Shown here: positions 1 to 33,132 of the stretch, one piece after another
How the letters are laid out: each line of letters starts with the position of its first letter
Numbering within the stretch: the stretch's first letter is position 1
Assembly: GCA_040752815.1 (NCBI GenBank)
Contig: JBFMGC010000002.1
Location: forward strand, 99,490 to 132,621
DNA length: 33,132 bases
Origin: Candidatus Zixiibacteriota bacterium
Lineage (GTDB): Bacteria; Zixibacteria; MSB-5A5; GN15; FEB-12
Reading direction: 5' to 3'
Notes under the pieces: generated by a model
Database searches by the model: none
What the model was told of the DNA's origin: nothing
Seen by the model: only the letters and a program-made list of their open reading frames with translations
Position numbers and translations under genes: made by a program

Positions 1-846
1 GCCTTCTCCAACTACGGCGACCTGGTGCGGACGGCGGTCGACGAAGGAATCGACATCATCTTCTCCGGCGCCGGACTCCCAATGAACCTGCCCCAGTATC
101 TCGATAGCAACTCGACTACCAGGCTGGTGCCGATTATCTCCTCCGGGCGGGCGGCCGCGCTGATCTGCAAACGTTGGCTGAGCAAGTACGATTACCTGCC
201 CGATGCGGTCGTGGTCGAGGGGCCCCGCGCCGGCGGACATCTCGGTTTTTCCGAGTCTCAGATATTCGATCCGGCCTTCGCGCTGGAACGACTCGTGCCG
301 GAGGTGGTTGCGGAAGTACGAGGATTCTCCGAACGCTACGGCAAACCGATTCCGGTGATCGCCGCCGGCGGGATATACACGGGCGCCGACATTCGCGCTA
401 TCATGGAGCTTGGCGCCGACGGTGTCCAGATGGGGACTCGCTTTGTCGCCACGCACGAGTGCGACGCCAGTCTGGCCTTCAAGCAGGCGTACATTGACGC
501 CCGCCCGGAAGATATCGTCATCATTCACAGTCCGGTCGGGATGCCCGGACGGGCGATCCGCAACGCCTACCTTGACGATGTCAGCGACGGTATCAAGAAA
601 CCGTACAGTTGTCCGTATCACTGCATTCACACTTGCGACTACAAGAACTCCCCCTACTGCATAGCTCACGCTCTCATAAGCGCCAAACGGGGTCGCTTCC
701 GAAGCGGCTTTGCCTTCGCCGGCGCTAACGTACACCGGGTGACGGAGATCGTCTCGGTGAAAGAGCTCGTCTTATCGCTGATTGACGAGTACGAGCAGGC
801 CGCCTTCGAGACTACCGAGCGCCCGGCCCGCCGCAAGGTCGTTTAG
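1..846 (+). CDS. Nitronate monooxygenase-like flavoprotein (5' partial)
   Basis: The reading frame is open from base 1 and ends at a TAG, so the N-terminal part of the gene lies outside the window. The visible 281 residues are the second half of an FMN-dependent TIM barrel of the nitronate monooxygenase / 2-nitropropane dioxygenase / FabK family. Seen directly: VVEGPRAGGHLG (the family's substrate/flavin loop), PVIAAGGIYTG and GADGVQMGTRFVATHEC (the FMN phosphate-binding segments near the barrel end). A Cys-rich tail, CPYHCIHTCDYKNSPYC, is followed by FAGANVHRVTEIVSVKEL; this tail occurs in many anaerobe members of the family. Such enzymes oxidise nitronates or act as enoyl reductases; which one applies here cannot be told from sequence. 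No co-directional neighbour follows closely, so operon context is lost at the window edge. Confidence 0.85.
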   Translation, partial: AFSNYGDLVRTAVDEGIDIIFSGAGLPMNLPQYLDSNSTTRLVPIISSGRAAALICKRWLSKYDYLPDAVVVEGPRAGGHLGFSESQIFDPAFALERLVPEVVAEVRGFSERYGKPIPVIAAGGIYTGADIRAIMELGADGVQMGTRFVATHECDASLAFKQAYIDARPEDIVIIHSPVGMPGRAIRNAYLDDVSDGIKKPYSCPYHCIHTCDYKNSPYCIAHALISAKRGRFRSGFAFAGANVHRVTEIVSVKELVLSLIDEYEQAAFETTERPARRKVV

Positions 847-1423
847 GGACTGTGGCGGTCATGTACCTTGCGGTGAGCCAGGTGCCCTGCCGCTTGCAGT
901 GGGTGACGATTCCAAAATAACGCCCTATCGTTCACTCTTTCATGCCTGAAGCGTAAACCGGTAGCCTACGACTCCGCTGTAGGTACTTGGGATCTCTGAA
1001 ACAACGCTCATACCTCAATCAAGTCCACCCGCAAAGGTACATCCTCCGCACCATGATAGCAACCGTAACTCGACCAGCGCCCCGATGGCCCACTCAGCCG
1101 GCAGCGGAGTGGGATTGATACGACCCTCGCGCAAGAAGCTGTCGGTCGGGTTCCGCGCGTTGCCCAATTGAGCGCGAAACCCGACAAATCCGCTGCAAAG
1201 ATCGTAAGCACCCTCAGCCGAGTTGCGAGTCGCCCCCGGCACCAAATACCCACCAATTCAATCACCATTTCGATCCCTGCCGCAGAAATACGTGCCTCCC
1301 CCTAGCGCCCAGACGGGCCCTCGTTTATTGTAGATATAACTGTAGATTAACCCGCAATCACCCGTCCGCAGGTTGCTGGCGCTCTGATTGTGCGGCTATC
1401 ACCAACGGAGAGGAAGGTTGGTT
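847..1423. other. Intergenic region, no convincing gene
   Basis: This 577-base gap holds no gene I can support. Two overlapping minus-strand open frames (about 1008-1268) lack ribosome binding sites and recognisable domains. They may be a decayed coding remnant, since the translation is not obviously random, but I could not identify a family. The gap contains a long hairpin at 1145-1185 and an imperfect tandem repeat TGTAGATATAAC / TGTAGATTAAC at 1329-1351, which lies about 75 bases before the DUF6448 gene and could belong to its promoter region. Confidence 0.5.
1145..1185. repeat. Intergenic hairpin, 14-bp stem
   Basis: GTCGGGTTCCGCGC pairs with GCGCGAAACCCGAC across a 13-base loop, with a single mismatch that can form a G-U pair. 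It is not followed by a T-run on either strand, so it does not look like an intrinsic terminator. It resembles the other GC-rich intergenic hairpins of this window in style but not in sequence. Confidence 0.55.
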
Positions 1424-2056
1424 ATGAAACGTTCCAGAGTTTTTCTCGTGACGACGGTGCTCCTGGCGACGCTGCTTTGGCTGCTCATGGCCGGAGTCGC
1501 AGGCGCCCATTGCGACGGACTCGATGGTCCGGTGGTGACTGCCGCCAGACAGGCGCTGGAAACCGGCGACATAAACTTCGTGCTGGTCTGGGTGCAGGCC
1601 GAGGACGCCCAGACGATCTTCGAGGCGTTCAATCAGACCCTCGCTGTTCGCAAACTAGGACCAGAGGCAATGGCCCTGGCCGACATGTATTTCTTCGAGA
1701 CGCTGGTGCGCGTTCACCGGGCCGGCGAGGGCGCACCGTACACTGGCCTCAAGCCGGTGGGACGGGAAATCGGCCCGGTCCTCCCGGCAGCCGATAAGGC
1801 GCTGGTCGACGGCAATCTCGAACCGGTGGTGGGGCTTATTCTCGACGCGATTCACATAGGTCTTCACGCGCGATTCGAGGCAGCCATGGTCGGCAAGAAC
1901 TACAAGGCCGACGATGTCGACGCCGGACGGGAGTTTGTCGAGGCGTACGTGTCGTATATACATTATGTCGAGGGACTTTACGCCCTAGCGGCGGGTGAAT
2001 CGCATGGGCATGAGGTCGAACCAGAGACCTCGCCACAATCTCACGAACACCGCTGA
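1424..2056 (+). CDS. DUF6448 family exported protein
   Basis: The ATG at 1424 is preceded by a purine-rich GGAG/AGGAAGG site 7 bases upstream; the longer frame from a TTG at 1388 would put extra residues in front of a clear signal peptide and was not used. The protein is 210 aa. Residues 1-26 form a signal peptide ending AGVAGA, and the mature protein begins HCDGLDGPVV, the characteristic start of DUF6448 proteins. Other family hallmarks are LVWVQAEDAQTIFEAF, ADMYFFETLVRVHRAGEG and EAYVSYIHYVEGLY. The mature part is alpha-helical with several His, Cys and Glu residues. The C-terminus carries HGHE and HEHR, so metal binding is possible but unproven. The family has no assigned function. It stands alone: downstream is a repeat-rich gap, not another close gene. 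Confidence 0.85.
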   Translation: MKRSRVFLVTTVLLATLLWLLMAGVAGAHCDGLDGPVVTAARQALETGDINFVLVWVQAEDAQTIFEAFNQTLAVRKLGPEAMALADMYFFETLVRVHRAGEGAPYTGLKPVGREIGPVLPAADKALVDGNLEPVVGLILDAIHIGLHARFEAAMVGKNYKADDVDAGREFVEAYVSYIHYVEGLYALAAGESHGHEVEPETSPQSHEHR

Positions 2057-2105
2057 GCGGGTGGTAACATTTCTCGCTGCGGTCCAACATCTGCAGGCGG
2101 AGGTG

Positions 2106-2196
2106 TGATCGTGCCCGGCCCCGCGCCGAAGCGCGGGGTCCTTATCTGCCGACGGATCGGAAAACGTGCCCGGCAGATGTCCACATCTGCCGGCGG
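2106..2196 (+). repeat. GTGCCCGGC composite hairpin repeat, copy 1
   Basis: Two perfect hairpins lie in tandem. CCCCGCGC-CGAA-GCGCGGGG (2119-2138) has an 8-bp stem and a tetraloop. CGGCAGATGT pairs with ACATCTGCCG around CC at 2171-2192. Each is introduced by CGTGCCCGG. A second copy with the same order and orientation sits at about 28898-28990. A further hairpin, CCACCCGC-AA-GCGGGGGG at 2290-2309, follows and is also matched downstream of the second copy (29174-29193). Together these fill most of the 353-base gap 2057-2409, in which I see no gene. Confidence 0.8.
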
Positions 2197-2409
2197 AGGG
2201 CATCGCGCTCTTGGAGCAACGCCTACCAGACTCACCCCAGGGCAAGCTCTAGGGCACCGAGGGGTTTCTTACGCGAGAGTCATCTCAGTCCCACCCGCAA
2301 GCGGGGGGCCCCCCGGCAGGCTGGGGGGCACGTCGGCTTGGTCACCGGAGAGACCGCGCCCGGCCGGAACCCGCCGCCAGGACAACTCGTTAGGACATCT
2401 GAGGCCACC

Positions 2410-3602
2410 GTGGGTTTCTTCGTCGTCGTCATCCTTGCCCTGACCCTTGTGTACGGCTATATCGGCTGGCGCATGATCGTGCCGGCCACTTTCAGTTTGC
2501 CGGTTAGTTTACTGCTCTGGGCACTAATTGTCGCCCTGCTGATTCTTCCCTTCGTGCCCATCTTCACTCGGATGCAAGGTTCGCACCCGTTCTGGGCCGA
2601 CCCGTTGGCCTGGGCGGCCTACCTGAGCTTCGGGTTCATGACCTTGTTGTTCGCGTTCTTGATTGCGAAGGACGTGTCGTTTCTGGTGGCCGGCGTGGTT
2701 CAGAAGTCGGCGCACTGGATAGCGCACCTCTTCAACGGGGCGGACATTGTCGCCGACTCGGTCGATCCGGAGCGACGCCGAATGCTCACGAACGCGGTCA
2801 ATGTGGGGCTGCTCGGTGTGTCCGGCGCCCTGACCGGCTACGGTCTTTTCGAGGCGACGCGCACGCCGCGGGTGATCGAAGTAGATGTACCCCTGGCTAA
2901 TCTGCCGCCCGCGCTCGACCGCTTCCGGATTGTGCAGATCACGGACCTTCACGTCAGCCACACCATCAAGCGCCCGTGGGTGCAGGCGGTGGTCGACACG
3001 GTCAACAGCCTCAATCCGGACCTGGTGGCGCTCACCGGCGATTTGGCCGACGGCTCGGTCGCGCGGCTTCGTGACGATGTCGCGCCGCTCGCCGACCTGA
3101 CGGCCCCCACGGTCGATTCTTCATCACCGGCAATCATGATTATTATTCCGGAGTCCAGCAATGGGTCGATGAGGCCGCCCGGCTCGGTTTCACCGTGCTC
3201 CTGAACGAACACTGGGTCATCGAGCGCGGCGACGCCCGCCTGCTGTTGGCGGGTGTGACAGATTATTCCGGCGGCCAATTCCGCGCGGATCACACCACCG
3301 ATCCGCATCTCGCTCTGGCCGGCGCGCCGCCGACACACACGAAAATCCTGTTGGCCCACCAGCCGCGCAGTGTTTTCGAGGCGGTCAAAGCGGGATATGA
3401 CTATGTTCTGTCCGGCCACACCCATGGCGGGCAGTATTTCCCGTACCATTTTCTGGTCGCGCTGGCCCAACCGTATGTTTCAGGGATGCACCAGCACGGC
3501 GACACTCGTATCTATGTCAGCCGTGGTACCGGCTACTGGGGACCGCAGATCAGAATCGGCGCACCGTCGGAGATTACCGTGCACCGGCTGATTTCGACGT
3601 GA
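2410..3602 (+). pseudogene. Membrane metallophosphoesterase (YkuE/YaeI-like), frameshifted
   Basis: The GTG at 2410 follows GAGG at 2401-2404 and starts about four hydrophobic segments, then a calcineurin-like phosphoesterase domain. The first frame carries ITDLHVSHT (D-x-H metal motif) and LTGDLADGS (GD motif), then runs out of frame after residue 231 and ends at 3204. The rest of the domain is in the next frame: ITGNHDYYSG (GNHD motif), LLAHQPRSVF and SGHTHGGQYFP, ending at 3602. The break is at the C5 run at 3104-3108; one extra C would restore a continuous 397-residue protein with all five metal motifs in the right order. Either the gene has a real frameshift, so the metal site cannot form, or the assembly lost one base. 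The family cleaves phosphoesters at the membrane; the substrate here is unknown. Confidence 0.8.
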
Positions 3603-3630
3603 TTAGGGTGATGTCGACCCGGCGCAAAAC

Positions 3631-3705
3631 ATCCTGCTGAGCTTGTCGAAGCATGACGTTTGTTCTGACCATGTCAGCCTTTGACAAGCTCGGGGTGACC
3701 TAAGT
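3631..3705. repeat. Intergenic inverted repeat with GAGCTTGTC / GACAAGCTC arms
   Basis: GAGCTTGTC (3639-3647) is repeated as its exact complement GACAAGCTC (3683-3691) about 35 bases later. The flanks (TGCTGAGCTTGTCGAAGCATGAC and TGACAAGCTCGGGGTGAC-like) extend the partial symmetry. Similar GAGCTTGTCGAA elements are common intergenic palindromic repeats in many bacterial genomes. It lies between the convergent metallophosphoesterase and SemiSWEET genes and has no T-run, so it is a repeat rather than a clear terminator. Confidence 0.6.
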
Positions 3706-3759
3706 GGTGGGCGGACCCGAGCGTTGAGCGGCATATTTTGCCAGCACTCCGTAGCGAGG

Positions 3760-4014
3760 CTACCTGTAACGGATCTTCAGAATCAGTATCGCCGAGGCAA
3801 TCACCAGCGTGACAACATTCGCCAGTATCACCGGCAGGGAATCAATGATGATCCCGTAGATGAGCCATAGGGCGATACCGGTGCAGATTACCACGTACAT
3901 CCAGAGAGAGATATCGCGGGTCGACTTGCTTTTCCAGATTTTCAGGAGTTGCGGAACGAATGCGGTAGTCGTGCAGGTTCCGGCAATCAGACCGATGAGG
4001 GTAGCTGTGTTCAT
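3760..4014 (-). CDS. SemiSWEET-family sugar transporter
   Basis: The frame can extend to 4185, but the homologous protein begins at the ATG at 4014 and the upstream extension runs through an intergenic repeat, so 84 aa is chosen; no strong ribosome binding site is visible. Three membrane helices are clear: residues about 3-20, 37-56 and 60-79. TAFVPQLLKIWKSKSTRDIS holds the PQ-loop-type proline-glutamine pair. The length, three helices and PQ motif match bacterial SemiSWEETs, which dimerise to form a passive sugar transporter in the inner membrane. The sugar cannot be predicted. It is separated from cinA by a repeat-containing gap, so co-transcription is uncertain. Confidence 0.88.
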   Translation of the reverse strand: MNTATLIGLIAGTCTTTAFVPQLLKIWKSKSTRDISLWMYVVICTGIALWLIYGIIIDSLPVILANVVTLVIASAILILKIRYR

Positions 4015-4048
4015 AAAGCGTAGTTCACAAGACGCGTGTTCCGTGCGC

Positions 4049-4145
4049 GGCAGAGCCTGCCCCGGACTTGATCCGAGGTCCTCGTCTGCCCGAGTATCGA
4101 GGACAGATTCGGAAGGGGCAGACCGGGAGGTCTGCCGCTCACGAG
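4049..4145. repeat. GC-rich intergenic hairpin cluster
   Basis: GGCAGACC-GGGA-GGTCTGCC (4117-4136) is a perfect 8-bp hairpin with a tetraloop. It is preceded by further partly symmetric sequence (CGGCAGAGCCTGCC, CCTCG ... CGAGG). The cluster lies between cinA and the SemiSWEET gene and belongs to the same kind of intergenic hairpins seen elsewhere in the window. No T-run follows. Confidence 0.55.
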
Positions 4146-4188
4146 TGAGATATCCGTGGGTTGGGTGGGGTGCCAGCGTTGTCATGTC

Positions 4189-5430
4189 CTATTTGATGTC
4201 GAGGATGTCCCGCCTCAGCAGCTCCAGCGCCGCGTTGACCGCGCGCGTGCGGTTGATCGGCCGCTCGGTACCGAAACGGTAGTGCTTCGCGTACGCGGTG
4301 TGGGCCGAGGCGAGCCCGATGTATGTCGTGCCCACGGGCTTCAGTTCCGTGCCGCCGTCGGGGCCGGCTACTCCGGTGATCGAAAGCGCGTAGTCACTCT
4401 TGAAGAGCTTCCGGCAGCCGGTCGCCATCGCCAGCGCACACTCCTCGGAAACCGCACCGTGCTGATTCAGGATGTCCTCGGTGATTCCAAGCTGCGCTGT
4501 CTTGACGTCGTTATCGTAGGCAACGACACCGCCCCGAAAATACACAGATGCCCCCGGTATATCGGTAATGGCCATGCCCAGCTGTCCCCCGGTGCACGAC
4601 TCGGCGACTGCCACTGACTTGTCATTGTCCCTGAGCAGTTGCCCGACAACTCCGGCGAGAGTATCATCGTCGCGCCCGTAGATGTAATTGCCGACCGCTT
4701 TCTCGACATGCCGGGCCAGGCGAGCCGCTTTCTCGTCGGCGTCGAGTTTGGAAGCCGCTGTCGCTATGATGCGCAGGTCCACTGAGCCGAAATGCGGCAG
4801 GTATGCCAGCTTTACACCCGACTCGGTTTTCAGCTCCGGCGCTATCAGGTCAGACAGGCGCGATTCCCCCGCTCCCGTGGTTCGCAGCGTAATAGTACTT
4901 ACCACCTGGCCGATATCGAGCCTCGCCAGATACGGCGCCACCTCATCGGTCATGATCTGGCGCATCTCCGCCGGCACCCCCGGCAGCGCGATGAACACTT
5001 TTCCCTTTTCAGCAATGCAAATTCCCACCGCCGATCCAATCCGGTTGGGGAAAAATGTCGCCCCCTGTGGCAGGAGCGCCTGGTTTTGACTGAGGGCGGG
5101 CATCTCCATGCCGCGATCGGCAAAACGGCGGCGGATCGCCTCCAGAACATCGTCGTTAAGGATCAGATTCCGCTTGAAGACCTTGACTATGGCCCGCTTG
5201 GTGAGGTCGTCGTCGGTAGGCCCCAGCCCGCCGGTGGCGATCACAACCTGCGAGCACTTGAGCGCGAGACGAAACGCTTCTTCCATCGCTTCGACTTGAT
5301 CGCCGACCACGCTCGTGGCCTGGACCGTGAAGCCGAGACCGGTGAGCTGCCGGGCGATAAAAGGGGCGTTGGTATCGACCGTGTAGCCCAGCAGAATTTC
5401 GTCGCCGATCGTGATAATCTCAGCTTTCAT
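4189..5430 (-). CDS. cinA: CinA, nicotinamide-nucleotide amidohydrolase with N-terminal COG1058 domain
   Basis: The full-length 413-residue form is present. Residues 1-170 are the MoaB/MogA-like COG1058 domain (GDEILLGYTVDTNAPFIAR near the start, ATGGLGPTDDDLT near residue 65), which in studied homologues hydrolyses ADP-ribose. Residues about 255-410 are the CinA C-terminal (PncC) domain that converts NMN to nicotinate mononucleotide for NAD recycling. Seen there: VAESCTGGQLGMAI, with the catalytic Ser region, and GVAGPDGGTELKPVGTTYIGLA. The start ATG at 5430 has AGGA 11 bases upstream. It is the third gene of a tight pgsA-pgpA-cinA run (27 bases after pgpA). A cinA/pgsA/recA neighbourhood is common in bacteria, where cinA is often linked to DNA uptake, though the enzymatic role is better supported. 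Confidence 0.95.
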   Translation of the reverse strand: MKAEIITIGDEILLGYTVDTNAPFIARQLTGLGFTVQATSVVGDQVEAMEEAFRLALKCSQVVIATGGLGPTDDDLTKRAIVKVFKRNLILNDDVLEAIRRRFADRGMEMPALSQNQALLPQGATFFPNRIGSAVGICIAEKGKVFIALPGVPAEMRQIMTDEVAPYLARLDIGQVVSTITLRTTGAGESRLSDLIAPELKTESGVKLAYLPHFGSVDLRIIATAASKLDADEKAARLARHVEKAVGNYIYGRDDDTLAGVVGQLLRDNDKSVAVAESCTGGQLGMAITDIPGASVYFRGGVVAYDNDVKTAQLGITEDILNQHGAVSEECALAMATGCRKLFKSDYALSITGVAGPDGGTELKPVGTTYIGLASAHTAYAKHYRFGTERPINRTRAVNAALELLRRDILDIK

Positions 5431-5457
5431 CTGTCCGCACTTCCTGAAGGGGTCAAG

Positions 5458-5916
5458 CTACGCGAATCGGTTCACGGCGTAAATGGCAATCTGCACGAAG
5501 ATGGTCGTGTGGACCCCAGCGGCGATATCATCCATAGTCACTCCCAGGCCGCCAGGCAGCTTTTCGAGCTGGCGGGCGGGCCAGAGTTTGACTACGTCGA
5601 AAGCTCGAAAGGCCACAAACGCGGCGATATACATCTGCAGAGAGTACGGCACAAACAGCAGCGACACAAACATCCCGGCCCACTCGTCGATCACAATCCG
5701 GCGGGCGTCGTGGCCCATAATCGGCTCCGCCAGCGACGCCACCGCGATGGCAAGCAGCGAGGACAGAACCGCGGCGCCTATAGTGAGCGACGGATCCCCT
5801 TTGAGCAGAAACCACCCGATCAGCCAGGCGGGAATCGTGCCCCAGGTGCCGGGGAATGGTTTGAGGTAGCCGGTGAAGAATCCGGACGCCAGGAGCTTGA
5901 TCACAAAGTTCTTCAT
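5458..5916 (-). CDS. pgpA: Phosphatidylglycerophosphatase A
   Basis: The ATG at 5916 gives 152 aa and has AGGA about 7 bases upstream; a longer frame to 6051 overlaps pgsA and lacks family similarity. The enzyme dephosphorylates phosphatidylglycerophosphate to phosphatidylglycerol, the step directly after PgsA. The family signatures GYLKPFPGTWGT (near residue 13) and IVIDEWAGMFVS (near residue 73, with the conserved acidic pair) are visible. Four hydrophobic segments fit an inner-membrane enzyme. It begins 8 bases after pgsA, so two consecutive steps of acidic phospholipid synthesis are made from one transcript. Confidence 0.93.
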   Translation of the reverse strand: MKNFVIKLLASGFFTGYLKPFPGTWGTIPAWLIGWFLLKGDPSLTIGAAVLSSLLAIAVASLAEPIMGHDARRIVIDEWAGMFVSLLFVPYSLQMYIAAFVAFRAFDVVKLWPARQLEKLPGGLGVTMDDIAAGVHTTIFVQIAIYAVNRFA

Positions 5917-5924
5917 GCCCAGTC

Positions 5925-6512
5925 CTATTTGAGTACCGATTTGATCATGTGGAAGTATTTCACGATATAGTCCACCCCGGTCCAGACCGTCACCGCCGCG
6001 GTGATCCAGAGCAGCCAGCCGGAATAGTAACGATAGTCGAACTGAAGCCACACGCGCGCCGGATGGTCGAAATGCTCGAGGCTGCTGATCAGGCAGATAT
6101 ATCCCATGACCGTGCCGACTACGGTCATCTGGAGGAAGGTCTTCACTTTGGCCATCCAGGTGGGGGGAATGACCACCCCCTTGTAGGCGGCCAAAAGGCG
6201 CAGCCCGGTGACCGAGAACTCACGCCCGACAATCAGCACCACCGGCAGCGGGGAGGCGTAGCCGAGCGCGATAAACGAGATCAGCGCCGACGACACCAGG
6301 ATTTTGTCCGCCAGCGGGTCCATAAACTTGCCGAACCCGGTGATCACACCCATCTTGCGAGCGTAGTAACCGTCGGCCAGGTCAGTCAAAGCCGCCACCA
6401 GAAACAGCCCGAGGGCGATCATCCGCATGTAGAAGTTGTCGACCAGGAAGAAAAACATGAAGACTGGCGCCAGGCCTATGCGGATGAGGGTGAGCAGGTT
6501 GGGCGTGTTCAT
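5925..6512 (-). CDS. pgsA: CDP-diacylglycerol--glycerol-3-phosphate 3-phosphatidyltransferase
   Basis: This 195-aa integral membrane enzyme makes phosphatidylglycerophosphate from CDP-diacylglycerol and glycerol-3-phosphate. It carries the complete CDP-alcohol phosphotransferase signature in the order D-G-x2-A-R-x8-G-x3-D-x3-D: ADGYYARKMG followed by GFGKFMDPLADK (residues about 46-71). MNTPNLLTLIRIG at the N-terminus is the typical PgsA start. About five further hydrophobic segments follow. It opens the pgsA-pgpA-cinA run. No strong ribosome binding site is seen before the ATG. The 326-base gap upstream, before recA, holds a hairpin repeat and a 31-base palindrome that might control it. Confidence 0.95.
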   Translation of the reverse strand: MNTPNLLTLIRIGLAPVFMFFFLVDNFYMRMIALGLFLVAALTDLADGYYARKMGVITGFGKFMDPLADKILVSSALISFIALGYASPLPVVLIVGREFSVTGLRLLAAYKGVVIPPTWMAKVKTFLQMTVVGTVMGYICLISSLEHFDHPARVWLQFDYRYYSGWLLWITAAVTVWTGVDYIVKYFHMIKSVLK

Positions 6513-6617
6513 GAACCAGCAAGGTAGGCGGTTGGCCGGCTGGTGTCAACCGAGCGGGCGAGGGTGGTATTGCCTCGCACCTGGACTAGCGAAGCGGGGA
6601 TGGGCAAATAACCCGTG

Positions 6618-6643
6618 CGTGGTGGACGTCCTCATCCACCACG
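6618..6643. repeat. GTGGTGGAC hairpin repeat, copy 1
   Basis: CGTGGTGGA and TCCACCACG form a perfect 9-bp stem around CGTCCTCA. The element at 18329-18354 is the same family in the opposite orientation, matching over about 30 bases with few differences. It sits in the gap between recA and pgsA. Confidence 0.75.
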
Positions 6644-6662
6644 ACCCGGCGCGCTCCAGAAC

Positions 6663-6693
6663 AACTTGATATTCCAAATTGGCATATCAAGTT
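6663..6693. promoter_or_regulatory. 31-base near-perfect AT-rich palindrome between recA and pgsA
   Basis: AACTTGATATTCCAA and TTGGCATATCAAGTT are reverse complements at 14 of 15 positions around one central base. The element is AT-rich, unlike the GC-rich repeat hairpins nearby. No T-run follows, so it is not a classical terminator. It lies 151 bases before the pgsA start and 145 bases after the recA stop. A protein binding site is possible; no factor can be named. The rest of the 6513-6838 gap contains only the hairpin repeat and no gene. Confidence 0.55.
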
Positions 6694-6838
6694 CAAACAG
6701 GTGGCCCCAATACTGATTGGCGAGCTACTTATCGAGTGCGCCGCACCCTACCCGTGAACACAATCTACAAATTCACAAACTGATTAATGGCGGCATCGAA
6801 GCGGCCCCCGCCCTACAATCCTTCTGCCACCAACTTGC

Positions 6839-7903
6839 TCAAAACTCCCCTTCGGCGCCTTCCTCCGAGTCCGCCGGGCGGCTGCCGGCCGCCTCCGGCT
6901 TTGCGCTCGGCACCGCGCGCACCTTCGCCAGAATCTCGTCGAATACCTGCTGATTGGTCTCGATAAACTGCCGCGCGTTCTCCCGTCCCTGGCCGAGTCG
7001 CGCCCCCTCGTAGCTGAACCAGGCGCCGGACTTCTCGATAATGTTCCGCTCCACCGCCATATCGAGCAGTTCGCCCGAACGCGAAACACCCCTGCCGTAG
7101 ATGATGTCAAACTCGCACTCGCGGAACGGCGGCGCCACTTTGTTCTTCACCACCCGCACACGGGTTCGGTTGCCGACCACTTCCTGGCCGTCTTTGATAG
7201 CCGCGATACGGCGGATATCAAGCCGCAGCGACGCATAGAATTTCAGCGCGTTGCCGCCGGTGGTAGTCTCCGGGTTGCCGAACATCACCCCGATCTTCAT
7301 GCGGATCTGGTTGATAAAGACAATCGCCGTGTGCGACTTGGACGTAATCGCGGTCAGTTTCCGCAGCGCCTGGGACATTAGCCGGGCGTGAAGCCCCATG
7401 TGCGCGTCGCCCATCTCACCCTCGATCTCCGAGCGCGGCGTCAACGCCGCCACCGAGTCGATCACGATAATATCGACCGCACCGGAACGGACCAGCGTCT
7501 CGGTGATATCGAGTGCCTGCTCGCCGCTGTCGGGCTGGGCCACCAACAGATCCTCGGTGTTGACCCCCAGCGCATGGGCATACTGCGCGTCGAGCGCATG
7601 CTCGGCGTCGATAAACGCCGCCTGCCCGCCCAGTTTCTGGGTCTCGGCGATCATGTGCAGCGCCAGCGTGGTCTTGCCCGACGCTTCCGGGCCAAAAATC
7701 TCAATCACCCGCCCGCGCGGTATCCCGCCTACGCCCAGGGCGTGGTCCAGCCCGATCGAGCCGGTGGGGATAGTCTCGACTTCGAGCACGGTGCCGTCGC
7801 CAAGACGCATAATAGAGCCTTTGCCGAAGGAGCGTTCGATTTGCGTGAGCGCGGCGGAAAGCGCTTTTTTGCGGTCGGCCGCGGTTGATGAGGACTGGGC
7901 CAT
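6839..7903 (-). CDS. recA: RecA recombinase
   Basis: RecA polymerises on single-stranded DNA, drives strand exchange and triggers LexA self-cleavage. All family landmarks are visible: [16 protein letters not shown] (Walker A), [25 protein letters not shown] (Walker B), LRKLTAI and [24 protein letters not shown] (loop L2). The ATG at 7903 gives 354 aa, the usual size, and starts MAQSSS, with GGCAGG 6 bases upstream. A frame extension to the ATG at 7945 exists but has no ribosome binding site. The acidic C-terminus ([10 protein letters not shown]) is typical. A palindrome at 7955-7970 lies just upstream and may be an SOS operator. thpR is upstream on the same strand, 288 bases away. Confidence 0.97.
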
Positions 7904-7954
7904 CTCCGACCTGCCTTTCTTAAGCTGGATCTTACCTCGTTCCATGACGCGAAA

Positions 7955-7981
7955 GTTCGTCTATACGAACGGTCAAATATA
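7955..7981 (-). promoter_or_regulatory. Candidate recA promoter/operator with GTTCGT-N4-ACGAAC palindrome
   Basis: GTTCGT-CTAT-ACGAAC (7955-7970) is a perfect 6-bp-arm palindrome 52 bases upstream of the chosen recA start. On the minus strand a TATATT hexamer (7976-7981) lies just before it, so transcription would begin within or at the edge of the palindrome, a usual operator position. No good -35 was found. The motif differs from the Bacillus GAAC-N4-GTTC box and from the E. coli CTG-N10-CAG box. A LexA site is inference from position only. Confidence 0.45.
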
Positions 7982-8191
7982 TCACTTTTGCGCCTGCCCC
8001 AATAATCATTTTGACCACTGTCAGATCCTGTCAGTGAAAATGCGGGTTGACACAAATGAAAGTGGGGAGTCTAAGGGCGCCGCCCCTTATATAGAGGCCT
8101 ATAACTGTTTATATGTAATAGACTTAGAGCTCGCTCCTTATGCTGCTATTGCCAGACCACACTCTCACGAGGAGAAACGAGATTTGGCATC

Positions 8192-8767
8192 CTACTCTTG
8201 GGATTTTGCCTGCCCCAGCATCGCCTCGTGTAATCGCTCGTAAATCGACCCTTGAGGTGTCAGAGTCGATTTGAAAAGCACCAAACGGTCAAGCTTTGTC
8301 GGAATCGGCCGCGGTATAAAAGAATCCAGGTAGGCCGCCAGATCATCCACCCGGCGACCCTCCCGCACCCTCCCCAGGGTCAGATGCGCTTTGAACGGCC
8401 TCTTCTCTTTCTCAAATCGTAGCTCATGCATCCTGTGATCGATTTCCCGCGCCATCTGCGCGGCACCTTCAAGCGGCGCAGACCCTCCCACCCAAATCAC
8501 TCGCGGTCTATTCAGATTCGGGAAGCCGCCCACCCGGTCCAGTTTCGTTTCGAACGGTTGGAAGTGAGAGGCCACTTGGTTAATCGCCGTCGTGATCCGC
8601 GGCACCAGCTTCAGGTCGGTGTCGCCAAGAAACTTGACCGTCAGATGGATGTTTTTCGCCGGCACCCACTTTACATCGGGTCCTTTGGGGCGAAAAACAG
8701 CAAGCAAGCGGTCAAGCTCGATCTCAACCTCGTGCGGTAACGGGAGGGCTATAAAAAGTCGGACCAT
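8192..8767 (-). CDS. thpR: RNA 2',3'-cyclic phosphodiesterase (ThpR/LigT)
   Basis: The 191-aa frame from the ATG at 8767 (GGAG 9 bases upstream) starts MVRLFIALPLP, the usual beginning of the family; upstream ATGs in the same frame are less likely. Both catalytic H-x-T-x motifs of the 2H phosphoesterase fold are present: IHLTVKFLG near residue 46 and AHLTLGRVREGRR near residue 129. Members hydrolyse 2',3'-cyclic phosphate ends of RNA in the cytoplasm and can join tRNA halves in vitro. A thpR-recA neighbourhood is seen in other bacteria. It starts 30 bases after the BtrH_N-like gene, so the two are probably transcribed together. Confidence 0.9.
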   Translation of the reverse strand: MVRLFIALPLPHEVEIELDRLLAVFRPKGPDVKWVPAKNIHLTVKFLGDTDLKLVPRITTAINQVASHFQPFETKLDRVGGFPNLNRPRVIWVGGSAPLEGAAQMAREIDHRMHELRFEKEKRPFKAHLTLGRVREGRRVDDLAAYLDSFIPRPIPTKLDRLVLFKSTLTPQGSIYERLHEAMLGQAKSQE

Positions 8768-8797
8768 CTTTATGCACTCCATCAAGAGAGACTGCAC

Positions 8798-9805
8798 TCA
8801 CTGACACGTCGCCAGGTAGTTTCTTATGTACTCTATACCTTCGGATTCGGCCGCCTTTGCATCCCTGACAGCTGACGACAGAGTTTTGAGGACAACGCTT
8901 TCCGCGTCGCGGGACCGAGGTGAGTCATTCCAGACCGGTCTCAGGCAGACGGCCGTATCAGCAAAGCACTTGGTCGCTCTCACCAGATCTGAAATATCTC
9001 CTGCGATGCTTGCCAGGAACTCCCTCGCGTAGCAGCGGGCGGAAAAGTAGTGGCTGGCGTAATAGCGCGCATGTGCGCAAATGTCGACACCGATCCGGTC
9101 CGGGTCACCGCGTTCAACGATATCGGCCCAGCGGCCAAGCGCAGTCGACCATGCGTCATAAGCTAGCGGCCCGTCCTGGTATTTGGGGCGATCATTCCAT
9201 TTGCGCTGGTCGGCATGATCAACAGCCGTGCGGAGCGCCCTGAGTACCGCTTCGCTTTTCGACTGATAGGTTCTGTTTCCAGGTATGATCACTGATAGAA
9301 TGTCAATACCGTTTCGACCCAGATTGTCGAATGGGAGGCTCACCGGCTCGCCTAGATAACTTAGTCCCAAATACACCTGGAGGCGGTGGTTGTACCCTGA
9401 GATGACCCCCCATTCGCTCTGGTGCATATCCCAGACCACGCAGGGAACCCCGGAATCCAGGGACTCGGTAATGCACCTGTGGGCTTCCTCGCGGCGTTCC
9501 GCGTCGCTTTCTCCCTCATCCCACAATCGTGAAATGTGGGTGCAGCCGTAGCCAACTTGCTCGAATGCCTCGGGTAGGACTTTTCTCCACTGGAACACAC
9601 TCATGGCGCTCGGACAAAGGGTTGGAGAGGCCATGATGCGAAAAGCGAAGCCACTGCTTCCCATCAGCCACACCGGATCCAGCGCACCCGACAGGTGATG
9701 CAGGACAGTGGCTTCGCTCGCCATGTACGAATGAACGATTCCCGGCTCGCCCCTGCGAGCGGCATCGCGGTCGCGATACCACGTAAGTGATTTAAGCGAT
9801 TCCAT
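8798..9805 (-). CDS. Uncharacterised protein, possible BtrH_N / C39-like fold
   Basis: The ATG at 9805 gives 335 aa; a TTG extension to 9877 is possible but unsupported. I do not recognise it firmly. The first 210 residues resemble the butirosin-biosynthesis BtrH N-terminal / C39-like papain fold: a His-containing opening (GIVHSYMASEATVLHHLSGA), a glycine turn (LMGSSGFAFR), then DSGVPCVVWDM followed by EWGVISGYNHRLQVYLG. These are the 'private substrate loop and GY' features of that fold. The expected N-terminal catalytic Cys is not evident (Ser in HSYMASE), so it may be an inactive binding version. The remaining 120 residues are helical with many Tyr, Cys and Asp. No signal peptide. It lies directly upstream of thpR and overlaps a possible small lipoprotein frame at its 5' end. 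Confidence 0.55.
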   Translation of the reverse strand: MESLKSLTWYRDRDAARRGEPGIVHSYMASEATVLHHLSGALDPVWLMGSSGFAFRIMASPTLCPSAMSVFQWRKVLPEAFEQVGYGCTHISRLWDEGESDAERREEAHRCITESLDSGVPCVVWDMHQSEWGVISGYNHRLQVYLGLSYLGEPVSLPFDNLGRNGIDILSVIIPGNRTYQSKSEAVLRALRTAVDHADQRKWNDRPKYQDGPLAYDAWSTALGRWADIVERGDPDRIGVDICAHARYYASHYFSARCYAREFLASIAGDISDLVRATKCFADTAVCLRPVWNDSPRSRDAESVVLKTLSSAVRDAKAAESEGIEYIRNYLATCQ

Positions 9806-9944
9806 ACTTTTTTGCTCTAGTTTCAAGCCTGTGGTCCCAGTTCGGCCTCGACAAAGCGCCGTCTGCTTCAGGAACAAGGTAGTGCGTCGATCGCAGGCAG
9901 AAGCAGCCTGATATCAAAATAAGAACTGCTAATCTGGCTGGCAA
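9792..9944 (-). CDS. Possible small lipoprotein
   Basis: A frame that overlaps the start of the BtrH_N-like gene by 14 bases encodes a 50-residue product from a TTG at 9944. It would begin with PARLAVLILISGCF, a compact lipoprotein signal with lipobox LISGC, followed by a short polar tail rich in Arg, Asp and Lys. The overlap with the next gene's start would allow translational coupling. Against it: no ribosome binding site before the TTG and no known family. The remainder of the gap up to 10087 shows nothing convincing. Confidence 0.3.
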   Translation of the reverse strand: MPARLAVLILISGCFCLRSTHYLVPEADGALSRPNWDHRLETRAKKYGIA

Positions 9945-9997
9945 GGGCAGAAGGCCAATCGGCGCGTCACAAATCCGCTTTACGGGCCGGTTTGTAA

Positions 9998-11485
<1,488 letters not shown>

Positions 11486-11504
11486 GGCGGATTAGCCCAG
11501 CCTT

Positions 11505-11566
11505 GTAGGTCAGGAGGTTTATCCTCCTGACACCAAGATGTCAGGACCGCAAGGGTCCGGACCTAC
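11505..11566. repeat. Double hairpin repeat of the TGTC-GGACC family
   Basis: GTCAGGAGG-TTTAT-CCTCCTGAC (11509-11531) is followed by a second hairpin built on TGTCAGGACC / GGGTCCGGAC. Outer GTAGGTC (11505-11511) and GACCTAC (11560-11566) could enclose both. The second hairpin is related to 25445-25472 and 29012-29048, all reading TGTC-x-G-ACC ... GGT-x-C-GACCTAC. It lies just after the tyrosine phenol-lyase stop and could protect or end that mRNA, although no T-run follows. Confidence 0.75.
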
Positions 11567-11600
11567 GGGAATTATATTGTCCTCCAGGCACTTCTTGACC

Positions 11601-11635
11601 GGGAGGGCGAATTGTCTTGGATAACCCGCCCTCCC
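11601..11635. terminator. Hairpin after the CGCGC gene, possible terminator
   Basis: GGGAGGGCG pairs exactly with CGCCCTCCC across 17 bases. It begins 18 bases beyond the stop of the minus-strand 34-aa gene. There is no T-run on either strand, so an intrinsic terminator is only a possibility. Confidence 0.4.
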
Positions 11636-11652
11636 TTAACCAAAGCTCCTGT

Positions 11653-11757
11653 CTACCTTGTCTTCACGGGCCGAACGCAACCACAACCACAGGAGCTCTT
11701 AGCGTCGTTCTTAACTTGCGGCTTCTTCTTTTTAGATGCTCTATTGTCCCTTGTCAT
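11653..11757 (-). CDS. 34-residue lysine-rich CGCGC protein
   Basis: An ATG at 11757 stands 7 bases after a near-perfect ribosome binding site (AAAGGAGGT, 11765-11773), and the frame ends at TAG after 34 codons. The product has a basic half (SKKKKPQVKNDAK), then SSCGCGCVRPVKTR. The C-G-C-G-C motif places three Cys close together, as in soft-metal or arsenite binding sites. It lies 62 bases after an ArsR-family gene on the same strand, and that regulator has its own CTCGC motif, so the two probably respond to or bind the same metal. No family can be named. The small size means automatic gene calling would often miss it; the strong ribosome binding site is the best evidence that it is real. Confidence 0.75.
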   Translation of the reverse strand: MTRDNRASKKKKPQVKNDAKSSCGCGCVRPVKTR

Positions 11758-11819
11758 GCCTCTCACCTCCTTTCCGATTAAGTCTATGCGTAGTTACTTA
11801 TTTATATGGGGGAAAAAAT

Positions 11820-12158
11820 TCACCCTACCTTTGTTTTGTACGGCTCTTTTTGCGGCCGCTCCATCTTGACACGTTTTCCTAAGCAGCCACAGGTGCACAC
11901 GCGGTTGAGCCTTTGACGGCATCTTTCAAGGCTATCTCGATTTAAGGAGTAATATATCCAATATCCTCGTCTTTCATTCTTTACAAAACCGGCGCTTTTA
12001 AGAACTCGCAAGTGTTGGGATACCGCTGATTGCGTCGTTCCCAGAGCCTCGGCCATAGCGTTGACACTCATGGCTTTCTTTTTGAGAAGTTCGATAATCT
12101 CTATCCTTTTATCTACCGACAGTAGTTTAAATAGTTCTGCTGTACTCACACGGCTCAT
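11820..12158 (-). CDS. ArsR-family winged-helix regulator with C-terminal CTCGC motif
   Basis: 112 aa from the ATG at 12158, with GGAG 7-10 bases upstream. Residues about 5-85 are a winged helix: ELFKLLSVDKRIEIIELLKK, then the recognition-helix segment GTTQSAVSQHLRVLKSAGFV and the wing NERRGYWIYYSLN. The classic ArsR metal motif ELCVCDL of helix 3 is absent. Instead the C-terminal helix ends in RVCTCGCLGKR, so any metal sensing would use these three Cys, together with none in the DNA-binding core. Members repress their own operon and release DNA on metal or thiol modification. The -10 element upstream lies inside a palindrome, which supports autorepression. The 34-aa CGCGC gene follows. Confidence 0.88.
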   Translation of the reverse strand: MSRVSTAELFKLLSVDKRIEIIELLKKKAMSVNAMAEALGTTQSAVSQHLRVLKSAGFVKNERRGYWIYYSLNRDSLERCRQRLNRVCTCGCLGKRVKMERPQKEPYKTKVG

Positions 12159-12174
12159 CCTAACTCCGATCTAC

Positions 12175-12216
12175 TTAAGTATATGCTAATATACTTTAGG
12201 CCGAAACTGTTGTCAA
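12175..12216 (-). promoter_or_regulatory. Promoter and overlapping operator of the ArsR/CGCGC operon
   Basis: On the minus strand TTGACA (12216-12211) and TATATT (12193-12188) are separated by exactly 17 bases, a near-consensus sigma70 promoter. The -10 is embedded in an inverted repeat with arms TTAAGTATAT and ATATACTTTA around GCTA (12175-12198; one mismatch). This imperfect AT-rich palindrome is the size and type of operator bound by ArsR/SmtB dimers. Binding would block the promoter 20 bases before the ArsR gene. Confidence 0.8.
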
Positions 12217-12348
12217 GAGTTTCTTCTGGCATAGTGATAGAATTTGCCGCCAAATTGACGGTCAAACCCGTCCAACCCAAGAGGGTTGCCTCGTGAAGGA
12301 GATCAAGGGGTCTGCCGCCCACCGGCACGAACGGTTGACGGAATGGCG

Positions 12349-13035
12349 TCAGGGCGCCACCAGAAGCGGCGGCGCGTTCTGGCAGGCGCCATAAAACGAC
12401 ATGGCGTCATCGCGAGGGATATAGATGGTCAGCGTCTCACCGCCGAGTAGATCGTCGGCAAACAGCCGCAGTCTCTCCGCCAGGTTCGCCGACCATGACG
12501 ATTCCGTGCCGTTGATGTCCAGTGCCCGCACGTCGAGCACGAGTCTGTCCTGGAAAGTCACTGTCAGCCGTTCGGGACGGTATCGCTGGATCAGCTCGGC
12601 CGGTGCGGTGGTCGCCCCCGCCACGATACCGAGCACGGTATCATTGAGCTGCCGCTCGGATTCGAACACGTGCAGGCGGACCATAGCCTTCGCAACCGAA
12701 TCTCCTGACCCTGCCAGCTCGCAAAAATCCTTGACGTCCTCGGAGTCGCCGTCGGCCAGCTTGAAGTAATAGTCCTTCACCGTAGCGCCACGGATTTTGA
12801 GACGCAGCCGCAGCTTCTTGGAATCGAGTATGAAATACGGGCGGTCTCCGCCGGCGAGGGCGGCCTCGGCTCCCTTGTAGCGGGCGGCGTATTCGCTCTC
12901 CGGGGTGGGCGGGGTTTTGGTTTGCTGTGTTTTGGCCGGCTGAGTTTTCCCTTTGGTCTGGGCGAAAACCGGGTCTGCCCCAGTCAGTGCCGCGAGCAAC
13001 AGAAAAGCCGGCACCGTTACACGGGCAATCCTCAA
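12349..13035 (-). CDS. Exported protein of unknown function in L,D-transpeptidase operon
   Basis: The open frame reaches 13134, inside the preceding gene. A TTG at 13035, 8 bases after that gene's stop, gives 228 aa starting with a clean signal peptide (RIARVTVPAFLLLAALTGADPVFA|Q). No strong ribosome binding site is seen and the start is uncertain. After cleavage there is a Thr/Lys/Pro/Gln-rich linker (about residues 27-45), then a globular part with FILDSKKLRLRLKIRGATVKDYYFKLAD, LTVTFQDRLVLDVRALD and a final TIYIPRDDAMSFYGAC. I recognise no family. Its place as last gene behind two L,D-transpeptidases suggests a periplasmic role in cell-wall or envelope assembly. Confidence 0.7.
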   Translation of the reverse strand: MRIARVTVPAFLLLAALTGADPVFAQTKGKTQPAKTQQTKTPPTPESEYAARYKGAEAALAGGDRPYFILDSKKLRLRLKIRGATVKDYYFKLADGDSEDVKDFCELAGSGDSVAKAMVRLHVFESERQLNDTVLGIVAGATTAPAELIQRYRPERLTVTFQDRLVLDVRALDINGTESSWSANLAERLRLFADDLLGGETLTIYIPRDDAMSFYGACQNAPPLLVAP

Positions 13036-13042
13036 GAACGAC

Positions 13043-13699
13043 TTAGTATGCGAAGATATATGTTCCGTATTGTACCCGATTGTAGAGATACTCAAGGTCC
13101 TTTTCCCCCAGCCTGACACACCCGTGGGTGACACTCACCCCCAGCAGACGCTCGTACAGCGTGCCATGGATAAAGAAACCGTCGCCGAATCCGATCGCAT
13201 ACTCCCCCATAACATACGGATCCATGCGCTCCTCATCGGTGAGCGGGATCTCCTCACCCTCCTCGATAAACGCCCAGTCCGGCTTGCGCCACCAGGGACC
13301 CTCGAGTTTGCTGTCGGCGAAAAAGACACCCACCGGCGTATCGAATTTCCAGTGGCGACCGGTGAGGGTGTCGATCAGCTCCGCACCGGAGCCGGTGGAG
13401 CAGTCCGCGCTGAGCAGCACGGTGTCTTCGGTTCGGTAGTACAGCCGGTTGGCGTAGCGGTCGATCACGACATACGGCTTGGTGAGCCTGAGCCGCCCCG
13501 ACGGTACTTTGCTGCGCGTTTTCTTAGGTTTGGATTTGCCCTTGGTCTTGTCGGTAATGGCGCTTTCGTTGCTCGTTGAGCTCGCCGACGTTTGGAGTGG
13601 ACTCACGAACGACTCCTGTGAAGTCCAGAGGAGGATCCCCATCAGAAGCAAAACCAGCGTAATTGCACCCGCCGGTATGATTACCAGCCATCTGTTCAC
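13043..13699 (-). CDS. L,D-transpeptidase (YkuD family), second of pair
   Basis: The GTG at 13699 overlaps the TGA of the previous gene (GTGA), implying translational coupling; 218 aa. Residues about 4-26 form a membrane anchor. A Ser/Thr/Lys-rich linker follows to about residue 70. The YkuD catalytic domain then runs to the end, with DTPVGVFF, FFIHGTLYERLLG and SVTHGCVRLGEKDLEYLY. The last holds the catalytic His and Cys of the [ST]HGC[VI]R motif (here THGCVR). These periplasmic enzymes form 3-3 cross-links or attach proteins to peptidoglycan. The domain is complete and should be active. Its pairing with a different YkuD protein just upstream, and with a helical lipoprotein, is discussed in the findings. 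Confidence 0.92.
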   Translation of the reverse strand: MNRWLVIIPAGAITLVLLLMGILLWTSQESFVSPLQTSASSTSNESAITDKTKGKSKPKKTRSKVPSGRLRLTKPYVVIDRYANRLYYRTEDTVLLSADCSTGSGAELIDTLTGRHWKFDTPVGVFFADSKLEGPWWRKPDWAFIEEGEEIPLTDEERMDPYVMGEYAIGFGDGFFIHGTLYERLLGVSVTHGCVRLGEKDLEYLYNRVQYGTYIFAY

Positions 13700-14802
13700 G
13701 GCAGCGGCTCCGTCATGCGTACGATTGTCACCCACATACCTTTTACCGCGTACTTCAGCAGTTTGTCCATCTGCTCATTGGTGACGGCCACGCACCCGTC
13801 GGTCCAGTCCTTGCCCTGACCGCCATCGCCATGGATTTCGATTAGCCCGCCGATCCGCGCCCGCTTCGAAATCGTGCCGTCGCGCTGCGCCTGCCGAAAG
13901 CGCTGCCGGTCCGACTCGTTGGGATAATTCAGAAGCAGCGCCCGGTAGTACTTGCTATAACGCTTGATTTCAGTGACGCGGTACATGCCTTCCGGGGTGG
14001 CGCCGTCACCCGACACCCTCTTTTGCACGGCCGATTTGTAACCCAGATCACAGGGGTAGATTGCGGCCACTTCGCCTTTCAGAATCAAGTACAATTTGTG
14101 GGCGGTCTTGTCGACTATGATGGCCGGCTCGCCGGTCTTGCGGGAGTGTTCTTTTGTTCGGCGGACGTTGGCGTTCCAATGACGGAGGTTCTCCTCGTTC
14201 TGGGTCTGGTAGCGTTCGTAGTGTGAGGCGAGTCTTTCGATGAGCGAATCTGTAGTCTGCAGCAGCGACTCTGCCTCGTGGTGCTGGTTCCTGACAGTCA
14301 GATCGCGGGCGAGATTCAGACTCGTACTGGCCGCAGTCAGCAGATGCTGACAGTCCATGGGCGCCAGACCGCTGTCCAAACGACGCCGCCAGCCGTCGAT
14401 CTCGCGCTCGGTTGCCGAGAGCGCCTTGCTTACTTCATCGCGGGCGGCCTCCTTGATGTCCGTCGTGGCTTCGCGGGCTATGCCTGCCTTGACCGCCGCC
14501 AGAGTGAGCAGGGAATCGGCGAAACGGTATGACCCAAAGGGATGCCACGAGGCGTTTTCCGCCTGGAGAGCATCTTCGCCAAGCTTTAGGAACAACTCGG
14601 CGTCGTGCAGCTTAGCTTGGGCGTGCTTCTCGGCGCCTGCCAGCCGGGCGCGATCGATCGCCCGGTATGCCCTGTGGAGACTCCCCAGTGGCGGCGTGCG
14701 GTAATGCAGGGCGGCCATCCAAGCCACGGCCGGCAGGAGGGGGAGGAGTATCGATATCGCAAAGATCCAGCGCTTCTTGCCCGGTGTCATCCGTGGTCTC
14801 AT
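13696..14802 (-). CDS. L,D-transpeptidase with N-terminal helical domain, first of pair
   Basis: 368 aa from the ATG at 14802. Residues 11-34 are one membrane helix (WIFAISILLPLLPAVAWMAA). Residues about 38-225 are a long helical region with repeats reminiscent of TPR/coiled-coil (AEKHAQAKLHDAELFLKLGEDAL, HHEAESLLQTTDSLIERLASHYERYQ). Residues about 230-366 are a YkuD domain beginning PAIIVDKTAHKLYLILKG, with the active site IEIHGDGGQGKDWTDGCVAVTN, where His and Cys are present and the usual SHGC is replaced by TDGC. This variant is common in ErfK-like proteins. The helical part resembles the lipoprotein encoded just upstream, which suggests physical partnership. The downstream gene overlaps by four bases. 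Confidence 0.9.
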   Translation of the reverse strand: MRPRMTPGKKRWIFAISILLPLLPAVAWMAALHYRTPPLGSLHRAYRAIDRARLAGAEKHAQAKLHDAELFLKLGEDALQAENASWHPFGSYRFADSLLTLAAVKAGIAREATTDIKEAARDEVSKALSATEREIDGWRRRLDSGLAPMDCQHLLTAASTSLNLARDLTVRNQHHEAESLLQTTDSLIERLASHYERYQTQNEENLRHWNANVRRTKEHSRKTGEPAIIVDKTAHKLYLILKGEVAAIYPCDLGYKSAVQKRVSGDGATPEGMYRVTEIKRYSKYYRALLLNYPNESDRQRFRQAQRDGTISKRARIGGLIEIHGDGGQGKDWTDGCVAVTNEQMDKLLKYAVKGMWVTIVRMTEPLP

Positions 14803-14818
14803 TGGCTCCTACAACTGC

Positions 14819-14852
14819 GCGGAGGGCTGCCCGTTTCCAGGCAACCCTCCGC
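14819..14852 (-). terminator. Strong hairpin between lipoprotein gene and transpeptidase genes
   Basis: GCGGAGGG-x-TGCC pairs with GGC-x-GCCCTCCGC across a short loop (about 12 paired bases, one mismatch). It lies in the 81-base gap after the lipoprotein stop. With no T-run it is more likely an mRNA-stabilising or partial-termination element, allowing more lipoprotein than transpeptidase to be made, but that is inference. Confidence 0.45.
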
Positions 14853-14883
14853 TTATGGCAGTCTTTTGCGGTTCAGTACTATC

Positions 14884-15486
14884 TTACCGCTTCCCCGATG
14901 CCTTGGCCTTGGCGGCCTCGATGTCCGAGATGATGCGGTTCAACTGTGATACCGCAGCCTCGAATTTCGGTTTCGCAGCGAGGTACTTGCCGGCGTTGTA
15001 GTCGGCCAGCGCAGCAGCATGAGCCTGCTCAACCGCAGCGAGGTCGGACGCTATCAGTTCCAGGTCGGCCTTGGTGCCTTTCCCCTTGGGGGCCTTGGCC
15101 AGGGCGTCCTTGGCGGTTACGAACAGACCGTCGATCTGAGCGATCAACGTGCTGTCTTCGAGACGAACCTGCTCTTTGGCGGCCTGGGCGTCGGTCACCG
15201 CCTGGTCGCTCAGTCTCTGAGCAGCAGCCAGGAGTTCTTTCGCCCGACCATAGCCGCGGAACAGAGCAAACTTGGAATCTTGATTCTGAATCTCGACTTT
15301 GGCGGCGTTGAGAGAATCCATCGCCTGTTGGTACGACGCCGGAGCGTAATCCTGGGCCTCAGCCAATTGAGCGTTGGCCATTGCATCTTCGCTGGCTTTG
15401 AGCTCTTCCTGCGGGGCCTTGGCGCAACCCGTGACCAGAAGGGCGACAGCGAGTGCCACCAGGATTGACGACACACGCGTTAACAT
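14884..15486 (-). CDS. Helical lipoprotein (DUF4398-like)
   Basis: The ATG at 15486 has AAAGGAA about 8 bases upstream; 200 aa. The signal sequence ends in lipobox LVTGC (Cys21), so the protein is lipid-anchored, probably in the outer membrane (residue after Cys is Ala, not Asp). The mature part is almost entirely alpha-helical, Ala/Gln/Lys-rich, with repeated motifs: APASYQQAMDSLNAAKVEI, AKELLAAAQRLSDQAV, ADYNAGKYLAAKPKFEAAV. This matches the DUF4398-type short helical-hairpin lipoproteins. The protein ends AKAKASGKR, with a Lys next to the C-terminal Arg. It begins an operon with two L,D-transpeptidases, enzymes that in E. coli link the C-terminal Lys of Braun lipoprotein to the wall. Confidence 0.85.
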   Translation of the reverse strand: MLTRVSSILVALAVALLVTGCAKAPQEELKASEDAMANAQLAEAQDYAPASYQQAMDSLNAAKVEIQNQDSKFALFRGYGRAKELLAAAQRLSDQAVTDAQAAKEQVRLEDSTLIAQIDGLFVTAKDALAKAPKGKGTKADLELIASDLAAVEQAHAAALADYNAGKYLAAKPKFEAAVSQLNRIISDIEAAKAKASGKR

Positions 15487-16225
15487 ATGTTGTTTCCTTT
15501 CGACCGACCATCCTCTTGGACGCTTGGGTTAAACTCTACGGACATCAACAGGGTCGGTCCGGCCTGTGCTAGTCCGTCCGGCTAAAGCTCACATCGATTT
15601 ACGTCTGGGCTTTCGCCGGCAAGCAAATGTTTCGGTACTCTAAGAACTTATGGTTCTCGTTATCATTTCTGTGTCCCGAAACAATGTGGCTGAGGAGGCA
15701 ACTGAAAATCGACCGCCCCCAGGAACACTCTCAGGGCACAAACGGCCCCAAATCAAAATTTTCCCAAACCCCCTGTCAAGGTTAATATACGGCCATTTCC
15801 GCTCTTTTCCGGTCGTGTCAAGATAATGTCAGACATACAGTTCCGGCCCTTGGCCGGCGATATGGGAAGGGGCGGTCTTCCACCTCAGGCGAAAAAACTG
15901 GTTTCATCTGATCTTGACCGAGTCGCGAGAAATCCTCCTCGTTGCCGACTTCCAGACGGAGTGAGCCTACGACGCGGTCGACCGAGACTTGACCGCCCGC
16001 TCCAACTGATTCGCCCACGCGTACGGCACGAGCGATCTAACTGTACGCGAGTTCCGGCCTGTTCAATAATCGCGCAGCTGTTTCCTCTGTATTGGCCGCT
16101 AAAGATTCCGATTACATGAGAGATAGGCGAAAGGTCGGCGCCGGAAGGCACCGGGGAATAAACGCATTTCCCTACTTACAGGGACGGACCGACCACCGGA
16201 CAGCAAAGCGGGACGACATTGAATT
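15487..16225. other. Long divergent intergenic region with hairpin
   Basis: This 739-base gap separates the minus-strand lipoprotein operon from the plus-strand signalling gene. I see no supported gene; open frames near 15818-16151 on both strands lack ribosome binding sites. CCGGCTAAAGCTC and GGGCTTTCGCCGG (15578-15619) form an imperfect hairpin with a 16-base loop in what would be the lipoprotein leader. On the minus strand TTGACA (15779-15774) with TTTGAT 16 bases on is a possible promoter about 290 bases before the lipoprotein start. The stretch 15740-15835 is AT-richer than its surroundings. No known riboswitch was recognised. Confidence 0.4.
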
Positions 16226-18310
16226 ATGAGCCGGAAACACAGCACGCTGCGAATCGATGAAATCCTGTTGTGGCAGGGGTTGGTCAACGAGGACCAGGTC
16301 AAGGCTGCCCTCGAGTATCAGCGGGAACATGGCGGTCGACTTGGCTCCCACCTGGTACGCCTAGGGTATGTGACCGAGGAGCAACTTCTCGGAGCTCTGG
16401 CCAGGCAGTTCAACTGCGAGACCGTCGTCCTGTCGCGGGTGGCTATACCCCCGGATATCGTCCGTATGCTGCCGGCCAATCTCGCTGTGGCACGGACGGT
16501 CATCCCGTTCGCGTATGATAAGGCCACCAACACCCTCAGCATCGCATGTGAAAACCCAAAAGACAAAGACCTGATCGAGGAACTGAAGTTCGTCACGGGC
16601 GGCAAGAAGATTCGCCTGTGCGTGGCGGCTGAATTGTCTTTGCGCCCCGCCGTGACTCAGTATTACGCGTCGGAGCTTTTGACGTCGACCACTGAGTCAG
16701 CCGACGACGTTGCCGTCCGGCTCGCCGCTGAGGGCACCGCGATTCTGTTGGTGAGCGACGACCTCGATGCCGACCGGCCGCTGGTGGCGGCGCTCGAACG
16801 GGATGACTTTCGCGTGGTCTGCTCCGACTCGGCCGATGATGCCATTCGGCTTATCGGCAAACAGACGTTTTGCGCGGTGTTCATCCGGGATACCGTACCC
16901 GGCGATTATATCGACCTGATCGATCGCCTGCGCAAAGTGTCGCCGCGTACCCGTGTTCGCTACTATGAGTCAGTGGCGCGGATGCTTTTGCATGAATCCG
17001 GCTACCGTGACACCGAGGACCTGATTGTCAAAAACACCCAACTGTTCACGTCGCTGCTGGCGCCGCGCGAGCCGTCGGCCCAGAACCATGCCGTTGTCGT
17101 AGGCAAATACGTCGACCGCCTTTGCAAGCAACTCGGTCTGCCCGACAAGGACCGTATCAATATAGTCAACGCCGCTTACCTGCATGATATATCACGCTAT
17201 TATTACGGCGAATCCAAGTCGGCGCCCGACTGCCGCACTCGTGTACAGATGACCGCCAAGCTCCTGGATTCACTCAGCTATCCGCCGCTGATTGTAGGCA
17301 TGTTGCGCTCGATGTATATCGACCTCGAACAGAAATACACCAAGCGCCTGCCCATAGAGCCGCTCGGCGGCAATATCCTCACTATCGTGGACGTGTTCTG
17401 TGAGAATGTCACTTTCGATAAGCGCCTCTCACTCGATAAATTCGAGCTGGTGCGCGGCAATCTCGAGGCCATGACCGGCCGTCTCTTTCTCCGCGAGGTC
17501 ACCACTGCATTCCTGGCGTTGATCGAGCAGGAGATTCTCGACGAATCCTCTGCGCAGGCCGGCACGTTCAGCCAGGTTCTCATGTACTGTGAGGACATGG
17601 ACTATCTTAGCGCTATCGCGGGGCGGCTTAAGGAGGAGGGTTTCCGGCCCGTATCGATGGGCAGTACCGAGAAGTTTGTCGAGATGTATCACCGTTCCCG
17701 ACCCGACATGATGGTCCTGCTACAGTCCGGTTCGCCCGCTAAAGCGCGCCAACTGGTTTCCGGGCTGGCCAAAAAGGGGGTCGATCTCAAGTCCGTGCCT
17801 ACGTTCCTGATTTCCGGCGGGCAGGCGGCGTCAGACCTTGCGGCCATGCTCGAGTTCGGACTTGAAGATGTCATCCCGATCGAGAACTCGCTCGACCTTC
17901 TCGTGGTCAAGTTGGACAAGCTTCGCACCCGCTTTGCCCAGCAGGCGGGTCAGGGCGATATCGACAGCGACAGCTCTACAGTGACTTCCGGTAATCTCGA
18001 AGACATGAATCTGGTAGATCTGTTGCAGGCCATGGGACCGGGTGGGCGAACCGCGAAGATCCGAGTCGCCTCCGAGGAAGGCAAGCTGACTATCTGCCTT
18101 GACAAGGGGAAGATCATCTTCGCCCAGTGCGGGGACAAATCTGGCGCTGAGGCCGTGTATGAGGCCGTGACCTGGCGATCCGGCAAGTGGGTGGTGCGGC
18201 CGATAAAGCCGGAAGCTCTGCCGGAACCGAATAACGACACCGCCAATGAGGCTTTGCTCATGGAAGGGTGCCGTCGCCTAGACGAAAAAACCCGGACCGC
18301 CGCCAAGTGA
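16226..18310 (+). CDS. Multidomain signalling protein: MshEN, receiver, degenerate HD, pseudo-receiver, PATAN
   Basis: 694 aa from the ATG at 16226; no strong ribosome binding site. Residues 8-110 are an MshEN domain with the c-di-GMP-binding pattern R38-L-G-x2-L-V-x2-G47 followed by LLGALARQ. This normally sits at the N-terminus of PilB/MshE ATPases, but no ATPase follows. Residues about 172-260 are receiver-like (AILLVSDDLDADR, FIRDTVPGD, with Asp at the phospho-site). Residues about 285-440 resemble an HD-GYP domain (AAYLHDISRYYYG), but the HHExxDGxGYP stretch is replaced by DLEQKYTKRLPIEPLGG, so diesterase activity is unlikely. Residues about 451-570 are a second receiver-like module lacking the phospho-Asp (VLLQSGSPA). 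Residues about 588-675 are a PATAN/DUF4388 domain (SGNLEDMNLVDLLQAMG ... KGKIIFAQCG). It looks like a c-di-GMP-responsive scaffold. It stands alone. Confidence 0.85.
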   Translation: MSRKHSTLRIDEILLWQGLVNEDQVKAALEYQREHGGRLGSHLVRLGYVTEEQLLGALARQFNCETVVLSRVAIPPDIVRMLPANLAVARTVIPFAYDKATNTLSIACENPKDKDLIEELKFVTGGKKIRLCVAAELSLRPAVTQYYASELLTSTTESADDVAVRLAAEGTAILLVSDDLDADRPLVAALERDDFRVVCSDSADDAIRLIGKQTFCAVFIRDTVPGDYIDLIDRLRKVSPRTRVRYYESVARMLLHESGYRDTEDLIVKNTQLFTSLLAPREPSAQNHAVVVGKYVDRLCKQLGLPDKDRINIVNAAYLHDISRYYYGESKSAPDCRTRVQMTAKLLDSLSYPPLIVGMLRSMYIDLEQKYTKRLPIEPLGGNILTIVDVFCENVTFDKRLSLDKFELVRGNLEAMTGRLFLREVTTAFLALIEQEILDESSAQAGTFSQVLMYCEDMDYLSAIAGRLKEEGFRPVSMGSTEKFVEMYHRSRPDMMVLLQSGSPAKARQLVSGLAKKGVDLKSVPTFLISGGQAASDLAAMLEFGLEDVIPIENSLDLLVVKLDKLRTRFAQQAGQGDIDSDSSTVTSGNLEDMNLVDLLQAMGPGGRTAKIRVASEEGKLTICLDKGKIIFAQCGDKSGAEAVYEAVTWRSGKWVVRPIKPEALPEPNNDTANEALLMEGCRRLDEKTRTAAK

Positions 18311-18328
18311 GCCGTTCGACGGGCAAAT

Positions 18329-18354
18329 CGTGGTGGACGGGGACGTCCACCACG
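18329..18354. repeat. GTGGTGGAC hairpin repeat, copy 2
   Basis: CGTGGTGGAC and GTCCACCACG form a perfect 10-bp hairpin around GGGGAC. Read on the opposite strand it matches 6618-6643 closely, including the flanking GTGCG. It lies in the gap between the signalling gene and the zinc-ribbon gene; a second hairpin TGTCGGGC / GCCCGACA (about 18393-18414) follows. Confidence 0.75.
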
Positions 18355-18508
18355 CACCGTGATCTCGCCAGAGGGCGGCTCGCAATTGCGCTGTCGGGCG
18401 ACCCTGCCCGACAGTCTTGGACTTACGGGTTGCGGCCGGCGCGCCGTGGCGGCGCCGACACCACGTTTTGTGGTTGATTCAGCCGCCGATCAAAAGTCAT
18501 CTTGGGCT

Positions 18509-18733
18509 ATGTCACTCGCCAAAGAAACGACCAAATGCCCCTACTGCAAGGAGCCGATAGCCTCGGGCGCGGTGCGATGCAAGCACTGCCATGCTGATCT
18601 GGCAGCTCGGTCGGAAAAGAAGAAATCTCTTTTTGCGGGTTTGGACACATTCAGAACGGGATTCCTGTGCGGCATCGCCTTCTCACTGGTAATAGCCGTA
18701 CTCGCCTACTTCCAGTTCTTCCGGGGGGACTGA
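18509..18733 (+). CDS. Small zinc-ribbon membrane protein
   Basis: The ATG at 18509 begins a 74-aa protein; a longer frame to 18359 runs through repeat sequence and is not used. Residues 10-30 form a zinc ribbon, CPYCKEPI ... VRCKHCHADL, with two C-x2-C knuckles for one zinc. Residues about 47-70 are a single membrane helix (FLCGIAFSLVIAVLAYFQFF). Such ribbons at the N-terminus of small membrane proteins are common and usually mediate protein contacts, but no specific function is known. No close co-directional partner follows; the next gene is convergent. Confidence 0.75.
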   Translation: MSLAKETTKCPYCKEPIASGAVRCKHCHADLAARSEKKKSLFAGLDTFRTGFLCGIAFSLVIAVLAYFQFFRGD

Positions 18734-18771
18734 AGCGCCTTGCTGAGATTGAATCCCGCCGCCGCTTTAGT

Positions 18772-20055
18772 TTAGAGGTAAGTCGATATCCAGTCGTTAA
18801 TCCAGGCTTTCTTATCCGTCAGTTGCGCTGCGCTTGGCTCTCGGGGAGACATCGACGGGTGGGGCATCTGGAAGAAATTACCGTCACCCCGCATCGCCAA
18901 CCCGCCACCCAACTCGATATAGCAAAACCCGGTTCCATCAAACTTCTCCACCGGCTCGTTACCGTTTAGCCGGGACGCGATCTGCCGTGCCACCACAGCG
19001 CCCTGGCGCTCGGCAAAGATTCCGGCTTTAGGCAACACCAGTGGCATATCCGGCACGAATCGCCCAGGGAGGGGTAAGCTGGTAACATCGCCGACAGCAA
19101 ACACACGTCCCGGTACCGGCGATTCAGCCACTTCAAGAGTGCCGGGATTCACTTGGATCCACCCTGCCTGATTGGTGAGTCCGCTGTCCCTTACCGCCCG
19201 CGGAGCCACATGCGGCGGTATAGCGATCAGAAGATCGTAGGCGACGCGGCTGCCATCGGACATAACCACCTCTTTCTTTTCACCGTCGACCCGATCTACT
19301 TGGCATTGGGGATGAAATCCGATATTGCGTTCCTTCAATCGTTCCACGATGTACCTTCCGATCTCCGGCCCGGCGGTCGCCATCGGAGCCTTTTCGACCG
19401 TGAAGACATCGAGCGGCGATTTAGCACGCAACCCGCGATCTCCCAGGTGCGAGTGCAACAGCATTATTGCCTCGTATGGTCCGGGGGGACACTGAAAAGG
19501 GATTCGTGGAATCAACAAGATAATGCGACCGCCATCAAACCGCCGCAGCGTTTCCTGCAATCGGATTGCACCGCCGCGGGTATAGAACGTTTCGGCGGCA
19601 CTGCCCAGACCTGGAACCGATGCTAAAGTCAATTCTGCGCCGAGGGCGATGACCAGGAAGTCCGATTTCAGCGCGCCGTCCGTCGTCTTCACCTGCATGT
19701 TCTCAAGGTCTATTCCCTCGACTTCCGAATAAACCACCTTTATCCCGTGGGCGCCCAGAGTGTCAAGAGGATGGGCGACAGCCGCGGGATCGACTTCGCC
19801 AAGCATAACCCACGTCTTGGTGGCGCCCACCTGGAACGTGCGGCTCTTGCTGACCAGAGTGATCTCGTGCCGGTCAGGAAGGATTCGACGCAAGTGGCGC
19901 GCGGCTGCGATACCGCCAAACCCGCCGCCCAAAATCAGTGTCGTGCTCCTACTGCTCATAGTTTCTCCCAAAACGCGCGAATTCGCCAGCGCGACGAGCG
20001 CACCGGCGCCCCAGGCGATGAATCCGCGGCGTGACAGCAGATTTTCCTTAAACAT
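18772..20055 (-). CDS. Tat-exported sulfide:quinone oxidoreductase-like flavoprotein
   Basis: 427 aa from the ATG at 20055, with GGAG 8 bases upstream. Residues 9-32 form a Tat signal (SRRGFIAWGAGALVALA), so the folded flavoprotein is exported. The mature enzyme has an FAD-binding Rossmann motif (TLILGGGFGGIAAARHL), a second dinucleotide-type region, and VFAVGDVTSLPLPGR (FAD). IPFQCPPGPYEAIMLL contains the redox Cys found in SQR and flavocytochrome c sulfide dehydrogenase (FccB). GTGFCYIELGGGLAMRGDG near the C-terminus carries another Cys. Sulfide or polysulfide oxidation linked to quinone or cytochrome is likely. A Tat signal favours an FccB-like periplasmic location, but no cytochrome partner gene is adjacent. 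The closest neighbours are the zinc-ribbon gene (convergent) and waaF (171 bases upstream). Confidence 0.82.
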   Translation of the reverse strand: MFKENLLSRRGFIAWGAGALVALANSRVLGETMSSRSTTLILGGGFGGIAAARHLRRILPDRHEITLVSKSRTFQVGATKTWVMLGEVDPAAVAHPLDTLGAHGIKVVYSEVEGIDLENMQVKTTDGALKSDFLVIALGAELTLASVPGLGSAAETFYTRGGAIRLQETLRRFDGGRIILLIPRIPFQCPPGPYEAIMLLHSHLGDRGLRAKSPLDVFTVEKAPMATAGPEIGRYIVERLKERNIGFHPQCQVDRVDGEKKEVVMSDGSRVAYDLLIAIPPHVAPRAVRDSGLTNQAGWIQVNPGTLEVAESPVPGRVFAVGDVTSLPLPGRFVPDMPLVLPKAGIFAERQGAVVARQIASRLNGNEPVEKFDGTGFCYIELGGGLAMRGDGNFFQMPHPSMSPREPSAAQLTDKKAWINDWISTYL

Positions 20056-20226
20056 TTGATACGCTCCATAATCCCTGCTCCCACGATTGTGCGGTCACAG
20101 CGCACCACCAACCGTAATACCGCTGTCGAGTGTTCTACGCAACAAGAACGGTAGGAATTTGACTACCGCCCCCCGGTCGGCGCCGCCAACACATCACGCA
20201 CATTGAGACCCGGCAACTCCCACCTG

Positions 20227-21267
20227 CTACTGAACCAGGGTCTTCAACTCGGACATCACCATGTCCACGGTAATCTCCTTCATGCAGCGCATGAAATCAC
20301 CTCCCTTGAGCGGACACTTGTTCTTCACGCAGCTGATACACTCGAGCTGTTCGCGATAGATCATCCGCTTTTTACCGGCCATCGGCGAAGTCTCTTTCGG
20401 ATCGTCGGCTCCCGACAATACTACGATCGGCGCCCCCACCGCCGCCGCCAGGTGCGCAGGCCCGGAGTCGTTGCCGACAAACACCACGGCTCGCGAACAA
20501 ATAGTGCCGAGCTCACGCAGCGAGGTCTTCCCCGCCAGGTTGACTATCGCCCCCTCGGTTGTTTTGGCGGCCCCGACAATATCATCGCCCGATTTCCGGT
20601 TTTCCTCGGTACCGACCAATACCACTTTGATTCCGCACTGGGAGATGATTCGCCGCGCCAGCTCAGTGTAATTCTCGGTTCCCCAGCGGCGCGATTCCGC
20701 TACGGCGCGAAATGCCAGCACCGCGTACTTGTCGGACTCGGCTATACCGAAACCGCCCAGAAGTTTCATGGCACCGGTGATGTCGTTTTCGCTAAGGAAG
20801 ATTTTCGGTTTGACATAGTCGATAGACACCCCCGCGCCGCGCCTGAGCAGATCGAAATAGACTTTGGAGCGATGTTCCGAATTCAGCGGAGTCGGCAGCG
20901 GCAGAGGCTTGGTCAGAAGCAAACGGCGGCCGTCGGCAATATACCCGATACGCTCTTTCACCCCACCCAGCTTGAACGACGAAGCCGCTCCGAACGAGGG
21001 CGGGAGGATGTACCCGAGGTCGAATTCGCCCGGTGCGATGATCTCCTTCACCTTAAACACGCTGATCACGCCGTGCACATGTTCAGTCGGAATCGTCAGA
21101 ACCCGGTCAATTCCGGGATTGCCGATAAACAGATCGGCCAGGTGCTGGGGTGTGAGTACGGTTACCGTGGAGCCGGGATAGGCCTCGCGGGTCTCGTTGA
21201 CCATGGGCATCGCCATGATGCAATCGCCCAGGTGATTGGGCGTGCGTATGATGATCTTTACCGCCAT
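20227..21267 (-). CDS. waaF: ADP-heptose:LPS heptosyltransferase II-like (GT9)
   Basis: 346 aa. A glycosyltransferase family 9 protein: RTPNHLGDCIMAMPMV at the N-terminus, VVFVGNDSGPAHLAAAVGAPIVVLSGADDP for the nucleotide-sugar site, and the C-terminal Cys-containing segment CISCVKNKCPLKGGDFMRCM that marks the heptosyltransferase II subgroup. It adds heptose to the inner core of lipopolysaccharide on the cytoplasmic face. Its ATG overlaps the TolC gene's stop (TGATG), so it is translationally coupled to the export cluster. This is the last gene of the run. Confidence 0.88.
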   Translation of the reverse strand: MAVKIIIRTPNHLGDCIMAMPMVNETREAYPGSTVTVLTPQHLADLFIGNPGIDRVLTIPTEHVHGVISVFKVKEIIAPGEFDLGYILPPSFGAASSFKLGGVKERIGYIADGRRLLLTKPLPLPTPLNSEHRSKVYFDLLRRGAGVSIDYVKPKIFLSENDITGAMKLLGGFGIAESDKYAVLAFRAVAESRRWGTENYTELARRIISQCGIKVVLVGTEENRKSGDDIVGAAKTTEGAIVNLAGKTSLRELGTICSRAVVFVGNDSGPAHLAAAVGAPIVVLSGADDPKETSPMAGKKRMIYREQLECISCVKNKCPLKGGDFMRCMKEITVDMVMSELKTLVQ

Positions 21268-22766
21268 CAGCTCAGGTACTTGCTTTCCAGATCGATCCGA
21301 TTGAGCAGGTATTTCTTTAGTTCTTCGAGATATCGATCTCTGGTCTCCAGTAAGAAAGTCCGGCTTTCCAGCAGGGTCAACTCCGAAATCCGGCCGTCGG
21401 CAAATCGCCCTTGGGCGATCGCAAGGCGTTCCTCGGCCAACCCGATCTGCTTGTTGATGATGGCCAGCCTCTGGTACGACACGTCGAGTTCGTTAATCAG
21501 GTTGATGATCTTGGCGCGGGCCGATCTCTGGGCGCGCGTGAATTCATACCGGTCCTGCTCGGCCTGGTAGCGGGCCGCCCGCACTGCGGCGCTGCCGGCG
21601 CCTCCGTCCCAGAGCGGCACTTTGACCTGCAGGGCGACAGTCCACGAATTGGTGGAAACATCTTCCTCGGTGGTCTCTCGTGCGCCGTCTGCATCCACCG
21701 CACGCTCGGTTTCGATTCGCTGCTTGCCGAACGAATACGATGCCGCCAGGTCGCCGGTCACACCGTGGCCCGCCGCGGCGTAATCAGCCTCGCGTTTGGC
21801 CTTCGCGTACTGGTGTTCCGCCTTCTTGATAGGCGCGGCGTTTTCCCAGTCGGCAATGAGGCGTTGCCGCGTGGCCTCGTCGATATGGGTCGGCACAGGC
21901 GGCAGCGCCAGATTAAGCGTGTCGGTGGCGTCAAAGTCAAGAAGCGTGGCCAGCTCGCGCCGCTGTTCACCCAACTGGTTTTCGACCGAGTGCCCCTCAA
22001 GCTCGGCGTCCAACCGGGCGGAACCGGTGAGCAGGTATCCTTCCTCAGACAGCACACCATCGGACAGTTTGGCCGAATCAATATGCTCCTGAAGCGACGC
22101 CTTTTTGAGCTTGTCTCCGGCAATCTCGGCCTGCAGCGCCAGTTGCAGCGTACCGAGATAGGCTTCGGTGATCTCTTTCTTGAGCGCCGTGGTCTCTTCG
22201 AGACGGGTGACCTCGGCAATCTTGAGATCATCCTCACGGTTATGAAGTTCGTTTTTCACCGACGATGGCCGAAACAGCGGCTGGGCCAGGCTGAAGCTGA
22301 ACGATCCCTGTTTACGCAACTGGTCAACGAACACTTCGTCCACAGGATCGTACCGTGTGTCCGGGTACCGGTTGTCCTCTGATGTCAGGTCGGCGGTGGC
22401 GGTCAGCGTGCCGCCGGTGACAAGCGTCTGCTTAAGCTCAATGAACGAGCTGAAGTCGAGATTGCGCGTCTTGAACGGCTGGCGGTCCAGCGGATTGCGA
22501 AACGGCTGATAGGCCAGTGACTTTCGAAAACTGGGCAGCGACCCGTTGATTGAGATCTCCGGAAGATACATGTTGATACGCCGTGCCGAATAGAGCTGCT
22601 GGGCGACTTCGAGATTTCCCTCGATCATCTCGCCCCGCATGGTGCGGCTCAGACCTATATCGAGCGCCTCCTGGAGGGTTAAATCCCGCGACCTGGCCGG
22701 CGGTACGAATACGACCGCCAGCAAGCCGCCAAGAAGTACTGCCTGACTGACACTTGGCGTGTGCAT
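21267..22766 (-). CDS. TolC-family outer membrane efflux protein
   Basis: 499 aa from the ATG at 22766, with GAGGA 9 bases upstream. Residues 1-27 are a signal peptide. The mature protein begins LTLQEALDIGLSR, the standard TolC-family opening, and shows the two-repeat arrangement of long amphipathic helices (LQLALQAEIAGDKLKKAS near 205, and YEFTRAQRSARAKIINLINELDVSYQRL near 420) alternating with predicted strand segments. LARGE coiled-coil regions build the periplasmic tunnel; the strands form the outer-membrane pore. It is encoded 29 bases after the MacB-like permease, as the outer-membrane partner of this exporter. Confidence 0.9.
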   Translation of the reverse strand: MHTPSVSQAVLLGGLLAVVFVPPARSRDLTLQEALDIGLSRTMRGEMIEGNLEVAQQLYSARRINMYLPEISINGSLPSFRKSLAYQPFRNPLDRQPFKTRNLDFSSFIELKQTLVTGGTLTATADLTSEDNRYPDTRYDPVDEVFVDQLRKQGSFSFSLAQPLFRPSSVKNELHNREDDLKIAEVTRLEETTALKKEITEAYLGTLQLALQAEIAGDKLKKASLQEHIDSAKLSDGVLSEEGYLLTGSARLDAELEGHSVENQLGEQRRELATLLDFDATDTLNLALPPVPTHIDEATRQRLIADWENAAPIKKAEHQYAKAKREADYAAAGHGVTGDLAASYSFGKQRIETERAVDADGARETTEEDVSTNSWTVALQVKVPLWDGGAGSAAVRAARYQAEQDRYEFTRAQRSARAKIINLINELDVSYQRLAIINKQIGLAEERLAIAQGRFADGRISELTLLESRTFLLETRDRYLEELKKYLLNRIDLESKYLS

Positions 22767-22795
22767 ACGCTAAAGTCCTCTAAAATGACAAAAGG

Positions 22796-24103
22796 TTATT
22801 CGTACCGGAGCGACTCGATCACGTCCAGTTGAGCCGCCTTGCGCGCAGGATAGATCCCGAAGATCAGTCCAACCGCGGTGGAAACGCCGACCGCCAGAAC
22901 AATCGAAAACAGAGAGATAATCGTCGGCCAGCCGGCATAAAAAGTAATCGCGCGGGAGATAATATAGCCCACCGCCAGGCCGATCGCGCAGCCCAGCAAG
23001 CAGATGACCACCGCTTCGAGCAGAAACTGGCGGAGGATATCGCTCTGGCGCGCTCCCACCGCCCGCCGGACGCCGATCTCGCGAGTGCGTTCGAGCACGG
23101 TCGCCAACATGATGTTCATGATACCGATACCGCCCACCAACAGCGAAAGCCCGGCGATTGCGCCCATCACGATATTGAATATTTGCTGTGTCTTCTGGGA
23201 CTGGCGCAGCAGCGACTCGGGAACGACAATTTCATAATCTTCTACTCCACCGTGGCGGCGCTTGAGAACCTGCTGCACAAGTTTGCTGACCGCGGGGATG
23301 AATTCGAGGTCGGCAACAGTTATGGTGAGCTGATCTATTTCGGGAGTGTTGTATGCTTGCTGCGGTTCGGTCTCGGTCATGCCGCCGTGGCGCCAGAAAA
23401 TCTGCCGCTCCGCCTGGGGAACCACCCGGTCGAACTTCTTGGCGGCGGTGCGAAAGGGAATGTACACGTCCTCGTTGAAGTTCTTAAGTTCGAGACCCTC
23501 AACCTTGCCGCGGCCGATATATTTGTCCGCCATCACGCCGATCACGACAAAATCGAGATCCCCGGCTCGCACCGATTTGCCGATCGGATCTTCAAAGGCA
23601 AACAACTCCCGCTTCGCCTTCGCTCCCAGCACGCACACCTGCGAGAACTCATCGTTGTCTAATTCGGTGATAAACCGTCCCCGTTCGACGTCGATTGACG
23701 ATGAATAGACGAACGACGGCTCGGTCGCTACTACGCGCACCGCCGCCTCGCCGCCTGAGTAACCAACCGTCGGAATCGGTTCGAAGCGTTGCGGCACCAC
23801 GTTTACCACCAGATCACTGAACTGAGCGATATTGGCGCCGTCCTCAAGGCAAAGACCCGGCGAACGCCCCAAAGACTGGATCGCCCCGGGAGTCTCTTCG
23901 GGGATCCGCGCGTTGACGATTATATTATTGATCCCGAGAATCGAGATCTGTTCGAGCGCTTCCTGCTTGGCCCCCTCGCCGATTGATAACATCGACACCA
24001 CCGCCGCCACCCCCATGATCACGCCCAGCATGGTCAGGGCGGTACGGAGCTTGTGCGCGGTGAGCGAATCGGTCGATATTTGTAAGACTCGGCTGTAATC
24101 CAT
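22796..24103 (-). CDS. MacB-like ABC transporter permease
   Basis: 435 aa. One N-terminal membrane helix (LRTALTMLGVIMGVAAVVSMLSIG, about residues 19-42), a large periplasmic MacB-type domain (about 45-305), and three C-terminal helices (IMGAIAGLSLLVGGIGIMNIML; AVVICLLGCAIGLAVGYIIS; ISLFSIVLAVGVSTAVGLIFGIYPA) followed by ARKAAQLDVIESLRYE. VLERTREIGVRRAVGAR is the cytoplasmic coupling loop typical of FtsX/MacB permeases. No ATPase domain is fused and none is encoded nearby. It starts 11 bases after the adaptor. Probably exports a lipid, lipoprotein or peptide substrate through the periplasm. Confidence 0.92.
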   Translation of the reverse strand: MDYSRVLQISTDSLTAHKLRTALTMLGVIMGVAAVVSMLSIGEGAKQEALEQISILGINNIIVNARIPEETPGAIQSLGRSPGLCLEDGANIAQFSDLVVNVVPQRFEPIPTVGYSGGEAAVRVVATEPSFVYSSSIDVERGRFITELDNDEFSQVCVLGAKAKRELFAFEDPIGKSVRAGDLDFVVIGVMADKYIGRGKVEGLELKNFNEDVYIPFRTAAKKFDRVVPQAERQIFWRHGGMTETEPQQAYNTPEIDQLTITVADLEFIPAVSKLVQQVLKRRHGGVEDYEIVVPESLLRQSQKTQQIFNIVMGAIAGLSLLVGGIGIMNIMLATVLERTREIGVRRAVGARQSDILRQFLLEAVVICLLGCAIGLAVGYIISRAITFYAGWPTIISLFSIVLAVGVSTAVGLIFGIYPARKAAQLDVIESLRYE

Positions 24104-24114
24104 GGTCAGCCTGT

Positions 24115-25398
24115 TCAGCGCGGCCTGCGCCCCCCCTGCGGGTGCTGCTGACCCCCTTGCGGCCTTTGAGCGCCCTCGCCCTGGGGCATGCGCCGTCCCT
24201 TGTTCAATTCCGGTTCGGTCGCCTTTTCACCGGGCAGGGTGGGCTCTTCCAGGGTAGGATCGACCAGACAGATCTTCTCGCCCCCCTTGAGCCCCTCGGT
24301 AATCTCGATTTCCATGTCGTTGCGACGGCCGACTTTCACTTCAGCCTCGCGCTTGTTGTCCAGGTAAACCACCGTCCGACCCTCTTTCTCGAAGACCGCT
24401 TCGAGCGGAACCTTGACCAGGTCAGGCGTTTGGTCGATTACGATGCGGCAGGCCGCCGACATACCCGGCTTGAGCTGCTCGTCCTTGTCGTCAATAACCA
24501 CTTCGATATCAAAAACGTTGATCTTGGAATTGGGATCTTTCTTTCGGGCCAGAGTGCTCTTCTTGATTACCTCGCCGGCGTATTTTCGATCGGGAACTGC
24601 GTCGAGCGTAACAATCACCTGTTGCCCGGAGTCCACTCGCGCCGCGTCCACTTCGGACACCGCCGCCTTGACAATCATCTCGCTCAAATCCGGCAGATTG
24701 ACCAGTCCCTGGCCCGGCCAGGGGGAATCACCCTCCTGCACTTTGGCCATCGCGCTCCCCTTCCAGATTTCGAGATAGACCACCATACCCGGGATAGGCG
24801 CAGTGATCGTCATCTGCTCCAGTTCCTTGCGCGCGATATTGACTTTGTCGCGAGCCCGCTGGACTTCCAGCTCAGCTTTCTGTACATCCGACGTCAACTG
24901 GTCCAGTTTCCCCTGGTAATTCAGCTTGGCCAGGTCGAGCTCCAGCCTGGCCTCCTCGGCCAGGCGGGGCGCCTCGTGCTTCTGCTCATCGTACTTGCGC
25001 TCAGCGCGCTGCAGCTCAAGTTCCAGGTTCTTTTTCTGGATGGTGTACTCCTGCTTGGCGCGCTCGAGGGTGGTCTGCATGATCTTGAGAGTCGACTCGT
25101 TGTCGGCCAGCTCGGCCAGCTGCTGGGTGGCGTCGAACTTGATTATTGTGTCGCCGACCTCAACATGTGACCCCTCCGGCGCGAGCCAGGTGATCTGCAG
25201 GCTGCGTATTCGCGGTGCGGAAAGCGTGTACGCCCGGGCGGCATCGACCGTGCCGGTCGCCTGCTGCGTGATATTCAGCGGGCCGACACTCGCCTGCACC
25301 GTGGGGATCTCGTACCCTTTGGTAAAGAGCGCGTTTACGCCGAGATACCCGCCGACAATGATGATTAAAACCAGAGCGCCGATAGCATATTTACTCAC
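24115..25398 (-). CDS. MacA/HlyD-type periplasmic adaptor
   Basis: 427 aa from the GTG at 25398 (GAGG 7 bases upstream). Residues 4-24 anchor it in the inner membrane. Residues about 60-200 give the lipoyl half-motif and a long coiled-coil hairpin (LKIMQTTLERAKQEYTIQ, RAERKYDEQKHEAPRLAEEA, ELEVQRARDKVNIARKELEQ), then a second lipoyl half and beta-barrel (GQQVIVTLDAVPDRKYAGEVIKKS). The C-terminus carries a low-complexity tail rich in Pro, Gln and Gly (after residue 390). The adaptor bridges the MacB-like permease to TolC. No ATPase gene lies between adaptor and permease, where it is normally found. Confidence 0.9.
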   Translation of the reverse strand: MSKYAIGALVLIIIVGGYLGVNALFTKGYEIPTVQASVGPLNITQQATGTVDAARAYTLSAPRIRSLQITWLAPEGSHVEVGDTIIKFDATQQLAELADNESTLKIMQTTLERAKQEYTIQKKNLELELQRAERKYDEQKHEAPRLAEEARLELDLAKLNYQGKLDQLTSDVQKAELEVQRARDKVNIARKELEQMTITAPIPGMVVYLEIWKGSAMAKVQEGDSPWPGQGLVNLPDLSEMIVKAAVSEVDAARVDSGQQVIVTLDAVPDRKYAGEVIKKSTLARKKDPNSKINVFDIEVVIDDKDEQLKPGMSAACRIVIDQTPDLVKVPLEAVFEKEGRTVVYLDNKREAEVKVGRRNDMEIEITEGLKGGEKICLVDPTLEEPTLPGEKATEPELNKGRRMPQGEGAQRPQGGQQHPQGGRRPR

Positions 25399-25444
25399 TT
25401 GCTGACCTCAATCCTTGGGGCTCGTTAACGTGGCACAGACCTCA

Positions 25445-25472
25445 TGTCGGGACCGTAAAGGTCCCGACCTAC
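25445..25472. repeat. TGTC-GGACC family hairpin, single
   Basis: GTCGGGACC and GGTCCCGAC (25446-25468) form a perfect 9-bp stem around GTAAA, followed by CTAC. It matches the second half of 11505-11566 and the element at 29012-29048. It lies in the 120-base gap between the acyltransferase and adaptor genes, in an otherwise tight run. Confidence 0.75.
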
Positions 25473-25518
25473 CGAATCCAAACGACAGTCTACCCGAACC
25501 AAACGACATTCATCCATT

Positions 25519-26433
25519 CTACGCCGATTCCTCCGCATAGTTGCTCACCCGTACTTTGATCTTCCACCGGTCATGGGTCCACATCCACAGCTCGGGCCGA
25601 TTCCGGATCTGCGCTTCGAGAAAACTCAAGTACGCGGCAGTCATGGCGCGGATATCCGCCTCGTCATCGCCCGAGTGCGGCGGCAAAATGACATCTCCGA
25701 CCACGTACACATGCCGATCATAATTGTCTCGTCGCAGCAGCACCGGTACCAGGGGGCAGTCGCAGCGGAGCGCAAAAAGGGCGGGCCCGCGCGCCACCGC
25801 GGCCGGTCGCCCGAAAAAGTCCATCACCAGCGTGCCCGCGGAGGCGTGTTGATCGGCGATCATGAGCACCAGGTGGTTGTCCTGCAACGCCCGAAAGACC
25901 GGCCGCGTATTGGCCGGAACTTCCCACACCTTGACACCAATCCGCTCGCGAAGATTAATCACCAGCCCGTTAATCAGCGGATTCTGCTGTGTTAGCGCCA
26001 AAGCGTGGGTCGGAAACCCGAGCGCCGCCAGACCGGTGCCGCACAGCTCCCAGTTGCCGTAGTGCGCCGACACGATCACCGCGCCGCGACCCGCCTCGAG
26101 CGCCCGTCTCACCGGCCCCAGAGCGGAGCCGTCCACGATAGCCTTGGTATCACTGGAGTCCATCCGCCGGAACCGAGCCAGCCCCACTGCTGTCCGTCCG
26201 AGATTGGTGAACACACCTCTGACAAGATCACGAATCTGGCGATCTGTCAACTCTGTTCCCAGCGCCTGTTTCATGTTGTCAAAGGCCAGGCGGCGGCGCG
26301 ATGTGAGCAGAAGATGGGCCACTCGCCCCAGCGCCGCTCCGAAGGCATCGGCCAGGCGGGCCGACAGGACATTGGCGACAGCCATCCCGAAAAGGGCGGC
26401 CAGATATTCGATACGATGTTTCAGCGACGCCAT
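25519..26433 (-). CDS. lpxL: Lipid A biosynthesis acyltransferase (LpxL/HtrB family)
   Basis: 304 aa, with the ATG at 26433 overlapping the peptidase stop by 13 bases. The signature SAHYGNWELCGTGLAALGF near residue 126 carries the H-x4-E/D catalytic pair. Other family segments are MIADQHASAGTLVMDFFGRPA and LWMWTHDRWK near the end. The N-terminus has a short membrane-associated hydrophobic stretch. These inner-membrane enzymes transfer an acyl chain from acyl-ACP to lipid A. The exact position on lipid A (LpxL or LpxM type) cannot be told. Its place between a membrane peptidase and an ABC exporter links the cluster to outer-membrane assembly. Confidence 0.9.
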   Translation of the reverse strand: MASLKHRIEYLAALFGMAVANVLSARLADAFGAALGRVAHLLLTSRRRLAFDNMKQALGTELTDRQIRDLVRGVFTNLGRTAVGLARFRRMDSSDTKAIVDGSALGPVRRALEAGRGAVIVSAHYGNWELCGTGLAALGFPTHALALTQQNPLINGLVINLRERIGVKVWEVPANTRPVFRALQDNHLVLMIADQHASAGTLVMDFFGRPAAVARGPALFALRCDCPLVPVLLRRDNYDRHVYVVGDVILPPHSGDDEADIRAMTAAYLSFLEAQIRNRPELWMWTHDRWKIKVRVSNYAEESA

Positions 26434-27380
26434 GGCTCGTCATCGTCGCTTTCTTCCGGCCGCCGGGGATCACCGTAGTCGAAGTCTGTCGACGCCAGTT
26501 TCTCTTCCTCTTCCCAGCGACGGTAAACCTTGCGGCGCCGGAGTATCTTCAAAACAAAGCCGATCACAAGTATCAGCGCCAGGGCCAGCCAGAAATAGAT
26601 CGTGTCCGCCATCAGTCCCACCAGATTGAATCGCTGGCGCAAATATACGCGAATCTCCTCTTCAAAATCAGCATAATTCGACCCGGTGGCAGCCATCATG
26701 GCAATATCGATCGGCACACCCCGCGCCAGCTGATCTAAGAAGATGTTCACACCTTCGATCTTATATGTGTCAAACAAATACTGCACGGCCACGTACGATT
26801 GCGCGTAGGCCAGCCGCGCTTTGGATTCGTCGAAACGATTGACCTGATTGATTTCCTCGAGTGGAACGAACTGCCCGGCTACCGACGCCAGATTGAGGGT
26901 GAGATTTTCCGACCAGGACCACTCCATCGAGACCACCATCGCCAGGCCCTCGTCGAACCAGCGTGGCGCGGCGTGTAGCCCGGTTCGATAGGCCAGGGCC
27001 AGATGGGAGTACTCATGGGCCAGCAGCTCGCGCAGGGGTCGATTGAGACGAAACGAGTCCGGCGATTTTATCACGATCCGCTGCCGCACGGGAATGGCGG
27101 CGGCCGCACCCCAATCCGGGAATTGGCCCCCGATCAGGCTGTCGAAGGTCGCTTCCGAGGCGGCGAGGTACACCTCGGCCTGAAACTCGAGATCGCTGCG
27201 AAGGAGCTTTTGCAGCCGGGTTCGAGTTGCCTGCAGGATCGAATCGGCGAGGTCGACATAGTGCGGATGATCGAAGTGGTAAGTAAAATAATCTCGCTGA
27301 ACCGGGCTCGATTCGGCGTAGAGTGCTCAAGAGAGCAGGATTACTCCGGCCAGAACGAAAACGCCTGCACAAGACCTCAT
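26421..27380 (-). pseudogene. Peptidase MA-family metalloprotease with in-frame TGA in signal peptide
   Basis: The conserved product begins with a hydrophobic signal from the ATG at 27380 (RSCAGVFVLAGVILLS), but codon 18 (27327-27329) is TGA. Reading continues in frame to 26421: ALYAESSPVQRDYFTYHFDHP and the rest of a gluzincin of the Peptidase MA family. Catalytic features: LLAHEYSHLALAY (HExxH at about residue 122) and PRWFDEGLAM (third zinc ligand Glu). A C-terminal membrane helix (FWLALALILVIGFVLKIL) and a basic-then-acidic tail follow. The only other start, a GTG at 27173, would drop the signal and the first conserved segment. The gene is thus broken by a single nonsense codon, or the base is an error. 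It overlaps lpxL by 13 bases at its 3' end. A TATATT sits 6 bases before the ATG, so the transcript might be leaderless. Confidence 0.78.
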
Positions 27381-27423
27381 CGGGCGAATATAATCAACGG
27401 CCCAGAACAAAGACAGGAGAGTG

Positions 27424-27475
27424 AAAAAAAGGGGGGGGGCAGAATCCCTGGACCGCGCTCGGTCGTCGATTCTGC
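27424..27475 (-). terminator. Probable intrinsic terminator of the Rrf2-hemerythrin operon
   Basis: On the minus strand GCAGAATC ... GATTCTGC encloses an inner GACCG/CGGTC stem, giving a strong hairpin (27439-27475), followed by C8 and T7 (27424-27430). The C-run between stem and T-run is unusual. It lies 174 bases beyond the hemerythrin stop and just before the peptidase operon. The A7-G9 tract read on the plus strand is also a homopolymer hotspot. Confidence 0.55.
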
Positions 27476-27649
27476 CATCATTCGATATCTATCTGATATC
27501 TGGTAGCGCGCCCGCAGTGGGTTGTTCGCATTTCAGCGAAACACAATTGTCAAAACCACGTCTCACGCCAACGCATTCGACTCAGGCGTTATGAGCTACG
27601 TCGCTAATGCATGCCGCCGGACGCGCCCAATGACCGCCACACCAAACGC

Positions 27650-28246
27650 CTAATGATGGCAGCCGCAGGAGGTTTTTACTTCGATCTTGTGGGGCACCCC
27701 GTATTTGTCCGCCAGTGCGACCGCCAGTTTCAAATACTTCGCGTGCGTCCCCTCACCCATGTGATGAGACTCCACGTGGCCGAACGCCTCGAGCAGGCGG
27801 TTTTGCTCGTCGCCGCTGAGTATGCGGTCAGCCATGGGGAACAACACCCGGTCCTCTTTCTGGATATGGGCGCGCAGCAGTTCCACATAGCCGCCGGCGT
27901 TGTGAGCGAACGCCCGCACAGCGGTGGCGTCGCCGCCCGACGCCGCCTCGATATTCCCCGCCATGCCCGCCACAAACTGCCGGCCCTGATCGTGCTCGTA
28001 AAGCATCTGCCCGACCGGGCCGCCTTCTTTAGTCATTCCGTTTTCGATCAGCGCCGCGAACAGGTGGTTTTCCTCCTTGCCGTGGTGGCATTTGTCGGCG
28101 AAAGAACGAATGAAGTCGACCGCCTTCTCGGCCGATTCACGATCGAGCCTGCCCTCGCGGAGCGCTTCTTCTGCGAGCCGCTCGACAGCCGTGAGGACTA
28201 CTTCTATCACCCGATGTTCATCGGATAGGATTGCTGTAGGATTCAT
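27650..28246 (-). CDS. Hemerythrin-domain (HHE) protein with SCGCHH tail
   Basis: 198 aa from the ATG at 28246 (AGGAG 9 bases upstream). A four-helix hemerythrin domain occupies residues about 6-150 with the non-haem di-iron ligands: DEHRVIE (near 10), KCHHGKEENHLF (near 54), YEHDQGRQF (near 84) and HIQKEDRVLFPMAD (near 128), all His/Glu/Asp positions of the HHE cation-binding family. The C-terminus is SCGCHH, a small extra Cys/His cluster. Such proteins bind O2 or NO, or help repair Fe-S clusters. It follows an Rrf2 regulator 45 bases upstream on the same strand, the arrangement seen with NsrR-controlled RIC/YtfE, so NO or oxidative stress control is likely. Confidence 0.88.
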   Translation of the reverse strand: MNPTAILSDEHRVIEVVLTAVERLAEEALREGRLDRESAEKAVDFIRSFADKCHHGKEENHLFAALIENGMTKEGGPVGQMLYEHDQGRQFVAGMAGNIEAASGGDATAVRAFAHNAGGYVELLRAHIQKEDRVLFPMADRILSGDEQNRLLEAFGHVESHHMGEGTHAKYLKLAVALADKYGVPHKIEVKTSCGCHH

Positions 28247-28291
28247 AATTCGATACTCCTGACACTAATTGAATTTGAACAACACTGACAT

Positions 28292-28735
28292 TTAAGTTCG
28301 TCGTCGATGACGAACCGGCTTTTTCTGTACTTTTGCGTCACCGTTGGCCACATCGGCCAGCGTAGTCGCTTTTAGGAAACCCATGTATTCGTCCCGAATC
28401 CGGCTCCAGCGATCGTGTAGGGCGCAGGGCGAATTCTCGTCGCACCGGGAGCGCCCCATAAAGCAGCCGTTCCACTTGCTGACCCGCTCGACCGGCTCCA
28501 GGATGTCGTACAGAGTGATCCGGACGCTTTTCCGGGCGAGCCGGAAACCGCCGCCGAAACCTTTCTGTGACTCCAGTAACCCCAACTCGGCCAACTGCTT
28601 GAGCAGCTTGCCCAGGTAGTTTTGCGGGGCGCCGACTTCTCTGGCGATCTTGGCCGCACCGGCGTACTCGCCCGACCGCAGTTGGGCCAGGAACGAGAGC
28701 GCGAGCGTGGCGTGGATACCGGTTCGGGAAATCAT
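28292..28735 (-). CDS. Rrf2-family Fe-S transcriptional regulator
   Basis: 147 aa from the ATG at 28735, with AGGAG 8 bases upstream; a second ATG at 28756 is possible but sits inside the operator. The winged helix opens ISRTGIHATLALSFLAQ, with recognition helix region AREVGAPQNYLGKLLKQLAE and wing QKGFGGGFRLAR. Three Cys, C-x6-C-x5-C (CFMGRSRC ... NSPC, followed by ALHDRW), match the Fe-S ligand loop of IscR/NsrR (usually C-x5-C-x5-C), so it should sense NO, O2 or cluster status. The C-terminus is short and basic. It precedes the hemerythrin gene and probably represses both through a palindrome at the promoter. Confidence 0.92.
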   Translation of the reverse strand: MISRTGIHATLALSFLAQLRSGEYAGAAKIAREVGAPQNYLGKLLKQLAELGLLESQKGFGGGFRLARKSVRITLYDILEPVERVSKWNGCFMGRSRCDENSPCALHDRWSRIRDEYMGFLKATTLADVANGDAKVQKKPVRHRRRT

Positions 28736-28747
28736 AACATAATCTCC

Positions 28748-28788
28748 TAATCGCATGTCAATATGCGATTATATATCGACTTTGTCAA
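28748..28788 (-). promoter_or_regulatory. Promoter and palindromic operator of the Rrf2-hemerythrin operon
   Basis: On the minus strand TTGACA (28788-28783) is followed after 17 bases by CATATT (28765-28760). The -10 lies inside a perfect palindrome, TAATCGCAT-GTCAAT-ATGCGATTA (28748-28771), which also touches the AGGAG ribosome binding site. A dimeric regulator bound here would block both promoter and translation start. The Rrf2 protein encoded next is the natural candidate. Confidence 0.75.
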
Positions 28789-28897
28789 GCCCGAAATTGA
28801 GGTATTTTTTCTTGCCGGAAGAGGGTGTTGGGCAAATGTCGGATTCCGGGCGTGTATCGTGCCCGGCGCGTGGAGGTCTCAACGGCCGACGGCGTCA

Positions 28898-29200
28898 TAA
28901 TCGTGCCCGGCTCCGCGCAGAAGCGCGGGGCCCTCATCTGTCGGCGGCTGCATAATCGTGCCCGGCAGATGCCCTCATCTGCCGACGGATGGCTCCACGC
29001 TCTTCGAGCTCTGTCGAGACCGCCCGAAACGGGCTGGTTTCGACCTACAATTCGGCGGCAGGCACGGAGGCCTGCCGATCGGTGTTCGAGGGTAGGGCGC
29101 TGAGGTTTCGTGTAGCGTGCACGACGTGGTGGCCGAGGACGACCGTCACGCACAGGGCGGTAGCGGATCCCATCCCACCCGCAAGCGGGTGGGCCACCGC
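28898..29200 (+). repeat. Composite intergenic repeat region, copy 2 of the GTGCCCGGC element
   Basis: CGTGCCCGG-hairpin pairs at 28898-28990 match 2106-2196 in order and orientation at roughly four of five positions. They are followed by a TGTC-GAGACC hairpin (29012-29048, inner stem GCCCG-AAA-CGGGC), related to 11505-11566 and 25445-25472. Then CCCACCCGC-AA-GCGGGTGGG (29174-29193) parallels 2290-2309. No gene is supported in the 28789-29210 gap; open frames here are a by-product of GC-rich repeats. Confidence 0.8.
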
Positions 29201-29210
29201 CGGCGTCAGG

Positions 29211-29939
29211 TCACACCAACCCCACCATCTGGCGAAGGCGGCTTATCTCGGCGCGGGTGAGATGACGGTACTGCCCGGTCCGGAGCGATTTCAGTTGAAT
29301 ACCGGCGAATTCCACCCGGCGCAGGCGAATGACCGGATGGCCCACCGCTTTGCAAAGCTGTTTCACTTCTCGCTTGCGCCCCTCGGTCAGAAGCAGCCGC
29401 AGCCGCGTTTGATCGGCGCCGTATCCCAGGATGAGCACCTTGGCGTGTCCGATTGCGCCATCGTCAAGTTTGATCCCGCGCTTTATCCGGTCGGCGTCTT
29501 CTTTGTCGAATCTACCCTCCACCTGCGCTTCATAGATCTTCGGTACCTGATATCGGGGATGGGCCAGCCGGAAGGCCAGATCGCCGTCGTTAGTAAGCAA
29601 CAGCACCCCTTCGGCGTCATAGTCGAGCCGTCCAACCGGATAGACTCGGTGAGGCAAGTTCCTGAGGTAGTCGACCACTGTCCGTCGCTTGAACGGATCG
29701 TGCAGCGTGGTCATGGTCATGTTGGGCTTGTTAAGTACTACATAGACTTTTTCAGTCACCGGCCTGGCCTCGACACCGTCGACTTTGACCAGGTCCGTAT
29801 CGGTGTTTACCACTGTGCCCCGCTCGGTGAGAGGACAACCGTCAAGCGTGACCCGACCGGCCGTAATCAGGTCATCGGCTCCCCGGCGCGAGGTCACCCC
29901 GCACAGGGAAAGGTACTTGTTAATGCGAATTAGAGACAT
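29211..29939 (-). CDS. rluB: Ribosomal large subunit pseudouridine synthase (RluB/RsuA type)
   Basis: 242 aa. Residues 1-60 are an S4 RNA-binding domain (IRINKYLSLCGVTSRRGADDLI). The RsuA-type catalytic domain follows with PVGRLDYDAEGVLLLTNDG (catalytic Asp) and LTEGRKREVKQLCKAVGHPVIRLRRVEF, characteristic of the RluB/RluE/RluF/RsuA group. RluB-type enzymes convert a uridine of 23S rRNA to pseudouridine; the precise target here is not provable. It starts 38 bases after scpB, a gene order (scpA-scpB-rluB) common in many bacteria. Confidence 0.92.
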   Translation of the reverse strand: MSLIRINKYLSLCGVTSRRGADDLITAGRVTLDGCPLTERGTVVNTDTDLVKVDGVEARPVTEKVYVVLNKPNMTMTTLHDPFKRRTVVDYLRNLPHRVYPVGRLDYDAEGVLLLTNDGDLAFRLAHPRYQVPKIYEAQVEGRFDKEDADRIKRGIKLDDGAIGHAKVLILGYGADQTRLRLLLTEGRKREVKQLCKAVGHPVIRLRRVEFAGIQLKSLRTGQYRHLTRAEISRLRQMVGLV

Positions 29940-29977
29940 ACCGGGTTATGGCACCCAGCTAACACCGGTTTTCGCCT

Positions 29978-30799
29978 TCAGGAGTCGCCCGCTCCGGCAG
30001 CGGCCGGTTGCTCGGACTCGGCGCGAGTTTCATCCGGATCGAGCGGCTCATCCGGCGATTCGGCCACTTCGCCTTGCCTTTGCAGTACGAGCCGGGCGAC
30101 ACCCTCGTTTTCAGGCGACGGTTCCTCGTCGATCCCGTCGGGAATGCCGTCTTCAAGTCGCTCCCGACGCTCCGGATCGAAAGTGCCGTCGGCGACATTC
30201 AGTTTCACCGGCTGGTTATCGCTACCAAGCACAAATGCCATCTCGGTCTGGCGCTGCGGCTCAGCCGAGGCAATCATCTCCTCGATTTCTTCCATCCTTG
30301 GGAGGTCTTCGAGACGAGCCAGCCCGAAGAACTTGAGAAATTCGTCGGTAGTGCCGTACTGCAGCGGCTTGCCGACCGTGTCGGCGCGGCCGGTAATCCG
30401 GATGAGGTTCTTCTCCAGGAGCGTACGGATTACACCGTCGGAGGCAACCCCGCGAATGTGCTCGATATCAATTTTGGTGGTCGGCTGGCGGTAGGCTATG
30501 ATAGCCGCCGTCTCCAGCGCAGCGCGGCTGAGACGAAGCTGCCGCCGCCGGGTCAGCAGGTTCTCCACCACGCCCTCGTACTCTGGCAGAATGTAGAACT
30601 GGTATCCGCCGGCGAGTTCCCGTATGCGGAAACTCGATCCCGCCGCCGCATAGTTGGTGTTCAGCTCCGCCACCGCGAAGGCGATTTGCGCCGGGGTGAG
30701 GTCGTTCAAAACGCCGCCAATTCGGCGCGCCGGCAGCGGTTCGGGTGAGCCCAGGATCAGGGCTTCAACTTTGGAATTCCGGTATTGCTCGTCGGTCAT
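29978..30799 (-). CDS. scpB: Segregation and condensation protein B
   Basis: 273 aa. ScpB binds the kleisin ScpA and with SMC forms the condensin that compacts and segregates the chromosome. Family segments visible: VEALILGSPEPL, LTRRRQLRLSRAALETAAIIAYRQPTTKIDIEHIRGVASDGVIRTLLEKNLI (the winged-helix core), and GKPLQYGTTDEFLKFFGLARLEDLP. The C-terminal 100 residues are a low-complexity, acidic tail (rich in Glu, Asp, Pro, Ala), longer than in the usual 180-200 aa proteins. Its ATG overlaps the scpA stop (ATGA), so the two are translationally coupled. Confidence 0.95.
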   Translation of the reverse strand: MTDEQYRNSKVEALILGSPEPLPARRIGGVLNDLTPAQIAFAVAELNTNYAAAGSSFRIRELAGGYQFYILPEYEGVVENLLTRRRQLRLSRAALETAAIIAYRQPTTKIDIEHIRGVASDGVIRTLLEKNLIRITGRADTVGKPLQYGTTDEFLKFFGLARLEDLPRMEEIEEMIASAEPQRQTEMAFVLGSDNQPVKLNVADGTFDPERRERLEDGIPDGIDEEPSPENEGVARLVLQRQGEVAESPDEPLDPDETRAESEQPAAAGAGDS

Positions 30800-31599
30800 A
30801 CAGTCACACTCTGCGATTCGTTGTTGGCATAGTCAACCAGGTCAATCTCTCTCAGCGGCGCGTTGATATGCTCGCCGGGATATACTCTGACTTCGCTGAA
30901 CGGCAGCGCCTGGTGGATGCGGATACGATGCGTTCGCGCCAGTTCGAGCACCGCCACGAATGTCACCACCGCGACAATCTTGTGCGGAGCATCCGAAAAC
31001 AGGTCGAGAAACGTGGCCGATTCGCGCTGCCGAAGAAGTTGCACCACGCGCAGCATCCGCTCTTCGATCGTCACCCGCTGCGCGTTCACCTCATGTACTT
31101 CTCGCGCCGGTTTGGTGGCCAGGACATCGCGGAAAGCGACAATCAGATCATACAGGGAGGTCATCGGCTGAAGGTCGACCGCTCCGGTGATCTGCTCCAC
31201 CGGCGACGGCGGTATGACGTAGTGTTCTTCGATTCTGGCCCGTTCCCCGAGGATATCGCCCGCCTCTTTGTACTTCTTGTACTCGACCAGCGCCATGATC
31301 AGTTCTTCGCGCGGATCGGGCTCGTCCTCGTCGGTCTCGTCCTGCGGCAGAAGCAGCCGGGTTTTGATCCGGATCAATGTCGCCGCCATCAGGATGAACT
31401 CGCCGGCTACCTCCAGGTCGAGCGTTTTCATTAGCTCGATATAGCGTAAATACTGGCTCGTGATCCTTGCGATCGGGATATCGTATATATCAACTTCTTC
31501 CACCTTGATCAGGTGCAGAAGGAGATCGAGCGGGCCGCTGAAAATCTCAAGATTGACCCGGTAGTTGTCGGTTTGTGTGTCGAGAGTCTCCTCGGTCAT
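30796..31599 (-). CDS. scpA: Segregation and condensation protein A (kleisin)
   Basis: 267 aa. Residues 10-80 carry NLEIFSGPLDLLLHLIKVEEVDIYDIPIARITSQYL, the classic ScpA N-terminus that contacts the SMC neck. The middle has a Glu/Asp-rich loop with LPQDETDEDEPDPREEL. The C-terminal winged-helix region shows TFLDLFSDAPHKIVAVVTFVAVLELARTHRI. It overlaps trpS by four bases at its start and scpB by four at its end, a fully coupled operon. Confidence 0.95.
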   Translation of the reverse strand: MTEETLDTQTDNYRVNLEIFSGPLDLLLHLIKVEEVDIYDIPIARITSQYLRYIELMKTLDLEVAGEFILMAATLIRIKTRLLLPQDETDEDEPDPREELIMALVEYKKYKEAGDILGERARIEEHYVIPPSPVEQITGAVDLQPMTSLYDLIVAFRDVLATKPAREVHEVNAQRVTIEERMLRVVQLLRQRESATFLDLFSDAPHKIVAVVTFVAVLELARTHRIRIHQALPFSEVRVYPGEHINAPLREIDLVDYANNESQSVTV

Positions 31600-32600
31600 T
31601 TCTTCTTTTCCCGATAGGCCATTTTCATGGCCGACCGAACCTTCTCCATCACGTTTTGCGCCCGCTGCCGAGCACGCGCCGCGCCGGTGGCCAGCACGTC
31701 CCAGACATAATCGGGCCGCTTCACCAGTTCGGCGCGACGCTGACGAATGGGCTCCAGGCCGGCGTTGAGATTGCCCGCCAGTCTCATTTTACAATCCACA
31801 CACCCGAGCTCTCCCGATCGGCAGCCGGGGGCGATTTCGGTCTCCGCTTCGGGCGTGTAAATCCGGTGCAGCAGGTAAACCGGGCACTTCTCCGGGGTCC
31901 CGGGATCCCCTTTGCGGACCTTCTTCGGGTCGGTAAAATAGCCGCGAATTACTTTTTCGGTCTGTTTGTCGGTGAAGTCGATCGGAATGTGATTCCCGAG
32001 CGACTTGGACATCTTCCGATTGTCACTTCCTAGAATCAGTGGTATTTCGGTCAAAAGCACCTGCGGCTCGACCAGGACCTTTTTGTAGACTGTATTGAAC
32101 CGCCGGGCGAGATCGGCCGCTAACCAGATATGTTTCTCCTGGTCCTTTCCGACCGGCACCTTGTGAGCGTTATACACACAAATATCCGCCGCCTGGAGGA
32201 CCGGATATCCCAAAAAGCCGTATGAATCGAGGCCTTCTTTCTTCTTCTCCAAATAGGTCGGTAGGCGGGTCAGGGTCGGGATCGAAATCAGCATCGAGAA
32301 GATCAGGTGCAGTTCGGCGTGCTCCTTGACCTCGGACTGGATGAAGAGCGCGCACTTGTCCGGGTCGAGCCCCGCCGCGAGCCAATCGATAGTCATCTGC
32401 AAAACGCGGTCTTTCAGCACCGAGGTGTCTTCGTAATCGGCGGTCAGGGCGTGCCAGTCGACAATGCAGAGATACATCCAGTACTGGTCCTGAAGGCGGA
32501 CCCAGTTCCGGAGGGCGCCTTCGAGATTGCCGATATGAAGCGCGCCGGTGGGCTGCATGCCGGAGAGAATAGTTTCTTTCTTCGGTGCCGTTTCGGTCAT
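31596..32600 (-). CDS. trpS: Tryptophanyl-tRNA synthetase
   Basis: 334 aa from the ATG at 32600. A class I aminoacyl-tRNA synthetase: GMQPTGALHIGNLEGALRNW (HIGH-type motif) near residue 15 and NRKMSKSLGNHIPI (KMSKS) near residue 195. VDWHALTADYE and PVGKDQEKHIWLAADLARRFN are TrpS signatures. It charges tRNA-Trp and lies first in the trpS-scpA-scpB-rluB run. A Cys-containing loop (CRSGELGCVDCKMRL) after residue 255 is like that of several bacterial TrpS proteins. No strong ribosome binding site is seen. Confidence 0.96.
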   Translation of the reverse strand: MTETAPKKETILSGMQPTGALHIGNLEGALRNWVRLQDQYWMYLCIVDWHALTADYEDTSVLKDRVLQMTIDWLAAGLDPDKCALFIQSEVKEHAELHLIFSMLISIPTLTRLPTYLEKKKEGLDSYGFLGYPVLQAADICVYNAHKVPVGKDQEKHIWLAADLARRFNTVYKKVLVEPQVLLTEIPLILGSDNRKMSKSLGNHIPIDFTDKQTEKVIRGYFTDPKKVRKGDPGTPEKCPVYLLHRIYTPEAETEIAPGCRSGELGCVDCKMRLAGNLNAGLEPIRQRRAELVKRPDYVWDVLATGAARARQRAQNVMEKVRSAMKMAYREKKK

Positions 32601-32947
32601 AGTACACTCTGTAACGCCATAACAGACCGCGATGGTAGGTGCGGGGTCGAACTAAAGCAACTAAAAAGGGGGGATGCAGCGTAAGGTCCTGCCATCTAAA
32701 AAGTTTCAAGCGCCCACGCTTCAGTTGCGAATTGACAATCCCCTCTCCGTTACCTATACTCCACTTGGACAGGATTGGACTCGGTTCATGCGTCCCGTCG
32801 TTATTGCTTTTTCACACATGGCACGAACACAACCCACCTGTCTCGGAAGGGCGCTCGTGGCTGCGGCTATTTACGCTCCCGGCCATGCACGTGATCACGT
32901 TCCAGCAGTTCAACCTTCTACCCCATCCCATGAAAGGAGATAGTAAA
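32601..32947. other. Divergent intergenic region and leader of the 34-aa gene
   Basis: This 347-base gap holds the consensus promoter described separately and a leader of about 180 bases. A 51-codon open frame starting at 32788 lies in the leader, without a convincing ribosome binding site, and may be a non-functional coincidence or a leader peptide. I see no terminator or riboswitch that I can name. No promoter for trpS is obvious on the minus strand. Confidence 0.45.
32732..32760 (+). promoter_or_regulatory. Consensus sigma70 promoter
   Basis: TTGACA (32732-32737) and TATACT (32755-32760) are spaced by exactly 17 bases. Transcription would begin near 32767 and read a leader of about 180 bases before the 34-aa gene. 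It points away from trpS, so it belongs to this small gene or a leader RNA. Confidence 0.78.
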
Positions 32948-33052
32948 ATGAAGTTAATCTCCCTGCCGGGCTTTGGCACAGCGGTGAAACCGCCACCCTG
33001 TATCGGCAAAGGCCCGTATTACATCATCTGCGGCAAGTACAAAGACGAGTAG
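32948..33052 (+). CDS. 34-residue two-cysteine peptide, unknown
   Basis: An ATG at 32948 lies 8 bases after AAAGGAG, and the frame closes at TAG after 34 codons. The peptide begins MKLISLPGFGTAVKPPPC and ends IGKGPYYIICGKYKDE. Cys18 and Cys28 are ten residues apart and could form a disulfide, metal site or thioether. There is no clear signal peptide or hydrophobic helix; Gly, Pro, Lys and Tyr dominate. I recognise no family. Support for reality: a good ribosome binding site, a consensus promoter about 190 bases upstream, and no overlapping gene. No maturation enzyme is visible inside the window, but the window ends 80 bases later. An upstream ATG at 32930 in the same frame is less likely because the ribosome binding site lies within it. 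Confidence 0.65.
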   Translation: MKLISLPGFGTAVKPPPCIGKGPYYIICGKYKDE

Positions 33053-33132
33053 TCTCGTAGTGAGTCATGGGGCGGGCCCCCCAAACCCCGCGCCAGATAG
33101 TAGGGCCAGACACAAACATTGAACCCGCCCGC

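Follow-up and report, generated by a model that had tools for sequence, protein, structure and literature searches.

Does the 34-codon reading frame close to the right end of the window (the whole analysed stretch of 33,132 nucleotides) encode a product, and if so, what becomes of this product in the cell? The frame is bounded by ATG 32948 and TAG 33050-33052 on the + strand and encodes the 34 aa peptide MKLISLPGFGTAVKPPPCIGKGPYYIICGKYKDE (32948..33052), with Cys18 and Cys28 as pointed out in an earlier note on this DNA. A promoter of the sigma-70 type, TTGACA-N17-TATACT (32732..32760, +), precedes it and matches the consensus at 11/12 positions: TTGACA at 32732-32737 and TATACT at 32755-32760 are separated by a spacer of 17. 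It is the sole sigma-70-like site of at least 9/12 in the last 2.1 kb of the window. In all four of the closest homologues, the first precursor gene is preceded within 400 nt by a site of at least 10/12 with a perfect TTGACA, compared to a background of 0.065 such sites per 400 nt. These sites are located at -219 (genome G056), -217 (G082), -372 (G008) and -261 (G040), and the first two match the distance found in the window (-216). Upstream, at 29211-32600 on the - strand, housekeeping genes for a pseudouridine synthase, ScpB, ScpA and a class I W/Y tRNA synthetase (trpS-like) run divergent from the peptide gene.

The 5' untranslated leader comprises about 180 nt (32767..32947, +) when transcription is assumed to start at 32767, 6-7 nt past the -10 box. 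It ends behind the Shine-Dalgarno sequence AAAGGAG (32933..32939, +), for which relatives mostly have AAGGAGGTG. Promoter, leader of about 180 bases, ribosome binding site and closed frame had all been proposed in the earlier note and were located where it had placed them. The frame is also open 5' of ATG 32948, which would make 137 aa with the GTG at 32639 as start, and a further in-frame ATG is present at 32930. ATG 32948, which the earlier note had chosen, is the right start codon, because homologues begin with MK or MR where it aligns, a few bases 3' of an AGGAG-type site.

A frame of this shortness might be a chance ORF without product, and homologues are required to decide. A holdout profile built from the six closest relatives, with the window copy left out, ranks the frame first of the 1018 ORFs of the window (E=7e-10 vs 1.3 for the best unrelated one), and 0/5000 shuffles of the peptide reach its score. 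Relatives exhibit a coding substitution pattern: The precursor genes of the congeneric genomes G039 and G052 differ at 13 bases, 11 of them third positions and one the start codon (ATG/TTG), and not a single amino acid is altered; their flanks differ at 15-39 per 60 sites. Amino acids are hence kept more than third codon positions, the comparison that had been recommended for this gene. These data refute a chance ORF, to which practically no weight can be given.

At the DNA level, a search in 60 relatives yielded matches in the own genome alone. The first searches with the peptide in the order gave mostly weak matches, and the first real one was in G056. When a family profile of 18 members was run against 132 genomes of the uncultivated phylum Zixibacteria, the precursor family was found in 15 of them (E<1e-5). 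Its members are short Cys-containing peptides with the consensus MK[LIF]I..P...KP.xC...P..IIC. In G056, three tandem peptide genes lie upstream of orthologues (58% and 62% identity) of both radical SAM enzymes, rSAM1 and rSAM2, that the genome of the window encodes on another contig, C104. One of the three tandem copies, MKLINFPQLQINPQSPYYIICMINEPPVCRKYKP, contains PYYIIC like the window peptide, so that this motif does recur in a related genome with modification enzymes nearby, which the earlier note had suggested to look for. The start MK[LIF]I..P is common, yet the cores differ among the G056 tandem copies, as in a leader followed by a variable core. In three further genomes, the peptide gene stops 78-103 bases short of rSAM1: G082 (MKIITMPGIEPILKPYLIICGVKGPLRIICGHY), G008 (MKLIRLPNDLMVKRPHYIICKVNGPLKIICGVW) and G040 (MKFIEKPQMKKTDRPCPCYKMFFPIICSAD). 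About ten other cassettes carry the peptide gene between rSAM1 and rSAM2, many of them with a KPCPCYxxLFLILPPW-like core, and the G040 core connects the two precursor subtypes.

At least one Cys is present in every precursor found; number and spacing of the Cys residues vary, and the constant feature of relatives is a Cys within the KP-C / I-I-C core. The proposal that the peptide carries a modified Cys pair is thus borne out in one half: Modification is strongly supported by the linkage of the family to two radical SAM maturases, while the Cx9C pair itself is not conserved. In the window peptide, residues 1-13 (MKLI-x-L-P..., 32948..32986, +) are the presumed leader or recognition segment, of which MK[LIFM][IVL]..P is common to most members. 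Residues 14-34 (KPPPCIGKGPYYIICGKYKDE, 32987..33049, +) form the presumed core, inside which PYYIIC is encoded at 33014-33031. The C-terminus is CGKYKDE and does not end in Tyr. The ORF is best read as the gene of a RiPP precursor, in which an N-terminal leader is followed by a Cys/Tyr/Ile core at the C-terminal end. None of the precursor family models of Pfam and NCBIfam matches the peptide, a tblastn search of a phage collection gave zero matches, and no precursor of the window family turned up next to rSAM1 relatives from other phyla (Planctomycetota, Acidobacteria, Cyanobacteria and others). At the loci L085, L056 and L061, diverged rSAM1 and rSAM2 genes are accompanied by longer precursors that are richer in Cys (MIFIVHPTRS...KKAISILPP, ...CSTFCTTLCKIFFPIIPPW) and may be a bridge to Clo7bot-like Cys-rich peptides.

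Could translation of the ORF, rather than its product, control the downstream genes? A regulatory leader peptide or attenuator had been considered in the earlier note, and a short ORF which follows a 180-nt leader and is situated 5' of a larger operon in the clade of the window agrees with it. However, it is the amino acids that are conserved and not the leader RNA: The leaders of relatives do not align, and a leader RNA that is structured or conserved was dropped as a candidate. An Rfam scan of the window gave zero matches, and no terminator-like site was seen on the + strand near the ORF. Furthermore, two to four tandem copies are found at several loci (three in G056, four in G055, one of these with an internal stop, and two each in G039 and G052), and the position of the gene varies: 5' of rSAM1, between the two enzyme genes or 3' of rSAM2. 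A regulatory leader is therefore very improbable.

The precursor reading gains its main support from gene linkage. In 14/14 other genomes with a precursor, the peptide gene lies within about 1.5 kb of rSAM1 and rSAM2, and every profile match with E<1e-5 is at an rSAM1 locus save that of the window, where the contig ends. rSAM2 of the C104 type occurs in 18 genomes, and its co-occurrence with the precursor by genome is highly significant (Fisher p=1.6e-14). This strict linkage to two enzymes of the peptide-maturase type in every relative argues against an unmodified secreted signal or bacteriocin whose adjoining enzymes act on another substrate. The small size of the peptide and its Cys residues would suit such a role, but its N-terminus, judged by eye, does not resemble a signal peptide, and we consider such a role very improbable. 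No exporter or protease is common to the cassettes. In G040 (L070, 3963-6633), two tandem rSAM1 genes precede rSAM2 and are accompanied by one precursor. An origin of these two rSAM1 genes from different precursor subtypes was rejected, as both fall into the clade of the window in the rSAM1 tree.

In the genome of the window, the enzyme pair is present once, at the start of C104, and the linkage crosses a contig break. As the earlier note had remarked, the downstream context is cut off: The window ends with its contig (C2 of genome G000), which stops at 132621 in an assembly of 136 contigs. A whole-genome search with the last 433 bases of the window identified one other place, the start of C104. 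Gene end and 3' flank (33034..33093, +) share 82% identity with the opening 60 bases of C104; past these 60 bases, the similarity is no better than that of shuffles (344/1000). C104 (3033 bp) starts inside a paralogous peptide gene (...KYNDEESRSEPCAGPTKPGA*). In place of the window's TAG it has GAG, and its frame continues, so that for one copy the exact end of the peptide is uncertain. On C104, the site of the window stop is about 103 nt before rSAM1. Most likely, C104 is the continuation of C2, the two being separated by a short stretch missing from the assembly in which a second, tandem precursor is encoded. At its other end (L036, 2741-3033), C104 carries, by eye, a truncated Ada-like ORF and then, after a good ribosome binding site, what looks like the start of another gene (ATGTCTCGTGGTCGCCCTGTTCCG); this may be a repeated element and explain the contig end.

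Window peptide and C104 enzymes are on separate contigs that no single contig joins, and this is a point against the best explanation. Either the precursor could belong to another, unassembled enzyme cassette, or C2 and C104 could be one locus from two strains with one precursor. The alignment of the C2 end and the C104 start on the same element (82%/60 bases, never an exact overlap) and the fragmentation into so many contigs would be in line with this. By contrast, 82% identity is low for strain variants and tandem precursors are common in the family, which favours a tandem copy; another cassette is disfavoured by the single rSAM2 of the C104 type in the genome. In the rSAM1 tree, C104 groups with enzymes that have their precursors upstream of rSAM1 (support 99/98). 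The precursors of this group carry the IIC core as does the window peptide, which supports the pairing of C2 with C104. Taken together, we regard these two alternatives as rather unlikely. With a probability of about 0.88, the 34-mer is the RiPP precursor for rSAM1 and rSAM2 of C104.

rSAM1 of C104 is a 447-aa radical SAM/SPASM protein of a CteB-like family of about 440 aa. rSAM2, whose gene overlaps the rSAM1 end, is a PqqE/MftC-like radical SAM/SPASM protein of 345 aa. Pfam PF04055 is found in both enzymes and the SPASM domain PF13186 in rSAM2; the SPASM domain of rSAM1 is recognised by TIGR04085 (48 bits vs a cut-off of 27). C102, C106 and C109 of the CxxxCxxC motif are invariant in 14 rSAM1 proteins. 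The closest NCBIfam families of rSAM1 are TIGR04463 and the Clo7bot maturase; for rSAM2 they are MftC, heme-type and PqqE-type enzymes. All these scores stay far short of the curated cut-offs. An AlphaFold model of a Zixibacterial rSAM1 (CP070839.1, L086; pLDDT 89.8) assigns the enzyme to the CteB fold class: Residues 4-432 align full length with CteB (5WGG, 5WHY), N-terminal domain included, with Z 28 at 19-20% identity, and TigE follows with Z 24. Residues 7-86 of the model comprise three strands and three helices, an arrangement compatible with a PqqD-like RRE, the superposition on CteB and TigE being one of the whole chain.

Several known systems resemble the cassette in part. In the CteB/SCIFF/ranthipeptide systems, too, a short Cys-containing precursor is encoded beside the maturase gene. 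However, the Zixibacterial precursor lacks the six-Cys or CX3D pattern and is linked to a second radical SAM enzyme, and rSAM1 of C104 scores under the cut-offs of both the SCIFF maturase model (67 vs 425) and the PapB family NF047865 (113 vs 340). Whole-length matches of rSAM1 were obtained with TIGR04463 (300 bits vs a cut-off of 525, best matches E ~1e-89) and with the maturase of the Clo7bot system (TIGR04334/TIGR04333; 298-322 bits vs a cut-off of 600). The Clo7bot precursor model TIGR04333 does not match the window peptide at E<=1 and gives no more than sub-threshold hits to two of the relatives that have diverged most. For rSAM2 of C104, the best NCBIfam match is MftC of the mycofactocin system (173 bits vs a cut-off of 265). 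The mycofactocin precursor MftA has the C-terminus IDGMCGVY (PMC11162802), which the ends of the G082 and G008 precursors, IICGHY and IICGVW, resemble. By contrast, the window peptide ends with KYKDE and not with MCGVY and does not match a mycofactocin precursor model, and mycofactocin-type accessory genes were not recognised beside the cassettes. Two-rSAM RiPP systems are known with thuricin CD (PMC12093266) and with bicyclostreptin, HghB/HghC (reviewed in PMC11002830). Like the Zixibacterial cassette, they combine two radical SAM enzymes and small precursors in one short cluster; the comparison covers cluster layout, precursor sequences and host phyla, of which the latter two differ. In the paper library searched, no relevant publication on Clo7bot, TIGR04463 or Zixibacterial RiPPs was found.

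The genome of the window carries a second RiPP-like locus on contig C58 (L073, about 4754-9647) with two tandem 37-aa peptides, MIFLI[DE]PNSVKPPVCSTKC..FCG..xPLYGID. It resembles the window family in its tandem short precursors of the type M.FLI.P...KPPVC, its CteB-like radical SAM enzyme (40% to rSAM1 of C104) and a second one that is PqqE-like by eye. It differs in the core, ...CSTKC..FCG..xPLYGID, and by eye an ABC-transporter-like gene follows; M16-peptidase-like genes (also by eye) are upstream on the opposite strand. A peptide related to the C58 type, MEYLIDPEEVTTVGVCPKYNPCTTFCRIKPLYGIPIIEI, is encoded near another radical SAM enzyme at L057 / L094. This suggests that the phylum has a second peptide family, the C58 type.

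How would the window peptide be processed? Transcription from the own sigma-70-type promoter and translation would yield the 34-mer, whose MKLIxLP segment would most likely be bound by the RRE-like N-terminal domain predicted in the rSAM1 model. By analogy with CteB, rSAM1 would most likely introduce a Cys-based thioether into the C-terminal core (KPPPCIGKGPYYIIC...). Subsequently, rSAM2 would add a second radical modification; judging by its kinship to MftC and PqqE, this may be a C-C bond or an oxidative decarboxylation. The individual bond is not predictable, since number and spacing of the Cys residues vary. As the cassettes share no exporter, the product may remain intracellular or leave by a general exporter. 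A more far-reaching and rather doubtful reading is a Zixibacteria-specific RiPP class in which a peptide of 27-40 residues is modified twice and becomes a conserved small redox cofactor or signal and not an antibiotic. As part of the same tentative reading, rSAM1 would form the thioether, and the MftC/PqqE-like rSAM2 would oxidise or cross-link the aromatic C-terminal part. A cofactor or signal would agree with the KPCPCYxxLFLILPPW-like core, which is strongly conserved in many members, and with the absence of a dedicated exporter.

Altogether, the 34-codon gene appears to belong to an unnamed radical-SAM RiPP family that about one in ten of the sampled Zixibacteria carry. Its trio of one precursor and two different SPASM enzymes, with varying core and gene order, offers a testable division of labour on one peptide.
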